NCBI GenBank assembly: GCA_003105035.1 | Contig: PQAL01000038.1 | Span: 62,001 to 126,000, forward strand | Source: Anaerolineales bacterium | GTDB lineage: Bacteria; Chloroflexota; Anaerolineae; Anaerolineales; UBA4823 | DNA: 64,000 nucleotides | Reading direction: 5' to 3' | Shown: piece after piece, positions 1 through 64,000 of the stretch | Layout: every line of letters begins with the position of its first letter | How positions within the stretch are numbered: the stretch's first letter is position 1 | Made by a program: the position numbers and the translations under genes | The notes under the pieces: model-generated | Seen by the model: the letters and a program-made list of their open reading frames with translations, nothing else | Databases searched by the model: none | Told to the model about the DNA's origin: nothing

Positions 1-2177
1 TAATATTTTTCCTTGCGATGGGAGGCCTACGGTACCAGCTTGCACAACCCAGGCTAAATCCGTCGTTTATTGCCTACTACAACGACCAATCCTCCGAATT
101 GTCTCTAGAGGGTGTGATCGTTGACTTACCCGATGTCCGCGATTCTTATACCAATCTGCGGATAAAGACCGAACAGATTACTGACCCGATGCAGGCATCA
201 GCAACAGGGTTGATGGCCAGAGTTCACGGCTCCCTTCTCGCTCGGGTATCCATGAGTGAGCCCATTGCTTACGGTGATCGCATTCGCCTGCAAGGCCACC
301 TGGTGACCCCTCCGGAAAATGAGGATTTCTCCTATCGCGATTATCTCGCCAACCATGGCATATATAGCTTCATCGCTTATCCTGTTGTGACCGTGCTCGC
401 GCATGGTCACGGAAATCCCTTCTATGCCAGCCTGTATGCGCTGAGGCAGCACGCTATCAATCTGGTGTACTCACTTTATCCCGACCCCGAATCATCTCTG
501 GTTGCTGGAATCTTGCTCGGGGTCCAATCCGGGATACCCCCAGACGTTCAGGAGGCCTTCAGGCTGACCGGCACGAGCCATATTATCGTCATCTCTGGTT
601 TCAATATCACCATTATCGCCTTAGTATTTACATTTTTATTCAGCTACATATTAGGCAAACGCAGGGGAGCTATCGTTGCTGCGATCGGGATTATCGCCTA
701 TACCATATTCGTGGGTGCCAATCCAGCGGTGTTACGGGCTGCCTTCCTGGGCTTACTTACCCTGCTAGGTCACCAACTCGGCCGCCGTCAGTCTGGACTG
801 AACAGCCTGGCATTTGCGGCCGCTTTCCTGGCATTAATAACCCCGACTATTCTCTGGGATATCAGTTTCCAGCTCTCTTTTGCTGCGACCCTTGGGATCA
901 TTCTCTATGCTGACCCCTTATCGCGATCGTTTTCCAGCCTTGCAGAGCGAACCACGTCACAAACGATCGCCAGGCGGATGGCTGGCCCGGTAAGCGCGTA
1001 TTTCCTGCTAACCCTGGCTGCTCAGCTCACCACCCTACCGCTGATGGCATTCTATTTCAAACGTATCTCCCTGACTTCCCTGGTAGCCAACCCACTCATC
1101 CTCCCAGTCCAACCCCTATTAATGGTGCTTGGAGGCTTGTCTGTCCTCACCGGGTTGGTCTTACACCCGCTCGGTCAATTGCTTGCCTGGGCAACCTGGC
1201 CTTTCGTTTCCTATACAATTCGAATAGTGGAATGGCTGTCTGCAGTCCCCCATGGTTCCGTTCCACTTGGCCAGGTGGCTTTACCTCTCATATTGGCCTT
1301 CTATGTCGTACTATTTGCAATCACTTTTTTCCACACTCGATTTATGCCCTTGGTCAAGCGCCTGACACCTGTAATTCCACTCGCAGCCTTAGGTGTGGTG
1401 ACGGTTTTTGCCTGGAAGGCTGCTTTTTATGCTCCAGACAATCTGCTGCACGTAACTGTTTTGGATGTCGGTACCGGTGATGCTGTGCTAATTCGATCAC
1501 CTTCCGGGCGATATGCCCTTGTCAATGGTGGTTCCAGCACAATTTCGCTCTCCGATAGTCTGGGCAGGCGCCTGCCGCTCTTCAACCGTGCTTTGGATTG
1601 GCTGGTGGTGGCAGATATTGACAATGAAGATCTTGCAGGTATCCCTGGTAATCTGGAACGCTTCAAACCCATTAATGTCCTATGGGCAGGAAATACTTCT
1701 GGAACACGTTCTGCTACCCAGTTACAGGAAACAATTGCTTCATCATCAATCCCGGTCAGTATGATGCATTCCGGGCAGTTCCTTGATCTCGGCTCAGGTG
1801 CTTCTTTGAAATTTTTATACACGAATCAGCGAGGAGCCGTCTTGCTCTTAGAATGGAATGATTTTCGTATGTTGCTTCCTATGGGAATGGATTTTGGTAT
1901 CCTGGAGACTCTTCAAAACGACTCGACGATGCGCAATATATCAGCTGTGCTGCTGGCTGAGTCGGGTTATGCACCCCTGAACCCGCCCGAATTGATATCC
2001 TATCTCAACCCCCAACTTGCCCTACTCAGTGTTGCCTCGGCAGATAAGACCGGGTTACCGTCGCTGGAAACCACTCAAGTGCTGGAGGGCTATAACTTGC
2101 TGCGCACCGATCAAAATGGCTGGATCGAACTCACCACCGATAGCAAGCAGATGTGGGTGCAGGTGGAGAAAAAGTAA
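1..2177 (+). CDS. comEC: ComEC/Rec2-like competence membrane protein, 5' partial, degenerate MBL domain
   Basis: The reading frame is open to the left edge, so the ATG at 18 is probably internal; positions are counted from it. Residues about 155-440 form the multi-spanning Competence domain, with the family landmark GTSHIIVISGFNITI where ComEC usually has GTSHLLAISGLHV. ComEC forms the inner-membrane channel for transforming DNA. The C-terminal part (about 475-715) aligns with the MBL-like domain (VLDVGTGDAVLI, ALVNGG), but the usual THxDxDH motif reads ADIDNED (532-538), and the later LLTGD and HHGS motifs read LLPMGMD and AESGYAP. The channel fold is clear. Nuclease activity of this domain is unlikely. 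A broken paralogue lies at 7297-8896. No other competence gene is nearby. Confidence 0.85.
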   Translation, partial: IFFLAMGGLRYQLAQPRLNPSFIAYYNDQSSELSLEGVIVDLPDVRDSYTNLRIKTEQITDPMQASATGLMARVHGSLLARVSMSEPIAYGDRIRLQGHLVTPPENEDFSYRDYLANHGIYSFIAYPVVTVLAHGHGNPFYASLYALRQHAINLVYSLYPDPESSLVAGILLGVQSGIPPDVQEAFRLTGTSHIIVISGFNITIIALVFTFLFSYILGKRRGAIVAAIGIIAYTIFVGANPAVLRAAFLGLLTLLGHQLGRRQSGLNSLAFAAAFLALITPTILWDISFQLSFAATLGIILYADPLSRSFSSLAERTTSQTIARRMAGPVSAYFLLTLAAQLTTLPLMAFYFKRISLTSLVANPLILPVQPLLMVLGGLSVLTGLVLHPLGQLLAWATWPFVSYTIRIVEWLSAVPHGSVPLGQVALPLILAFYVVLFAITFFHTRFMPLVKRLTPVIPLAALGVVTVFAWKAAFYAPDNLLHVTVLDVGTGDAVLIRSPSGRYALVNGGSSTISLSDSLGRRLPLFNRALDWLVVADIDNEDLAGIPGNLERFKPINVLWAGNTSGTRSATQLQETIASSSIPVSMMHSGQFLDLGSGASLKFLYTNQRGAVLLLEWNDFRMLLPMGMDFGILETLQNDSTMRNISAVLLAESGYAPLNPPELISYLNPQLALLSVASADKTGLPSLETTQVLEGYNLLRTDQNGWIELTTDSKQMWVQVEKK

Positions 2178-2204
2178 TTTTGGGGCATATTCATTGTTCT
2201 TCAG

Positions 2205-2262
2205 GGGTCACCCTATGGATTTGGTTTGACTTGCCTGCCATCCAATTCCCAAAGGGTGACCC
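2205..2262. repeat. Inverted repeat between convergent genes
   Basis: GGGTCACCCT at 2205-2214 is matched by its exact reverse complement at 2253-2262, with a 38-nt loop. It lies between the convergent comEC-like gene and the secreted propeller-like gene. There is no clear T run on either side, so a role as terminator is only possible. It could also be a protein-binding site. Confidence 0.4.
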
Positions 2263-2315
2263 TTGTTGTGTGTTGCTAGTGGTTTCCCGCAGGTCCCCAG
2301 ATTCAGAATTGACAG

Positions 2316-3899
2316 TTAGGGTGTGTCCTTAAGCATCACGATCCCAGCCTGGGGCGATCCATAGAGGGCTTTGTTTGGACCAATGGATATGGACATCCCG
2401 ATGGAATCGAATTTGTCGCCCGTACCCATCATTTTCTCCCAGACCATTTCGCCGGTTTGAAAGTCAATCGCGACGAAGTAGTAAACGTATACATTATTTT
2501 CAGCGTCGAATTTCCTGTCCTGGGTATAGATCAGCCCGGTTTTCGTTGAAAGCTCCAGAGTCATGACTCCGGCGGATTCCGTGTTAACCCAGACCTTGGT
2601 GCAGCCCATCCCATTCGGGTCGATGTCGACACGTTCGATGCCCGGTTTGCTTGGTAACTCCAAATGAGCATCATCATAATTAGCCCAGTCCCAATAGTAA
2701 TCGGCGGTGTTCTGTATAATGATCGAATTGCGGGACCCAACGAGCGAGTTCCAATTGGCTCCGACGCCGCCTCCCGGGAACTCGAACACTGGCATCTTGC
2801 AGACTACCTGATCGTTCGGGTCATTCTGAAGCTCGGTTCGGTACACGACCACGTTCATCTGCGGCGCATTGTCTGTGATGGCAACGTACTTGCCTTCGCC
2901 GAGGATCGTCGGGGTGGTGCCAGAGCCTTTCTCGGTCTGACCCGGCCTGACCTCGTCGATGGTTTCGTACTCCTGTCTCCAAACGATGCGCGGCTGGTCA
3001 TCTGCCCCGGCATCGACCCGATACAGGGCCTCTGTGGTTACTATATAGGCAGCGCCTTCCTTTGTGAGCGCGAAGCCGTTTCTGATAAACTCCCCTTCGC
3101 CGAGATTGATCGACTTTAAGTCTTCAATTCCGTGATATGTCGCGGGATTCAGCATGTAGACGGTCGCTGCTTTCGCCACGTTGATCCAGTAACGTCCTTG
3201 AAAGTCCACCATCACCCCACGGATACTATCCTGGGTCTGGTCGACGAGCTCCGATAGGTCATAACCTTTACCGACCTCTACGAACTCAGGGCTGGAAGCT
3301 GAACCAGCCGCACCTAAAGTGATGATCTTCTTTCCTTCGGAAACCATGTGCATCTGATCGAGGTCATCCAAGTAGCCATAGATAGACCACATGGATGGTG
3401 GAAAGTCTTGGCCACCTTCACCAACAGGTGGTCCCGTAACCACATCTAGGTCTTTGTGGGTCAGGACCTCCAACGTATCCGGATCCAACATGATAACGCT
3501 CGCCTCGTCCTTGCCAAAGCAAGTCGCGATTATCCGGCCATGGCTGTCGAAAAGAATATTGCCACATGGAGTCAGCCACGAGTTATCGTGCGTATTTGGC
3601 AGAGTCGTCGACAGGGTGACCGGGTTGTTGCCAAGCGGTCCGGCGAGATTGGTGGTATCGCTCATCCAGATATCCTTATGGCCTTGGGCAAACGGATTCG
3701 GCGCCAGGAATGGATTTTGCGGCACCCCGTTGTTTGCCGTTGGATGCGCCTTCGCTGGCGCTCCAATGTAATCGGGCAGCAACGTCTCAGGTCCCGGCGG
3801 GATCGATATATCATTCACACCAAAGGCATTCGCCCCTCCGGCGAACACCAGCGTGATAAATACGATCAGCACGATTGATTTGAATACTTTGCCTTTCAT
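2316..3899 (-). CDS. Secreted beta-propeller-like protein of unknown function
   Basis: The ATG at 3899 is chosen because AGGAGGTG lies just upstream; a longer frame exists but would bury that site. The first 25 residues are a classical signal peptide (basic MKGK, hydrophobic core, cleavage near ANA-F). The rest (527 codons in all) has repeated blocks of the kind seen in propellers and PQQ-like proteins, such as GRIIATCFGKD, GRYWINVAKA, VAIDFQTGEMVWEKM and NKALYGSPQAG. No catalytic motif was recognised. It is probably exported and could bind a ligand or have an enzymatic role. It stands alone between convergent comEC and the downstream signalling genes. Function unknown. Confidence 0.75.
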   Translation of the reverse strand: MKGKVFKSIVLIVFITLVFAGGANAFGVNDISIPPGPETLLPDYIGAPAKAHPTANNGVPQNPFLAPNPFAQGHKDIWMSDTTNLAGPLGNNPVTLSTTLPNTHDNSWLTPCGNILFDSHGRIIATCFGKDEASVIMLDPDTLEVLTHKDLDVVTGPPVGEGGQDFPPSMWSIYGYLDDLDQMHMVSEGKKIITLGAAGSASSPEFVEVGKGYDLSELVDQTQDSIRGVMVDFQGRYWINVAKAATVYMLNPATYHGIEDLKSINLGEGEFIRNGFALTKEGAAYIVTTEALYRVDAGADDQPRIVWRQEYETIDEVRPGQTEKGSGTTPTILGEGKYVAITDNAPQMNVVVYRTELQNDPNDQVVCKMPVFEFPGGGVGANWNSLVGSRNSIIIQNTADYYWDWANYDDAHLELPSKPGIERVDIDPNGMGCTKVWVNTESAGVMTLELSTKTGLIYTQDRKFDAENNVYVYYFVAIDFQTGEMVWEKMMGTGDKFDSIGMSISIGPNKALYGSPQAGIVMLKDTP

Positions 3900-4081
3900 A
3901 GTTTCACCTCCTAGTGAAATGAGTTGGAGCGGTTTTTTCTGCATATGACATTCCTAATGATATTTCTGACCTGGACGTGGCCTGCTGAGCAATCGCTCAA
4001 GCAAGATCCACTGTCGCATATGGCTGGCAGTTCAGCCCGTTACCCTTAGCGCTTCATAATAGAATCCTGTCTTTTGTATCA

Positions 4082-4435
4082 CTAGTCTCCTGGATCAGAT
4101 TGCGAATGATCACGGATCACGTTGACCAGGTCCTGCACGCTCAATGCAGGCTGCGGACGGTCAGACAGGACCAGCATTTCATCGCTGGAGGGATCCACAC
4201 CAATCAGCAACATGCCAGGGTGTGCCCTCCACAAATCAATGGCAAAATTGGGATAAGCTGTCGCCAGATCGAAAATGACGATCCCCGGTTGAAGCTCCTC
4301 CTGACGCCAGATTACATTGGGCCGGGTCGGGTCGAGGGAGAGCACCTGCAGGTCAGGGCAGGCTTGCAGGCTGGCTCCGATGGTGGAGACCGTCAGCGAA
4401 TTTCCATAAAGCAAAACCGTTTGCATGGGCATCAT
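4082..4435 (-). CDS. Small receiver-like protein (orphan)
   Basis: This 117-residue protein has the alternating hydrophobic pattern of a CheY-like fold: TVLLYGNSLTVSTIGASL for the first strand and helix, then GIVIFDLATAYP where a receiver carries its phosphoacceptor Asp. The N-terminal acidic pair and the conserved Lys are not evident, so phosphorylation is doubtful. It lies downstream of, and on the same strand as, the NarL-type regulator, but a strong intrinsic terminator separates them. It may be an accessory of that system. The fold assignment is an inference from pattern, not a firm family match. Confidence 0.5.
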   Translation of the reverse strand: MMPMQTVLLYGNSLTVSTIGASLQACPDLQVLSLDPTRPNVIWRQEELQPGIVIFDLATAYPNFAIDLWRAHPGMLLIGVDPSSDEMLVLSDRPQPALSVQDLVNVIRDHSQSDPGD

Positions 4436-4540
4436 CCAATCTGTTTTTTTTCCAGGTCAGCCGGCTTTAATTTTCCCGGCAATCCTATCTTCACACATCG
4501 CCCCCTGTTTCACCATGTCCGTAGAGGACAGTCAAAGTAC

Positions 4541-4579
4541 AAAAAAAGTACAGTCTCCCGGAGTAGGAGACTGTACTTT
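4541..4579 (-). terminator. Intrinsic terminator after the NarL-type regulator
   Basis: A perfect 14-bp stem (arms 4545-4558 and 4566-4579, 7-nt loop) is followed on the minus strand by seven T residues. It lies 33 nt after the stop of the response regulator at 4612. It should end that transcript before the small receiver-like gene. Confidence 0.9.
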
Positions 4580-4611
4580 GCCCTGTACTTATTGTCTGTA
4601 AATGGTATTTC

Positions 4612-5271
4612 TTACGCCAAACCCGACTTCCTGGCGTATTCGATCACCTGGGCCCGGTTTTCCAGTTGCAGCCGGGCGATGATCTCCCCCATGTGATACT
4701 TGATCGTGCGCTCGCTTAGGCTCAGGGCAGCCCCGGCCTGTTTATACGTCAGTCCCTGGGCGACCAGGACAAGGACTTCCTGCTCGCGGTCGGTGAGAAT
4801 CTCATCGGCCTGTCCCGTTTCATTTACATCGCCTGTGCCAGTCTGACGCTCAAGGGGTGGATGGCTTAGCAGCTGCAGGATGCGGGTGGCAAGTCCGTGC
4901 GATAATGGCACTTCCCCTCGCTCAAGCTCCTGTAATTGGATGAAAAATTGTTCGGTGTCTTGCGTCTTGAGCAAGTAGCCACACGCGCCGCTTTTGATGG
5001 CCTCAAACAGGTCATCGTCGTCACTTGACATGGTCAGCATCACGATTTTGATCTCAGGCAGCTCGGTTTTGATCAGCCGGGTGGCGGCTAAACCGTCGCA
5101 GCGCGGCATCTGGATGTCCATCAGGATCACATCCGGCTGCAAGTTGCGCGCCTTTTCGATCGCTTCCAATCCATCCCGCGCCGTCCCCACCACCTGCTCC
5201 CCATGCCGGGTGAGCAGGTTCTTCAACCCGTCTAAGAAAAGCGGGTGATCGTCGGCAAGTAAGATTCTCAT
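4612..5271 (-). CDS. NarL/LuxR-family response regulator
   Basis: This 219-residue regulator has a complete receiver domain (acidic pair D7-D8, phosphoacceptor D52 in VILMDIQMP, Lys in YLLKT) and a C-terminal LuxR helix-turn-helix (LTDREQEVLVLVAQGLTYKQ, then SERTIKYHMGEI). It should be phosphorylated by the kinase encoded just upstream (5328-7040, 56 nt gap, same strand) and bind DNA as a dimer. A terminator follows. Its targets cannot be read from the sequence; the adjacent secreted protein and comEC-like gene are only candidates by position. Confidence 0.93.
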   Translation of the reverse strand: MRILLADDHPLFLDGLKNLLTRHGEQVVGTARDGLEAIEKARNLQPDVILMDIQMPRCDGLAATRLIKTELPEIKIVMLTMSSDDDDLFEAIKSGACGYLLKTQDTEQFFIQLQELERGEVPLSHGLATRILQLLSHPPLERQTGTGDVNETGQADEILTDREQEVLVLVAQGLTYKQAGAALSLSERTIKYHMGEIIARLQLENRAQVIEYARKSGLA

Positions 5272-5327
5272 AGCATCTCCTCAATTGACAGTAAAAGGTG
5301 AACGGTATGCAGTGAACTGTATATGTC

Positions 5328-7040
5328 TTACTGTTTTCCGTTCACTGTTGACTGGCTACGGTTTATCGGCACTTCCACCACCACTCGCGTCCCCTGTTTC
5401 GGGGCAGATTGAATTTCAACCTTTCCGCCGACCTCTTCGGCTCGCTCGCGCAGAAAGCCCAGCCCATATTTTTGTTCCCCTCCGTCCAACAGCAATGCCG
5501 GATCAAATCCGACTCCGTCGTCCTGTACAATCACTTGCGCCCGGCCATCATCGAGATGGATCAGCACCTGCACACACTGCGCCTTGGCATGTTTGCGTAC
5601 GTTGGTCAGGGCCTCCTGGATGATGCGTAAAAGCTGTGCCTCGACCGTTGGCTCGAGGAGGTCATCGCTCCAATCGGCAGGCTCAATGAACTCAGTGCGC
5701 ACGCCGTAATACTCCTGGAAACGTTGCAGGAAGTGGCGGAGGGCGATAAGAAAGCCGTGATGGCTCGAAGCCGCCAATTTAGCTCCCAGGATATACTCCC
5801 GTACGTCGGCATGGGCATCCTGAACAACCACAACCAGCTTCTCCAGATCGCTATCCGCGTCAGCCATTTGATCCTGCGCCAGGCTGATGCGGGCGGACTG
5901 AGCCTGCATTTTGACATATCCCAACACCTGACCGATGCCATCATGCAGCTCGCGCGCCACACGCTCTCGCTCAGTGAGGGTTGCCAGGGCTCGCTGCTGC
6001 TCAAGAAGTTGCGCTTGTGTTCGCTTCTGCTCAGTCACGTCATGCAGCATCAGCAGGCGACCAACGGCCAGCCCGCGCCAATCATTCAAGGCGGAAGCTT
6101 CAATTTGATAATAACGCGGCTCCGGCCCGCTCCCCAGACTGATTTCATCCTGGCCTTTCCCGGCTGCCTGAAAATCCCCGCTCAAATCAGTGCAGGCAGG
6201 CAGCAGCTCCTGGATCTGGCAGCCTAGTAGGTGATTCGTCGGCGAGCCAAGGATGGTTTGCGCGGCCGGGTTCAGGCTGACGATCTTCCCCCGGGGATCG
6301 AGCACCAGCATGCCGACCTTTAGTTGCTCGATGGCAGTATGGCGAGCAAGGGGGATTGGATCGAACATATGGAAACCGAACAGGGCGATGGCATACATAA
6401 GGTTCTCAATAACCATGGCAAGCACTTCAGGGGACAGGTCCGATTTAAGCGCCTGGGCTGCCCCAAGCATGTACACAGTGCGGCCCAGGATCTGTCCGGT
6501 CAGCATGAGCGCCACTGGCCAGCGATGCTGCGGAGAGCGCAGAAACAACCAGGCAAAGACGATCAGATTAATGATAGTCAACCCATAAGCATAGGCGAAG
6601 AACGTCCAGTTGACTGCGCCACGGAGTGGAATGACCTCTCCATCATACAAGAACTTTAGCCAGACCAGGTGATGGAAATCATTCGTTAGGATAATCCCTA
6701 AGGGTAGCAGGCATGGAATAGACAGCAGGATCAGGTTGCGGCGAGTAAGCCAGCGCCCAGGCCAGGCATATTCCAGGATAAAGCAGGTTGTGGCCGTAAC
6801 CAGCGGGATCTGCCAGGCAGCTTGGAATTTGAACCAGGCGATCTTAGTTGGCAGATTCAGCGCGGCAATTTCCATCAAGGCGCCGGCTGCCCACAAAGCG
6901 CCAAACAGGCTGCCGATTGCAAACGGCAGGGCGCCCGGCACGGAGCGCCGGCGCCCACTATAGAAAGCCAAGGCGATCAACAGCAAGACTGTAAAGAAAG
7001 CTGGCCAGATTTTGGGGGTGTATGCGTAATTCATGGTCAT
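5328..7040 (-). CDS. 7TM-PAS sensor histidine kinase of the NarX/DesK type
   Basis: The 570-residue protein has about seven membrane segments in residues 1-225, which resembles the N-terminal 7TM module of some sensor kinases. A PAS-like domain follows (about 235-345, LVLDPRGKIVSLNPAAQ), then a short coiled coil, a HisKA_3 dimerisation domain with the phosphoacceptor His in ARELHDGIGQ, and an HATPase_c domain (NVRKHAK, DDGVGFD, YGLGFLRERAEEVGG). All catalytic boxes are intact. It is co-oriented with the LuxR regulator at 4612-5271 and forms a standard two-component pair. A promoter is visible at 7112-7139. The stimulus is unknown; the 7TM module suggests a membrane or small-molecule signal. 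Confidence 0.92.
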   Translation of the reverse strand: MTMNYAYTPKIWPAFFTVLLLIALAFYSGRRRSVPGALPFAIGSLFGALWAAGALMEIAALNLPTKIAWFKFQAAWQIPLVTATTCFILEYAWPGRWLTRRNLILLSIPCLLPLGIILTNDFHHLVWLKFLYDGEVIPLRGAVNWTFFAYAYGLTIINLIVFAWLFLRSPQHRWPVALMLTGQILGRTVYMLGAAQALKSDLSPEVLAMVIENLMYAIALFGFHMFDPIPLARHTAIEQLKVGMLVLDPRGKIVSLNPAAQTILGSPTNHLLGCQIQELLPACTDLSGDFQAAGKGQDEISLGSGPEPRYYQIEASALNDWRGLAVGRLLMLHDVTEQKRTQAQLLEQQRALATLTERERVARELHDGIGQVLGYVKMQAQSARISLAQDQMADADSDLEKLVVVVQDAHADVREYILGAKLAASSHHGFLIALRHFLQRFQEYYGVRTEFIEPADWSDDLLEPTVEAQLLRIIQEALTNVRKHAKAQCVQVLIHLDDGRAQVIVQDDGVGFDPALLLDGGEQKYGLGFLRERAEEVGGKVEIQSAPKQGTRVVVEVPINRSQSTVNGKQ

Positions 7041-7111
7041 GAGCGAGGCCTTAGCACAGGAAAATTGACCATGTGTGAATATTTTCGTCTGATGATACGC
7101 TGATCAAATTA

Positions 7112-7139
7112 ATTGTACTGCATGCTAAGGTAGAGTCAA
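7112..7139 (-). promoter_or_regulatory. Sigma70-type promoter for the two-component operon
   Basis: On the minus strand, TTGACT and TACAAT are separated by 16 nt. They lie about 70 nt upstream of the kinase start codon, and no gene intervenes. Confidence 0.65.
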
Positions 7140-7296
7140 TAAGGTTGAGAATTATGCATAACAATAGCTGCGGAACTGCAACTTCTCTATTATTAATATC
7201 AATATTTTGTTAGTCCTTTTAGCTTTTGTATCTAGCGGCGAAAAGTGAATTATTAAAACTATTCAATAGCGAGCCTGTCAATTGAAAACCCACATC

Positions 7297-8896
7297 CATA
7301 TTGGTTCTTAATCTGTGGCTTCAATATCACCATCATTGCTCTGGCTTTTACGTTTGTTTTCAGCTCCCTTATAGGGCGCCGGCGGGGTGCGATCGTAGCT
7401 GTTATCGGAGTCATCCTTTATACGCTGTTGGTGGGCGCCAACCCTGCTGTCCTCCGAGCAGCCTTCCTGGGGGTGCTCACTCTGATCGGTCATCAGCTTG
7501 GTCGCCAGCAAATGGTGTGAACAGCCTGGCTTTTGCAGCTGCGATACTAGCGATCGCTACCCCAACCATCATCTGGGACGTCAGCTTCCAGTTATCCTTC
7601 GCCGCTACCCTGGGCATCATGCTGTACGCCCAGCCCCTCACCCAGTGGTTCACCCAATTAGCTGAGCGATTCACCGGGCAAGCTACGGCTAGGCGCCTGG
7701 CCGGACTGGTGGGAGGCTATTTGCTGGTAACCCTGGCAGCCCAGATCACCACCCTACCATTGATGGCCTATTATTTCAAACGAGTATCCCTGACTTCTCT
7801 GCTCGCCAACCTCCTTATCCTGCCTGCTCAACCTGCCCTGATGATATTGGCAGGTGTGTCCATACTTGCCGGTTTGGTGTTTCACCCATTTGGTCAGCTG
7901 CTGGCATGGGCTGCCTGGCCTCTGGCGACCTACTCCATCCGCCTTGTCGAATCGTTTTCTGGGGTTCCCCATGGGTCCATTGCCATCGCCTCGGTAGCTC
8001 TTCCCCTCATCCTGGTGTTTTACATTTTTCTGTTCGTTATCACATTTTTTCACAACCGCCTTGGACCTTTCACCAAACGGTCATTGCCCGCCTTACCCCT
8101 GGCGGTCCTCATTGTCACCACGCTCCTGGTCTGGAAAGCAGCTTTTTCTGCTCCCGATGGTCGCGTGCACGTGACCATCTTCGACGTTGGCACGGGTGAA
8201 GGGGTGCTGGTCCGATCACCCACAGGGCGTGAAATTCTGATCAACGGGGGTGCGAGCACCATCGAATTATCAGCGGATCTCGGCAGGCGTTTACCAGCCT
8301 TCAACCGTTCGCTTGACTGGCTTGTGGTCGCCGATTCAGATGATGAAGACCTGCGAGGGATTTCTGGCAACCTGGAACGCTTCCATCCTGCGCAGGTCCT
8401 TTGGTCTGGCAACGCGGATGCAACCCGCTCGACGAATGATCTGCAAGCTGCCATAAGCTCGTTGTCTATTCCCATCCTCTCGGCGCAATCTGGTCTGGCA
8501 CTTGACCTTGGTTCTGGGGCTTGCTTGAAGGTGATTTCTGCCAATGCCAGGGGAGCAATTTTACTCCTGGAGTGGAAGGATTTTCGGATGCTGCTGCCAA
8601 TGGGTTTGGACTTATCTGCTCTTGAATCTCTCAGCACAGATGTGTCTATGCGCAATGCCTCGGCACTGCTCCTGCCAGAATCCGGCTATGCACCCCTCAA
8701 CCCGCCTGAGCTCATCGCATCCTTGCACCCCCAGCTTGCTGTACTAAGCGTGGGAGCGGGTGATAAATCTGGATTGCCATCCCCAGAAACGATCGAGGCT
8801 CTCCGGGGCTACAACCTGCTACGCACCGACCAGAATGGTTGGATCGAGATCACCACGGATGGACAGCAGATGTGGATCGAAGTGGAAAGGAAATAA
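7297..8896 (+). pseudogene. comEC: Truncated and frameshifted comEC-like paralogue
   Basis: This copy aligns with the first comEC-like gene from its TSHII/GFNITI segment to the last residue (LLRTDQNGWIE followed by a K-rich end). The N-terminal third is absent. At the left end about two extra bases disturb the frame just before GFNITI. From 7318 the frame reads correctly as far as IGHQLGRQQ and then meets TGA; a one-base loss near 7508-7513 moves the homology into the frame that continues to 8896. The MBL-like domain has the same ligand losses as the first copy (ADSDDED for THxDxDH). A protein could only start from TTG at 7301 or internally and would have no proper N-terminus, so this is called a pseudogene. 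Confidence 0.88.
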
Positions 8897-9255
8897 TAAA
8901 TTAGGTGTAAACAATCGAGATTCTACGCCAGCTTCAAAATGTAGATAAGCGCTATCAATTTGCTTGATGATTCTGTTATGAGACATTACATCAACCTCAT
9001 AGCTCTTCAAAAGCTATAGTTAAATTAAAAACGCTTGATTATCTGCTCTCTTTATTGTATAGTATTAGCACGCCGATTTCATATCGATAAAAACAAATCA
9101 GAATAAATTAATGCAATGCTATTATGGGTGGTTTTTAATTGGCAGTGTATTTAAATCTTGCTAAGCAGAGAAATGCTCTAGTCGTTTCTATGCTTCAGTA
9201 CAAAGGGGAAATACCGGCTATCAACTCATCTGTGATCTTCTAGAGGGAGGAACGA
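8897..9255. other. AT-rich intergenic stretch before the beta-helix gene
   Basis: No convincing gene is seen in these 359 bases. A promoter-like pair lies at 9035-9063, and the ribosome-binding site GAGGGAGGAAC lies just before the ATG at 9256. A minus-strand frame overlapping the end of the comEC pseudogene was judged spurious. Confidence 0.6.
9035..9063 (+). promoter_or_regulatory. Promoter-like pair upstream of the CSLREAI gene
   Basis: TTGATT (9035-9040) and TATAGT (9058-9063) are separated by 17 nt. This would give a leader of roughly 185 nt before the ATG at 9256. The surrounding AT richness weakens the call. Confidence 0.45.
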
Positions 9256-10386
9256 ATGAATAATCAAAGCCTTAAAATGCTTGTAAGCCTGGTATGTGTA
9301 ATGATTCTTTCGCTGAGTACTTTGTCACCTGCGTCTGCTGCAACTATTACAGTTGACACTCTCGTCGATGAAAATGATGGCTCATGCAGTGATGGCGATT
9401 GCTCGCTGCGCGATGCGATCCAGCTGGCCACCCCTGTTGATACGATCAACTTCAGCGTCAAGGGAACCATCCTGTTAAATTCACAGCTCAGTATCAATAA
9501 GCGAATATCGATCAGCGGGCCAGGTTGGAATCAGCTAACCATTAGCGGGCATCAATTCACTCGAGTTATTAACGTAACAGCGTTAGGATATTTAACAATA
9601 TCATCCGTGATGATCACTGGGGGTAAAGAATCTGGTGGTGGTATATATAATGCGGGGATAGTGGAGGGCACTGGTCTGGTGATTGTTTATAACCAGAACT
9701 TAACTGGTCATGGAGGAGGGATTAACAACCAGGGCGTCATGACCTTGATTTCAACCGCTATCTCAGATAATAGTGCCTATAATGATGGGGGCGGGATATA
9801 CAACCAGGGCACCCTGGATGTGCAGCGCTCCACCTTCTATTCCAACGATGCTAGATATGGGGGTGGATTGAAGAACGAGGGCGGCACTGTGACACTGACC
9901 AATTGTACTTTTTACGAAAACTCAGCAGCTTCGCGAGGCGGTGGTCTTGATAGCGGTGCAGGCAGCACCTTGACGGTAATCAATTCCACGTTCTATAACA
10001 ATAAAGGTGGCGGAGGGCTGGGTAACCCGGATAGCATAACCACCGTGATTAACACCATCGTTGCCTTCAATACCGGGGGAGATTGCAAGTTTGGAGATGA
10101 GTTTACCGAGGTGAGCAATCACAACCTGTCAACCGATACCTCATGTGCACCCGGTTTTGAACAAGTTACAGCAGAAGCGCTTCGCCTGACCTGGGGAGGC
10201 TTCCCGGTGTCATTAGGACTCGGCAGCGTGGCGATTGATACCGGGAATAATGCTGGTTGCCCACTAATCGATCAGATGGGCACAATCAGGCCGCAGGATG
10301 GCAACCTTGACTCTGTAGCAACTTGCGATATCGGATCTGACGAGCTCATCGTGTTTGGATCCTATATACCACAAGCAAGAAAATAA
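9256..10386 (+). CDS. Secreted CSLREAI-type right-handed beta-helix protein
   Basis: A signal peptide (residues 1-28, cleavage near SAA) is followed by the CSLREAI-like block CSDGDCSLRDAIQLA. Repeated parallel beta-helix coils then run from about 60 to 290, with motifs such as GGGIYNAG, GGGINNQG, GGGIYNQG and GGGLKNEG. This is the pectin-lyase-like fold found in many large secreted proteins of Chloroflexota and relatives. It is short for the group, and no C-terminal sorting or anchor domain is seen. It may bind or act on polysaccharide, which fits the GH10 gene nearby, but no catalytic site was recognised. The start is supported by GGGAGGAAC upstream. Confidence 0.85.
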   Translation: MNNQSLKMLVSLVCVMILSLSTLSPASAATITVDTLVDENDGSCSDGDCSLRDAIQLATPVDTINFSVKGTILLNSQLSINKRISISGPGWNQLTISGHQFTRVINVTALGYLTISSVMITGGKESGGGIYNAGIVEGTGLVIVYNQNLTGHGGGINNQGVMTLISTAISDNSAYNDGGGIYNQGTLDVQRSTFYSNDARYGGGLKNEGGTVTLTNCTFYENSAASRGGGLDSGAGSTLTVINSTFYNNKGGGGLGNPDSITTVINTIVAFNTGGDCKFGDEFTEVSNHNLSTDTSCAPGFEQVTAEALRLTWGGFPVSLGLGSVAIDTGNNAGCPLIDQMGTIRPQDGNLDSVATCDIGSDELIVFGSYIPQARK

Positions 10387-10423
10387 TCAATTGCACGTTT
10401 ATCTTTAGGTAGCCAGAGGTGCT

Positions 10424-11104
10424 ATGGATACGCAAATAGTGCCAATTCATATGATGTTCGATACGGTTTATGCACTCAAAGCAGAAGGGGCTATTCTCAT
10501 TGATGGTGGAGACCCTGGTAAACTAACCAATTTTCAGCGTGGCCTGGAAGCAGCTGCAATTAAACCTGAAGAAATCAAGCTGATTGTGCTCACCCATGGC
10601 CATTGGGATCATATCGGCTCGGCTGAAGATATCCGAACTATTACCGGCGCCAAAATGCTATTACATCAGAAGGATATGCACTTTCTGGATGAAGCCCATC
10701 CCTCTCAGCCGCCTGGTTTCACGCTTTGGGGCAAGGTGCTGATCGAAATGCTCAAGCTCATCACATCCAATATGCATATTGCCAGTTTCCCAGTCGATAT
10801 CATTGCGGGAGATGATTAGATCTCCCTGATAGAATTTGGGATCCCTGGCAAGGTAATTTACACACCAGGGCATTCTTGGGGTTCTATTAGTGTCCTGCTG
10901 GATAATGGGCTGGCTTTTATCGGTGATTTAGCCATGAACATGTTCCCCATGCGCTTCAGCCCAGGGTTACCGATATTTGGCGATGACATGCTGGTAGTAA
11001 AAAAGAGCTGGCAGAAGCTGTTTCAGCTAGGCGCGAAAGTAATCTATCCTGCCCATGGAAAACCTTTTCCAGTTGAAGTGCTGAAGAACCAGATCTCAAA
11101 ATAA
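10424..11104 (+). pseudogene. MBL-fold hydrolase interrupted by an in-frame amber codon
   Basis: The frame starts at ATG 10424 (AGAGGTG upstream) and contains an intact metal motif, LTHGHWDHIGSAEDI. TAG at 10817-10819 ends the first part after 131 residues. The same frame then continues without another stop to TAA at 11102-11104 and encodes the rest of the fold: YTPGHSWGSISVLLDNG, FIGDLAMNMF and IYPAHGKPFP. The full product would be about 226 residues, normal for a small MBL hydrolase. It is either a recently inactivated gene, a readthrough case or a sequencing error. A more decayed copy of its C-terminal half lies at 13849-14091. The 37-nt gap allows cotranscription with the beta-helix gene. 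Confidence 0.85.
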
Positions 11105-11599
11105 AAGACCCTTGGCTTCGTCCATCGTTCAGGTTTTACTCAAATGGGGAATTGATTACTGTTTCGTGAGCTGGATTGCTTAGCTTTCCTGAGATACTTT
11201 ATTTTTGAGTTAAGCTTATTGCGTGTCAGGTGGCATAGCCTTGGAGGCATATCCATCAATCTTTGAGTACAAAAAATAGGCCCAAACACCAAATGCATTT
11301 CCAAGAACTAGACTGTATCCAGTAATAATTGAGCTTGTTTATCCATCTTAACTTCCAAACCTTTGCCCGATGGACGATACCCTTGCATTAGGTTCGGTCG
11401 TTAATTGATAATGAAGTGATGACTCGATGAATATCAAATAGAAAACACGGATCGTCATTTCCATCGCGAACACCCCCTGCTGACGAATTTATCACTGACA
11501 AGACATTCTGGCGGTATCCGTAGTAAAAAAGTCACTTCAGACAGAAGGTTTACCAGCTAAAGTAAATAAAATTCGAGCAGTTTTGAGCATTTAATAATC
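11105..11599. other. Intergenic stretch with a possible gene remnant
   Basis: No intact gene is seen in these 495 bases. On the minus strand, from about 11342 down to 11219, a 41-codon frame between two stops reads like the C-terminus of a membrane protein (SIITGYSLVLGNAFGVWAYF, then SKIDGYASKAMPP). It has no start codon context and may be a decayed gene end or chance. No promoter or strong hairpin was recognised. Confidence 0.4.
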
Positions 11600-13663
11600 T
11601 TACCGAACAATCAAGAAGGAAGAATCGCTCAGTACGTCGCGTAAGGCAAAGTAAGCAGGCTTTGGGTTGAAGTCCCTGTCGAATAACAATGGATCAGCAT
11701 TCGGCTCTTTTACACAGCCTTGCCTTTCGCAGGTTATCCATGAAGTTGCGTCCGAAATTCCCCAGGTAGAAAAACTATCACATACTTGCGACTCGATACA
11801 TGCCTCCATCATACTACGATAGATTTGGGCCTGATAATTCCATTTCTCCAATTGTGTGCCCGGTTGGTCCGTCAGATCGACATCCATCTCCGTTACATAA
11901 ATACGAACACCCAAATTGGCAAATTTCTGCATCGTGGCAATCACATCATCTTTTTCAGGAGCGATCTTTGAGTACCACGGTAAGAATAGATGCATTTGCA
12001 TGCCTACTACATCAATGGGTGTGCCATTTGCTTTGAGCTGCTGGAGCGTAGAATACATCTTGTCAATCACTCTGCTCGAATCAGGATCGCGCGGGCTTTC
12101 GTTGTTATCTTGATTAAAGATTAATATTGCCTCCGGATCAGTCTCTCTTGCCCAACGAAAAGCCATATCGATGTAGTCCGGGCCAATTTTATCATTCCAA
12201 AAATCTGCCCCTGTAGAGAATGATCGACCGGGTGCTTCGTTTGCAATACTCCATTCGTGAACACGTCCTTTATACCTTCCTACCAACGTTTTCACGTGTT
12301 GCTCTAGGATTTTTATATATTGATTACGACCATAGTCACCGTGGATAAGCCATTCCGGGATAACATCCGATTGAACTGCTCCCCAAACCAGGTGCATGGC
12401 TCTCACACGCCAACCCATCTGGTTTGCATAGTCCACTTCTCTATCAAGTTCACTAAAGTCATACTTTCCTGGACCAAGCCAAAATCCTTTCAAGGAAAAG
12501 GTATAAATCGCTGCCACACCATATTCCCTCTTCATTACCCGACAGTGCCTATTGTCTGCGTTTTCCCACATTGAGAAAGCTGTTCCGATGGTCAGGTTAT
12601 GGGATTTCGCCAGCTCTGCCAGCCCAGGATCACTCACTGCTGAGCTCACCCATTTCCCATTGGGGATTACCCCCACGCTCAGGCCCGTCACGAATGATGT
12701 CGAATTCGGTGCAGTGCTGGATCCAATGTATACAACGCCTTGAGGAAACAAACCATCGGGTAAATTTAATTGTGGCTGTTGGGTCAGATCGATATGTTGA
12801 ATTACATTACCATCCTGATTATAGATATTAAAGCTCTTGCCTTCAACCTGGTCAAAAATAATATAGAATGGCTGCGAGCTGCTTAGTTGCAAATCCCATA
12901 CAATGTTATAACTGCCCGCTGTTCCATCGCGAACACCAATAAGATAATGATCCCCATTATTTAGAATGTCTAACCTGCGGATTCCTTTCCACCAGGGTTC
13001 TTGTGTTTCAGGTACGCCTAATATTTTTACGATATTGTATGTCGAACCCGTCACAGATAATTTATCTAGCTTTATCCTCAATGGAGCATCCAGCTTTATT
13101 GCTTTTGTTTCAGTATCATAATAACTGTCTCGCTGATTAACAAAAGTCAAAGTGTCTGAGGCCGGGTCATAAGCCCCGCCTGTACAATAAGGGAAAAATA
13201 TTGGTTCCCAGGGAACATTGCTGGTAGTTAATTCAGGAAGATTGCTTGGTAAGAACCCGATGGTATTTTTATTAATATAACCAGTGTAGCGAATGCCACC
13301 CAGGTATGCTTCAGCTTTAACAAAATCTCCATAGATACCGATGGGAGACAGATTGTCACCTTTATTAAGGCTTGCCACGCTATCAAAGTTAATATTGCCC
13401 GGTCCATTGTACATAAGCGTATCTCGTAACAGCACAACTTGCGCGGGTTCGGACGTTGAAATTGCATACACAGTCGGAGTAGGTGCCGTTGTCGGTAGTA
13501 TTCCCGCCGGCGCAGAAGTTTCTGGGATTAGTTTCACTACCTCATTCGCCAGACGTGCAATTTTATACGGAACATCAGTAGAAGATGTATATGCTGCTGC
13601 TGAAACACACGAAGCAAGGATGGATGTCGAAAGTAAAATCAATAAAAATGTCTTTGCTTTCAC
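11600..13663 (-). CDS. GH10 endo-xylanase-like lipoprotein
   Basis: The start is GTG at 13663, with TTTGGGAGGA upstream. Residues 1-20 form a lipoprotein signal (ILASC lipobox, Cys19). Next comes a low-complexity linker, an SH3b-like segment (about 75-145, LNKGDNLSPIGIYGDFVKAE) and a region that could be a jelly-roll or LamG-like binding module. A GH10 domain (about 350-680) follows. The GH10 acid/base is E476 in WSIANEA and the nucleophile is E592 in IYVTEMDVDL, each matching the usual WDVVNEA and ITELD contexts. It should cleave beta-1,4-xylan or a related chain at the cell surface. It lies between two copies of an MBL gene, both damaged. Confidence 0.88.
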   Translation of the reverse strand: MKAKTFLLILLSTSILASCVSAAAYTSSTDVPYKIARLANEVVKLIPETSAPAGILPTTAPTPTVYAISTSEPAQVVLLRDTLMYNGPGNINFDSVASLNKGDNLSPIGIYGDFVKAEAYLGGIRYTGYINKNTIGFLPSNLPELTTSNVPWEPIFFPYCTGGAYDPASDTLTFVNQRDSYYDTETKAIKLDAPLRIKLDKLSVTGSTYNIVKILGVPETQEPWWKGIRRLDILNNGDHYLIGVRDGTAGSYNIVWDLQLSSSQPFYIIFDQVEGKSFNIYNQDGNVIQHIDLTQQPQLNLPDGLFPQGVVYIGSSTAPNSTSFVTGLSVGVIPNGKWVSSAVSDPGLAELAKSHNLTIGTAFSMWENADNRHCRVMKREYGVAAIYTFSLKGFWLGPGKYDFSELDREVDYANQMGWRVRAMHLVWGAVQSDVIPEWLIHGDYGRNQYIKILEQHVKTLVGRYKGRVHEWSIANEAPGRSFSTGADFWNDKIGPDYIDMAFRWARETDPEAILIFNQDNNESPRDPDSSRVIDKMYSTLQQLKANGTPIDVVGMQMHLFLPWYSKIAPEKDDVIATMQKFANLGVRIYVTEMDVDLTDQPGTQLEKWNYQAQIYRSMMEACIESQVCDSFSTWGISDATSWITCERQGCVKEPNADPLLFDRDFNPKPAYFALRDVLSDSSFLIVR

Positions 13664-13848
13664 AAAAAATTATCCTCCCAAATGGGCAAGAGGCGTAGTA
13701 ATGAATAATTTTCGGATAGTTGATCTTTTACAATTATTCCGTTTAGCTTCTCAATAGCCAATGAAGCGAAGGTACATTGTCCGTGTGTATCCAATTGGAG
13801 TATTTAGCTGTAACTGATGCTGTTAATTATAGCCTACAACGTAGCAAG

Positions 13849-14091
13849 GAAGTAGTACACACGCCATGGCAGTTTTGAGGTTCTGTCAGTGTGCTAACAG
13901 ATAATGGCCAAGCATTTGTGAGGGATTTTGACAAGAAAAAGTTCCTGATACAGCTCAGTCGAGGTTTACAGATCTTTGGCGATGACAGGCGAGCTGTAAA
14001 AGAGAGCAGCAACAAGGCGTTTCAGCTGGGTTTAAAGGTGATCTATTCTTCTCATGGAAAACCTTTTCCAATTGAAGCAATCAGGAACCAG
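13849..14091 (+). pseudogene. Decayed fragment of an MBL-fold hydrolase
   Basis: In one frame this segment aligns with the C-terminal half of the gene at 10424-11104: VHTPWQF-stop-GSVSVLTDNG against YTPGHSWGSISVLLDNG, then IFGDD, KAFQLGLKVIYSSHGKPFPI against KLFQLGAKVIYPAHGKPFP, and finally RNQ against KNQ. TGA at 13876-13878 interrupts it. The metal motif His of TPGH is lost, and GDLAMN reads RDFDKK. The N-terminal half, including HxHxDH, was not found. It is a gene remnant, not a working enzyme. An open frame from 13891 runs on past the homology to 14376 and is not a gene in its own right. Confidence 0.85.
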
Positions 14092-14235
14092 CTCTATACA
14101 CATACAAGCTTTATCATGCTCTATCAATCTGATTATGGTTTTACAAGCATGACAGAGCAGAATTATAGCCTGCTAGAAAGCTTGCTTCTGACGGAGTCTC
14201 ACCCTCTCGCCTCGATCCAAAACTACACGAACCAC

Positions 14236-14919
14236 TTATTCCGGCCAGGGCGCGCCAGATTGCATGGCTTGCCCGTATTCTGGCAACCGGGATTCATCAA
14301 TTCCGCGGATTTTTTTCAAGAATGGAAAATCTTCAGGTGTGACTTCCAGCTTAGCAAAAGGTCTAACAGGCACTAGGCTGGCTAGCTGAGGTATCCTCAC
14401 TTCATAAGGACCGAACCGTAGATCTGGTTGGTTTACGAAATTTTCGCCTGGAAGCAGATAGACCATGCCTTTCCGCCATGGTTGCTGAATAAGAGCAGGT
14501 TGGCTGATTGAAAACACGTACCTGGGCTCACTCATCTGGCCGGCTTCATCTACCAACCGGATACATGCATTGCTGGTCGTCATTCGGTAATGCTTCCGAT
14601 CCAGGATGGCGAAGAACATCGCCCAAAGGCCGTCTCCTGCAGCATATACTGCAGTCTGAGCACCGAATTCCGTCAGGTCGCTCGATGGCCGCGGTTCAAA
14701 GACTTTGATTCCTGCATCACCCGTGCCATGCAAGACCACTCCCCACTGGTCAGCCAGGTAGCACAAAAATTGCCATTTCGGGATAGGGAATATGTATTCG
14801 ATCGGTGTAGTTTTTCCGTCAGCCTTAATCTCTGCAAGCAAACGGTCAAACTCCGAACGTGTCTGGGGATCAATCTCCATCAGCGGGCGTTGCAACCAGT
14901 AATCAGGTAATACTGTCAT
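14236..14919 (-). CDS. Hypothetical protein with VLHGTGD / FEPR motifs
   Basis: This 227-residue soluble protein has no signal peptide or membrane segment. A striking central stretch reads VVLHGTGDAGIKVFEPR, then DLTEFGAQTAVYAAGDGLWA and MFFAILDR. The pattern (H-G-[ST]-G, E-P-R, VYA..D..WA) recalls NAD-binding or ADP-ribosyl-type enzyme folds, but this is only a resemblance and no family was recognised. The start is the first ATG; its ribosome-binding site is weak. It is separate from the VOC/DHFR pair upstream on the same strand. Confidence 0.65.
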   Translation of the reverse strand: MTVLPDYWLQRPLMEIDPQTRSEFDRLLAEIKADGKTTPIEYIFPIPKWQFLCYLADQWGVVLHGTGDAGIKVFEPRPSSDLTEFGAQTAVYAAGDGLWAMFFAILDRKHYRMTTSNACIRLVDEAGQMSEPRYVFSISQPALIQQPWRKGMVYLLPGENFVNQPDLRFGPYEVRIPQLASLVPVRPFAKLEVTPEDFPFLKKIRGIDESRLPEYGQAMQSGAPWPE

Positions 14920-15026
14920 TGCTTATCATCGAAGAAAATTTGCGTGATCATTCAAGCCAAGTGTTTGGAGATAAGTGGTTCTCTAACCTGCTAAAGTGAC
15001 CCGAAAATGGAATCAGCATCTCCTGC

Positions 15027-15911
15027 TTATTTACCTTCATAAGCTTCCTGCAGCTTGGCAATATCCAGTTTCTTCATCACCAGAAATGCCTGGGTCACCC
15101 GTTGGATCCTATCTGGATCATCTCCGCTCATCAATTTACCCATGCTTGCAGGGACGATCTGCCACGAAACACCATATTTATCTTTAAGCCAGCCACACTG
15201 CTCGGCTTCAGGCACAGCTGAGAGTTTTCTCCAATAATGGTCGATCTCCTCCTGCGTGTCACAATTCACGAGGAATGATATCGCCTCATTAAATCCAAAA
15301 GCATGTTCATAGGCGCTGTCCATTGCCCCAAATTCCTGGCCGAAAAGTGTAAAAGTGGCGTATTCCACCGTGCCTTCCTTATCGGGTTCCTCACCTTTGC
15401 CGTAACGCATCACATGACCAATATTTGAATCACTGAACACAGAGGTCCAGTAGTTGATCGCCTCTTCTGTTTTTCCACAAACACCACCCACGAACAAGAA
15501 CGCAGGGGTAATTTTCTGTTTAATCTCGGCTCCACCGGAGTAAATGATCTGCCAGGATAACCCATACTTGTCTTGCACCCAACCATACCGCTCACTAAAA
15601 GGGTATGAGCCAAGCTCCATGAGCACCTGCCCACCTGGTGCAAGCCTTTCCCAGATCGTATCCACTTCACCCTTCGTTTGGCACTTTATATGGAACGATA
15701 CTGAGGGGTTGAGCTTGAAGTATGGTCCCGCGCTAATGGCCTGGAATGCGTATCCAGCAAGCTCAAAACTCACAATTTGGGTCGATCCTGAAGGAGTATT
15801 GTTAAGCGTGGTCGTCGAGGTAATCCGTGAGCCAGGGATAGCGGAGACGTATAGCTCCGCGGCTTCCTTGGCTTCTTTATCGAACCAGAGATGTGGAATG
15901 ATTTTTTGCAT
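15027..15911 (-). CDS. Tandem VOC (PhnB-like) protein
   Basis: The 294-residue protein is two PhnB/3-demethylubiquinone-methyltransferase-like VOC modules in a row. Each starts with a similar pattern (IIPHLWFDKEAKEAAELYVS and ITPAFLFVGGVCGKTEEAIN) and each ends with GWVQDKYGLSWQI or GWLKDKYGVSWQIVP. Such proteins are glyoxalase-fold enzymes or binding proteins; the single modules are often annotated as PhnB-like, and their reactions are mostly unknown. AGGAGA precedes the start. It follows the DHFR-like gene by 26 nt on the same strand, so the two are probably one operon. Confidence 0.85.
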   Translation of the reverse strand: MQKIIPHLWFDKEAKEAAELYVSAIPGSRITSTTTLNNTPSGSTQIVSFELAGYAFQAISAGPYFKLNPSVSFHIKCQTKGEVDTIWERLAPGGQVLMELGSYPFSERYGWVQDKYGLSWQIIYSGGAEIKQKITPAFLFVGGVCGKTEEAINYWTSVFSDSNIGHVMRYGKGEEPDKEGTVEYATFTLFGQEFGAMDSAYEHAFGFNEAISFLVNCDTQEEIDHYWRKLSAVPEAEQCGWLKDKYGVSWQIVPASMGKLMSGDDPDRIQRVTQAFLVMKKLDIAKLQEAYEGK

Positions 15912-15937
15912 GGTTATGATCTCCTGGAATTGGTGTA

Positions 15938-16600
15938 TTAACCTTCTTCAGCGAGTCGCTTACGCCGGGCTAACTCTGCCTCGGAAGGTTTTTCCAATTC
16001 GAATGTCCCGATTTTGATCTCACCGGCAGGCTCATATCTGGCAATAATGACGCCGGTACTTGAGGCTTTACTATCGATGAGCTTGAGACTGGATGGGATC
16101 GTTCCTTCGCCAAATAACCGTTTCCCCTTGCCGATGACAACTGGGAAGATCCAGATGCGAAATTCATCGACCAGGTTGTGTTGCAATAAGGTTTGAATAA
16201 AATTGCTGCTCCCTTGAACCGACAATTCAGGTCCATCCTCTGCTTTGAGCTTCCTGATTTCCTGGACAACATCGCCCTTGATTAACGTTGTATTTTGCCA
16301 ATCCATATGAGTCGTGGCCTTTGATGCGACATATTTTTTTGATCTATTCAATACCGAAGCCGCCGGCTCTTCATGGGAGAACGGCCAATGAGCCGCAAAT
16401 ATCTCGTAGGTTTTCCTTCCCAGCAGCAGTTCAGAAGGCTTTGCCATGTATTCACCCATAGTCTGACCCATGATCTCATCCCAGTAATTGACCGACCAGC
16501 CACCATAGTTGAAGCCACCCGTCGGATCTTCCGGTGGCCCACCGGGTGCCTGCATCACCCCATCAAGGGTGACAAATGCATTCACGATTAGTTTTCTCAT
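15938..16600 (-). CDS. Dihydrofolate reductase-family (RibD C-terminal) protein
   Basis: The protein (220 residues) begins MRKLIVNAFVTLDGVMQAPG, the usual start of the YyaP/RibD-C group. It keeps LLGRKTYEIF, the ELSVQGSSNFIQTLL segment, and FRIWIFPVVIGKGKRLF. It should bind NADPH, but members of this group are usually of unknown substrate and are not the folate-pathway DHFR. CGGAGGA precedes the start. It is the first gene of a pair with the VOC protein. Confidence 0.87.
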   Translation of the reverse strand: MRKLIVNAFVTLDGVMQAPGGPPEDPTGGFNYGGWSVNYWDEIMGQTMGEYMAKPSELLLGRKTYEIFAAHWPFSHEEPAASVLNRSKKYVASKATTHMDWQNTTLIKGDVVQEIRKLKAEDGPELSVQGSSNFIQTLLQHNLVDEFRIWIFPVVIGKGKRLFGEGTIPSSLKLIDSKASSTGVIIARYEPAGEIKIGTFELEKPSEAELARRKRLAEEG

Positions 16601-16764
16601 TGGCTGTCCTCCGCTTTTTACTAAGCTTAATGCTCACCATTTCGACTTATTTTGTCTATATTATATCTTATTAGTCCGATATATTTCATATAAACAATCC
16701 GAACTCCCCACAAGCAGGTTCCTAATCCGCAATCAACAGCCGGCCAACACGCGTGAAAATATGT

Positions 16765-16799
16765 AAAAATAGGACCAGGCAGAAAAATAGCTGGTCCTA
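16765..16799 (-). terminator. Intrinsic terminator of the cytochrome gene
   Basis: On the minus strand a 9-bp stem (arms TAGGACCAG and its complement, 12-nt loop) is followed by TTTTT. It starts 18 nt after the stop of the multihaem cytochrome gene. Confidence 0.8.
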
Positions 16800-16816
16800 A
16801 AATTTGCTTCAAGTCT

Positions 16817-18127
16817 TTACCGATTATGCACGAACCTATCGGTTGGTGTAGTAGCATGGCACACAGTGCAGTCGCTCAGCGTGCCAGCGTGACCCTGAAG
16901 TTCCATGAACTTGATCGTATCGTTCGCCTCCCGGCTGGGTGCGATGGCATGCGTGCTATCGTGGCATGCTTCGCAGAACACACCGCCATGCCCGGTGGAT
17001 TGCCGGTACAAAGGCAGGGTAGTGTCATAACCAGCCCCGTGGCAACCGGCATTACTGCATTTAGGCTCAGTCAGCCAGGGATCTGGGTTTTGGGCCAACA
17101 CGGTGATATCTCCATGGCAGTTGGTGCAGTTCATGGAGAAATTCTGAGACATGGTATCCCGCAGGCATTGCGTTTGTGCTCCAGGGTGGCAGTTATAACA
17201 GCCATCGGTATCCGGGGTGATGTCAGGGGCGTTCGTGGGGTTGTGATGGCTGTGCATGGCATTGGACAGGCTCTTGATCTGACCCACATTCGGCGCACCG
17301 GTGGCGTTTGATCCATGGCACCAGTTACAATTCACCGGTTGGTGATCCATGAGCGGAGTCTTCGCTAACAAATCAGGATACTCCGCCAGATCCACCGTAT
17401 AGCTGATGGTATTCAGGTAATCGTGTATCGCCAGGATGTTGGTTTCTACTTTACCCGTTGGTGTGATGGGATACGTAGTGGTGGCATCCATCGTGTCATC
17501 ATGGCAGTTCACACAACTGAGCTCAGTTGACACAGGTGCCACAACCGTCAGCGTAGCCAGGACTTTGGTTGGATTGTTTGCATCTCTAACGGTAATCTGG
17601 GCTTTCTGATATGGATAGGGTTTGTGGGTGACAGCATCCCGGTCGCGTATGTCGGTGAGTGGGATTCCTTCAGCAATGAAATATTTCCCATCTGCAGCCA
17701 GGTCCATCGTACCCGAAAGACCCTTGCCTGTCAGGCCAATATTGGGAGGCGTGGTCACCCCATAAAGTGCTTGCTCATACTTCCAAAAATTTGTTTTATC
17801 AGGTCGCCCCAACCTCCCAACCGAGTAAGTGTTTTCAGGGAAACTATATTCAACGATCACGCCGGAGGTGACAATTTGGGGAGGTTCTCCCACTTTAACA
17901 ACCTGGGCAACCAGAGTATTGTAGGGTGGCAGGATTGCCAGGTTGCTGAAATCGGGGTTATAACAGTGCATCCCCAGGTTGTTCCAGCCAAGCACGATAT
18001 AGCCAATATCCATGGGAGGTGCCATTGGTAAGGTGTTGTTTGGTTTTGCCCTGACCTGACTACCTGCTAAGCCTGCCGTAACGAGAAGGAAAATGATCGG
18101 GATGGCAAACCAATATGTCTTTTTCAT
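16817..18127 (-). CDS. Secreted multihaem c-type cytochrome (seven haem motifs)
   Basis: A signal peptide (residues 1-27) targets the 436-residue protein outside the membrane. Seven haem-binding motifs are visible: CVNCH, CNWCH, CYNCH, CTNCH, CSNAGCH (with three residues between the cysteines), CEACH and CTVCH. They all lie in the C-terminal half, after a beta-rich N-terminal domain of about 200 residues. The protein should carry electrons in the periplasm or cell envelope. No quinol-oxidase, nitrite-reductase or cytochrome-maturation gene is adjacent, so its partner is unknown. GGAGGG precedes the ATG. Confidence 0.88.
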   Translation of the reverse strand: MKKTYWFAIPIIFLLVTAGLAGSQVRAKPNNTLPMAPPMDIGYIVLGWNNLGMHCYNPDFSNLAILPPYNTLVAQVVKVGEPPQIVTSGVIVEYSFPENTYSVGRLGRPDKTNFWKYEQALYGVTTPPNIGLTGKGLSGTMDLAADGKYFIAEGIPLTDIRDRDAVTHKPYPYQKAQITVRDANNPTKVLATLTVVAPVSTELSCVNCHDDTMDATTTYPITPTGKVETNILAIHDYLNTISYTVDLAEYPDLLAKTPLMDHQPVNCNWCHGSNATGAPNVGQIKSLSNAMHSHHNPTNAPDITPDTDGCYNCHPGAQTQCLRDTMSQNFSMNCTNCHGDITVLAQNPDPWLTEPKCSNAGCHGAGYDTTLPLYRQSTGHGGVFCEACHDSTHAIAPSREANDTIKFMELQGHAGTLSDCTVCHATTPTDRFVHNR

Positions 18128-18332
18128 CTTTCCCTCCTACACAAAAAAGTGGATCGATTTGTTAAAAAATACACTATATTGATTTTATAGATTTATTTGG
18201 TGTTAATAATTGGGAAATATTGGGAATAATTGAGAAATTTCTATAATCTCATCTTTCCTTCGGATATGGGAGCTGGATTGCATGAACAGCCGTGTAGATT
18301 GAATAAATAGGGGGTTAAGCAATATCCAAAGA

Positions 18333-18368
18333 GACCGGTGAGCAGCTGAGAATAGCTGCTTGCCGGTC
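18333..18368 (-). terminator. Hairpin after the GDPD gene
   Basis: A 15-bp imperfect stem (arms 18333-18347 and 18354-18368) with a 6-nt loop lies 34 nt beyond the stop of the GDPD gene. Two internal positions are mismatched, and only a short T-rich run follows on the minus strand. It is a plausible terminator or 3' end stabiliser. Confidence 0.6.
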
Positions 18369-18402
18369 ATCACCTTAGGGATTGGATTATCACGAACCTA
18401 CA

Positions 18403-19905
18403 TCACCCTTTAGGGCTCCTCACCTGGCTATAGGCTGGCAGTATCAACCCTAGCAAGAGTCCCAGGCTGGCAAGGCCCACCAATCCCCAAACAACCAGGT
18501 ATAACTCATAGCTCATGCTGCTCACTGGTTTACTCAAGGCTACCAGCATATGGGCATTGCTTGACGTGGTTGAATCTGCCCCTAAAAGCCAGAGCCGGGA
18601 GTACTGCCATGGCTCATCAATGGTGTACAGGTTGATCCACAGGCCAGCCTCTCGATATTTGCGAATCCACTCTTCACCCAAACCGTACTCAGAATTTACA
18701 ATCTGGTAGCCAGAAGAACGCAACTCATCGGTAGCAGGTGGGGCCTGGTATTTTACCCCGTAAGCTAGCTTCATCTCTGGGGCAATCGTCCGCACCAATT
18801 CCGCCTGCTGCTGGTCAGCCAGTACCCAAACTTGAGGATCAATTCCCACCACATGGATGATATCAATGACCTTCTCAAAGTAATTTTGAGCGTAGGCTTG
18901 ATCATCGGGTGGCTGTTTGATATCGTATATAAAGGCCAGGTTATTATCCTTTACAATCTGCAGCTCATCTTCCAGGATCGGGATTGTCTGGAGCATATTT
19001 TGATCAACCTGGTCTTGACTGACCTGGCCATTCTTGATGGTCTTGTAGGGGTCTCTCTCCACAAACCATTTCCCTGCATTGAGTATGGTGGCTTCAGCCA
19101 GTGTAAAATATTCGGCTCTTTCTTTAATTCTGTCCGGATAGAGCGTCGCAACATCCGTAGTCCGCTCGAATGTGTCATCATGCAGCAGGAATGGCAGCCC
19201 GTCCTGGCTGATGTGAATATCTGTTTCCAGCCCATAGACCTTCAACTCTACTGCGAGGTTTGCAGCTGCCATCGTATTTTCTGGAGCGAGCATAGAAGCT
19301 CCACGGTGGGCGATGAGAAGTGGTTTGGCGGGCAACTCACCTTTATACACCGAACCCGGTGGATTTATGGTAGCTGCTCCCCAGACAATCACCACGACCA
19401 GTATCGCAAGCAGGGAAGGCAACAGGTTGATTTTCTTGCCCGTTTCTTTCCTACGACGGTATAGGATTCTGACAAAAATGCCCAATCCGACACTGATGCC
19501 TAGGATAATCAGCGCATCCAGGAATATCCGGTAATAAGATAATAATTGGCCAAGGCGGGGTATCTGCACCGACGATTTCTGGAACAGCATCCAAAAACTT
19601 CCGTAGAAGAAGACCAGGTATAGAATTCCAAGAATGAAGTATAGAATGGATGTAAGCGTCATCAAGCGGTGATTCCACCCTTTTTTATATGTGATCAGGC
19701 GTACTGCACTCCATATGGCGATTAAACAGGAAAGCACCAAAAAAAGGCTGATGTAATCGAATCTCAATCCCAACATCCTGGCCAGGTAGTCATTGGTTTC
19801 GGTATAGAAGAGGCTATTGGTCATCCAAAAAACAATAAAGAGGACGCTATGGATGAGGATAATCACAGGCAAAATGATGCGGGTTATTCGTGAGAATAAA
19901 TTCAT
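18403..19905 (-). CDS. Membrane glycerophosphodiester phosphodiesterase
   Basis: The 500-residue protein has about five membrane segments in residues 1-180, then a GDPD domain (about 190-450) and one last C-terminal membrane segment. The catalytic motifs are present: AHRGASMLAPENT, GLETDIHISQDG and FLLHDDTFERTT. It should split glycerophosphodiesters to an alcohol and glycerol-3-phosphate at the outer face of the membrane. Its start is marked by AAGGAGGT, which overlaps the stop codon of the upstream membrane-protein gene, so translation of the pair is probably coupled. Confidence 0.9.
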   Translation of the reverse strand: MNLFSRITRIILPVIILIHSVLFIVFWMTNSLFYTETNDYLARMLGLRFDYISLFLVLSCLIAIWSAVRLITYKKGWNHRLMTLTSILYFILGILYLVFFYGSFWMLFQKSSVQIPRLGQLLSYYRIFLDALIILGISVGLGIFVRILYRRRKETGKKINLLPSLLAILVVVIVWGAATINPPGSVYKGELPAKPLLIAHRGASMLAPENTMAAANLAVELKVYGLETDIHISQDGLPFLLHDDTFERTTDVATLYPDRIKERAEYFTLAEATILNAGKWFVERDPYKTIKNGQVSQDQVDQNMLQTIPILEDELQIVKDNNLAFIYDIKQPPDDQAYAQNYFEKVIDIIHVVGIDPQVWVLADQQQAELVRTIAPEMKLAYGVKYQAPPATDELRSSGYQIVNSEYGLGEEWIRKYREAGLWINLYTIDEPWQYSRLWLLGADSTTSSNAHMLVALSKPVSSMSYELYLVVWGLVGLASLGLLLGLILPAYSQVRSPKG

Positions 19906-19917
19906 GTTTTTACCTCC

Positions 19918-20880
19918 TTATAGATCCTGATCTATAGGACCGTCATTCCTGGGGGGAATCTGTGACAAGTATGACTCCCAATCCGGAGGGCGTTCTTCCT
20001 TTTTGGCATCACCAGGGATTGGCTCAGGCTTCTTTACTGTTCTATCTCTCTGTGAATTGCTTAGCTCTCGCCGAATGCGCAGGTCATGAATAGCAATAAT
20101 GAGCATGATACCCAGCAAGATCGATCCACTCAGCAACCAGAAATGAGGGATTGTAGCAGAACCGATGATCAGCACGAACACCAGGATGACCAAAGCCACC
20201 ACCAGGATGACCGCACATCCCTCTCCATCGCAATCCGGGATATCGAGAGCCATTCCAAAATCCCCCGCATCATCCATTCCCTGAATGAACGGACCTGCGG
20301 CTCTGATGGCATTATACTGAACTAGTTCCTGAGGTACCCCGCTTAGGAGAGCCATGTTCTCGGTTCGAGCGAGACCAACCCACACCGTTATGATAAAGCC
20401 AAGCGTGGGGATTAAAAATATCCACATCGGGGTGTAATCTTGCGATTCTTTGAACCAGCGTGTGCGCGGTATGAGCCACCCTAATGCCAGCAGTCCAAAA
20501 AACGTGGGAATGACCACCGGAATGCCTCCCCATGCGGCTTCGATCTTGTGAAACCGGAATACTAAGAACGAAAATCCAATCAGACCGATCACCACCAGGA
20601 CCAGCATCCAGATCGTGTTGGTCATGCGATGTTCCTTGATATCCTGTATATCGTCCTTCACATCCGCGTTAATCTCATCCACCACCGGGCTGACCAATTT
20701 ATCGAGCAGCCGCGAGAAGGCCATGATGCTTCCGGTGATGATGAAGATGATTGCTAGCGCAAGGAAGAGCAGGGTGATCGCAGTCTTTCCGCCACTTAAA
20801 GTATAAGCAGAAATGACTAACAACCCAATGATGATGCCCAACAAAATCAAACCGATCGCGAGTATTGTCTTTTTAGCCAT
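19918..20880 (-). CDS. Seven-TM membrane protein of unknown function
   Basis: The ATG at 20880 (MAKKTILAIG) is preferred to an earlier in-frame ATG because GGGGA lies close upstream and the protein then starts with a membrane segment. About seven hydrophobic segments are seen, with a soluble stretch (about 55-85, DEINADVKDDIQDIKEH) and a charged, proline-rich cytosolic tail ending PPRNDGPIDQDL. No known family was recognised. It is the first gene of a pair with the GDPD gene, 12 nt apart, which suggests a shared role at the membrane. Confidence 0.7.
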   Translation of the reverse strand: MAKKTILAIGLILLGIIIGLLVISAYTLSGGKTAITLLFLALAIIFIITGSIMAFSRLLDKLVSPVVDEINADVKDDIQDIKEHRMTNTIWMLVLVVIGLIGFSFLVFRFHKIEAAWGGIPVVIPTFFGLLALGWLIPRTRWFKESQDYTPMWIFLIPTLGFIITVWVGLARTENMALLSGVPQELVQYNAIRAAGPFIQGMDDAGDFGMALDIPDCDGEGCAVILVVALVILVFVLIIGSATIPHFWLLSGSILLGIMLIIAIHDLRIRRELSNSQRDRTVKKPEPIPGDAKKEERPPDWESYLSQIPPRNDGPIDQDL

Positions 20881-21334
20881 GTTTTTAATGTTCCCCTGCA
20901 GCCTGAACACAGCCGCACACAAAAACTCGACGCCAATGAGGGTGAAATGACCAGCAGCGTCTGTCGAATAGATGGATATTCATTAGTTTACACCAGGCAA
21001 CCATCAACCATGTGACCATGTGACCATGTGTTATTCAACTTTGTTCAGCCAACAAAATGCTCTGCTATTAATCATAACGCATTCTTCTAAAGAAACTTGC
21101 GCAACCCGCCTGATTCGTACTACTCTCCCCCTGATGGTTCGAGTTTACAGAACGATCTTGCCGGTATTACCTGCGAGTAGTTGATATGTGCTTTTCGGGG
21201 GAGAATACTTACAATAATGATAACTCATCCCAAATCCAGGGGATTTGTTTCACCCTGCCCGGCTTTCCAATTGCCCAAATATTTAATTTGTGCTAAACTG
21301 AATATACACCTGATTTCGCAAAGGAGAACCAGCC
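20881..21334. other. Divergent intergenic region
   Basis: This 454-base stretch separates the membrane-protein operon from the receiver/CpaE-like gene. It contains three copies of the 8-mer CCATGTGA/T in tandem (21008-21031) and a spaced inverted repeat, TCTCCCCC at 21124-21131 with GGGGGAGA at 21197-21204. AAAGGAGAACC precedes the gene at 21335. No clear -35/-10 pair and no gene was seen. Confidence 0.5.
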
Positions 21335-22483
21335 ATGGCTGATAAAATCCTGGTCGTAGATGATGATCCCGACACCGTCAAATTCATCAATATCATGTTG
21401 AGCCGCCTGGGCTACCAAGTGATCTCAGCCACCTCCGGCCTGGAGGCTCTCGAACGCGTACAGGTTGAGCATCCCGATTTGATCATCCTGGATGTCATGA
21501 TGCCCGGGATGGACGGTTACGAGGTCAGCCGAAACCTTCGCCGCAATCCCAAGACTGCCACCACACCCATCCTGATGTTCACAGCCAAGACTACCATCGA
21601 AGATAAGCTGGCCGGTTATGATGCTGGTGTGAACCTCTACCTGACCAAACCCATCCATCCGATCGACCTGCAAGCGAATATCCGCAACCTGCTGACCCAA
21701 AAACTCACCAAGGCGGAAGCCTCGGGTGAGCATGGTTACGTCGTTGGTGTGCTTTCTGCCACCGGGGGTGCAGGGGTATCCACCATCGCCCTCAACCTGG
21801 CCATCACCTACGCGAAGAAATATAACGTTAAGGTGATTGCAGCTGAGATGAAACCCGGGCAGGGCTCGTGGGCATTGGATCTGAACCTCACCGAGCCAGT
21901 CGGCTTACCAAACCTGCTCAGCATGGAGCTGCAGGACCTTACCGTTGAAACGGTTTCCAAGGAGCTGATCCAGACCAACTTTGGGATAAAAATCCTGTCT
22001 GCCTCAAACCAGACCGAGAATGTGGAATACGCAGCTGCCACACCACAGCTGGAGCTTATCCTGGGATATTTAAGCAGTCTGGCTTCGATAGTCATCCTGG
22101 ATATCGGCACCAGTTTTCACCCCGGATTTAACGCGATCCTGAATAAGTGTGATGAGCTGATCATGGTGGTTGAGCCACAGCCTGTGCCCATTAAGCGTTC
22201 CAAGCTACTAGCCAGCGAGCTTCACCTGAAAGGTTTCGGCAGCATCAAGACGATGAGCACGGTATTGGTCAATCGCACCCGCTCGGATATTGTGTTGAAC
22301 ATCAGCCAGGTGGAGCAGATTCTGGGCTATCCAGCTGTGATGGGTTTCCCACCGGTGGTTGAGCAGGCCTATCGTGCATCTGAACGTGCCCTGCCATTGG
22401 TTGCCATACAGCCAGATGGCATCATCGCCATGCAATTCAACACCCTGGCCAGCCAGATCAACGAACGCGTGCCCGTTCATTAA
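21335..22483 (+). CDS. Receiver plus CpaE/TadZ-like ATPase-fold protein
   Basis: Residues 1-125 are a complete receiver domain (VDDDPDTVKF, LIILDVMMPGMDG, YLTKP). Residues 135-375 have the fold pattern of MinD/ParA-type CpaE (GVLSATGGAGVSTIALNLAI, IVILDIGTSF, ELIMVVEPQP, VLVNRT). The deviant Walker A normally has two lysines (KGGxGKT); here they are Thr143 and Val148. TadZ/CpaE proteins are known to vary here, and they place type IV or Flp pili at the pole. No pilus gene is within the window, so the role here may differ. ATP binding is uncertain. AAAGGAGAACC precedes the ATG. Confidence 0.85.
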   Translation: MADKILVVDDDPDTVKFINIMLSRLGYQVISATSGLEALERVQVEHPDLIILDVMMPGMDGYEVSRNLRRNPKTATTPILMFTAKTTIEDKLAGYDAGVNLYLTKPIHPIDLQANIRNLLTQKLTKAEASGEHGYVVGVLSATGGAGVSTIALNLAITYAKKYNVKVIAAEMKPGQGSWALDLNLTEPVGLPNLLSMELQDLTVETVSKELIQTNFGIKILSASNQTENVEYAAATPQLELILGYLSSLASIVILDIGTSFHPGFNAILNKCDELIMVVEPQPVPIKRSKLLASELHLKGFGSIKTMSTVLVNRTRSDIVLNISQVEQILGYPAVMGFPPVVEQAYRASERALPLVAIQPDGIIAMQFNTLASQINERVPVH

Positions 22484-22558
22484 ACCAATCTTCATCTTCA
22501 ACTTACTCTTCCAGACGTATAATCCTGTTACAGGTTATTGTTCAGGAGGGTCATCGTC

Positions 22559-23995
22559 ATGGAGAATCCTTTCCGTGTAGAACATGATACGCTTGGAGAT
22601 GTTAACGTCCCCACCCAGGCTTTATATGGTGCCCAAACCCAACGCGCAGTAGACAATTTCAATGTTTCGGGTCTTAAACCCTGGCGGGCATTTATCTGGT
22701 CGATGGCGGTCATTAAGCGCGCCGCGGCAGAGGTCAACCGTAACCTGGGATTGCTGGATGAAAAAATTGCTGACGCGATCATCACCGCTGCCCAGGAGGT
22801 CATCGATGGACAATGGGATGACGAATTTGTCGTAGATCCTTTTCAGGCAGGGGCTGGCACGAGCCACAACATGAACGTTAATGAAGTGATTGCCAACCGC
22901 GCCACGGTACTTCTGGGTGGCGAGCTCGGCCAGTACCTGGTAAATCCCAATGATCATGTCAATATGTCGCAGTCTACCAATGACACCGTCCCCACCGCCA
23001 TCCGCCTGGGCTGCCTGTGGCGCCTGGAGGAATTGCTGACCGTAATCGATGATCTTGCCTTCAGCCTTGGTCAGAAAGCCACCGAATTTGATGAGGTCGT
23101 TAAATCAGGCCGCACTCACCTGCAGGATGCCGTCCCCATCCGTCTTGGGCAGGAATTCAGTGGGTATGCTAAGGCTGTCCAGCACGATGGTGATCGGATT
23201 CGCATTGCGGCTAATGATCTGCGCCGCATTGGGATCGGTGGCACAGCTGTAGGTACCGGTCTCAACGCCCACCCCGATTATCACCCGCGCATGGTGGAAC
23301 GTCTCTCTGATCTAACTGGCCAAACCTTATACAGCTCGGAAAACTTATTCGAATCGATGCAGTCCATGGCAGATGTAGCCAGTTTCTCAGCTTCTCTACG
23401 CACACTGTCCATCACGCTTACCCGCACTGCCAATGATTTCCGTCTGCTGACTTCCGGCCCGTCCACCGGGTTGGATGAGCTGCACCTACCAGCCGTTCAG
23501 CCTGGCTCAAGCATTATGCCTGGCAAGGTCAACCCGGTCATGGCAGAGATGCTCAACATGTCCATGTTCCACGTCCAGGGGTGTGATCTGGTAGTTGCTC
23601 TCGCTGCTCAAGCCGGACAGCTTGAGTTGAATGTGATGATGCCGATTATTGCGCATAATCTCTTTGAGATGATGCAGGTGATGATCGGCTCCATCCGTGC
23701 CTTCACCGAAAAATGCGTGCGTGGGCTTCAGGCCAACCGGGGTAAGGCTGAAGGCTGGTTGGCAAAAAACGCAATTATTGCTACTTCCTTGAATCCGCTG
23801 ATTGGCTACAGTGCCAGTGCCTCGCTGGTGAAGGAAGCCCTGCAGCGTAATGTCCCCATCCGTGAGGTCGCCCTTGAGAAAGCATTCGCTGGTCAGCTCC
23901 TGCATATCAAGGAAAACCGCCCTGTCACCACCGAAGAGATTGACCTGGCGTTGAACGACTTAAAACACCTGACTTACGGTGGAATTGTTGGTTAA
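22559..23995 (+). CDS. aspA: Aspartate ammonia-lyase / class II fumarase family enzyme, aspartase more likely
   Basis: The ATG at 22559 follows AGGAGGG; an in-frame TTG upstream overlaps that site and is rejected. The 478-residue protein keeps the superfamily motifs GRTHLQDAVPIRLGQEF, GGTAVGTGLNAHPDY and PGSSIMPGKVNPV. GAGTSHNMNVNEV and NDHVNMSQSTND resemble the Bacillus-type aspartase more than FumC (GSGTQSNMN, NDDVN). Aspartase makes fumarate and ammonia from aspartate; fumarase hydrates fumarate. The call rests on these active-site segments as recalled and could be wrong. It is a single-gene unit, convergent with the CaiB/BaiF gene 23 nt away. Confidence 0.78.
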   Translation: MENPFRVEHDTLGDVNVPTQALYGAQTQRAVDNFNVSGLKPWRAFIWSMAVIKRAAAEVNRNLGLLDEKIADAIITAAQEVIDGQWDDEFVVDPFQAGAGTSHNMNVNEVIANRATVLLGGELGQYLVNPNDHVNMSQSTNDTVPTAIRLGCLWRLEELLTVIDDLAFSLGQKATEFDEVVKSGRTHLQDAVPIRLGQEFSGYAKAVQHDGDRIRIAANDLRRIGIGGTAVGTGLNAHPDYHPRMVERLSDLTGQTLYSSENLFESMQSMADVASFSASLRTLSITLTRTANDFRLLTSGPSTGLDELHLPAVQPGSSIMPGKVNPVMAEMLNMSMFHVQGCDLVVALAAQAGQLELNVMMPIIAHNLFEMMQVMIGSIRAFTEKCVRGLQANRGKAEGWLAKNAIIATSLNPLIGYSASASLVKEALQRNVPIREVALEKAFAGQLLHIKENRPVTTEEIDLALNDLKHLTYGGIVG

Positions 23996-24018
23996 GACAA
24001 CACTACGTTTTTACCAGC

Positions 24019-25224
24019 TTAAATAACTCCTGCCTGCCGCAGCTCACACACTTCCGATTCCTCATACCCAAGGAAATCATGCAGGATCTGGTCCGTATGT
24101 TCCCCCAGTAGGGGTGGTGGCAAGTGGAGCACAGTTGGGGCAGTCGGGATTTTGAGAGGTGATGCCACCAGGTGTATCGATTCTGAGTTCCCCTGCCTAA
24201 CTTCAACCACCATTTCACGTGCTTTCACCTGAGGGTCTTCCAACACCTGTTCAATGCTATTGATCGGACCACATGGGACGCCAATGGCTTCCAGAATGGT
24301 CAGCCAATGGGAGATCTCAAATTGGGAGAATAGCTCATCCAGCAAAGGGATGACCTCTGCTCGGTTTCTGACCCTCCCGGCATTATCTTTAAAACGCTTA
24401 TCCTCGGCCCATTCCTTCTTGCCTGCGTGCTCGCAGAACTGACGCCATTGCAGGTCGTTCCCAATGGCGAGGGTAAAATAGCCATCCTTGGCTTTGAAAG
24501 TCTGGTAGGGGACAATATTGGGGTGGGCATTGCCGTATCGCCTGGTTTTCTCGCCGGAGATCAAGTAGTTGCTGCCGACATTCGCCAACCAGGCGATTTG
24601 TGAATCAAGCAGCGATATGTCGATGCGCTGGCCTCGACCACTCCTCTGGCAATCGAACAAGGCTGCCAGGATGGCGTTACAAGCAAACAACCCCGCAGTA
24701 ATATCAGCAATGGCGACACCCACCTTATAGGGTTCACCGTCCTCAGGCCCGGTGATGCTCATCACGCCCCCCTGAGCCTGGATGATGAAGTCATAACCTG
24801 CCAGGTCACGGTACGGCCCGGTATAACCATATCCGGTGATAGTGCAGTAGATCAAACCAGGATGGATTTCTTGAAGCGCCTGGTATCCCAGGCCCCATTT
24901 TTCCAGCGTTCCCGCGCGAAAGTTCTCCACCAGGACATCGCTTTGCTTTATCAGCTTCCTCAGAATCTGTTGTCCCTGACCACTTTTAAGGTTCAGGGTC
25001 ATGCTCCGCTTGTTACGGTTGACGCACAGAAAGTATGCTGACTCTCCCCCTGCAGTGAAAGGCGGGCCCCAATGGCGGGTATCATCCCCTATCCCGGGGG
25101 CTTCAATCTTGATGATATCTGCCCCCAGGTCTCCCAGCATCATGGTACAGTACGGACCTGCCAGCACCCGGCTCAGGTCCAAAACCCTTACGCCTTCAAG
25201 TAATGGCCGCGCTTCGTTGTTCAT
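24019..25224 (-). CDS. CaiB/BaiF-type (family III) CoA transferase
   Basis: The ATG at 25224 sits 4 nt after the stop of the upstream baeRF gene and is preferred to the ATG at 25248, which would overlap it. The 401-residue protein starts LEGVRVLDLSRVLAGPYCTM and keeps RNKRSMTLNLKSGQG, VLVENFRAGTLEKWGL and the AGYDFIIQAQGG segment with the catalytic Asp. Family III enzymes move CoA between carboxylic acids. The substrate cannot be told. It is the last gene of a dnaJ-type, baeRF, CoA transferase run. Confidence 0.9.
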   Translation of the reverse strand: MNNEARPLLEGVRVLDLSRVLAGPYCTMMLGDLGADIIKIEAPGIGDDTRHWGPPFTAGGESAYFLCVNRNKRSMTLNLKSGQGQQILRKLIKQSDVLVENFRAGTLEKWGLGYQALQEIHPGLIYCTITGYGYTGPYRDLAGYDFIIQAQGGVMSITGPEDGEPYKVGVAIADITAGLFACNAILAALFDCQRSGRGQRIDISLLDSQIAWLANVGSNYLISGEKTRRYGNAHPNIVPYQTFKAKDGYFTLAIGNDLQWRQFCEHAGKKEWAEDKRFKDNAGRVRNRAEVIPLLDELFSQFEISHWLTILEAIGVPCGPINSIEQVLEDPQVKAREMVVEVRQGNSESIHLVASPLKIPTAPTVLHLPPPLLGEHTDQILHDFLGYEESEVCELRQAGVI

Positions 25225-25228
25225 CTTG

Positions 25229-26329
25229 CTAGTAGCGCAGCACTGCACCGATATTTTCGAATCCGTCCACCTTATGCACTTGCTGTAGAACCTCTACTTC
25301 ACCACCAGCCTTCATCACATCGTGGACCGCCAACTCAACTGCATCTGGGATTTTCACAAAAGCTGACCCACAATATGGGCATTCTGGCAATTCGATGGTG
25401 GTTGCATACCCGCAACCTTGGCAGCGGTATGCTGATTCACGGTATCCGTCGGTAATTACCAGGGCCTGGATGCGTCCATCTCGAACGGCTTGCAAGGTAT
25501 CCTCCAGCGTCAAGACGGCGCGTTGCTCCTTAGCCGCGCCAGTCACCAGCATTTTTAATAACTGCTCTTCTTTGCGGAACTCAGCCTCCTTGCCGACCTG
25601 CATTGTCTTTTCAAGCACCTCTCCCTTACTGGCTGTCATGCTCAATGGAAAGGCGCCAATGATCAGGCTTTGCCAGCTTTTCGGAAGCTGAGCCTTCAGT
25701 TCGGCGATGTTTTCCTCAGTACCGCCGATTAAAACCCTGCGAACATTGTTCTCTTTAAAGAATTGTCCAGCGAACTCAGCTACCTCGCGAAAATTACGCT
25801 CAGTGAGCTCATCTTCGTATCGTGTTTGCCCTGACATCCCACCTCGCATGCCAGTCTTCGCTGAGGAACCACCCCGTTTAGTGTGCCGAATATTCTCGCC
25901 TAAAATACCTTCCTGCTCTTGGATTTCTCCAAGATGAAAAGAAAATACCCTGGCACCCTGTTTATCTACCAATACAACACCGTAACCACCATAGTGGTCA
26001 AGCAGGCTTGCCAGCGGTTTTACATAGGGGCGGTTATTCAATACCACCTGATTTCGTACGGGGATTGCTAATGTGTAGGCCCTGAAAAAATTCTCCTGGG
26101 CACACAAGAATAAGACCACACTTCTTCCAGTCCAATCGTATTGCCGGCCAAAAAAGTTTTCAATGGCTGTGATATCCGCAGTCAGTTTAATCTCTTTCAG
26201 TAAGCTCCTCAGATTTAGTTTATATACATCTGCATTGCCCTGGATGGGGTCAGTGTTTAGATAAACGCTCAACACCTGATGTTCCGCCCGATAACCAAGT
26301 AATTCGTGCAAGTTCGCTTCAGTTAACAT
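25229..26329 (-). CDS. Bacterial eRF1-like (baeRF family) protein
   Basis: The ATG at 26329 follows GAGGAGG; an earlier in-frame ATG is rejected. The 366-residue protein is built like eRF1 domains 2 and 3: an N-terminal part with LSVYLNTDPI, a middle domain (VRRVLIGGTEENI), and a C-terminal L7Ae-like domain followed by a zinc ribbon (CQGCGYATTIELPECPYCG). A glycine-rich loop reads GMRGGMSGQTRYEDE, which recalls the GGQ or GGQ-like loops of release factors but has two residues inserted. Members of this family are linked to ribosome rescue or peptidyl-tRNA release. It lies downstream of the dnaJ-type gene, on the same strand. Confidence 0.8.
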   Translation of the reverse strand: MLTEANLHELLGYRAEHQVLSVYLNTDPIQGNADVYKLNLRSLLKEIKLTADITAIENFFGRQYDWTGRSVVLFLCAQENFFRAYTLAIPVRNQVVLNNRPYVKPLASLLDHYGGYGVVLVDKQGARVFSFHLGEIQEQEGILGENIRHTKRGGSSAKTGMRGGMSGQTRYEDELTERNFREVAEFAGQFFKENNVRRVLIGGTEENIAELKAQLPKSWQSLIIGAFPLSMTASKGEVLEKTMQVGKEAEFRKEEQLLKMLVTGAAKEQRAVLTLEDTLQAVRDGRIQALVITDGYRESAYRCQGCGYATTIELPECPYCGSAFVKIPDAVELAVHDVMKAGGEVEVLQQVHKVDGFENIGAVLRY

Positions 26330-26370
26330 AAAACCTCCTCTCTTCACGCAGGTGATATGGAATGGCTAAC

Positions 26371-27306
26371 TTACGAACGTTTCAGCTCTTGGAATAACTC
26401 TTTTTGTCGTTGAGTCAGGTTGTGCGGAATTTTTACCTTGATATGGGCATATAAGTCGCCCCAGTTATTGGGTGTATTCAATCTGGGTAGACCTCTACCA
26501 GCCAGGCGGATACTTTGCCCAGGCTGGATGCCTGCCGGGATGGTCAGGACGACATTTCCTGAAAGCGTCTGGACGGAAACCTCACCACCTAAAACAGCAG
26601 TGTAAAGGTCGACCGTCACCTCAGTGTGCAGGTCATTCCCTTTTACCTGATAACGAGGATCATCAGCAACTTTGATCACCAGATACAGGTCTCCCTTTTG
26701 ACCAGCATTTCCCGTGGGTATGGTGCTTGGAACACGCACTTTTGTGCCGGTTTTTGCTCCCGCAGGGATCTTGATCTCTAGCCTGCGTCCATCCACATCG
26801 ATGCGCCGCGTGGTACCTTGATACGCTTCGGTCAGGCTAATGGTTACTTCCTGTTGATAGGATGGCGCTTCCATCTGGCGGCTGCGAGAATAAGCTCCTC
26901 TTCTACTGCTGGAGGTGTTCATATTCGGCATGCCACCGAAGATCCTCCGGAAGAACTCGGAAAAATCTCCCCCCAGAATATCTTCAAAGCCACCTACGTT
27001 TACCCGCACGTTCCCTGTGGGTGAGGTTGCAAACCAATCTTCCCAATTAAAACCACCAGCTGGGGCACCACCTTGTTGCCACTGCGAATATGATTCTCCC
27101 AGTTGGTCGTAGCGACCTCGCTTTTCCGGATCACTTAGAACCTGATAAGCTTCATTTATCTCTTTAAAGCGTTCTTCAGCCTTTTTATCCCCAGGGTTAC
27201 GATCCGGGTGCTCTTTCATTGCTAATTTGCGATAGGCTCGCTTGATCTCTTCCTTGCTTGCTTTTCGCTCAACACCCAGGATTTTATAATAATCTTTATA
27301 TTCCAT
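26371..27306 (-). CDS. DnaJ/CbpA-type co-chaperone without zinc finger
   Basis: The 311-residue protein begins with a J domain ([23 protein letters not shown] in [10 protein letters not shown]) and a glycine/aromatic linker with [13 protein letters not shown]. The DnaJ C-terminal substrate-binding domains follow (about 155-300, [20 protein letters not shown]). The CxxCxGxG zinc centre of full DnaJ is absent, so this is a type II or CbpA-like J protein that should stimulate a DnaK. No dnaK or grpE is nearby. A promoter is visible at 27353-27382; no CIRCE element was seen. Downstream is the baeRF gene, 41 nt away. Confidence 0.93.
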
Positions 27307-27352
27307 ACTCTGACCACCACTATTTGGCGAAAGATTTCACCATACTTATACC

Positions 27353-27382
27353 ATTGTATGCTCATCCGGCATGCAAAGTCAA
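27353..27382 (-). promoter_or_regulatory. Promoter of the dnaJ-type operon
   Basis: On the minus strand, TTGACT and TACAAT are separated by 18 nt, and the likely start site is about 40 nt before the dnaJ-type ATG. No heat-shock operator was recognised. Confidence 0.6.
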
Positions 27383-27460
27383 GCGTTCAGACAGATTTCT
27401 TACAAAATTCTAACTCATCGCTTGTGAACACTGATAATCGAACATAAATTTTTATAAACA

Positions 27461-27469
27461 TGCTATGAT
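27461..27469 (+). promoter_or_regulatory. Extended -10 box immediately before a start codon
   Basis: TGCTATGAT, a TGn-extended -10, ends 7 nt before the ATG at 27477. No Shine-Dalgarno is present. Transcription should start at or next to the start codon, giving a leaderless mRNA. This also rules out the in-frame ATG at 27465, which lies inside the -10 box. Confidence 0.6.
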
Positions 27470-27476
27470 TAATCGT

Positions 27477-29120
27477 ATGGACAGCCACAATGAGCATGTA
27501 ATCCTCATCGAAAGTGACCCTCAAATCTCGAAATTGATTGCTGAACAATCCTTGAAGCCGCTCGGTTTTCAGGTGGATGTATACGAATCAGCTGCTGCCA
27601 TCCTGCAGGAGGTCGAAGACTTGGCTCCTGATGTCATCGTCACCAGCTTAAACCTGATTGGATTGAGTGGTAAAGACTTGCTAATCGCCTTAAAAGCTGA
27701 GGGAATTGATGTGCCCATCGTTGTTACCGCCAATAAAGGCCAAGAAGCGGATATCCTCCAGGCTATCAGGCTCGGGGCAGTTGACTATATTACCTGCCCC
27801 ATCCGCGAAGTAGAAGTGATCAATGTCATTGAGAACGTGCTGAATAAGCAAATGCTAAAACAGCAGGTGGAAATTTATTCGGTTAACCTTGACCAGACCA
27901 AATCGGCAATGGAGCACCAGCTGGCTGACTTTTCCCAGATCTTTTCCTTTGCCCGGCTAGCCTTATCAACCAAGAATCTGCAGATATTAAATGACAAAAT
28001 TATCAGCCTGGCCATGCTGGTCACCGAGGCAGATTGTGCCTGGTTATTATCCTCCGATGGCAGTCAGGCGGCATTTATCCTGCAAGCTTGCCACAATGCA
28101 CCTGAAAAAGTTACCGCCAGCCTTCACTTACCCTATGAAGATGAAATCAGCGCATTGGCGGGAGCATCCGGCCAGGTCGTTTCCGTCCATGGTGAAGCCC
28201 TCAGCCGTTTTACTGGGTACGAACAGTTTGGGTCAGTTCTTGCAGTCCCGGTCTTGTCTAACGGTCAGGTTGAATCGATCATCATTGTCGCTCGTAGTCT
28301 TGCCCAGCCATTCAGTAATAGCCACCAGGCGATGCTCGAGCTGGTGGTGAACGTTGCCTCGTCGGCACTGGAGAACTGCCAGCGTTTCCATCAATTAGAA
28401 CGAAGCCTTACCTTACTTCAGCAATCCTTCGTTTATACCTCGATCGAGTCCAACATCAAATCTGACTTGTTACGCCAGGCAAGCCTGGAAATCCGCACTC
28501 CCCTGAAAAATATGATGGAAAATGTGGATGTATTGCTGGAAAAAGGTGAGTTGCAATTGAACCAGGAACAGGCGATTGCCCTGGATGACGTCCAGGAAGA
28601 TACAGAAATCCTGATGGATATCGCCGATTCGATGATCAACAGCCGCCAGAGCGAACCCATGCGTCTGGTGGAGATCGACCTCAATGAAGTAGTCCGCAAC
28701 ATAACCAACCGTTTTAAACCGATTGCGCAGCTCGGAAAAATTACCCTCACCGTCAGTGCGCCTGCAGAACCGGTCAATTTGAAGGTTTATCCATCGCAAA
28801 TAACCAAAGTCATTGAAGGTTTGCTCTCGAATGCATTAAAATACAGCCCACCCAATGGTGAGATCATTCTTCAAATTAGCGAGAGAGATACCGATATCAG
28901 TCTCTCCGTGAGCGATCAAGGTAATGGTATTGATGAGCAGGCAGCTGAATGGCTGTTTCAACAAAAGTCCAATCTGTTTGGGTATACAGCGAATCGCTTT
29001 GGAGGCATCGGCATTAGTTTGCCGATGATTAAAGAAATCGTCACCACTTATAAAGGAAAAATCTGGATGGAGCCAATGCAGGAAAAAGGTTTCAAGATCA
29101 CTTTTTCTCTTCCGCGATAA
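27477..29120 (+). CDS. Receiver-GAF-histidine kinase-like protein lacking the phosphoacceptor His
   Basis: The 547-residue protein has an N-terminal receiver-like domain, a GAF-like middle (about 150-300), and HisKA/HATPase_c domains (about 325-547). The receiver has Ser57 (VIVTSLNL) where the phosphoacceptor Asp belongs and CPIR in place of KP. The H box reads RQASLEIRTPL, so Leu337 replaces His. The N box (LLSNALKYSPPNG), G1 (DQGNGID) and a G2-like FGGIGISL remain, so it may bind ATP. It could regulate, or dimerise with, the intact kinase encoded immediately downstream (31 nt gap). It is not expected to autophosphorylate. The start is set by the -10 box at 27461. Confidence 0.87.
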   Translation: MDSHNEHVILIESDPQISKLIAEQSLKPLGFQVDVYESAAAILQEVEDLAPDVIVTSLNLIGLSGKDLLIALKAEGIDVPIVVTANKGQEADILQAIRLGAVDYITCPIREVEVINVIENVLNKQMLKQQVEIYSVNLDQTKSAMEHQLADFSQIFSFARLALSTKNLQILNDKIISLAMLVTEADCAWLLSSDGSQAAFILQACHNAPEKVTASLHLPYEDEISALAGASGQVVSVHGEALSRFTGYEQFGSVLAVPVLSNGQVESIIIVARSLAQPFSNSHQAMLELVVNVASSALENCQRFHQLERSLTLLQQSFVYTSIESNIKSDLLRQASLEIRTPLKNMMENVDVLLEKGELQLNQEQAIALDDVQEDTEILMDIADSMINSRQSEPMRLVEIDLNEVVRNITNRFKPIAQLGKITLTVSAPAEPVNLKVYPSQITKVIEGLLSNALKYSPPNGEIILQISERDTDISLSVSDQGNGIDEQAAEWLFQQKSNLFGYTANRFGGIGISLPMIKEIVTTYKGKIWMEPMQEKGFKITFSLPR

Positions 29121-29140
29121 ATTCCGGCCAACCACCAGAC

Positions 29141-29146
29141 TAGAAT
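29141..29146 (+). promoter_or_regulatory. -10 box 5 nt before the second kinase gene
   Basis: TAGAAT ends 5 nt before ATG 29152, and no ribosome-binding site is present. It may give a leaderless transcript in addition to readthrough from the gene upstream. Confidence 0.4.
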
Positions 29147-29151
29147 CTTCT

Positions 29152-30519
29152 ATGACCGATGCCCAGCAATTATTGATCTACGCAGATCCGGAAATCTCAT
29201 ACCAGATCGACCGGTCAGCCCTGGCTGCCCTGGGATATGAAATTAATTTCGTATCCGAGGCAGAAGAATTGAATACCCGGCTCGCGGTTGATTATCCTTT
29301 CACTTTAATTCTTGCCCACCCCACAGCATCTACCGGGCTTGACCTCATTACGAGGATTCTTTCAGATTACCCCAAATTGCATGTCATCTTGGTAACCAGT
29401 GAAGTCGATCTAGCGTTACTAAAAAGGGGTTTGGAACTTGGGCTGGTAGACTATCTGGTGACACCGGTAGACCTGTCCGCTATGCATGCAGCCATTGCGA
29501 GGGCGAAAAACCTGCAGATAGCCAGGCAAGCTGAAACGCGCTTAGAACAGGTGATATTCGCCCTTCAGGATGGATTCGTCTACGCGGATGTGAATCACCG
29601 GATCCAGCTGATCAACCCTGCTGCTCGGCAGATTTTTAACCTGGGCGATGAACCACTGGTAGGTAAAGCAGTCAATGAAACGATTTTTAACGCGGACTTT
29701 CTCGATATTTTTAAGCCAAACCAGAGATTCCCCAATAACAATGAGATAACCACAGAGGGTAATCGCACCTATTGCGCCCATTCCAATCTCATCCCTGGTT
29801 GGGGAATCACTGTAGTGCTGCAAGACATTTCCCACCTTAAAGAGCTGGATCGCATTAAAACTGACTTCATCAACACCATCTCGCATGATTTGCGCTCTCC
29901 CCTGACGTCCATCTACGGCTTCATCGGATTGATCGACCGGGTTGGACCTATCAACCGGCAACAGGCGGAGTTTATCAAACACATCCAATCCAGCGTGCAG
30001 CATATCACTGCCTTAGTTAATGATCTATTGGAGCTCAATCGGCTGGAAGCTGACTATGACCTTCAGCTGGTGGAAATACAGATGAAGGATATCCTGGTGG
30101 AAACGATCAGCAGCCTGGAATACCAGAGCAGCGAGAAAATGCTGGAGGTAGTTCTGTCAGCTCCGGAAGAGCTTCCCGTGATCATGGGGAATCCATTACA
30201 CCTGCAGCGTATGGTCTCCAATCTCATCGAAAATGCCATTAAGTTCACTCCACCCATGGGCAAGATTGATGTCCGCTGCCGGGTCGAAGCCAACCAGCTC
30301 ATCCTCGAAGTAGCTGATACTGGACCGGGGATTCCTTTGCAAGACCAACCGCACATCTTCGATAAATTCTATCGGGGGAGTAATCTTGCGCAGTTAACCA
30401 CTGGAACTGGCCTGGGGTTGTCGATCGTGAAATCGATCGTCGAACGGCACTGCGGACGGGTCTGGCTGGAATCCTCTCCCAACGGAACGACCTTTACAGT
30501 AATTCTTCCCCTTCCATAA
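29152..30519 (+). CDS. Receiver-like/PAS sensor histidine kinase
   Basis: The 455-residue protein has a receiver-like domain (1-120) with no phosphoacceptor Asp (TLILAHPTASTG), then a PAS domain (about 125-230, FVYADVNHRIQLINPAARQ), a HisKA domain with H245 in TISHDLRSPL, and a complete HATPase_c (NLIENAIKFTPPMG, DTGPGIPLQDQ, FDKFYRG, GTGLGLSIVKSIV). It should autophosphorylate. No response regulator is adjacent, so its partner is elsewhere. It follows the His-less paralogue-like kinase by 31 nt; the two may work as a pair. Confidence 0.92.
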   Translation: MTDAQQLLIYADPEISYQIDRSALAALGYEINFVSEAEELNTRLAVDYPFTLILAHPTASTGLDLITRILSDYPKLHVILVTSEVDLALLKRGLELGLVDYLVTPVDLSAMHAAIARAKNLQIARQAETRLEQVIFALQDGFVYADVNHRIQLINPAARQIFNLGDEPLVGKAVNETIFNADFLDIFKPNQRFPNNNEITTEGNRTYCAHSNLIPGWGITVVLQDISHLKELDRIKTDFINTISHDLRSPLTSIYGFIGLIDRVGPINRQQAEFIKHIQSSVQHITALVNDLLELNRLEADYDLQLVEIQMKDILVETISSLEYQSSEKMLEVVLSAPEELPVIMGNPLHLQRMVSNLIENAIKFTPPMGKIDVRCRVEANQLILEVADTGPGIPLQDQPHIFDKFYRGSNLAQLTTGTGLGLSIVKSIVERHCGRVWLESSPNGTTFTVILPLP

Positions 30520-30565
30520 TTCTAACTGATCAAGAGGTCTGGGTCTGTCAGGTCGTTAAATGACT

Positions 30566-30600
30566 GCCTCCGCTGGGGTGGTGAGGTACCCAGCGGAGGC
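30566..30600. terminator. 12-bp GC-rich hairpin, possible terminator
   Basis: Perfect arms GCCTCCGCTGGG (30566-30577) and their complement (30589-30600) enclose an 11-nt loop. On the plus strand only TTTCG follows, so it is a weak intrinsic terminator for the kinase pair. On the minus strand it is 133 nt beyond the end of the nth gene. Just to its right is AAAGGAGGAAAC and an ATG at 30624 that opens a 16-codon frame ending at 30674. This small frame looks like a leader peptide or the remains of a gene, but it leads into no open frame. Confidence 0.5.
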
Positions 30601-30732
30601 TTTCGCCAAAGGAGGAAACAGCAATGAGTGTAAGCGTTCGGTTTGTTCCTAAGCTCACTTCTCAAGTACAATGATACATCAAGTGGTATTTTATGCTCAT
30701 TGTCAACTGTCATTATTTGCTAGTGACAACAC

Positions 30733-31404
30733 TCACAATGCAGTACGTGACATTCTATAGTATTTACACAGTGACTTCAACACGCACCCTTCACAGTCAG
30801 GCTTGCGCGGGTGGCAAACCTCCCGCCCCAAACGGATAATGTTCAGGTGTGCAGCTTTATAAGTGTCTTGTGGGAATAAGCCAGCCAGGTATTGATGTGC
30901 TTCTTCATTGCTCATCTTTTCGGGGCGTAAACCGACTCTGCCCGTCACCCGATAAATATGCGTATCCACCGGGAAGGCTGGTTTACCTAATGAAAACAAC
31001 AGTACAATAGATGTCGTTTTTGGACCAACCCCATCAAAGCGAATCAGCCAGTCCCAGGCTTCTTTGGTGGACATCTCACGCAAAAACTCAAGGTCAAGCG
31101 AGCCATGTTCCGCGGTGATCTGGCGTAAAAGTTTTTGGATGCGCGGTCCTTTCTGGTTTGCCAACCCTGCAGAGCGGATAGCCTCTATTACCGATTTCTG
31201 GTCAGCATCCCGCACCGCTTCCCAGCTGTTGAATCGGTGTGTCAGCTGGCTAAACGCCCGGTCTCGATTGATATCGTTGGTGTTTTGGGATAAGATGGTC
31301 GAGATCAGCTCATCCAAAATTGGCAGTTCCATGTGCCAGGCTGGTTCGCCATATTTTTGAAGCAGCCGACGATGCACCTCCAGGGCGCATTCGCTTAAGT
31401 CCAT
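30733..31404 (-). CDS. nth: Endonuclease III family DNA glycosylase
   Basis: The 223-residue protein has the helix-hairpin-helix and catalytic segment FDGVGPKTTSIVLLFSLGKP followed by FPVDTHIYRV, with the Lys and Asp expected for a bifunctional glycosylase/AP lyase. The C-terminal iron-sulphur signature is present as CHPRKPDCEGCVLKSLC. It should remove oxidised pyrimidines in base-excision repair. It overlaps the asparaginase gene by one base (stop and start share the A of TAATG), so the two are translationally coupled and share a transcript with the MBL-fold gene. Confidence 0.94.
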   Translation of the reverse strand: MDLSECALEVHRRLLQKYGEPAWHMELPILDELISTILSQNTNDINRDRAFSQLTHRFNSWEAVRDADQKSVIEAIRSAGLANQKGPRIQKLLRQITAEHGSLDLEFLREMSTKEAWDWLIRFDGVGPKTTSIVLLFSLGKPAFPVDTHIYRVTGRVGLRPEKMSNEEAHQYLAGLFPQDTYKAAHLNIIRLGREVCHPRKPDCEGCVLKSLCKYYRMSRTAL

Positions 31405-32495
31405 TAACCCATAACCATTTTGAAACAGGGTGAGGCCAGACCCACCCTTAACTTGCGCCAGTTCTCCACAGGAAATTCCGGCCCATACTCCTGCAGGTTG
31501 GCAAGGTCCTGGGCATCAAACACGCCTAGCTGGCGTAGGATTTCCAGCATCACGGCTGGGCGGACATGCCCACGAGGATCACCATAAGGGAAATTATGGC
31601 CTTTTAGGTCTCCATCTGAAACCTTAAACGCCACCCCAAGCGCAGGTGAGCCGGGTCTAATCGTCCCCGGCATGATCCCGAATGCCTGAAAACCTTCTGC
31701 CCCTCCCTTGCAGATCAGCCTGCCCTGAGAAGCCTGCATCACGTAGGTATCGAAATTATCAGGCCCGCCGATCATGTCGGGGAAGGCAATCATGGCTTTC
31801 GAGATCAGGCGGCAAGTGTCTGCCCGTTTCTCCGGCAATTTGTTAGGCTGGCAAAGGCGCGCAAAGGCAAGCGCTGTGCTCTTCAAAGGTAGGGCAAAGT
31901 TCGGTGCCGAACATCCATCGATCCCAACCTGAATCTCATCCGAACGAAGGTCAGCCATCTCAGCCAGTGTGCTCAGGATTTTTTGTTGGACAGGGTGGGT
32001 AGGATCGATATAGGACATTTCATCCACACCCGTGGGAATACCTAACATCTTGGCATACGCCAGCATTCCCGTGTGTTTCCCCGAGCAGTTATGCCGGTTG
32101 GGCGTGGGCACTTCACCTCGTTGGCGCATGGCGTCAGCAGTCTTACGGTCATATACTGTGTGCACACCACACATCAAGTCCGCCTCGCTCACACCGGTCT
32201 TCGCCTGAATGGAGCTAACCACCGCGAAATGCTCGTCCGTACCCGAATGGGAGGCGCACAATAATGCCACCTCTTGCAGGGTTAAGCCATAATATGCCAT
32301 GCCACCTGCTTCTAAAAACGGTAAAGCTTGCAGAGGTTTCACTGATGAGCGTGTATATGTGACGAGCGCTGGGTCACCATACCATGCTGTCATCCGTCCA
32401 CTGGCTTCAACGACTGCAATCGCCCCAAAATGTATCGATTCTACGATATCGCCCCTGGTTAATTGAAAAATCGGCTCGTAGGATGTATTTATCAT
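31404..32495 (-). CDS. Asparaginase II (Rhizobium-type) family protein
   Basis: This 363-residue protein belongs to the thermolabile/ReAV-type asparaginase family, not the classical AnsA/B family. The residues known for this family are all visible: the Ser-Lys pair in RSSVKPLQAL, Ser in CASHSGTDEH, the CSGKH motif (RHNCSGKHTG) and Cys in IDGCSAPNF. It should hydrolyse asparagine to aspartate and ammonia, although some members have other substrates. It starts 9 nt after the MBL-fold gene with no ribosome-binding site, which suggests coupling. An aspartase-like gene 9 kb away could use the product. Confidence 0.9.
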   Translation of the reverse strand: MINTSYEPIFQLTRGDIVESIHFGAIAVVEASGRMTAWYGDPALVTYTRSSVKPLQALPFLEAGGMAYYGLTLQEVALLCASHSGTDEHFAVVSSIQAKTGVSEADLMCGVHTVYDRKTADAMRQRGEVPTPNRHNCSGKHTGMLAYAKMLGIPTGVDEMSYIDPTHPVQQKILSTLAEMADLRSDEIQVGIDGCSAPNFALPLKSTALAFARLCQPNKLPEKRADTCRLISKAMIAFPDMIGGPDNFDTYVMQASQGRLICKGGAEGFQAFGIMPGTIRPGSPALGVAFKVSDGDLKGHNFPYGDPRGHVRPAVMLEILRQLGVFDAQDLANLQEYGPEFPVENWRKLRVGLASPCFKMVMG

Positions 32496-32504
32496 ATAGT
32501 ATAT

Positions 32505-33356
32505 TTATTCGCCGCTCGATTCACTTGGATGGTACCGTCGGGCATAGTATTGAAATAAGCCATGGCGATATCTTTGATAATATTGATCATAGAGGTCATC
32601 CGGGAAGGTTAGGTCTGAAAGCAGGCTCGGGATTAAACGCTCGACTTCAGTGGTTGCTGCATTACGCTTCACCATGCGATCTAAGCCTTTGAGGATGTTC
32701 TTCAGGTGGCGCTGCTGAGCCTTCACATCCTCCTGGTTAATTACCCCGCCTCTCCCGCTGATAATGGAATAATCTTTATATGAGCTCGTCAATAAGTCAA
32801 GCGTCTCGATCCAGGCTGGTATATCCGCATTGGTGAGGAATGGTGGTTGGTTGAGCAGGACAACATCACCGACAAACACTACTTTGGCAAATGGGACGAT
32901 TACCCAGGTACCACCAGGTGCAGGTCCGGCGTGGTATTCAATGATCACTTCTTGCTCACCCCAATGGATCGAGATATTGTGGGTGAAGGTGATATCTGGT
33001 AGTGCCCATCGCGTCCCTACCACATCATCATAAGTTTCCCATATCGATCCGCTCTCGGCATTTTGACCCTTGAAGACCGACGGTCTACCCCGGAAAACCT
33101 GAGCGGTCTTCTGGTGGGCGATGATTGTGCACTCCATCGACCTGGATCCCAACGTACGGTCGGGGTGTGCGTCCAGGTTCACCAGCATGCGGTTGGGCTT
33201 CGCGCCGAGATTGTACAAGACGTTCAACCAGGTGCGCGCATCTTCGGCACGCAAAGGCGCGTCGACCAGGATCGTGCCCAGCGGCAGCAGGACTGCCCCT
33301 ACGGTCACTCCCGGATAAGAATTTTCAAGATAGATACCGCGGTCTATTTGCTGCAT
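32505..33356 (-). CDS. MBL-fold protein with an altered metal motif
   Basis: ATG 33356 is preferred because AAAGG lies 5 nt upstream; a GTG two codons earlier overlaps it. The 283-residue protein has the MBL pattern (GTILVDAPL, then VFVGDVVLLNQPP and the IISGRGG strand). The HxHxDH site reads D62-A-H64-P-D66-R67, so two of the metal-binding histidines are missing. It may use one metal, be inactive as a hydrolase, or belong to a family with other ligands. It heads the run with the asparaginase and endonuclease III genes. The substrate is unknown. Confidence 0.75.
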   Translation of the reverse strand: MQQIDRGIYLENSYPGVTVGAVLLPLGTILVDAPLRAEDARTWLNVLYNLGAKPNRMLVNLDAHPDRTLGSRSMECTIIAHQKTAQVFRGRPSVFKGQNAESGSIWETYDDVVGTRWALPDITFTHNISIHWGEQEVIIEYHAGPAPGGTWVIVPFAKVVFVGDVVLLNQPPFLTNADIPAWIETLDLLTSSYKDYSIISGRGGVINQEDVKAQQRHLKNILKGLDRMVKRNAATTEVERLIPSLLSDLTFPDDLYDQYYQRYRHGLFQYYARRYHPSESSGE

Positions 33357-33392
33357 AATCACCTTTGTGTTTTAAGATATCGCCGTGAATTG

Positions 33393-35486
33393 TCATTCTT
33401 CCATAATTGGCAGCGAAAAAATAAAGCGTGAGCCAACTCCAAGCTCGCTCTCCACCCAGATTTTTCCACCGTGTGCTTGCACTGCCAGGCGGCAGTAAGC
33501 CAATCCCAACCCTAACCCTTTGGGGCCATTGCTGGTCTTTAAGCGCGTAAATTTATCAAAGATACGACCTTGCTCCGAGGCCGGGATACCACCACCCTGG
33601 TCCTGGACCCAAACCACTACCAGGTCATGATCCTTCCGGGCACCCACCTCAATCACTTTATCAGCTGGTGAGTACTTGCTGGCGTTCTCAACCAGGTTGG
33701 TTACCACCCGGCGGATCATATCCTGGTCAACCAGCACTTTCGGCAGGTGTTCTTGAACTTTATATTGGATGGATTGATTTTTATTGTTGATCGTTGATTC
33801 AATCGACTCGACTGATTCATAAATTATTTGAGAGATGCTGGCAGCAGACCGCTTACCTACCGGTTGGCCAGCCTCTAAAATACTTAAATCTAGCAGCGAT
33901 TCGATCATCCGCTGGATGCGTTCGCTTGAGCGCAGTGATATCGCCAGCAATGATTTCATGGCGGTATCTTTGGGTGGCAGCATCGTCTCCAGCAGGTTTA
34001 GGCTCGAGACAACATTCGCCAGCGGTGAGCGCATATCATGATAGATCATCGCCGTGAGGTCATCCCGCAGTGTATCTAGTTTTTTCTGTTCGGTAATATC
34101 ACGCAAGATCCACTGCACGCCCGGCTGTTCTTCAGTTTCGATCTCGCGCACATAAACTTGAATCGGCACTTCATGGCCGCTGGCTGTACATAAACATGAT
34201 TCGTATGAAAAAGTCCTACCAGAATGCAGCTCACTGAAATCCACACCGACCATTTCGTGATTGAGCTTGTGGATCTGGTCAATTGGCATACCATACAAGG
34301 TTTCCTTACTGTAATCCGAAGCCAGCACGGCTTTTCGGTTAGCCTCCAGGATCATCCCGTTCCAATCGGTGATCAGGATTGGATCAATGCTATCTTCAAA
34401 CAGATCCTGGTAGCGTTGATGCGCCGCCTGAAGCTGCTCAAATAGCTGGGCATGCCGGATGGCAGTCCCAGCCAGGTTGGCGATACCGCTCAGGATGAGT
34501 AAGGCATCCTGGTCAAAATCCCCATCTTTCGGATTAATCGCCGTCAGTGTGCCAATTACCTGCCCGCGATAATGGATGGGAGCACACAACAGCGCATGGG
34601 CACTAACCCCTTTTGGCTGGTCTTCCTCCGGAGAGAAGCGCTCATCTTGAGAGGCGTCAGACAGGATCACCCCCTGGTCATGTTCAGCCGCCCACATGGA
34701 GATTCCTCCAATGACCTTACGAGGCGCTATACCCACCAGGGGTTTTGGCCAGCTCTGAGCTGCCTTGAGCTCTAAGGCTGAGCTTTGATTTTCATACAAT
34801 GCCAGCAAAACCGCTTGCGAATTTACCGCTTGATGGGTTTGGTCTAGGATCCCCGAAAAAACATCCTCCAGGTTCAGGCTGGGCGAGACTCCCGAAGCAC
34901 TTTTAGCAAGGGCTGTCATTACTTCTGCGTGGCGCTGACTTTCATCGTACAAACGGGCGTTCAACACAGCAATCCCGGCCTGATCAGCAATTGCCTGAAT
35001 TAAGGCAACATGCTCAGTCCCGAAAAAGCCTGGCTGTGGATGAACCAGGGTCATCACCCCCACCAGCTTTTCCCGTGTCAGGATAGGTGCGCTTAGAGCT
35101 GACTTTGGCAGCGGCTTTCCATCATCTTCATATTGTCGCCGCATCCAGCGCTGATCCTGGTTGGTATTCTCCACCAGGGCCACCCGCCGCTCGCGCACCA
35201 CCCACCCCGATAAGCCCCTATCCAGGGTTTCCACCAGCCGTTTTGTGGTGTGCTTATGGACGGTATCACCCGCGATGATAGTTGAATCTATCGGTGTTCC
35301 ATTATCATCCACGACAATAATGGACCCGTTGATCGCGCCTACATTTTCCATGGACAGTGAGAGCACGCGCTCCAGTAACGTGCGTAGATCCAACGCGGAG
35401 CTCAGCTCACGGCTGATATTGTAGAGCAGTTCCAGGGAAGCCCGGGTCGAGCTTGCTTCCCTGGAATTTCCAGTTCGGTTATCCAT
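33393..35486 (-). CDS. GAF-GAF-PAS sensor histidine kinase
   Basis: The 697-residue cytoplasmic kinase has two GAF domains (about 25-170 and 195-345), a PAS domain (about 360-475, PILITDWNGMILEANRKAV), HisKA with the phosphoacceptor in AMIYHDMRSPLANV, and HATPase_c (NLVENASKYSPADK, DQGGGIPASEQ, FDKFTRLK, GLGLGLAYCRLA). There are no membrane segments. It should sense a small ligand or redox signal in the cytosol. No response regulator is adjacent. An extended -10, TGCTATACT, lies about 20 nt before the start, and holB ends 39 nt upstream on the same strand. Confidence 0.92.
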   Translation of the reverse strand: MDNRTGNSREASSTRASLELLYNISRELSSALDLRTLLERVLSLSMENVGAINGSIIVVDDNGTPIDSTIIAGDTVHKHTTKRLVETLDRGLSGWVVRERRVALVENTNQDQRWMRRQYEDDGKPLPKSALSAPILTREKLVGVMTLVHPQPGFFGTEHVALIQAIADQAGIAVLNARLYDESQRHAEVMTALAKSASGVSPSLNLEDVFSGILDQTHQAVNSQAVLLALYENQSSALELKAAQSWPKPLVGIAPRKVIGGISMWAAEHDQGVILSDASQDERFSPEEDQPKGVSAHALLCAPIHYRGQVIGTLTAINPKDGDFDQDALLILSGIANLAGTAIRHAQLFEQLQAAHQRYQDLFEDSIDPILITDWNGMILEANRKAVLASDYSKETLYGMPIDQIHKLNHEMVGVDFSELHSGRTFSYESCLCTASGHEVPIQVYVREIETEEQPGVQWILRDITEQKKLDTLRDDLTAMIYHDMRSPLANVVSSLNLLETMLPPKDTAMKSLLAISLRSSERIQRMIESLLDLSILEAGQPVGKRSAASISQIIYESVESIESTINNKNQSIQYKVQEHLPKVLVDQDMIRRVVTNLVENASKYSPADKVIEVGARKDHDLVVVWVQDQGGGIPASEQGRIFDKFTRLKTSNGPKGLGLGLAYCRLAVQAHGGKIWVESELGVGSRFIFSLPIMEE

Positions 35487-35525
35487 TAAAATTGAGATCC
35501 TGTCTCAGTATAGCACAATTCATTC

Positions 35526-36542
35526 TCATGCAGCCTGATTCACCGTCGGGTAATCCATCAGCATCACTTCCACTGCTAAACGGGCATTGACATTTCTATC
35601 AATGCGTTCCATGGTGCTTTCCGTCGAATTAACCTGATATTGCGCTTGCTGCAGACCAATGCTATTCGCCAGCCTGGAAATTTGATTCACATAATCAATA
35701 TTAGTTAGCATGTCCGGTAACCCTGAAGCAGCCATGAGCACATCCCGCCACAAGCTCGTCCAGACTTGCAGCATGCTGCGTAGCTCTTCTTTACTGTCGA
35801 TTCTCTCGCGTGGATCGGTTTTCTCGCGTGCGAAGGCAAACCGTTCTCGCCGGGGGCTTGCCAGCAATTGGAATAGCTCGTCGATGGCAGATTGGTGCCG
35901 CTCGAGTAAGCCAGGATGTTCAAATAAACGAATCGCATACCCTGGGCGTCCCCCAGAAATATGCGCCAGTTTCTGCGCTTGCTCCTGAGGTATGTGCTTG
36001 ATCTCCTGCAGGCCTTTTGATGTCTCCTCAACGGATAATGGCCTCAGACGAATCACCTCACATCGAGATACGATGGTTGGTAGTAAGCTCTCTGCACTTT
36101 GGGCGGTCAGCAATACCAGCACCTGGCCAGGGGGTTCTTCCAGGGTCTTCAAAATGGCGTTAGCAGCACTCGTGTGGGCTTCCTCAAACCGCAGGATCAA
36201 TGCCACACGGTAACGTGCTTCGTATGGAGCTAATGCCAGCACATGCTGCAGATCTCGCACCTGGTCTATCCGTAAGACCGCACCCTCGCGCTCCGCTTCA
36301 ACAATGGATAAGTCGGGGTGCTGCATGTTTTCCAGGCGCTTACAGCTGGGGCATTTGCGGCAGGCTTGCCCGGGCGCTGTGGGGTTGGGGCAGTTCAGTG
36401 CCTGAGCGAATCGTAGGGCCAGTGTTTTTCTGCCCACACCCTGGGGGCCAGTAAAGAGGTAGGCATGCCGCTCCCGCCCTTGGGCTGCGTGCCCGGCAAG
36501 TAGATCAACCGCCCAACCATGCCCAACCATGCCCCAATCCAT
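35526..36542 (-). CDS. holB: DNA polymerase III delta' subunit
   Basis: The 338-residue clamp-loader protein has GPQGVGRKTLA as P-loop, the zinc module CPNPTAPGQACRKCPSC, ALILRFEEAHTSAANAIL with the sensor region, and IVSRCEVIRL, the SRC motif. Delta' helps open the sliding clamp at the fork. The length is normal. It is divergently arranged with the pcrA/uvrD-like gene, and its promoter (36549-36577) places transcription start next to the ATG, so the mRNA is probably leaderless. Confidence 0.93.
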   Translation of the reverse strand: MDWGMVGHGWAVDLLAGHAAQGRERHAYLFTGPQGVGRKTLALRFAQALNCPNPTAPGQACRKCPSCKRLENMQHPDLSIVEAEREGAVLRIDQVRDLQHVLALAPYEARYRVALILRFEEAHTSAANAILKTLEEPPGQVLVLLTAQSAESLLPTIVSRCEVIRLRPLSVEETSKGLQEIKHIPQEQAQKLAHISGGRPGYAIRLFEHPGLLERHQSAIDELFQLLASPRRERFAFAREKTDPRERIDSKEELRSMLQVWTSLWRDVLMAASGLPDMLTNIDYVNQISRLANSIGLQQAQYQVNSTESTMERIDRNVNARLAVEVMLMDYPTVNQAA

Positions 36543-36548
36543 GGTGTG

Positions 36549-36577
36549 ATTTTAGCCTAGAGCCATGATATTGACAA
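36549..36577 (-). promoter_or_regulatory. Near-consensus promoter for leaderless holB
   Basis: On the minus strand TTGTCA and TAAAAT are separated by 17 nt, and the -10 box ends 6 nt before the holB ATG. No ribosome-binding site lies between them. This is a good leaderless-promoter candidate. Confidence 0.7.
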
Positions 36578-36620
36578 CCAGCAACCACCATTCAGTGAAA
36601 AATTGCCGCACAGGTAATTA

Positions 36621-36629
36621 TGGTAGAAT
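36621..36629 (+). promoter_or_regulatory. Extended -10 box before the pcrA/uvrD gene
   Basis: TGGTAGAAT, a TGn-extended -10, ends 7 nt before the ATG at 36637. There is no Shine-Dalgarno. It is divergent from the holB promoter within the 94-bp gap between the genes. Confidence 0.6.
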
Positions 36630-36636
36630 TTGCCGG

Positions 36637-38814
36637 ATGGACCTCCTCGTTGGTCTTAATGAACAACAGCAGCTGGCTGTTACAGCAGGCCTGGGTCCCG
36701 TTTTGGTTATGGCGGGACCCGGTTCTGGTAAAACACGCGTGCTCACTCACCGTATCGCCTACCTGATCGGCATGCTGGGAGTGCGACCGGGGCATATCCT
36801 GGCAGTTACCTTTACCAACAAAGCCGCTCGCGAAATGGAAAACCGGGTAATCAGCTTGTTAGGTGAGGGTGCTCATGGAGTTACTTTGGGTACATTTCAT
36901 GCCATTTGTGCCCGCATCTTGCGTAAAGAAGCCCAACAATTGCCGTTCAATGCCAATTTTGTGATCTTCGATGAGGATGATCAGCTCAACCTGGTAAAGC
37001 GCGTGATCAGAGATTTAAATATCGACGAGAAGCTTTACCGTCCGGTAGGGGTCTTAAATTCCATCTCGAATGCCAAGAACGAGCTCCTGCTACCTGATGA
37101 ATATCCCTTGCAGACCTACCGGGATGAAGTAATTAAGAAAATCTATATTGGCTACCAGCAGATGCTGTTGACCAACAACGCGGTGGACTTCGATGACTTG
37201 CTTCTGTATACAGCCTTCATGTTGGAGGATAATCCCAACGTTCGTGAGCGCTACGCCCGTCGCTATGAGCACGTCCTGGTGGATGAATTCCAGGATACCA
37301 ACCTGGCTCAATATGCCCTCTTGAGGAAGCTCGCCTCATTCCATAATAATATTTTCGCTGTTGGCGATGCTGATCAATCGATTTACCGCTGGCGAGGCGC
37401 TGATTACCGCAATGTGCTGCGTTTTGAAAAGGATTACCCTGCCTCACGCGTAATCTTGCTGGAGCAGAACTACCGCTCGACCCAACAAATCCTGGATGTT
37501 GCAATGGCGGTGATCGACCCCAATCCCAACCGCATCCCCAAGCAGCTTTTCACCCAGCGATCCAATGGGTTAAAAGTGATGCTGCATGAAACCTACGATG
37601 ATCGGCAAGAAGCCTCCTTTGTGGTGGATACCATCGCCAGCCTGGTCAGCCGCCAACAGATCAAGCCCGGTGATGCCGCGGTGATGTATCGCACGAATGC
37701 TCAATCGCGCCTTCTGGAAGAAGCTTTCCTGCATGCAGGCTTGCCCTATAAATTGGTTGGAGCTCAGCGGTTCTATGGGCGCCGAGAGGTGAAGGATATC
37801 ATTGCTTATATGCGCCTGGTGCATAATACCAATGACGAGCTTAGCCTGATCCGGGTGATCAATGTACCCACACGTGGTGTCGGAGATAAGACCCTCCAGC
37901 TCCTGCGTACCCAGGCTCAGGTGGCTGGCCTGACCCCTGGCAATTTAATAATTGAAATGGGTCATAATCCAGACGCATTCACCAGCTCATTCCCACATCG
38001 GGCGCTGGGAATCCTGTCAGGTTTTGGAGAATTGATCGGTCAATGGGCCAAACAAGTAAATGAGCTTTCTCCATTGGCTCTCATGGACCACATCCTCGAT
38101 CAAACGGATTACCATGCTTACATCGATGATGGGACGGATGAAGGTACCGACCGGTGGGAGAATGTCATGGAGCTACGCCGCTTGGCAGCTGAATATCAGG
38201 AACGGTCGCTCAGCGACTTCCTGGAGAACATCGCCCTGGTCTCCGATCAAGACACCATCGAGGCGAGTGCCAATGCCCCCACCCTGCTTACCCTGCACGC
38301 AGCCAAGGGCTTGGAATATCCTGTGGTATTCATTGTTGGGCTCACCGAAGGAACACTCCCGCACTCTCGCTCATTTGACGATCCTGAAGCCATGCAGGAA
38401 GAACGCCGCTTGCTGTATGTGGGCATTACGCGTGCTAAAGACCGCCTTTACCTGGTTTACTCGTTCAACCGCAGTGCCTTTGGTTACCCCGAGCCCGTTG
38501 AGCCATCCCGTTTCCTGGATGATATCCCCGACGAGCTCCTGGAAGATACCGCCTCACTTCGCAGCATGCGTACGTCCAGGAGCGTCGCATATGACCTTAA
38601 GGCTACCCAATGGGAATCAAAAAAACCATCTGCAGCCAAGGTGACCTTCCAGAAATTTAAACCCGGCGCCCACGTCCAGCATCCCGTGTGGGGAGATGGC
38701 ATGGTGCTGACCAGCCGCCTGCAGGATGACGATGAAATCGTCGATATTTTCTTCGAGAATATCGGCATGAAACGTGTAGCTGCTTCACTGGCTAATCTTA
38801 AAACGAAAGGATAG
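36637..38814 (+). CDS. pcrA: UvrD/PcrA-family DNA helicase
   Basis: The start at 36637 is set by the extended -10 box and by the family N-terminus (LNEQQQLAVT); an in-frame ATG at 36565 would add 24 unrelated residues. The 725-residue SF1 helicase keeps Walker A (AGPGSGKTRVLTHRIAY), FTNKAAREME, VDEFQDTN, GDADQSIYRWRGA, EQNYRST, LLTLHAAKGLEYPVVFI and LLYVGITRAKDRLYL. The C-terminus has a PcrA-type Tudor-like segment (GAHVQHPVWGDGMVL) that in relatives contacts RNA polymerase. It should act in repair and in replication of damaged templates. Confidence 0.95.
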   Translation: MDLLVGLNEQQQLAVTAGLGPVLVMAGPGSGKTRVLTHRIAYLIGMLGVRPGHILAVTFTNKAAREMENRVISLLGEGAHGVTLGTFHAICARILRKEAQQLPFNANFVIFDEDDQLNLVKRVIRDLNIDEKLYRPVGVLNSISNAKNELLLPDEYPLQTYRDEVIKKIYIGYQQMLLTNNAVDFDDLLLYTAFMLEDNPNVRERYARRYEHVLVDEFQDTNLAQYALLRKLASFHNNIFAVGDADQSIYRWRGADYRNVLRFEKDYPASRVILLEQNYRSTQQILDVAMAVIDPNPNRIPKQLFTQRSNGLKVMLHETYDDRQEASFVVDTIASLVSRQQIKPGDAAVMYRTNAQSRLLEEAFLHAGLPYKLVGAQRFYGRREVKDIIAYMRLVHNTNDELSLIRVINVPTRGVGDKTLQLLRTQAQVAGLTPGNLIIEMGHNPDAFTSSFPHRALGILSGFGELIGQWAKQVNELSPLALMDHILDQTDYHAYIDDGTDEGTDRWENVMELRRLAAEYQERSLSDFLENIALVSDQDTIEASANAPTLLTLHAAKGLEYPVVFIVGLTEGTLPHSRSFDDPEAMQEERRLLYVGITRAKDRLYLVYSFNRSAFGYPEPVEPSRFLDDIPDELLEDTASLRSMRTSRSVAYDLKATQWESKKPSAAKVTFQKFKPGAHVQHPVWGDGMVLTSRLQDDDEIVDIFFENIGMKRVAASLANLKTKG

Positions 38815-38865
38815 CCATTAACTACTCACGGTCTTACCCTAAGCCTCTCTCCAGTGGATACAGTG

Positions 38866-38893
38866 TTGTATTTTTAATAATCCGCTGTATAAT
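38866..38893 (+). promoter_or_regulatory. Promoter for leaderless tsaE
   Basis: TTGTAT (38866-38871) and TATAAT (38888-38893) are separated by 16 nt. The -10 box ends 6 nt before the tsaE ATG at 38900, so transcription should begin at the start codon. No Shine-Dalgarno is present. Confidence 0.75.
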
Positions 38894-38899
38894 CCACTC

Positions 38900-39394
38900 A
38901 TGCCCATCCTCGATTCCCACTCACTGGAGATCATCAGCAGAAGCGCCGATCAAACCCGACGGGTGGGTATGCGGCTGGGTGCACTGCTCAAACCCGGCGA
39001 CCTGGTTGCCCTGGTTGGTGATCTTGGCTCCGGAAAGACCACGCTGGTTCAAGGAATTGCTGCGGGTTGGGGAACGCTCGACCCAGTCTCCAGCCCCACT
39101 TTTGTGCTGGTAAATGTATATCGCCATTCAGATGGTGCGCGGTTATTTCACCTGGATGCATACCGCCTGAACGGCTCATCAGAAGCTATTGATCTCGATC
39201 TGGATACGATGCTCGATCAGGGTCCCATGGTGGTCGAGTGGGCGGAGCGCGTCAAAGACGTGTTGCCAGCTGAAGGATTATGGGTGCACTTGAATTACAT
39301 CGATGAAGTGCAGCGCGATCTGATCTTTTCAGGTCGCGGGGATTACTATGAAGACCTGTTGGCCCGCTTTCGTAAATTGGTGTATGGAGGCTGA
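38900..39394 (+). CDS. tsaE: tRNA threonylcarbamoyladenosine synthesis ATPase TsaE
   Basis: The 164-residue protein has the TsaE P-loop (VGDLGSGKTTLVQGI), SSPTFVLVNVY and HLDAYRL, followed by the VVEWAERV segment. TsaE works with TsaB, TsaC and TsaD to make the t6A37 base of ANN-decoding tRNAs. It is immediately followed by tsaB (next base), with the tsaB ribosome-binding site GGAGG inside the end of tsaE. Confidence 0.95.
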   Translation: MPILDSHSLEIISRSADQTRRVGMRLGALLKPGDLVALVGDLGSGKTTLVQGIAAGWGTLDPVSSPTFVLVNVYRHSDGARLFHLDAYRLNGSSEAIDLDLDTMLDQGPMVVEWAERVKDVLPAEGLWVHLNYIDEVQRDLIFSGRGDYYEDLLARFRKLVYGG

Positions 39395-40069
39395 GTGCTT
39401 TTAGCCATTGATACCTCCACCCGCAATGTGGGTGTTGCGGTTTATGATGGCATCCAGGTACTCAGCGAAACCATCTGGTCCAGCCGTGATTACCACACTG
39501 TTGAGCTTGCCCCGGCGATCGCTGAAACCCTGGCCCGCGCGGGATATAAAGTTCAACAGCTCAAGCTGGTGGCGGTAGCAACCGGCCCAGGCTCATTCAC
39601 TGGACTACGCATTGGCATGGCAGTCGCCAAGGGCCTTGCCCTGGCATGCCACCTGCCCATCGTCGGGATCCCCACCCTGGATATCGTCGCAGAATCACAA
39701 CCGGTTTCGCTTGGCATCTCCATGGCAGCTATTCTCCAGGCCGGGCGCGGGCGGTTGGCAGTTGGCTGGTACCGGGCGGATGATGGCTGCTGGCAGCTAG
39801 ACGCGCCGGTTGAGATCATGGATGCTTTCACCCTCTCGCGCCAGATCCATGAGCCGACCCTCATTTGTGGTGAGCTCGATGAAGAACAACAACATACCCT
39901 GGCAAGGAAGTACAAAAACGTCATCCTGGTTTCACCCGCCCATGCGGTACGCCGGCCTGCGCTGCTTGCCGAGCTGGCCTGGAAGCGATGGCAGGCGGGG
40001 GATGTAGATGATCCTGCCACCTTGTCGCCAACCTATTTGCACCACGGCGAGCCGATCCCTAATCCATAA
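39395..40069 (+). CDS. tsaB: tRNA threonylcarbamoyladenosine synthesis protein TsaB
   Basis: The start is GTG at 39395, directly after the tsaE stop, with GGAGG 4 nt upstream. The 224-residue ASKHA-fold protein has LLAIDTSTRNVGVAVYDG, and TGPGSFTGLRIGMAVAKGLA, typical of TsaB. It should pair with TsaD as its structural partner. tsaD is not in the window. rimI follows, as in many bacteria. Confidence 0.95.
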   Translation: MLLAIDTSTRNVGVAVYDGIQVLSETIWSSRDYHTVELAPAIAETLARAGYKVQQLKLVAVATGPGSFTGLRIGMAVAKGLALACHLPIVGIPTLDIVAESQPVSLGISMAAILQAGRGRLAVGWYRADDGCWQLDAPVEIMDAFTLSRQIHEPTLICGELDEEQQHTLARKYKNVILVSPAHAVRRPALLAELAWKRWQAGDVDDPATLSPTYLHHGEPIPNP

Positions 40070-40119
40070 TTGTCTTTGGATCTTGCGATCCATTACTTAA
40101 AAACAATTCTCCCACCCAC

Positions 40120-40653
40120 TTGCAGCCAACTAACCCTTCTCAACAGGCTCGCCCGTTGACATTCCGCCGCATGACACTGGCGGATATTCCCCAAGTCCAC
40201 GCCATCGATGCGCTTTCTTTTTCGCTTCCCTGGCCGGAGAATTCATATCGCTTCGAACTGACCGAAAATCCTTCCACGCTGGCACTCATAGCCGAATTGA
40301 CCACGCCCAACGATGCGCAAACTATTATTGGCATGTCCGTAACCTGGCTGATTATCGATGAAGCCCATATCGCCACCATCGCCATCCACCCCGAATATCG
40401 AGGGCATGGCTATGGAAAACAGCTGCTACGCGAAACCCTGCGCCAATCCATTCAGCGTGGCGCTGTACTTGCAGCCCTGGAAGTGCGTGAAAATAATCTC
40501 ATTGCCCAACAAATGTACCTTGAATTCGGATTTGAGATCGTCGGAAGGCGCTTTAAATACTATAAGGACAATGACGAAGATGCCTTATTAATGAGTTTGA
40601 CAAAAATGAGGCCAGAATCACTCACCCGGTGGGATGACAAGGGTATCCTGTAA
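40120..40653 (+). CDS. rimI: GNAT acetyltransferase, RimI-type
   Basis: The protein is 177 residues from a TTG at 40120. It has no clear ribosome-binding site, so the exact start is uncertain, but the first ATG (about residue 18) would remove the first beta strand. Motifs include FRRMTLADIPQVHAIDALSF, ATIAIHPEYRGHGYGKQLL (acetyl-CoA loop) and LEVRENNLIAQQMYLEFGF. RimI acetylates the N-terminal alanine of ribosomal protein S18; position after tsaB supports this. Other GNAT roles are possible. Confidence 0.86.
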   Translation: MQPTNPSQQARPLTFRRMTLADIPQVHAIDALSFSLPWPENSYRFELTENPSTLALIAELTTPNDAQTIIGMSVTWLIIDEAHIATIAIHPEYRGHGYGKQLLRETLRQSIQRGAVLAALEVRENNLIAQQMYLEFGFEIVGRRFKYYKDNDEDALLMSLTKMRPESLTRWDDKGIL

Positions 40654-40664
40654 CGGAAATCATC

Positions 40665-40693
40665 TTGGATAATGTCAGGATATCCTTTATACT
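40665..40693 (+). promoter_or_regulatory. Promoter of the UDG gene
   Basis: TTGGAT (40665-40670) and TATACT (40688-40693) are separated by 17 nt. The leader before the GTG at 40721 is about 20 nt and contains AGGAGG. Confidence 0.7.
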
Positions 40694-40720
40694 TACGCCA
40701 CATTTGCTAGGAGGCGGATC

Positions 40721-41368
40721 GTGGATGAAGACAGAAAGCAACTAGCAGAAGCTACCCTGGCACAGATCGCTCGCGAAGTTGCGGTGTGCCAGCGTTGTAT
40801 GCTGCATCACTCACGCAAGCTGGCAGTCGCAGGTGAAGGCCCGGCTGACGCGGACCTCATGTTCATCGGCGAAGGACCGGGGTTCCATGAAAACGAGCAA
40901 GGGCGCCCGTTCGTGGGTGCTGCCGGGAAATACCTTGAAGAATTGCTGGCGAAGATTAACTTGAACCGCACCGATGTGTTCATCGGCAATGTGGTTAAGT
41001 GCCGCCCTCCTAACAACCGCGATCCGCTCCCCGATGAGCTGGCCGCCTGCAGCGACTACCTGGAACGTCAAATCCAGGCCATCAATCCGAAGATTATTGT
41101 TACCCTGGGGCGCTACTCCATGGCCCGCTTCTTGCCCAATGCCAAGATCAGCGATGTTCACGGCCAATCGTACAAGATCAAGGGCCGGCTGGTCGTCCCT
41201 ATGTTCCACCCGGCAGCTGCTCTGCATCAACCTTCATTAAAAACAGCTGTTGAACGCGATTTTTTGCACCTTCCAGAATTGATCGCAAAATCAACCGAAA
41301 TTTCGATCATTAAAGAAGAAAAACCACCTGAAGATAAATCAGAACCCACACAGCTGAGCCTATTCTGA
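40721..41368 (+). CDS. Type 4 uracil-DNA glycosylase
   Basis: The start is GTG at 40721 after TAGGAGGC. The 215-residue protein has the family 4 motifs GEGPGFHENEQGRPFVG and FHPAAALHQ, together with cysteines for a 4Fe-4S cluster (VCQRC near residue 25, CRPPNN and a later AACSDYL). It should remove uracil from DNA. The C-terminal 25 residues are a charged tail ending QLSLF, a possible clamp-binding peptide. The sugar dehydrogenase gene starts 19 nt downstream, which places it at the left edge of the polysaccharide locus. Confidence 0.92.
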   Translation: MDEDRKQLAEATLAQIAREVAVCQRCMLHHSRKLAVAGEGPADADLMFIGEGPGFHENEQGRPFVGAAGKYLEELLAKINLNRTDVFIGNVVKCRPPNNRDPLPDELAACSDYLERQIQAINPKIIVTLGRYSMARFLPNAKISDVHGQSYKIKGRLVVPMFHPAAALHQPSLKTAVERDFLHLPELIAKSTEISIIKEEKPPEDKSEPTQLSLF

Positions 41369-41387
41369 AATAACTCGACGAGGAATT

Positions 41388-42710
41388 ATGAACCCCATAA
41401 AAGATGCAGTGATCCAATCTCTTAATGAACGCACCGCAAGGATAGGAATTCTTGGCTTGGGCTACGTGGGCCTACCCCTGGCAGCAGCCTTTGTCGAGGC
41501 TGGCTTTAAAGTTACCGGTATCGATCCGGACCCGCGCAAGGTTAATACCCTCAACCAGGGTGTAAGTTATGTGCAGGATGTCGCGAGTGAACAGATTGCA
41601 AAACATCTGAAATTGGGAAAGCTGTCAGCGACCACCGATTTCTCCGCATTAGTGGATTGTGATGCTGTCAGCATCTGCGTACCAACCCCATTGCGCAAGA
41701 CCGGCGATCCTGATATGTCATTCATCCTGAGTGCTACCGATGAGCTTGCCAGGTATATCCACCCCGGCATGATCATCGTGCTCGAATCAACCACCTACCC
41801 TGGGACGACTCGCGAAGTGCTGCTCCCCAAGCTGGGCAAGGAAAAAGGATTGGTAGTGGGCAAGGATTTCTTCCTGGCTTTCTCACCCGAGCGGGTGGAC
41901 CCTGGCCGGGAGGATTGGAACACGTTCAATACCCCCAAGGTGATCGGCGGTATCACGGAGGACTGCAGTGATGTGGCGGCAGCCTGGTACTCACAGGCGC
42001 TTAAGACCGTGGTCAAGGTATCCTCGGCAGAGACTGCCGAGTTATCCAAGCTGCTCGAAAACACCTTCCGCATGATCAATATCGGCCTGGTGAATGAGCT
42101 GGCCATCATGTGCGAACGCCTAGGCGTGGATGTGTGGGAAGTGATCGATGCGGCCGCTACCAAGCCGTTCGGATTCATGAAATTCACCCCCGGGCCAGGC
42201 CTTGGTGGTCACTGCATTCCCATCGACCCACTGTATCTCTCGTGGAAAATGAAAGCCTTCCAGTATAATGCCCGCTTCATTGAGCTGGCGGCTGATATCA
42301 ATACCAACATGCCGCGTTACGTGGTCAGCCGGGTGAGCGATGCTTTTAATGATCGTGGCGTGGTGCTCAAGGGCTCCAAGGTGCTTGTGTTGGGTGCCGC
42401 ATATAAACCCGACATTGACGATATCCGCGAATCCCCCGCCCTGGATGTCATCGGCTTGCTACAAAAGAAGGGTGCGGTGGTCGAATATCACGACCCGCAC
42501 ATCCCCCACCTGCGCACCCATGATAATATCGAGATGGAAAGCGTGAAGGATGTGATGGAGGCCGTGCAGGCTGCAGATTGTGTGGTAATCATCACCAACC
42601 ACACATCATACGATTATGCTGCAATTCTTAAGCAGTCTAAATTCATCTTTGACAGCCGGAACGCCCTCGGAAAACTGGGTAAGAATAATCCCAAGGTAGT
42701 GCGACTATAG
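41388..42710 (+). CDS. UDP-sugar 6-dehydrogenase (WecC/Ugd family)
   Basis: The 440-residue enzyme has an N-terminal NAD site (IGILGLGYVGLPLAAAF), CVPTPLRKTGDPDMSFI, ESTTYPGTTREV, FSPERVDPGR, and the catalytic Cys in GLGGHCIPIDPLYLSW. This family oxidises the C6 of UDP-glucose, UDP-GlcNAc or UDP-ManNAc to the uronic acid in two NAD steps. FSPERVDPG and GGHCIPIDP are shared by UDP-HexNAc forms, so WecC-type activity is slightly favoured. It starts the polysaccharide locus and is followed by an epimerase that could act on its product. Confidence 0.9.
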   Translation: MNPIKDAVIQSLNERTARIGILGLGYVGLPLAAAFVEAGFKVTGIDPDPRKVNTLNQGVSYVQDVASEQIAKHLKLGKLSATTDFSALVDCDAVSICVPTPLRKTGDPDMSFILSATDELARYIHPGMIIVLESTTYPGTTREVLLPKLGKEKGLVVGKDFFLAFSPERVDPGREDWNTFNTPKVIGGITEDCSDVAAAWYSQALKTVVKVSSAETAELSKLLENTFRMINIGLVNELAIMCERLGVDVWEVIDAAATKPFGFMKFTPGPGLGGHCIPIDPLYLSWKMKAFQYNARFIELAADINTNMPRYVVSRVSDAFNDRGVVLKGSKVLVLGAAYKPDIDDIRESPALDVIGLLQKKGAVVEYHDPHIPHLRTHDNIEMESVKDVMEAVQAADCVVIITNHTSYDYAAILKQSKFIFDSRNALGKLGKNNPKVVRL

Positions 42711-42725
42711 CACAAGGCTCAGCCC

Positions 42726-43706
42726 ATGGCTAATTATCTGGTAACTGGTGCGGCTGGCTTTATCGCCGGCAGCGTGATCAAAATGCTGCTCGAGGCAGGC
42801 CATACCGTCGTTGGGGTGGATAACCTGAATGACGCCTACGACGTGCGCATGAAGGAGTACCGCCTCAAGCTGCTCGCCGGCCAGCCCGGTTTCAGCTTCC
42901 ACCGCCTGGATATTGCCGACCGTAATCTATTTACGAAAGATTCGCCTCTACGCCAGGCAAGATACGAGGCGGTCATCAACCTGGCTGCTCGGGCTGGAGT
43001 GAGGCAGTCCGTGGAAAATCCCTGGGTCTACGTCGACACCAATATTACCGGTACACTGAACTTGCTGGAATACTGCCGGGAGCTGGGTATCCCCAAATTC
43101 ATCCTGGCGTCCACCTCCAGCGTGTATGGGAAAAATGCCCCCCTGCCCACCCCCGAAGAATACTCAAGTGACCTGCCCTTACAAGCTTATGCCGCCACCA
43201 AGAAGAGCGCCGAGGTGCTGTGCCATGCCTACCATTACCTGTACGGCCTGGATGTAACCGTATTCCGCTATTTCACCGTATATGGTCCCGCCCCCCGGCC
43301 CGATATGGTCATGTTCCGCTTTACACAGTGGCTGAGTGAAGGCCGTGAAGTGCGGGTGAACGGGGACGGTGAGCAATCACGCGGCTTCACCTATGTGGAC
43401 GATATCGCTCGCGGCACGCTGCTAGGCCTCCAACCTTTGGGTTATGAGATCATCAACCTGGGTGGCCACGAAGTGATCAAGATCAACCAGCTGATCGACC
43501 TGCTCGAAACCCTCACCGGCCGCAAGGCGCAAGTAGCGCATTACCCTGCTCACCCGGCGGATATGACCACCAATTGGGCCGATGTGACCAAAGCTAGGAG
43601 CCTCTTGGGTTGGCAACCTGCTGTCGGACTGCGGGAAGGTGTCGCTAACCTGGTCGATTGGTACAGGCAGGAAAGCTCCTGGGCGAGCGAGATCCTTACC
43701 CCATAG
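42726..43706 (+). CDS. NAD-dependent UDP-sugar epimerase
   Basis: The 326-residue extended SDR enzyme has VTGAAGFIAGSVIKMLLEAG, VDNLNDAYDVRMKEYRL, STSSVYG and the YAATKKSAEVL catalytic pair. These features are close to UDP-glucuronate 4-epimerases and WbpP-like enzymes. In the dinucleotide motif Ala follows GFI where Gly is usual. It starts 15 nt after the dehydrogenase gene and probably epimerises the uronic acid made by it. Confidence 0.87.
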   Translation: MANYLVTGAAGFIAGSVIKMLLEAGHTVVGVDNLNDAYDVRMKEYRLKLLAGQPGFSFHRLDIADRNLFTKDSPLRQARYEAVINLAARAGVRQSVENPWVYVDTNITGTLNLLEYCRELGIPKFILASTSSVYGKNAPLPTPEEYSSDLPLQAYAATKKSAEVLCHAYHYLYGLDVTVFRYFTVYGPAPRPDMVMFRFTQWLSEGREVRVNGDGEQSRGFTYVDDIARGTLLGLQPLGYEIINLGGHEVIKINQLIDLLETLTGRKAQVAHYPAHPADMTTNWADVTKARSLLGWQPAVGLREGVANLVDWYRQESSWASEILTP

Positions 43707-43744
43707 TTTTTGCCACCTAACAATATAAACCAAAGCAATATCGA

Positions 43745-45178
43745 ATGCTGAAAACACTGCGTACCTGGTGGAATGACAAGCTGCTCAGGGGGGTATTGAA
43801 GAACACCGGTTTCCTATTCAGCAGCAATACCATCACTGCAGCCCTCAGCATGCTGAACTCGATCTTCGCCACCCGGTTGCTGGGCGTGGATGGTTTGGGC
43901 ATTGTGACCATTGTCCAGACTTTCGTTTCCAACGTTAACCGCCTGCTTTCCTTTCGCATGAGCGAAGTGGTCGTAAAATTTTTCGGACAAGCCTTGGCCG
44001 ACGGGCAGGGTATAGCCAGCAAAACCGAGGGCGCAATTGAAAACACAAGCCCTGCCAGCGCAGCCCGCCAACAGGCTGCTGCCCTGGTGAAGGGCATCGG
44101 TCTGATTGAAGCAGCTACTTCCGTTCTGGCATACGGCGTGCTCTTGCTGCTGGCTTCCTGGGCAGCCCAGGTGCTTATTAAAGATCCCTCGGCAGTCGTT
44201 CTGATCCCTTTCTACGGGTTGATGCTGCTGGCTAACCTGGTATATGAAACCTCCACCGGGGTGCTGCAAACCCGTAAACGCTTCGATCGCCTGGCGCTGA
44301 TCAATACCATCCAAAGCATCCTGACGGCTGCCCTGATCCTCCTGGCGTTTTTCTTAAAAGCCGGGGTATTAGCCGTGCTGGCTGCCTACCTGGCTGGGAA
44401 GGCCTTTGCCGGAATTGCTCTCACCTTTATGGCTTTCAGGCAGCTGGATGAGACCCTTGGGCGGGGTTGGTGGCGAGCTTCACTCAAGCAGGTTGGTAAT
44501 TGGCGTGTTATTTGGAGTTTTGCGATCAACACCAACCTCAATGGCACGCTAACCCTGATCACGCGCGATAACGCCGCCCTCTACCTCGCATATTTAAGCC
44601 CGGCCAATGTGGCTCAGTCGTATGTTGGCTACCTCAAACTCGGTCTGTCGATCATCAACTTCGTCACCCTGCCCATCGACCCGTTTATCTGGCCGACATA
44701 TGCCGAAATTACCCGGACGATTGCATTGCGCTTGTGGGATAAAACTCGCAGCCTGCTGAGACAGGTAAGCTCCATCGCGGCAGCCTGGACGCTTGCCATG
44801 GCAGCCGGCATCGCCCTACTTGGCTGGTGGCTGATTCCTCTTGTTTATGGTGCTGACGCCGCACCTGTATACCCGGTGGTGCTGATCCTGCTTGTTGGGT
44901 ACGGGACCGCCAACATTTTCAACTGGAACCGTCCCCTGCTTCTCGCTCTTGGCAAGCCTTCCTACCCGCTGCTGGTGGCACTGGCTGTCGGGGCTATCGA
45001 GCTCCTGCTCACCCTCTGGCTGGTTCCCCAGGCAGGCTATCTGATGATGTCAGCCATCCTGTCTGCCTACCTGGCCGCCTCGGTGGGCATCACCGTCTGG
45101 CGCGGCTGGAAGGAAATCCGTCTCCAGCAGGCGCAGGATGTTTTTACTGCTCATTCAATTTCTGAAGATGTGCAATGA
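43745..45178 (+). CDS. Oligosaccharide flippase (Wzx/MATE-like)
   Basis: The 477-residue protein has about 12-14 membrane segments throughout and the start of a polysaccharide flippase (LLRGVLKNTGFLFSSNTITA). These proteins move lipid-linked repeat units across the inner membrane. The locus also has a Wzm/Wzt ABC exporter, so two export routes may exist side by side. It starts 38 nt after the epimerase gene. Confidence 0.88.
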   Translation: MLKTLRTWWNDKLLRGVLKNTGFLFSSNTITAALSMLNSIFATRLLGVDGLGIVTIVQTFVSNVNRLLSFRMSEVVVKFFGQALADGQGIASKTEGAIENTSPASAARQQAAALVKGIGLIEAATSVLAYGVLLLLASWAAQVLIKDPSAVVLIPFYGLMLLANLVYETSTGVLQTRKRFDRLALINTIQSILTAALILLAFFLKAGVLAVLAAYLAGKAFAGIALTFMAFRQLDETLGRGWWRASLKQVGNWRVIWSFAINTNLNGTLTLITRDNAALYLAYLSPANVAQSYVGYLKLGLSIINFVTLPIDPFIWPTYAEITRTIALRLWDKTRSLLRQVSSIAAAWTLAMAAGIALLGWWLIPLVYGADAAPVYPVVLILLVGYGTANIFNWNRPLLLALGKPSYPLLVALAVGAIELLLTLWLVPQAGYLMMSAILSAYLAASVGITVWRGWKEIRLQQAQDVFTAHSISEDVQ

Positions 45179-45188
45179 CGACTGACGA

Positions 45189-46355
45189 GTGGATCTCGTG
45201 AAAATCGCCTGCATCTCCGCCTCGCGTGTGCCATCGAGCACCGCCAACAGCATGCAGCTAATGAAATCCTGCCAGGCCCTCTTCCAACTTGGCCACGATG
45301 TTCACCTATTCCTCCCCGGTGAAGGATCGCCACCCAACAGCACCAATCTGAAAGAATTTTATGGCCTCAGGGATATTTTTCCAGTAAGCTGGCTGCCGTC
45401 AAGACCAGGCTACCACCGCTATGATCTCGCCTGGCGAGCCGCCCGTCATGCCTCTCATCTGAATGCTGATCTTACCTACGTATGGTTCATCCAGGCGGGG
45501 ATATTCTCTCTGCTTAATCATCTTCCCGTGGTCTACGAGCTTCATGGACCCCCCGAAGGCAGATTTGGGCCAACCTTATTCCGGCTTTTCTTGAAAATGC
45601 CTGGCAGGAAACGACTGCTACCCATTACCCATGCCCTGGCTAACCAACTTTCGTGGTCATACCGGTTCAACCCGGTCGATCTCAACCTCTTTCAAGTATC
45701 ACCGAATGGTGTCGATCTCGAACGATACACTGACCTTCCCCATCCAACGGCTGCCCGCCAACAGCTCGGGTTATCCTCTGCACTAACAATCGGTTATACC
45801 GGCCACCTCTACCCGGGCCGCGGGGTAAACCTGTTGGTGCAGCTTGCGATTCAATTCCCGCAGGTGCAGTTCTTATGGGTGGGTGGCACACAAGCTGACG
45901 TGAGCTACTGGCGTCATCAACTTGAGCAGCAAAACATCTCCAACGTCACCCTGACCGGTTTCATCAGCAACAAACAGTTACCCCTCTACCAGGCTGCTTG
46001 TGAGATCCTGCTGATGCCCTATGAAAAGGCTATCTCTGGCAGTAGCGGGGGTAACTCAGCCACATACGCCAGCCCGATGAAAATGTTCGAGTACATGGCC
46101 AGCCGGCGTGCCATCATCACCAGCGACCTGCCGGTCATCCATGAGGTGTTGGATACCACCAGTGCCATATTCTGCCCGGCTGATGATACCGACGCCTGGT
46201 CACAGGCTTTTTCTGAGTTGATCAGCGATGAAGGCCAGCGCAGCGCTTTGGCGGAACAAGCTTGGATTGATGTCCAGCAATACACCTGGCTGGCGCGTGC
46301 CCGCCGGGCTCTCCAAGGCTTTCCTCAATCAAAACCAGCCTCCCATCATGAGTGA
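45189..46355 (+). CDS. GT4-type glycosyltransferase
   Basis: The 388-residue protein has the two-lobe GT-B layout. The N-terminal lobe begins KIACISASRVPSSTANSMQL and includes VVYELHGPPEG, and the C-terminal lobe has TIGYTGHLYPGRGVNLLVQL, NVTLTGFISNKQLPLYQAA, and an SPMKMFEYMASRRAI segment with the Glu used by GT4 enzymes. It should transfer a sugar from a nucleotide donor inside the cell. The start is taken as GTG 45189; GTG 45198 is an alternative. It overlaps the next gene by 8 nt. Confidence 0.9.
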   Translation: MDLVKIACISASRVPSSTANSMQLMKSCQALFQLGHDVHLFLPGEGSPPNSTNLKEFYGLRDIFPVSWLPSRPGYHRYDLAWRAARHASHLNADLTYVWFIQAGIFSLLNHLPVVYELHGPPEGRFGPTLFRLFLKMPGRKRLLPITHALANQLSWSYRFNPVDLNLFQVSPNGVDLERYTDLPHPTAARQQLGLSSALTIGYTGHLYPGRGVNLLVQLAIQFPQVQFLWVGGTQADVSYWRHQLEQQNISNVTLTGFISNKQLPLYQAACEILLMPYEKAISGSSGGNSATYASPMKMFEYMASRRAIITSDLPVIHEVLDTTSAIFCPADDTDAWSQAFSELISDEGQRSALAEQAWIDVQQYTWLARARRALQGFPQSKPASHHE

Positions 46356-47796
46356 GCTTATCCAAAACCCCCACAGGAAGTGGTATTCATCGCCAACGCT
46401 ATGGCTGATTATCGTGAGCACGGTCGCCATTTTTGTTCGGCTGTTGTTGGTCGTTTTCTATCAGCCAGTCTCCTTCGGTGATACCCCCAGCTACTTCCGC
46501 TTGGCTGAAACGGTGCTCAAGGGTTTCGTTGGTTACGATGGTACCCGCACTCCCGGGTATCCAGTCTTCCTGGCTCTGACGGGGAATGACAGGACCACCT
46601 GGTTGATCCAGCTATTGCTGGGACTTTTCACCACCCTGCTCCTTTTTTACATCGGCCTGAAGCTGACTGGTAAAGCCTGGTTCGGCGGTTTAATCGGACT
46701 GTCACATACCCTAAACCTCGGTCAGCTGTTCTTTGAAGCTAATCTGCTCACCGAAGCCCTCACCACCTTCCTGATGGTGTTAACCATGGCAGGTATTATG
46801 GTCTGGTTGCTTTATCGGAAATGGCGTGGTTTTTGGCTGGCATTAATTCTGGGCACGGCATCAACCCTGACGCTCCTGGTACGTCCATTATTCATTTACC
46901 TACCCTTCTACCTCTTCACCTTCCTGTTGGTCGAATCCAGGTTGGCAACCCCAAAGGTCAAACCTGAGCCATCAGAGGATAGTCCTGACCCACCCCAACC
47001 TGCTCCGCCTCGCATGGCTTTACGCCTTGTGTTGGGCTTCCTGATCCCGGTGGTCTTACTGCTGGGTGGTTGGTTATCGTTCATCCACAAGAATTTCAAT
47101 GAGTGGTCGCTGACCACCATGAACGGCTATCATCTCGTCCAGCATACGGGCAGCTTTTTTGAGTATGTACCCGATGAATATGCTTCGCTGCGTGACACTT
47201 ATATCAAGTATCGCGATGCTCAAATCGACCAATATGGCACCCAAACGAACGCCATCTGGGATGCCATTCCCGAAATGAGCAAGGTGTCGGGTTACAGCTT
47301 CTATGCCCTTTCCCGGGTGCTGGCTCATATTTCTATCGACCTTATCCTGCATTATCCATTCCTGTATCTGAAGAATGCTGCGGGGGGCTGGTGGATGTTC
47401 TGGCGCGTACCAGTCTATTGGAGTGCTGAAGCACTGCGCATCCCCGCTCTGTCCAGCGGGGTTAGCTTGCTCATCACCCTAGAACGCGGCCTGATCTTCA
47501 TCACCAACCTGGCTTTTATCCTTGGCTCGATTTCATTTGTGATCATCGAATCTCTCTCTGCAGTTCGACGCAGGTCTTCGCCACTCTTCCTTCGCCAACA
47601 AAATCCAACCCTGCGGGCATATCTATGGCTGCTGTTAGGGAACATATGGATCGCTTCCGTCCTGCAGACCCTGCTGGATCACGGTGATAATCCCCGCTTC
47701 CTGGTTCCGTTGCAATCCCTAGTTATCTTGTGGGTGGCAGCGTTCATTTTTCAATGGGTGATCTCCCGTAAGTCATCCTTTCCAGGTACTGCGTAA
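46348..47796 (+). CDS. GT39/ArnT-like polytopic membrane protein
   Basis: ATG 46348 is chosen because it overlaps the end of the GT4 gene by only 8 nt and starts just before the first membrane segment. The 482-residue protein has about 10 membrane segments and the outward loops typical of GT-C enzymes: SFGDTPSYFRLAE and TRTPGYPVFLAL. Such enzymes use lipid-phosphate sugars as donors on the outer side of the membrane. The donor and acceptor are unknown. Confidence 0.78.
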   Translation: MSELIQNPHRKWYSSPTLWLIIVSTVAIFVRLLLVVFYQPVSFGDTPSYFRLAETVLKGFVGYDGTRTPGYPVFLALTGNDRTTWLIQLLLGLFTTLLLFYIGLKLTGKAWFGGLIGLSHTLNLGQLFFEANLLTEALTTFLMVLTMAGIMVWLLYRKWRGFWLALILGTASTLTLLVRPLFIYLPFYLFTFLLVESRLATPKVKPEPSEDSPDPPQPAPPRMALRLVLGFLIPVVLLLGGWLSFIHKNFNEWSLTTMNGYHLVQHTGSFFEYVPDEYASLRDTYIKYRDAQIDQYGTQTNAIWDAIPEMSKVSGYSFYALSRVLAHISIDLILHYPFLYLKNAAGGWWMFWRVPVYWSAEALRIPALSSGVSLLITLERGLIFITNLAFILGSISFVIIESLSAVRRRSSPLFLRQQNPTLRAYLWLLLGNIWIASVLQTLLDHGDNPRFLVPLQSLVILWVAAFIFQWVISRKSSFPGTA

Positions 47797-47818
47797 CTTT
47801 CTTGCCTTCCTAGCCACT

Positions 47819-49444
47819 ATGACGCTCACCATGAAAATAAGCAGACTTTCCAAGGAATTCTGGATGACGGTTATTACCATAGCCATCATCGCTGTCGTAT
47901 TTGCTGCCCTCGATCAATCACCAGACTACCTGCGGGCCTGGCTTGCTTATGCGCTGCTACTTGGGCTCGGGGCAGTTATATTCTTCAGTGTCCGCAAGGG
48001 GCTAGGTGCGAATAGATCGGCTGCGACTGCTGCGCTGGTATCTTTTCTCCTGCGCCTGGCCATCGGGGTGGGCCTGTTTTTGCTGCTTCCTGTTATTGGC
48101 TACCGTACCAGCCCGGAGCATCAGGCTGGCTATATCTACACCGATGCATTTTTCCGCGATACCCAGGCCTGGAACCTGGCAACCTCTGGCGATTCTCTGA
48201 CCACCGCCTTTACCCGCCAATACTCTGGCGATCAGTACGGAGGTATGCTGGCCTTGAGTGCCCTGGTTTACCGGCTGCTCAGCCCGGATGCCCATCGTCC
48301 ATTTTTAATTCTCATCATCAATGCTACGGTTTCTGCCCTGGGTGTGCTATGCCTGTGGAAGGCAACTGCCAGATGGTTTGGAGGTAAAACTGCCCTGTTG
48401 GCTGCCTGGATATTTGCCGTCTATCCAGAGAGTGTCTTGCTAGGCAGCAGCCAGATGCGCGAGGCCATCCTGATTCCCATGGTTGCCATATCATTATTCG
48501 CCCTCACCAACATCCAGGCTGGTAAAAAGTCAGGCTGGCTCCTGATGATTTTCTCAGCCGCCATCATGTTCTTCATCCAGCCCTTAGTGAGTTTTATTGC
48601 CTTTGCCGTCTTGCTTGGCGTGTGGTTCTTTGACCCAGGTACCATGGGAGCCATAAAACAGCGCAAGACGATCCTGACCATCGCTTTTATGATCAGCATC
48701 CTGTTGATTGCCATGCTGGTGGTCAGCTCAATCATGGCAAACCTTCCTTCCCTGAAAGGGACTGGACCATTAAACACCTACCTGACTTGGTTCCGCAATA
48801 ACTTCACATTCCAAAGCTATATTTTGGAGCGCAGCTCAGGGATCTTCCAAAGCCTGATCGATAGCATTGGCCAACAATGGAGCTGGTTGGTTGTCCTGGT
48901 GTATGGCATAGCTCAGCCGGTTCTACCCGCCATCGTTGGCGATCCCGATGCGGCTATGATCATGCGCCTGATCGGATTCCTGCGCGCCGCAGGCTGGTAT
49001 GCCCTGGCGTTGTTCCTGATCTACGGCACCCTGGGTGTACTGCGCAGCCGGGGAGAATCCCGCCGTTATCAGCTCATATGGATCAGCGTGGTTAACTGGG
49101 CTTGGATCATGATTGCTGCGCTGAATGCTGGCGCTGACCAGTGGGATAACCCGCGCTATAGGGTCATCCTGCTAACCTGGCAGGTGATCCTGGCGGCGTG
49201 GGCCTGGGAATGGGCTCGATCCCGCCGCGATGCCTGGCTGTGGCGCTGGCTGCTCGTGGAGGCAGTCTTCGTCGGAATGTTTACCGAATGGTACGTAGGG
49301 CGGTATTACCCGGGAATCATCCATCTGGATATCAAGTGGATGTCGTTGCTCACCCTGGTGGTATGTGGGGCTATCCTTCTGGGTGGGGTCATTTGGGACT
49401 ACTTCCACAAGAAAAAACCAGCCACGGGGGATTCTGGTTTATAA
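47819..49444 (+). CDS. GT39-like polytopic membrane protein
   Basis: The protein is 541 residues with about 12 membrane segments and a large soluble loop between the first ones (RTSPEHQAGYIYTDAFFRDT). ARWFGGKTALLAAWIFAVYP and SSQMREAI are the common GT-C type pattern that follows. The first ATG is used, although a second ATG is 12 nt downstream. The catalytic Asp/Glu is not certain. It is probably another lipid-linked sugar transferase or a polymerase-like protein. It lies 22 nt after the preceding membrane gene. Confidence 0.72.
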   Translation: MTLTMKISRLSKEFWMTVITIAIIAVVFAALDQSPDYLRAWLAYALLLGLGAVIFFSVRKGLGANRSAATAALVSFLLRLAIGVGLFLLLPVIGYRTSPEHQAGYIYTDAFFRDTQAWNLATSGDSLTTAFTRQYSGDQYGGMLALSALVYRLLSPDAHRPFLILIINATVSALGVLCLWKATARWFGGKTALLAAWIFAVYPESVLLGSSQMREAILIPMVAISLFALTNIQAGKKSGWLLMIFSAAIMFFIQPLVSFIAFAVLLGVWFFDPGTMGAIKQRKTILTIAFMISILLIAMLVVSSIMANLPSLKGTGPLNTYLTWFRNNFTFQSYILERSSGIFQSLIDSIGQQWSWLVVLVYGIAQPVLPAIVGDPDAAMIMRLIGFLRAAGWYALALFLIYGTLGVLRSRGESRRYQLIWISVVNWAWIMIAALNAGADQWDNPRYRVILLTWQVILAAWAWEWARSRRDAWLWRWLLVEAVFVGMFTEWYVGRYYPGIIHLDIKWMSLLTLVVCGAILLGGVIWDYFHKKKPATGDSGL

Positions 49445-49463
49445 TTCAGTCATTGAATTTTGA

Positions 49464-51397
<1,934 letters not shown>

Positions 51398-51398
51398 G

Positions 51399-53153
51399 AT
51401 GAGCCGGAAAATCACGGGCATACTTTATATCCTCTCTTTTGCCATCTTACCCTGGTTGGTTTTCTCGCCATCGATTAATCTGACCACAAGCTTAGCCGTG
51501 CGCCTGGGCTTGTTCGCCGTGCTTTCGCTGATAGGTGCTTACCTGTTCAGGCTTACCTGGCCCAGGTACGGTTGGGCAGGTGCCCTTTTGATTACATGTC
51601 TGGGGTATACCACGGCATATAAATTGTCTGGCTTCATCCCCGATGTGTCTTCTTATCCTTTCTCCTTGGGTTGGTCGGAGGGCAGCCGCTATTATTACGC
51701 CTCCTTGTGGCTCTCAAACCTGCTGTATGGGATTTCCTTACCACCTTCTGTGCTGCATCCCAGCCGCTATCTGCTCCAGGCAGTGCCGCTCCTTATTCCG
51801 GAGTCATCAATCTGGCTAAGTAGATTCTGGCAGGTGATGTTATGGTTGCTGACCACGACATTAACCAGCTATCTGCTGGTACGCCGGCTTCGCCTGTCTG
51901 TTCACGGGAAACCGTTGGTCATCATCCTCAGCACCCTGCTGTGGGGCTTTCTGTTCCTGTTCCAGGGGCCAGTCTATTACCACTTACAGCTCATGCTGAT
52001 CCTGATCCTGTGGGGGTTCGACAGCCAGCGTTTCTGGCGCAGCCTGATCCTTGTATTGGCCGCCTCGCTTTGGGCAGGCATCAGCCGTGTGAACTGGTTA
52101 CCGGTGCCGGGATTGTTAGCCAGTGCATTGTACATTCTGGAAGTACAGGCACGAGGTAAACCGCTGATTCGCTACCTCGTTCCTCCTGCCATATGGGCAG
52201 TTGCTGGTACCTTCACTGCCTATGCCAGCCAGCTTGCCTACCAGTCATACTCCGGCAACCCGCAATCCTGGTTTGGCTCCAGCTTCAGCTCCGATCTGCT
52301 GTGGTATAGGCTACTGCCTAATCCGACATACCCGATGGGCATCCTGCTGAGCGCCATCCTGGTATCCCTGCCCATCCTGGGTTTGATCTTATTACGCCTG
52401 GTCAGCCACTGGCGTGAGTTCCATATTCTGCGCCTGATAGGGCTGACGGCTATCCTGGCTGTGCTCTTCGCCGGTGGTGTAATCGTCAGCGTGAAAATTG
52501 GTGGCGGGAGCAACCTCCACAACCTGGATGCTTACTTATCCCTGTTGATGGTGATTGGTAGCTATATCTACTTCGACCGCTTCCTGCCCGATCAGCCAGC
52601 GGCAGTAAAGGTCGATGGTGATTCTCTGCCGAGAAGCAGCAAGCCATTACGCACAATCGAAGCGCTATTCCTGGCAGGTGCCATCATTATTCCCATTTAT
52701 TTCACACTGAGCACTGGCGGCCCAATCCCCAAGCGCGATTATGCTGCTGCCCAGGTGGCCCTCTCGGCGATCAAAACCGCTGCCAGGCAGGCGATCGATC
52801 AGGGTGGTGAAGTATTATTTATCACCCAGCGCCAGCTCCTGACCTTCAAGCAAATCCCAGGTATTCCATTGGTGCCAGATGATGAGCTGGTCTTCCTGAT
52901 GGAAATGGCCATGGGTGGCAACGCTGATTATCTCAATGCCTTTTATGCCAATATCAGCCATCAGCGCTATGACCTGATCGTTTCAGAACCCCTCGTCATC
53001 CAGTACCAGGGCCGTAGTCACAGCTTCGGTGAGGAGAATGATGCCTGGGTAAAGTCCGTTTCTGAGCCGGTTCTTTGTTTTTATGAACCAGGCGTCACAT
53101 TGGAATCAGTCGGGGTGGTTTTATATACGCCTCGTTCCACCCCATGCAGGTAA
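51399..53153 (+). CDS. Large polytopic membrane protein of unknown function
   Basis: ATG 51399 begins one base after the stop of the YbhN-like gene. The 584-residue protein has about 12 membrane segments and a periplasmic C-terminal domain (about 440-584) with DELVFLMEMAMGGNADYLNA. The loop FSLGWSEGSRYYYASL after the third segment recalls GT-C proteins, but no family was recognised. It is probably part of glycan assembly. Confidence 0.7.
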   Translation: MSRKITGILYILSFAILPWLVFSPSINLTTSLAVRLGLFAVLSLIGAYLFRLTWPRYGWAGALLITCLGYTTAYKLSGFIPDVSSYPFSLGWSEGSRYYYASLWLSNLLYGISLPPSVLHPSRYLLQAVPLLIPESSIWLSRFWQVMLWLLTTTLTSYLLVRRLRLSVHGKPLVIILSTLLWGFLFLFQGPVYYHLQLMLILILWGFDSQRFWRSLILVLAASLWAGISRVNWLPVPGLLASALYILEVQARGKPLIRYLVPPAIWAVAGTFTAYASQLAYQSYSGNPQSWFGSSFSSDLLWYRLLPNPTYPMGILLSAILVSLPILGLILLRLVSHWREFHILRLIGLTAILAVLFAGGVIVSVKIGGGSNLHNLDAYLSLLMVIGSYIYFDRFLPDQPAAVKVDGDSLPRSSKPLRTIEALFLAGAIIIPIYFTLSTGGPIPKRDYAAAQVALSAIKTAARQAIDQGGEVLFITQRQLLTFKQIPGIPLVPDDELVFLMEMAMGGNADYLNAFYANISHQRYDLIVSEPLVIQYQGRSHSFGEENDAWVKSVSEPVLCFYEPGVTLESVGVVLYTPRSTPCR

Positions 53154-53154
53154 A

Positions 53155-53163
53155 TGCGATAAT
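53155..53163 (+). promoter_or_regulatory. Extended -10 box before the next membrane gene
   Basis: TGCGATAAT, a TGn-extended -10, ends 5 nt before ATG 53169. No ribosome-binding site is present in the 15-nt gap after the preceding gene. It is a candidate leaderless start inside the operon. Confidence 0.4.
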
Positions 53164-53168
53164 TAATT

Positions 53169-55193
53169 ATGTACTGGTTTTCCCGTAAGGATCTGGCTGA
53201 TTTTATTCTTTACCTCTTGCTTTCAGGCGGATGGGCGTTAGGCGGAGTGCTGCTAGTCAGGTATGCCTTCAAGCTTCACCGCGTGGAACGGATTATCATC
53301 GGAGTAGCGACCGGCTTCGTGCTATTTATTTCTATCAGTAACCTTATTGCTCACTTCGTACCCCTGTCAGTTGCTTTTTGGGCAGCCTCGCTCCTGATCC
53401 TGACAGCGGGGCTTCCGCTAGCATGGCGATCGAAAAATCAGCCCTTGATCAGTAAAGCTGACCTGCGTAGTATCCCCCTATGGATAGCCTTTCTGGGAAT
53501 CACCGCTTTATTCACACTGATCTTACGCGGGCAATCAATATTTGACGAGTATCTGCAGCTTCCATTGATCTCTATCATGGCTGCCGGTGATATTCCACCC
53601 CATTTTTACCTCAACCCAAGCTTCTTCTTAGCCTATCATTATGCCATTCAAGTCTTCGCAGCCAGCCTGGTGAAATTGTCCCATTTCTTCCCCTGGAGTG
53701 CCTGGGATATGAGCCGGGCGCTCGTGTTTGGGTTAACCGTGGTTCTGGGTTGGATCTGGGTTCGCAAAGTCACCCGCAGCCGGCTGGCTGCCTGGTTGGG
53801 AACATTTTTGTTCACCTTCGCTGGTGGAGCACGCTGGCTGCTTTTGCTCTTACCATCTTCATGGCTGAACTGGATAAGCCATGGAGTGTCAATGACCGGT
53901 TCAGGATTGACCACTGCTGCTAGCGTAGTGGAGGCCTTGCACAGCTCTTGGGCAATTGAAGGTGGAGGTCCGGTTGCCTTCCCGTTTGCCTTCCATAATG
54001 GCATTTTTATCCCCACATTTTTCACCCTGGGTGGATCAGGCGAATTGCCATTCATGATCATCTTCCTGATGCTGCTATTAATGCCGCATGGGCTCTTTCA
54101 ACCAACCGGATTAATCATTTGGAGCATACTCTTCGCCACGCTGGCACTAAGCGCAGAACATATTTTTGCGATAGTTTGGTCAGGTATTGCATTGGCATTA
54201 TTAATTGCTTTCTTTTTTCGAAAGCGCTTGTACAAATTATTCCCATATTCATTGACCAGGCAATGGCTGGGTGTCCTCATCCTGTCAGGTATCTTAGGGT
54301 TGGTCCAGGGCGGCTTTATCACCGAAACATTCCGCAACCTGATCACTTCAATGCTGGTTGTGCCATTACAAAGTTATAACGCGGGTGGTTTTTCACTTCG
54401 CTGGCCGCTGGGGTACCCTTCAGCCCATTTTGGTTCCCTCTCACTTTCTAATCCCGGGCAGCTCGTAATCTTACTATTTGAGCTAGGGCCTGTGATTGTG
54501 ACTGTTCCAATAATATTAATGGGTTTGAAGAAAAACCTTCAGCACAAGGAATGGCTCATTGCTGGTTTGGTGATTAGCGTGGTTATCGGATTATTATTCC
54601 CGCTGTTCATGAGATATGAAGTAGATCGCGACCTCACCCGTATGCTGTCCGGTGCTCTATGGCTTAGCCTTGTGGTGAGTTTCCCCGTCCTATGGAGAGC
54701 GTTATCGCACATCCATCCAGCTGTTGTTGTTGCTCTCTCGCTTGGGTTTCTGATCTGCACCTTGGGGGGCATGGTCATTTTTCGAATCCAATTGTATTCT
54801 TTACGAACTCCACAATATGCCTACTTCATCGATGGACTTGACGCCGGCTTTACGAAAAGCTTCTGGGACAACTTGCCAAAAGATGCCCAGGTTCTCGACC
54901 GGCTTCCGGAGCGAGCGGTTACAATTTTCGGGCGCGCGGTTCGCTCCAATTCCAGTATTTACGACCCTCTGCCAGAGTGGCAGGCTCTGATCACCGATCC
55001 GGAACCCAAACGCGTAGCGGCCGCCGGATTCGACTACCTGTATATTGACCCTATCTGGTGGGATGCCCTCAGCCCTTCGCAACATGCGTATTTTTCGCAA
55101 CCATGTGCTTATCTCCTCGAAAAAAGCCAACAGGATAACAACACAAATTTTCGTTACTTGGTTGATGTCAGCACCTGCAAAGTGTCACCTTGA
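53169..55193 (+). CDS. Large polytopic membrane protein, GT-C-like
   Basis: The 674-residue protein has about 14 membrane segments and a soluble C-terminal domain of about 120 residues. An early outside loop, SIFDEYLQLPLISIMAAGDI, with an Asp-Glu pair, is like the catalytic loop of GT-C enzymes. HFYLNPSFFLAYHYAIQVF follows, also common in that group. No certain family was found. A different promoter and the lack of a ribosome-binding site suggest it may be expressed separately from the gene before it. Confidence 0.7.
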   Translation: MYWFSRKDLADFILYLLLSGGWALGGVLLVRYAFKLHRVERIIIGVATGFVLFISISNLIAHFVPLSVAFWAASLLILTAGLPLAWRSKNQPLISKADLRSIPLWIAFLGITALFTLILRGQSIFDEYLQLPLISIMAAGDIPPHFYLNPSFFLAYHYAIQVFAASLVKLSHFFPWSAWDMSRALVFGLTVVLGWIWVRKVTRSRLAAWLGTFLFTFAGGARWLLLLLPSSWLNWISHGVSMTGSGLTTAASVVEALHSSWAIEGGGPVAFPFAFHNGIFIPTFFTLGGSGELPFMIIFLMLLLMPHGLFQPTGLIIWSILFATLALSAEHIFAIVWSGIALALLIAFFFRKRLYKLFPYSLTRQWLGVLILSGILGLVQGGFITETFRNLITSMLVVPLQSYNAGGFSLRWPLGYPSAHFGSLSLSNPGQLVILLFELGPVIVTVPIILMGLKKNLQHKEWLIAGLVISVVIGLLFPLFMRYEVDRDLTRMLSGALWLSLVVSFPVLWRALSHIHPAVVVALSLGFLICTLGGMVIFRIQLYSLRTPQYAYFIDGLDAGFTKSFWDNLPKDAQVLDRLPERAVTIFGRAVRSNSSIYDPLPEWQALITDPEPKRVAAAGFDYLYIDPIWWDALSPSQHAYFSQPCAYLLEKSQQDNNTNFRYLVDVSTCKVSP

Positions 55194-55241
55194 TCGTTAA
55201 TGGTAACTAACCATAAAACTATGATCTCGTGAGGAAAAATT

Positions 55242-56042
55242 ATGAAAATTGATTATCAAGAAACCACTGGCGACCTGCTCACCCGCATTGATATCCATAA
55301 AAAATATGGGGGTCGAGATATTGATGAATGGATGCTCCACCTGCTAAACCCCCAAAAGGGCTCCAAGATCCTCGACATCGGTTGTGGCGCCGGAAAACAA
55401 TGCTTCTTGTTCTACAAGGCATTACAAGGCGAGGCCGATATTACCGGTGGGGATGTCAACCAGCAACTCCTTGAACAGGCTCGCCAGGAAAACGCCAAAA
55501 TTGGTAATCGCATTAAATTCATTGACCTGAATTTCAACCAACGCTTCCCGTTGGAAGATAATCAGTTCGACCTGGTCACTTCCTGCTTCGCCATTTATTA
55601 CTCAGAAGATATCCCTTTCACCATCTCTGAGATGCAGCGCGTGATTAAACCAGGTGGGAGGTTGTTTACGACCGGCCCCATGCCGGAAAACAAGCAGTTG
55701 TTTTACGAGATCATCACTGAAGCGACCCATAAGCCCATCCCACCTATGCCGGGCAGCTCGCGCTACTCCAGCTTGATCTATAAAGCCGTTCAACGCCTGT
55801 TTTCAAATGTTGAGATCCAGATCTTCGAGAATCCCCTCACCTTTGAGGCTGTTGATCCTTTTCTGGAATACACCCGTGCTTCCCTGTCCGAAGATCGCCG
55901 GCTGTGGAAGAACCTGTTCGAAGATGCCGGCGGATTTGAGAAGGTAATGCAAGCTATTAAGTCTGCCGCTGAAAAGCGCCTCGCCCTGGATGGAAAATTG
56001 GTCATGACCAAGGTGGTGGGTGGTTTTATCGCCACCAAATAG
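55242..56042 (+). CDS. SAM-dependent methyltransferase
   Basis: The 266-residue class I methyltransferase has KILDIGCGAGKQCFLFYKAL, GGDVNQQLLEQAR, FDLVTSCFAIYY and MQRVIKPGGRLFTTGP. GAGGAAAA precedes the ATG. It probably methylates a sugar or a carrier in this locus. The acceptor cannot be told. It lies between a polytopic membrane gene and the ABC exporter. Confidence 0.88.
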   Translation: MKIDYQETTGDLLTRIDIHKKYGGRDIDEWMLHLLNPQKGSKILDIGCGAGKQCFLFYKALQGEADITGGDVNQQLLEQARQENAKIGNRIKFIDLNFNQRFPLEDNQFDLVTSCFAIYYSEDIPFTISEMQRVIKPGGRLFTTGPMPENKQLFYEIITEATHKPIPPMPGSSRYSSLIYKAVQRLFSNVEIQIFENPLTFEAVDPFLEYTRASLSEDRRLWKNLFEDAGGFEKVMQAIKSAAEKRLALDGKLVMTKVVGGFIATK

Positions 56043-56129
56043 CTGGATGGTTCTCCTTCATAAAGTAAAGACAGCAGAAATCGATTTCATCCCGTTATAT
56101 AATACTCACAGGTAAATGCCTGGTAATTA

Positions 56130-56969
56130 ATGAAAACCCAAACTGGTCTATCCGTGGTATACGACAGCACCCGCCGGGGCTCAGTGGTCATCGAAGAGCT
56201 GCGCGAGATCCTCAATTACCGCTATCTCGTCTTACAGCTGGTTCGCCGCGATATCCTGACCCGCTATAAGAGATCTTTTTTAGGCGTCGCCTGGACCATG
56301 CTCAACCCACTGGGCATGATGCTGGTCTGGACCATCGCCTTTTCCCATTTCTTCCGGGCGGGTGACCTGCCTTCCTACCCGACATATGTGCTCAACGGCT
56401 TGCTGGCCTGGAACTTTTTCAGCCAGACCACTACCGCCTCCATGGTGAACCTGGTTTGGGGTGGTGGCTTGCTCAACCGCATCTACATCCCGCGCACGGC
56501 TTTTGCGGTTGCAGCCATGGGCACCGGCTTGGTGAACATTACCCTTTCCATGGTACCCCTGATTGGGGTGATGCTGGTAACGGGTGTGAAGATCCACCTT
56601 TCGATCCTGTTCACTCCGATCTCCGTGCTGATCCTGGCTGGTTTCGCCCTGGGAATTGGATTACTGATCTCCACCCTGGCAGTATATTTTCCTGATATTG
56701 CCGAGATGTACCAGATCCTGCTCATGGCCTGGATGTTCCTCACCCCAGTTATGTATCCAGTGACAATTCTGCCTGAGGCTTATCGCTTCTATCTCACCAC
56801 GCTGAACCCCATGTATCACATGGTCCTGTTGTTCCGCATCCCCATCTATTTCGGGCGCCTACCCACTGCTCCCGAGTTACTGATACCCCTCGGGTTGTCC
56901 TTATTCTTCCTGACGCTTGGCTGGTTGGTGTTCACCAAGAAATCGGATGAATTTTCTTACCGGATCTAA
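56130..56969 (+). CDS. wzm: Polysaccharide ABC transporter permease (Wzm)
   Basis: The 279-residue ABC-2 permease has six membrane segments and a cytoplasmic N-terminus (ELREILNYRYLVLQLVRRDI, then RYKRSFLGVAWTMLNPLGMM), both typical of Wzm/TagG. It pairs with the ATP-binding protein starting 4 nt downstream to export an undecaprenyl-linked polysaccharide. A TATAAT at 56098-56103 may be a promoter, with no clear -35. Confidence 0.94.
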   Translation: MKTQTGLSVVYDSTRRGSVVIEELREILNYRYLVLQLVRRDILTRYKRSFLGVAWTMLNPLGMMLVWTIAFSHFFRAGDLPSYPTYVLNGLLAWNFFSQTTTASMVNLVWGGGLLNRIYIPRTAFAVAAMGTGLVNITLSMVPLIGVMLVTGVKIHLSILFTPISVLILAGFALGIGLLISTLAVYFPDIAEMYQILLMAWMFLTPVMYPVTILPEAYRFYLTTLNPMYHMVLLFRIPIYFGRLPTAPELLIPLGLSLFFLTLGWLVFTKKSDEFSYRI

Positions 56970-56973
56970 TTGC

Positions 56974-58224
56974 ATGCCCGACCAGTCACCCTCCCCAATC
57001 CTTGAAGAACCCATCATTGAGCTAATAAATGTCTCGGTGAGATACCGCGTACCCCAGGAACAGATCGGTACTTTTAAAGAATATGCCATCCGCTTATTGG
57101 AAGGCAAGGTTAAGCATCGCAGCTTCAATGCCCTCAACCAGGTCAGCCTGAATGTAAATCGCGGCGAAGTATTCGGTTTGATCGGCCATAACGGGGCGGG
57201 CAAGAGCACCCTGCTCAAACTGGTGGCGAAGGTCATCCGCCCAACCGGCGGGAGAGTCATTGTTAGGGGCAAGGTGGCCCCTCTACTGGAAGTCGGTGCC
57301 GGGTTCCACCCCGAGCTGACCGGCCGTGAGAATATCTTCTTAAATGGTGCCATGCTGGGTTTCAGCCAGGAGGAGATGAAGGAGAAATTCCCCCGCATTG
57401 TCGAATTCTCTGAACTAGGCGATTTTATCGATGCACCCCTGCGCACCTATTCCTCCGGCATGTCAGCCCGCCTGGGGTTTGCCGTGGCTACTGATTCCCA
57501 ACCCGATATCCTCATTGTGGACGAGATCCTGTCGGTGGGTGATGAAGCTTTTCAGCATAAGAGCTACGAGCGTATTCAAGCAATCAAAGCCCAGGGTGCC
57601 ACAATCCTGCTTGTCTCCCATTCAATGAGCGTGATTGAGGGGATGTGCCAGCGGGCTGCCTGGCTGCACCGCGGCCAGGTGATCTCGCTCGATGACGCCA
57701 AGCCGGTCGTAGACCGTTACCTGGGCTTGGTCTCTGAAGAGGAAAGCCGCCAGTTGATGGCTGCCAGCCACCTGGAGCAGCAAGCCGAAGGCCGGGCAGA
57801 CAAACCCATCGAGATCCGCCAGGTGCGAATCCTGAATCAACAAGGCCATGACCAGCAGGTGTTCCACACCGGCGAATCCATGCAGGTGCAGGTCGAATAC
57901 GTCGCCCATCAGGCTATCTCCTCACTCGAAGTCGGGATCGCTATCCACCGCCAGGACGGCTTACACATAACCGGTCCGAACACCGCTTTTGATGGGCTTG
58001 ACATCCATGCTCAACCAGGGGTTGGCGGTGTGCTCTATACGATCCCATCAATCCCTCTGATGGAGGGCATGTATAAGCTATCCGCTGCTCTGGTCAACCG
58101 GGCCGGTAATATCATGCTGGACTATCATGACCAGTTTTACACCTTCCGTATCAACAACCATGGTCACGGTATGCGTGAGCGTTATGGGGTCGTGACCATG
58201 AACGGCGAGTGGCATTTGCTTTGA
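56974..58224 (+). CDS. wzt: Polysaccharide ABC transporter ATPase with carbohydrate-binding C-terminus (Wzt)
   Basis: ATG 56974 lies 4 nt after the wzm stop; a longer frame from 56917 would overlap wzm. The 416-residue protein has Walker A (IGHNGAGKSTLLKLVAKVIR), the family signature YSSGMSARLGFAVA, and Walker B (ILIVDEILSVGDEAFQHKS). Residues about 270-415 form the Wzt C-terminal beta-sandwich domain that in relatives recognises the finished glycan end (IEIRQVRILNQQGHDQQVFH). This suggests chain-end dependent export. Confidence 0.93.
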   Translation: MPDQSPSPILEEPIIELINVSVRYRVPQEQIGTFKEYAIRLLEGKVKHRSFNALNQVSLNVNRGEVFGLIGHNGAGKSTLLKLVAKVIRPTGGRVIVRGKVAPLLEVGAGFHPELTGRENIFLNGAMLGFSQEEMKEKFPRIVEFSELGDFIDAPLRTYSSGMSARLGFAVATDSQPDILIVDEILSVGDEAFQHKSYERIQAIKAQGATILLVSHSMSVIEGMCQRAAWLHRGQVISLDDAKPVVDRYLGLVSEEESRQLMAASHLEQQAEGRADKPIEIRQVRILNQQGHDQQVFHTGESMQVQVEYVAHQAISSLEVGIAIHRQDGLHITGPNTAFDGLDIHAQPGVGGVLYTIPSIPLMEGMYKLSAALVNRAGNIMLDYHDQFYTFRINNHGHGMRERYGVVTMNGEWHLL

Positions 58225-58277
58225 CGGCCAATGAATATATCTCAACATGCGATCAATATTCGGGGCGAAGAGCACGC

Positions 58278-61229
58278 ATGACAGCCTTATACGATAACCT
58301 CAACCTGGTCTATCATCGACAACGCTGGGGCAGCGATCGGCTGGATGATTCCCAAGAAATATTTCAGCAACTCGCTGAGCGGATCATCCTGGATCTGCAT
58401 CCCGGGTCTGTCTTGGATGTAGGCTGCGGTTCAGGAGCGTTGGTCAGGGCGCTGCGCCAGCGTGGTGTCGATGCCTGGGGTACCGATGACCCTGGCACCT
58501 CCATCCAGGCTTTCATTCCAGAATTCCAAGCATTCTGTCAGCTAGCTTCAGTACTGGAGCCATTGCCACAATCCCACTATGACCTGATCGTGTGCATTGA
58601 TGTCCTTGAGCACGTCTCCAACGAGCATACCGCTCAGGTTGTTGAAAACCTGTGCTCACATGCCGATCAAATCTTGTTTTCTTGCATTCCCCTGGAAGTT
58701 GGAGCAGGACCACATGCCAATGTCCAGCCACCTGAAGCTTGGGCAGAGATCTTCTACCGCTTTGGGTTTCAGCATGACCTTGATTATGATAGCTCTTTCA
58801 TTGCTCCCTGGGCAATGCGTTTCGTCAGGACCCAACTTGCCTTGAAAGACCGTATCCAGCTCTACGAGCGCAAGCTCTGGCAGCTATCCCAGGAGGTGAG
58901 CCTGCGCCGCGAGCTGGCCGTGGAGTACAAGCTTGAGCTCGCCAAAAAAGAGATGGACCTCCAATCCTGGAAGCCCCAGCATCTTCAGGCGGAGCTGGAT
59001 GCCATCCGCAACAGTACCAGCTGGCGCATCATTACACGCTTCCAACGCTTGCGCGAGTGGCTCATTCCACCGGGCAGCCGGCGGGAAACTTTCATGCGCA
59101 GGATTTTTTATGGTTTTTCTGTGCTACACCGGGAGGGAGTGAAAGGCTTTATTGCCTTATCCGTTGCCAGGTCGAAGTCGAAGATTGAAATCCAATCCAG
59201 CCGGCTTCGTAATCGTTATCGGCTGAGGCACGCCAAAGTATCAGGTACCGGCCAGTCTTGCTCCATCGCTGCTGTGGAAGTGCGCCCTCCACTCACCGCC
59301 CACACATGCAGCGTAGATATTATCATCTGCGTCCACAATGCCCTGAAGGATGTTCAACACTGCCTGGCATCGCTCTTCGAAAACACCACTCAACCCTACC
59401 ACTTGATCCTGGTGGATGATGGTTCTGATTCTCCAACTGCCCAATACTTGCATGAATTTTCAGAAGCCCACCCAGCCCTGTTATTACGCTCAGACACTGC
59501 CACCGGTTACCCGTCTGCAGCCAATCGCGGCATGCAAGCCTCAACTGCCGAATTCGTCGTCTTGCTCAACAGCGATACCATCCTGACACCTGCCTGGTTG
59601 GACCGGTTGGCAACCTGTATCCAGACCGATCCAGCCATTGGGATGGTAGGGCCTCTGTCGAATACTGCTTCCTGGCAATCCGTGCCCCGGATTGAAGATG
59701 ATGGCGATTGGGCATCCAATCCCTTACCCGCCGGGCTATCGCCTGCAGGCATGTCGGACCTGGTCGCCTCAAAATCAGCAAGGCTCTACCCCGACATGCC
59801 GCTGTTAAACGGTTTCTGCTTGATGATCAGGCGAAAATTATTGGATCAGGTCGGTTACTTCGACGACGTGGGTTTCAGCCAGGGGTATGGAGAAGAAGAT
59901 GACCTGGTACTCCGGGCGCGGAAGCAAGGATGGAAGATGGCCCTGGCAGACGATGTATATATCTACCATGCCCAATCAAAATCCTACTCGACCGAGAAGC
60001 GCATAGCTCTTGCAGAACGCGCTCAAAAGGTGTTGCGCGAGAAGCACGGTGAGAAGATCATTGCCCAGGGGGTGAAGTTTTGCCGTCAGGCACCCGTCTT
60101 GGAAGGCATCCGCGCCAGAGCCCAGGTAGCTTTCGAACGTGATCAATGCATCCGTAGATGCCGGCAGTTCGCCGGAAAGAAGCTCCTGTTCATCCTGCCT
60201 GTCAACTGTTCAGGCGGAGGCGCAAATGTAATCCGCAGTGAAAGCATCGCCATGCAGCAGATGGGTGTGGAAGTGTCATTCTACAATCAGCCCGCCAATC
60301 GGGCAGGCTTCGAAATGGCCTATCCTGATCTGGCTCAGTCGGTTATCTATGGCGAAGCAGAATACCTGCCAGCCGTCGCCCGGAATTTCGATGTGGTGAT
60401 CGCCACATATAACCCCACCGTTAGCTGGCTGAAGCAGCTTGACACTCTGGATTCGCACCCAATCCTTGGTTATTACATCCAGGGTTTTGAGCCGCTGATG
60501 TACGTGAAAGGCAGCCAAGCTTATAACATTGCCCTTGAATCGTATTCGTTGCTTGAGAACATACGTTTGATTTCGAAAACCGACTGGACCCGCCAGCAGG
60601 TCCAGCGCGCCAGCGGTCGTGAGTGTCGGGTGATTGGACCCAGTGTGGATATCGACCTGAACCGCCCTCGCCCGAGAACTTCACCGCTCTGGCCTGTTGG
60701 TCCCCTAAAGTTGACAGCGATGATCCGCCCCGAATCACCATACCGTGAGCCTCGCAAGACCCTGGAGTTGCTCCAGAGAGCTGTGGAAAAATATAAGGGC
60801 GAGGTGGAGGCCAACCTGTTCGGCACGCCTCCGGATAATCCGGCCTTCCTCGAGCTTTCTTTAGGGTTCCCGTGGAAGATGTACGGTGTGCTCAACCCTT
60901 CCCAGGTAGCGCATTTACTCAGCCAGACAGATATTTTCATTGACTACTCGTCACACCAGGCAATGGGTCTGACTGCCATGGAAGCCATGGCGTGTGGATG
61001 TGGGGTGATCGTCCCCCACAACGGTGGTGCGTCCAGTTACGCGGTCCACGAAAAGAATAGTCTGATTGTGGATTGTTCATCCTTCGAAAACGTCTGGTCA
61101 GCTTTGCAACGGCTCATCCAGGATGAAGGCTTACGCAATCGGCTGCAACATAATGCCATCCATGATATCTGCGCCTTTTACCCTGAACGAGCAGCGTTGA
61201 ATATCCTACAAACACTATTTACTGGGTAA
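58278..61229 (+). CDS. Methyltransferase-GT2-GT4 fusion protein
   Basis: ATG 58278 gives 983 residues; a GTG at 58209 that overlaps wzt would add 23. Three parts are seen. Residues about 25-180 form a class I methyltransferase (SVLDVGCGSGALVRALRQRG, VCIDVLEHV). After a coiled linker, residues about 346-575 are a GT2 domain (VDIIICVHNALKDV, LLNSDTILTPAW, FSQGYGEEDDLVLRA). Residues about 634-982 are a GT-B domain like the next two genes (LLFILPVNCSGGGANVI, GYYIQGFEPLMYVKG, GLTAMEAMACGCGVIVPHNG). It may methylate the growing or finished chain and add sugars in one polypeptide. Confidence 0.9.
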   Translation: MTALYDNLNLVYHRQRWGSDRLDDSQEIFQQLAERIILDLHPGSVLDVGCGSGALVRALRQRGVDAWGTDDPGTSIQAFIPEFQAFCQLASVLEPLPQSHYDLIVCIDVLEHVSNEHTAQVVENLCSHADQILFSCIPLEVGAGPHANVQPPEAWAEIFYRFGFQHDLDYDSSFIAPWAMRFVRTQLALKDRIQLYERKLWQLSQEVSLRRELAVEYKLELAKKEMDLQSWKPQHLQAELDAIRNSTSWRIITRFQRLREWLIPPGSRRETFMRRIFYGFSVLHREGVKGFIALSVARSKSKIEIQSSRLRNRYRLRHAKVSGTGQSCSIAAVEVRPPLTAHTCSVDIIICVHNALKDVQHCLASLFENTTQPYHLILVDDGSDSPTAQYLHEFSEAHPALLLRSDTATGYPSAANRGMQASTAEFVVLLNSDTILTPAWLDRLATCIQTDPAIGMVGPLSNTASWQSVPRIEDDGDWASNPLPAGLSPAGMSDLVASKSARLYPDMPLLNGFCLMIRRKLLDQVGYFDDVGFSQGYGEEDDLVLRARKQGWKMALADDVYIYHAQSKSYSTEKRIALAERAQKVLREKHGEKIIAQGVKFCRQAPVLEGIRARAQVAFERDQCIRRCRQFAGKKLLFILPVNCSGGGANVIRSESIAMQQMGVEVSFYNQPANRAGFEMAYPDLAQSVIYGEAEYLPAVARNFDVVIATYNPTVSWLKQLDTLDSHPILGYYIQGFEPLMYVKGSQAYNIALESYSLLENIRLISKTDWTRQQVQRASGRECRVIGPSVDIDLNRPRPRTSPLWPVGPLKLTAMIRPESPYREPRKTLELLQRAVEKYKGEVEANLFGTPPDNPAFLELSLGFPWKMYGVLNPSQVAHLLSQTDIFIDYSSHQAMGLTAMEAMACGCGVIVPHNGGASSYAVHEKNSLIVDCSSFENVWSALQRLIQDEGLRNRLQHNAIHDICAFYPERAALNILQTLFTG

Positions 61230-61256
61230 ACTGACAGACAGTTCAGACCGCCTCTC

Positions 61257-62675
61257 ATGCCAGCCTCAGATTCGCCATCCAAAACAAATATCTCTACCAA
61301 TACCCGGGCGAGCAACCCATCCAACCCTGTCACCCATGTGATAAAAATTATTCGGCAGGAGGGATTGCTCCGTTTCTTTGTGCTCGCCTTCAATAAAGTC
61401 ATCTGGCAGCTCAGGTTTTACCTGACCTTGATTCGTTTCAAGCTGACCACTCCCAAGGGTGCTGGTCTGATTAAGATTGAGGATGTCAGTCAGAGTGAGC
61501 GGGCTGCCGACCTTCGACAAGCTGACCTGACACAGGATGAGCGGGTCAGGGATGGCAATCGCTGGTCTGAGCACTTTCTTATAGAGCGCACCGGCTTGAT
61601 CAGCGCTGGTAAGGCTCGATTTGTCCATCGCCGGGTCTTGTTTATCCTGCCCATCCAGGGCGTCGGTGGCGGGTCTAACTCAGTCTTCCTGGCGGTTAAA
61701 GCCATGCAGAAAATGGGTGTGGATGCCCAGATCATGAACCTCCAGGCATACCGCAAGCCATTCGAAAAAGCCTATCCGAACATCGATGTGCCTCTCTTCT
61801 TCGGTGAGATCAGTGACATTCCTGAATTGGCAACCGGTTATGACGCCGTGGTTGCTACTTCCAACGTAACCGTCGGTTGGATCGCGCCTGTCCAAAAATT
61901 ACACCCCGAAATCGTCATCGGTTATTACATCCAGGATTATGAAGCTTATTTTTATCCACCCGGATCCGAAGGCTATCAGACAGCCGCCGCTTCGTACACG
62001 CTCATTCCCGGCCAGGTACGCTGCGTCACCACCCGGTGGATCTATGACCAGATCAGGCAGCACCATAACATTGACTGCCACCTGGTGGGTGGTCATATCG
62101 ACACCGACCTTTTCCGTCCCCGCCCGCGCCTTCCCAGCCAGACGATACGCATCGCTGCCATGATCCGCCCGGTTTCCGAACGCCGTAATCCCCGCCTGAC
62201 CATGGAAATCCTGCGCCAGGCCAGCCAGTTGTATGGGGCCAGGCTGGAATTCATGTTGTTCGGCTGTGAGCCTTATGACCCTGACTTCCTGCCCCTACCC
62301 AGAGATTTTCCCTGGCGCCTGGCTGGCGAGTTACGTCCTGCCCAGATTGCCAACCTGCTCAACCAGTGTGATATCTTCGTGGATTTCTCCGTATTCCAGG
62401 GGTTGGGCCTGACCGCCATGGAATCGCTGTGCTGTGGGCTGGCCGCTATCGTCCCCGGGAAAGGTGGTGCAAGCACCTTCGCCAGGCATGAAGAGAACTG
62501 CCTGGTCGTCGATACCAGCGACCAGCAGGCGTGCCTCAAAGCGTTGCAGCACCTGATCGATGACGATAGCTTACGCCACAAGCTCCAACAGAATGCCATC
62601 CCCAGCGGCCTGCAGTTCTACCCTGAGTTGCCGGCTTTTAATCTCCTTCAGGCGCTCTTCCCAGGGGATAAGTGA
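61257..62675 (+). CDS. GT4-type glycosyltransferase, second copy of the module
   Basis: The 472-residue protein aligns over its last 350 residues with the GT-B end of the preceding fusion protein: VLFILPIQGVGGGSNSVFLA, IGYYIQDYEAYFYPPGSEGY, IAAMIRPVSERRNPRLTMEI, and LGLTAMESLCCGLAAIVPGK. The module resembles rhamnan-type WsaF-like transferases as recalled. Residues 1-110 are a less conserved N-terminal extension that includes an amphipathic stretch (about 20-60), perhaps for membrane contact. The start is the first ATG, 27 nt after the fusion gene. Confidence 0.87.
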   Translation: MPASDSPSKTNISTNTRASNPSNPVTHVIKIIRQEGLLRFFVLAFNKVIWQLRFYLTLIRFKLTTPKGAGLIKIEDVSQSERAADLRQADLTQDERVRDGNRWSEHFLIERTGLISAGKARFVHRRVLFILPIQGVGGGSNSVFLAVKAMQKMGVDAQIMNLQAYRKPFEKAYPNIDVPLFFGEISDIPELATGYDAVVATSNVTVGWIAPVQKLHPEIVIGYYIQDYEAYFYPPGSEGYQTAAASYTLIPGQVRCVTTRWIYDQIRQHHNIDCHLVGGHIDTDLFRPRPRLPSQTIRIAAMIRPVSERRNPRLTMEILRQASQLYGARLEFMLFGCEPYDPDFLPLPRDFPWRLAGELRPAQIANLLNQCDIFVDFSVFQGLGLTAMESLCCGLAAIVPGKGGASTFARHEENCLVVDTSDQQACLKALQHLIDDDSLRHKLQQNAIPSGLQFYPELPAFNLLQALFPGDK

Positions 62676-62747
62676 TGAGCATCCCGGCACATGTTTCCGC
62701 TGTTATTGATTGGTCAACATATCCAGCGATGAAGGGGTGGGGTTCCC

Positions 62748-64000
62748 GTGCCTGATCCCGGTCAGCTCGTCGATATAACATCCCAGGAAGTTAACAAGCC
62801 AGCTCCCATGCTCAGCTATCTCCAGTATGGCTGGTCCCTTATCCGCCGTGAAGGACTGGGTTTTGCTGTTAAGCGCTTTTGTCAGCTGGTCTCCTGGAAA
62901 GTGAAGGTCTTCCTGCGCTACATCCATATCGGACGTAGCATACCTCCAAAGGATCGCATCCTGGAAATCGGTGATCTCACACCTACAGACATGCACGCCG
63001 CTCCCGTCGGTTCACCTGCTGGACCAGGTGATATCGATATAGCAGATCTTGCCCAAACGCCTGCCTTCCGCGATCGTTTGATCCAGCTCGCCCGCACCAT
63101 CCATGAACAGCACCTTCCTGAGCGTGAAGCGCTGATTCAGGAGGGGCGCCAGCTGTTTTCAGGGCAAAAAGTCCTTTTCGTCTCCCCCATCCGGGTCTTG
63201 GGCGGCGGAGCTAATCTGATCTTTCTGGCTGCCCAGGCTATGCGCCGTATGGGCGTGGATGCCCAGATTCTCAACCTGAATGTCCATCGAAATTGGTTCG
63301 AGGGTCATTACCAGCAGCCGGATGTCCCGGTGATCTTCTCCGATATCGATACGATCCCACGCATAAGCGGGGGCTTCGAGGCTGTCATCGCCACATCCAA
63401 CCCCACCGTCGCCTGGCTTGCTCCGCTGGTTGGCCGGCTACCAGCCCCAACAATCGGCTATTACATCCAGGATTATGAGCCATATTTCTACGAACCTGGC
63501 AGCCATGAATATCAAAAGGCTGCTGATTCATACAGCCTCATCCCGAATGCCTTACGCATGGTGACCACACCCTGGATTTCCGAGCAAATCCAGCGCCATC
63601 ATCACATCGATAGTGTGATTGTCGGCGCGCATATGGATACTGACCTGTTCCAGCCTCAGCTGAACCTCGAACCTGCCTGGCCCGCTCGCCCCTTGCGTAT
63701 CACTGCCATGATCCGCCCCACCACTCCCCGGCGTAATCCCCAGCGAACCATGGCTGTCTTGCAGCGCTTGAGCCAGAGCCACGCACCACAGCTTGAATTC
63801 CGCCTGTTTGGCTGCGATCTTTCCGACCCAGGGTTTTCATCCCTCGAGCAAGATTTCCCCTGGAAGCTGGCTGGGCAGCTACGCTCATCCCAGGTAGCTT
63901 GCTTGTTCAATGGAGCAGACATTTTTGTGGACTTCTCAGATTTCCAGGCATTTGGATTGACCGCCCTGGAAGCCATGGCTATGGGACTGGCTGTCATCGT
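62748..64000 (+). CDS. GT4-type glycosyltransferase, third copy, 3' partial
   Basis: The frame runs off the right edge after 417 codons and has a stop at 62730 upstream. GTG 62748 follows AGGGGTGGGG and is the best start. It again has the N-terminal extension (SYLQYGWSLIRREGLGFAVK) and the GT-B module: VLFVSPIRVLGGGANLIFLA, IGYYIQDYEPYFYEPGSHEY, ITAMIRPTTPRRNPQRTMAV and FGLTALEAMAMGLAVI at the edge. It is more like the second copy than the fusion protein. The tandem order suggests gene duplication with different sugar linkages. Confidence 0.87.
   Translation, partial: MPDPGQLVDITSQEVNKPAPMLSYLQYGWSLIRREGLGFAVKRFCQLVSWKVKVFLRYIHIGRSIPPKDRILEIGDLTPTDMHAAPVGSPAGPGDIDIADLAQTPAFRDRLIQLARTIHEQHLPEREALIQEGRQLFSGQKVLFVSPIRVLGGGANLIFLAAQAMRRMGVDAQILNLNVHRNWFEGHYQQPDVPVIFSDIDTIPRISGGFEAVIATSNPTVAWLAPLVGRLPAPTIGYYIQDYEPYFYEPGSHEYQKAADSYSLIPNALRMVTTPWISEQIQRHHHIDSVIVGAHMDTDLFQPQLNLEPAWPARPLRITAMIRPTTPRRNPQRTMAVLQRLSQSHAPQLEFRLFGCDLSDPGFSSLEQDFPWKLAGQLRSSQVACLFNGADIFVDFSDFQAFGLTALEAMAMGLAVI

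Follow-up and report, generated by a model that had tools for sequence, protein, structure and literature searches.

A single open reading frame in the 64,000-nucleotide stretch of Anaerolineales DNA analysed here (the window) encodes a methyltransferase and two glycosyltransferases, directly behind the genes of a Wzm/Wzt exporter. This arrangement raises the question of whether one protein both makes and caps the glycan that the exporter carries. A preliminary description of the locus had suggested as much, by analogy with ABC-exported O-antigens, in which a methyl or other cap ends the chain and is read by Wzt.

Modular architecture of the fusion protein

Translation of positions 58278–61229 (+ strand, as are all features below) yields 983 residues with no internal stop. 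Starting instead at an in-frame GTG at 58209 would lengthen the protein to 1006 residues, but the ATG at 58278 is favoured because the N-termini of homologues align from there. Pfam models matched above their gathering scores at residues 35–128 (Methyltransf_23, E = 1.8e-12), 348–524 (Glycos_transf_2, E = 3.7e-20) and 867–961 (Glycos_transf_1, E = 3.4e-14). An AlphaFold2 model built from a 43-row alignment (mean pLDDT 91, pTM 0.73) consists of three folded units linked by helices, and its secondary structure, from which the module limits were read, places the end of the methyltransferase fold at residue ~185 and that of the GT-A unit at ~600, with the GT-B unit extending to the C-terminus. The open frame, the Pfam matches and the modelled units thus bear out the three modules that had been assigned to one protein, and the single frame together with a full-length relative described below rules out a frame error or a chance association.

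The methyltransferase module (residues ~22–185; 58341–58832) contains DVGCGSG at residues 47–53, Asp70, DVLEH at 108–112, His146 and Asn148. It is followed by a helical linker (residues 189–321; 58842–59240) with modelled helices at 189–229, 233–244, 247–262 and 268–321 and an NSTSWRI segment at 245–251. A WbdD-like methyltransferase-kinase was ruled out for the head, as no kinase in the fusion matched Pfam at E 0.1 and the linker helix already begins at residue 189. The GT2 (GT-A) module (residues ~346–600; 59313–60077) carries DDGS at 380–383, NSD at 431–433 and GEE at 538–540, and the GT4-like GT-B module (residues ~606–983; 60093–61226) carries QX7E (Gln894 and Glu902) instead of EX7E.

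These glycosyltransferase residues are strongly conserved. Asp381 and Asn431-Ser432-Asp433 are invariant in all 33 alignment rows that cover them, Glu540 is present in 34 of 35 rows and Gln894 and Glu902 each in 33 of 33, which defines the motif as QX7E (QAMGLTAME). On the strength of these motifs, the two C-terminal modules are predicted to be the polymerising modules. The top PDB neighbours of the model are the retaining GT4-type GT-B enzymes MshA, BshA and HepE, with GT-A enzymes (GalNAc-transferases and chondroitin polymerase) ranking lower.

The linker shows a modest heptad pattern in its first, 41-residue helix (p = 0.026), which fades over a 74-residue stretch (p = 0.12) and in the helix 268–321 (p = 0.93); the linker of the related locus L034 gave p = 0.40. 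A strong heptad pattern was found in the longer linkers of L136, L050, L052, L054 and L068. Because the pattern in the window protein is weak, its linker is at most a putative molecular ruler.

Genomic context

The genes on either side of the fusion point to a glycan export locus. The gene wzm (56130–56969) encodes an ABC-2 permease (ABC2_membrane, E = 2e-14) and is followed by wzt (56974–58224), which encodes an ABC ATPase (ABC_tran, E = 1.8e-21) with a C-terminal glycan-recognition domain (Wzt_C, E = 1.6e-23). The start of wzt is inferred to be the ATG at 56974, whereas the Pfam scores come from the protein read from 56977, in which Wzt_C spans residues 275–406 (57799–58194). Only 53 nucleotides separate the end of wzt from the fusion, which confirms that the fusion lies directly downstream of an exporter with a glycan-recognising ATPase. 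Upstream of wzm, positions 55242–56042 encode a stand-alone UbiE-like class I methyltransferase (Methyltransf_25, E = 5e-20), a possible rival capping enzyme.

Downstream, a stand-alone GT-B transferase (61257–62675) is 42% identical to the C-terminal module of the fusion by BLASTP, and a second GT-B paralogue begins at 62748 and continues past the window end at 64000 (491 residues in the genome); in the genome search, both were 43–44% identical to that module. The Pfam model WsaF_N matched these two paralogues only, below its cut-off. The source genome (4.45 Mb, 97% complete) contains two Wzt_C matches, both on the contig of the window, one of them ending ~80 nucleotides before the fusion. 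Beyond the window, the contig continues as a long polysaccharide locus with a second Wzm/Wzt pair bearing a weaker Wzt_C and a NeuB gene. It also holds rmlC, rmlB, rmlA, rmlD and wecB at ~36–41 kb past the window end, the rml set making dTDP-L-rhamnose a possible donor.

Distribution of the fusion and its core

A whole-protein search of 60 other genomes showed that the fusion is not a unique protein. G033 encodes a 48% identical fusion covering residues 27–981, G055, G042 and G026 encode relatives of the later part (G055 and G026 come from the order and family of the window), G054 matches residues 28–457, and several more genomes encode relatives of only the head or only the GT2 part. The GT2-GT-B core was found in 10 of 396 genomes of the class (E up to 1e-60) and in 10 of 400 genomes of the order (E up to 1e-120), the source genome included in both, and is thus uncommon in its own group. 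Two of the class matches, G154 (locus L136) and G187 (L129), carry a head from the methyltransferase family of the window.

In a larger genome collection, we took the best 80 of at least 567 stretches encoding a relative. Sixty of these 80 match well beyond the GT2 part, and they come from Chloroflexota, Cyanobacteria, Proteobacteria, Acidobacteria, Firmicutes, Bacteroidota and other phyla. A wzt encoding a Wzt_C-like domain lies within ~60 nucleotides of the core in the window and in L035, L036, L051, L053, L068 and L069, six further loci from three phyla (Chloroflexota, Cyanobacteria and Pseudomonas), where the domain was called with a profile derived from the window and related sequences rather than by Pfam. 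Such a wzt lies farther off on the same strand in L049, L050, L052, L071, L129 (as L141) and L130 (as L142). No wzt was found in the stretch examined around many other cores, including L037, L048, L054, L056, L057, L132 and L136, some of which lie on short contigs. The lack of a link to wzt, named beforehand as evidence against the capping idea, is thus contradicted in the window and many loci, though not in the examined surroundings of many others.

Exchangeable N-terminal heads

Typing the N-terminal parts by Pfam revealed a variety of domains in front of the same core. Methyltransf_23 heads occur in L136 and in the cyanobacterial loci L051, L052 and L053, and Methyltransf_24 heads in L054, L072, L078 and L105, with L067 below the cut-off; Pfam also identifies methyltransferase heads in L034 and L038, and a profile does so in L129. 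Two Pseudomonas loci, L068 and L069, carry GT99 heads, L050 a GT2 head, L057 a GT-B head and L071 a GT8 head that scored at the cut-off. A second GT-B stretch in L036 is a candidate GT-B head. Sulfotransferase heads were found in L037 and, below the cut-off, in L074, L075 and L101, and the head of L073 includes a lectin-like domain. Pfam gave no match for the heads of L048, L056, L132, L137, L090 and L116 and no telling match for the short N-termini of L049, L060, L070, L130 and L134. Because hhalign gave probabilities below 3% for the heads of L056, L171 and L172, these are not counted as degenerate methyltransferases, although a tree label groups L056 with L048 and L132. The core of L049 has no head; a separate gene with a coil, Methyltransf_24-like by eye, lies in front of it, behind a Wzt_C-bearing wzt.

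To follow the heads over the core, we used a quick tree of 40 cores, with SH-aLRT support only, comprising the window and 39 of the 82 reading frames with both glycosyltransferase modules (75 loci); duplicates, second reading frames and more distant or C-terminally extended frames were left out. Head type requires 19 changes on this tree (minimum 12; shuffled mean 26.5), and the label 'no head' by itself requires six. The heads thus cluster but are exchanged as well, and among the changes are cases in which a head was gained or lost. One starred clade of three cores combines Methyltransf_24, GT-B and sulfotransferase heads. By these domain assignments, the GT2-GT-B core recurs across several phyla under exchangeable N-terminal heads.

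Conservation and decay of the methyltransferase head

Loss of methyltransferase residues in relatives had been named as evidence against a capping role, and such loss was found in L035, L129 and L048/L132; the window copy keeps its SAM-motif residues. Thirty-five columns are invariant among ten stand-alone methyltransferase relatives, a reference that includes L047. The window head keeps 31 of these residues, L034 and L136 keep 32 each and L038 all 35, compared with 22 in L129 and 15 in L035. Against a reference without L047, the window head keeps 45 of 61 sites, differing at 16 that are otherwise invariant in stand-alone relatives, and L034, L129 and L035 keep 49, 35 and 19, respectively; the stand-alone L047 itself keeps 35, equal to the degenerate L129, so that the count is no clean yardstick of decay. 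The heads of L048, L132 and L056 were excluded from both counts.

The L129 head is without Gly49, Cys50, Gly53 and Asp70, and the L035 head is without Asp47, Cys50 and Gly53 and keeps Gly49 and Asp70. The L034 head is without His146 and Asn148. The window head retains the SAM-motif residues as well as His112, His146 and Asn148. By profile comparison with hhalign, the L035 head (86%, E = 5e-6) and, over 99 columns, the L048/L132 head (94%, E = 1e-7) are likely to share their origin with the methyltransferase family. Weak support for L035 comes from a low-confidence model (pLDDT 66), built from an alignment that included true methyltransferases, for which nearly all of the 50 PDB matches listed were methyltransferases. 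The L048/L132 head appears to be under constraint (pN 0.28, pS 0.66), a value from one pair with high dS. Judging from the aligned residues, some Chloroflexota relatives retain the methyltransferase head although its SAM-motif residues are lost, and the window copy keeps them.

A relative of the window head acting in trans was found in none of G055, G449 and G434, and G187 contains only its degenerate copy; this search of genomes that are 74–98% complete used the window head as a single query, which misses other methyltransferase families. G686 encodes an intact stand-alone relative ~2 kb away from a fusion with a head of unassigned type.

The family profile matched WbdD chains (E = 1.8e-5 to 3.2e-5) and 7pd7 (E = 2.4e-7), the latter (CgnL) being, in an excerpt of PMC11231755, the closest structural match reported for the methyltransferase of the O7 terminator. 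Its best PDB matches, Mg-protoporphyrin O-methyltransferase (E = 1.7e-10) and UbiG (E = 2.3e-9), act on small molecules and are unrelated enzymes; they rank ahead of WbdD.

Discussion

We favour, with modest confidence, the reading that the fusion is the terminator-polymerase of an ABC-transporter-dependent surface glycan, which would extend the chain and methylate its end, the capped chain then being admitted by Wzt_C. The GT2 and GT-B modules, probably together with the two downstream GT-B paralogues, would add sugars to a lipid-linked chain at the cytoplasmic face. The head, set off by the helical linker, would O-methylate the non-reducing end so that growth stops, and the Wzt_C domain would admit the capped chain to Wzm/Wzt. 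The modules and their order, the intact motif residues, the synteny and the recurrence of this layout in several phyla were observed directly; chain extension, end-methylation, length control and recognition by Wzt_C are carried over from characterised systems. The lack of a kinase between the methyltransferase and the linker leads us to expect a plain O-methyl cap, as for WsaE and E. coli O8 WbdD. The domains and the model, the intact SAM motif, the profile matches to WbdD and 7pd7, the gene order, the GT99 domain in the same N-terminal place, the layout of L049 and the rmlC/B/A/D genes count for this reading. Against it count the better PDB matches to small-molecule methyltransferases, the weak heptad pattern, the 16 altered sites of the head, the degenerate head beside a Wzt_C-bearing Wzt in L035, the second methyltransferase upstream of wzm and the several core loci with no wzt in the stretch examined.

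Proteins of this kind are known, and the comparisons below draw on excerpts of the papers cited. WsaE of Geobacillus stearothermophilus NRS 2004/3a, from an S-layer glycan system, has an N-terminal methyltransferase that methylates the glycan and is held to cap it, and two GT domains; its gene overlaps wzm-wzt, wsaF (GT4) lies close by and rml genes are found downstream (PMC2943079). By that description, WsaE and the fusion share a methyltransferase, two GT modules and a gene position directly after wzm-wzt, and the order wzm-wzt-fusion-GT-B resembles wzm-wzt-wsaE-wsaF. Unlike WsaE, the fusion has a GT-B module at its C-terminus, two GT-B paralogues follow, and the rml genes lie ~36 kb past the window end. 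WsaF, a GT4 rhamnosyltransferase of known structure, has the first Glu of EX7E replaced and carries PHPSYPPLE (PMC3898925). The C-terminal module of the fusion is likewise GT-B, GT4-like and devoid of that first Glu, whereas PHPSYPPLE is absent from its family, which has QX7E in all covering rows.

The terminator-polymerase ORF6 of K. pneumoniae O7 joins a methyltransferase-kinase, a coiled coil and two GT2 modules (PMC11231755). As described there, it resembles the fusion in its N-terminal methyltransferase, linker, two C-terminal GT modules and ABC-transporter locus; the fusion has no kinase and no CBM-like insert, a GT-B rather than GT2 second transferase and a short linker. WbbB of K. pneumoniae O12 and Raoultella terrigena combines terminator and polymerase in the order GT99, coiled coil, GT102 and GT103 (PMC11231755), the N-terminal GT99 adding a terminal Kdo (PMC9587256, PMC11231755). 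Compared by family label only, WbbB is alike in uniting both functions, and GT99 heads sit on a window-type core in the two Pseudomonas loci; it differs in its Kdo rather than methyl cap and in GT modules of other CAZy families. WbdD of E. coli O8/O9a is a methyltransferase-containing terminator with a coiled coil, which in O8 makes a plain O-methyl cap (PMC3482155). It shares these features and the profile match with the fusion, but is separate from the polymerase WbdA and has a kinase in its O9a form, whereas the fusion has none and its polymerase is attached.

The proposed fusion of capping with chain making is accordingly plausible for the window protein, given its intact SAM motif and these known layouts, and it is not new, as WsaE, WbbB and O7 ORF6 already fuse the two. 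PMC11231755 describes the strategy as widespread and refers to a survey from 2019 on the diversity of chain-termination chemistry by Mann, Kimber and Whitfield, which may well cover the Chloroflexota family and the head exchange already. Searches of the open-licence literature, few of which were directed at these questions, turned up neither the Chloroflexota family, nor head exchange on one core, nor degenerate heads, nor a pseudoenzyme methyltransferase in an O-antigen context. Chloroflexota are generally taken as monoderm and without LPS. For this reason, the O-antigen parallel is less apt than the S-layer-glycan one. The exported glycan is probably of the S-layer type or another wall glycan rather than an O-antigen.

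The methyltransferase might instead decorate sugars along the chain, diversifying rather than terminating it, with export gated otherwise. The short, weakly coiled-coil linker would fit such a role, as would the terminal pyruvate of K. pneumoniae O1, which only diversifies the glycan and is dispensable for length control (excerpt of PMC11231755). We regard decoration as unlikely, since the head sits at the distal end of the linker, the place of the chain terminator in characterised proteins of such layout, as far as described (excerpts of PMC2943079 and PMC11231755), GT99 holds the same position in other loci, and the window Wzt bears Wzt_C. The head could also be turning into a non-catalytic structural domain, any cap then coming from the methyltransferase at 55242–56042 or from another enzyme. 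That separate gene upstream of wzm, the degenerate heads of L035, L129 and L048/L132, the 16 altered sites of the window copy and the intact relative beside the unassigned head in G686 all speak for this possibility, but the SAM-motif residues, His112, His146 and Asn148 retained in the window head make it quite improbable here. It is very hard to credit that an ordinary multidomain glycosyltransferase has picked up a methyltransferase by accident and is functionally unconnected with Wzm/Wzt. Many core loci, L037, L048, L054, L056 and L057 among them, have no wzt in the stretch examined, but the core stands directly behind a Wzt_C-bearing wzt in the window and in six loci from Chloroflexota, Cyanobacteria and Pseudomonas, and the source genome has only two Wzt_C domains, one of which adjoins the fusion.

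Beyond the terminator-polymerase reading of the window protein, the relatives invite a more speculative idea, which we hold to be doubtful: the head position may serve as a socket for exchangeable pieces on one conserved GT2-GT-B polymerase and, in several Chloroflexota lineages, its methyltransferase may have turned into a still-selected pseudo-enzyme that, without catalysis, senses the chain end or offers a docking site to a separate capping enzyme. If so, length control and export licensing would have become independent of methylation by the polymerase protein. The degenerate head of L035 beside a Wzt_C-bearing Wzt implies that Wzt_C is not everywhere dependent on a methyl group added by that head.

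The family would extend to Chloroflexota the strategy by which WsaE, WbbB and O7 ORF6 build, cap and license a glycan, and it provides a protein set with one polymerase core and differing heads. As some heads belong to known terminator families (GT99 and methyltransferase) and others do not (GT-B, GT8-like, sulfotransferase-like and degenerate methyltransferase), this set would test what Wzt_C reads, and also whether a terminator head must be catalytic. No link between head type and the presence of Wzt_C is claimed from the loci surveyed. Outside the tree, profile searches detected no Wzt_C-like domain in the wzt products of L076, L089, L092, L094, L098, L100, L112 and L114, some of which are long enough for a divergent one. 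Within the tree, the nearby same-strand wzt is short and without Wzt_C in L067, L072, L074 and L101, which have Methyltransf_24 or sulfotransferase-like heads, and Wzt_C is present in the other 13 loci with a wzt near, the window included. Three of the four loci without Wzt_C form one clade, and L049 runs opposite to any such pairing of head type with Wzt_C.

Variation of the head module

Among the database loci encoding relatives of the fusion, degenerate methyltransferase heads are carried on a conserved GT2–GT-B core at L035 (6258–6875, + strand) and L129 (3689–4320, − strand), and they likewise form the N-termini of the L048 (8211–11297) and L132 (562–3480) proteins, both of which retain the conserved core. 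In L035, a wzt gene with a Wzt_C-like domain lies immediately upstream of the degenerate-head fusion. The same core follows a GT99 (Kdo transferase family) head in the Pseudomonas loci L068 (8141–11941) and L069 (8249–11941), where it is located downstream of wzm-wzt with a Wzt_C-like domain. In L073, a lectin-like (Laminin_G_3) domain (9308–10003) occupies the head position ahead of the same kind of core. L049 exhibits a split form, with a separate methyltransferase-like gene containing a coil and an SWR motif (8497–9429) followed by a head-less GT2–GT-B core (9614–11953).

GT-B units and neighbouring genes

The C-terminal module of the fusion and the next two genes constitute three consecutive related GT-B units (window 60093–64000). 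At residues 894–902 of the fusion (window 60957–60983), a QX7E motif is present where GT4 enzymes have EX7E, with Q and E each retained in 33/33 covering alignment rows. Beyond the window end, the same locus contains a second Wzm/Wzt pair (L031:16245–18688; ~71.2–73.7 kb in window numbering), whose Wzt displays a weaker Wzt_C match. Elsewhere in the window, two ORFs (3–2177 and 7301–8896) were judged by eye to be ComEC-like and similar to each other, the latter with an odd N-terminus that looks as if frameshifted or truncated.
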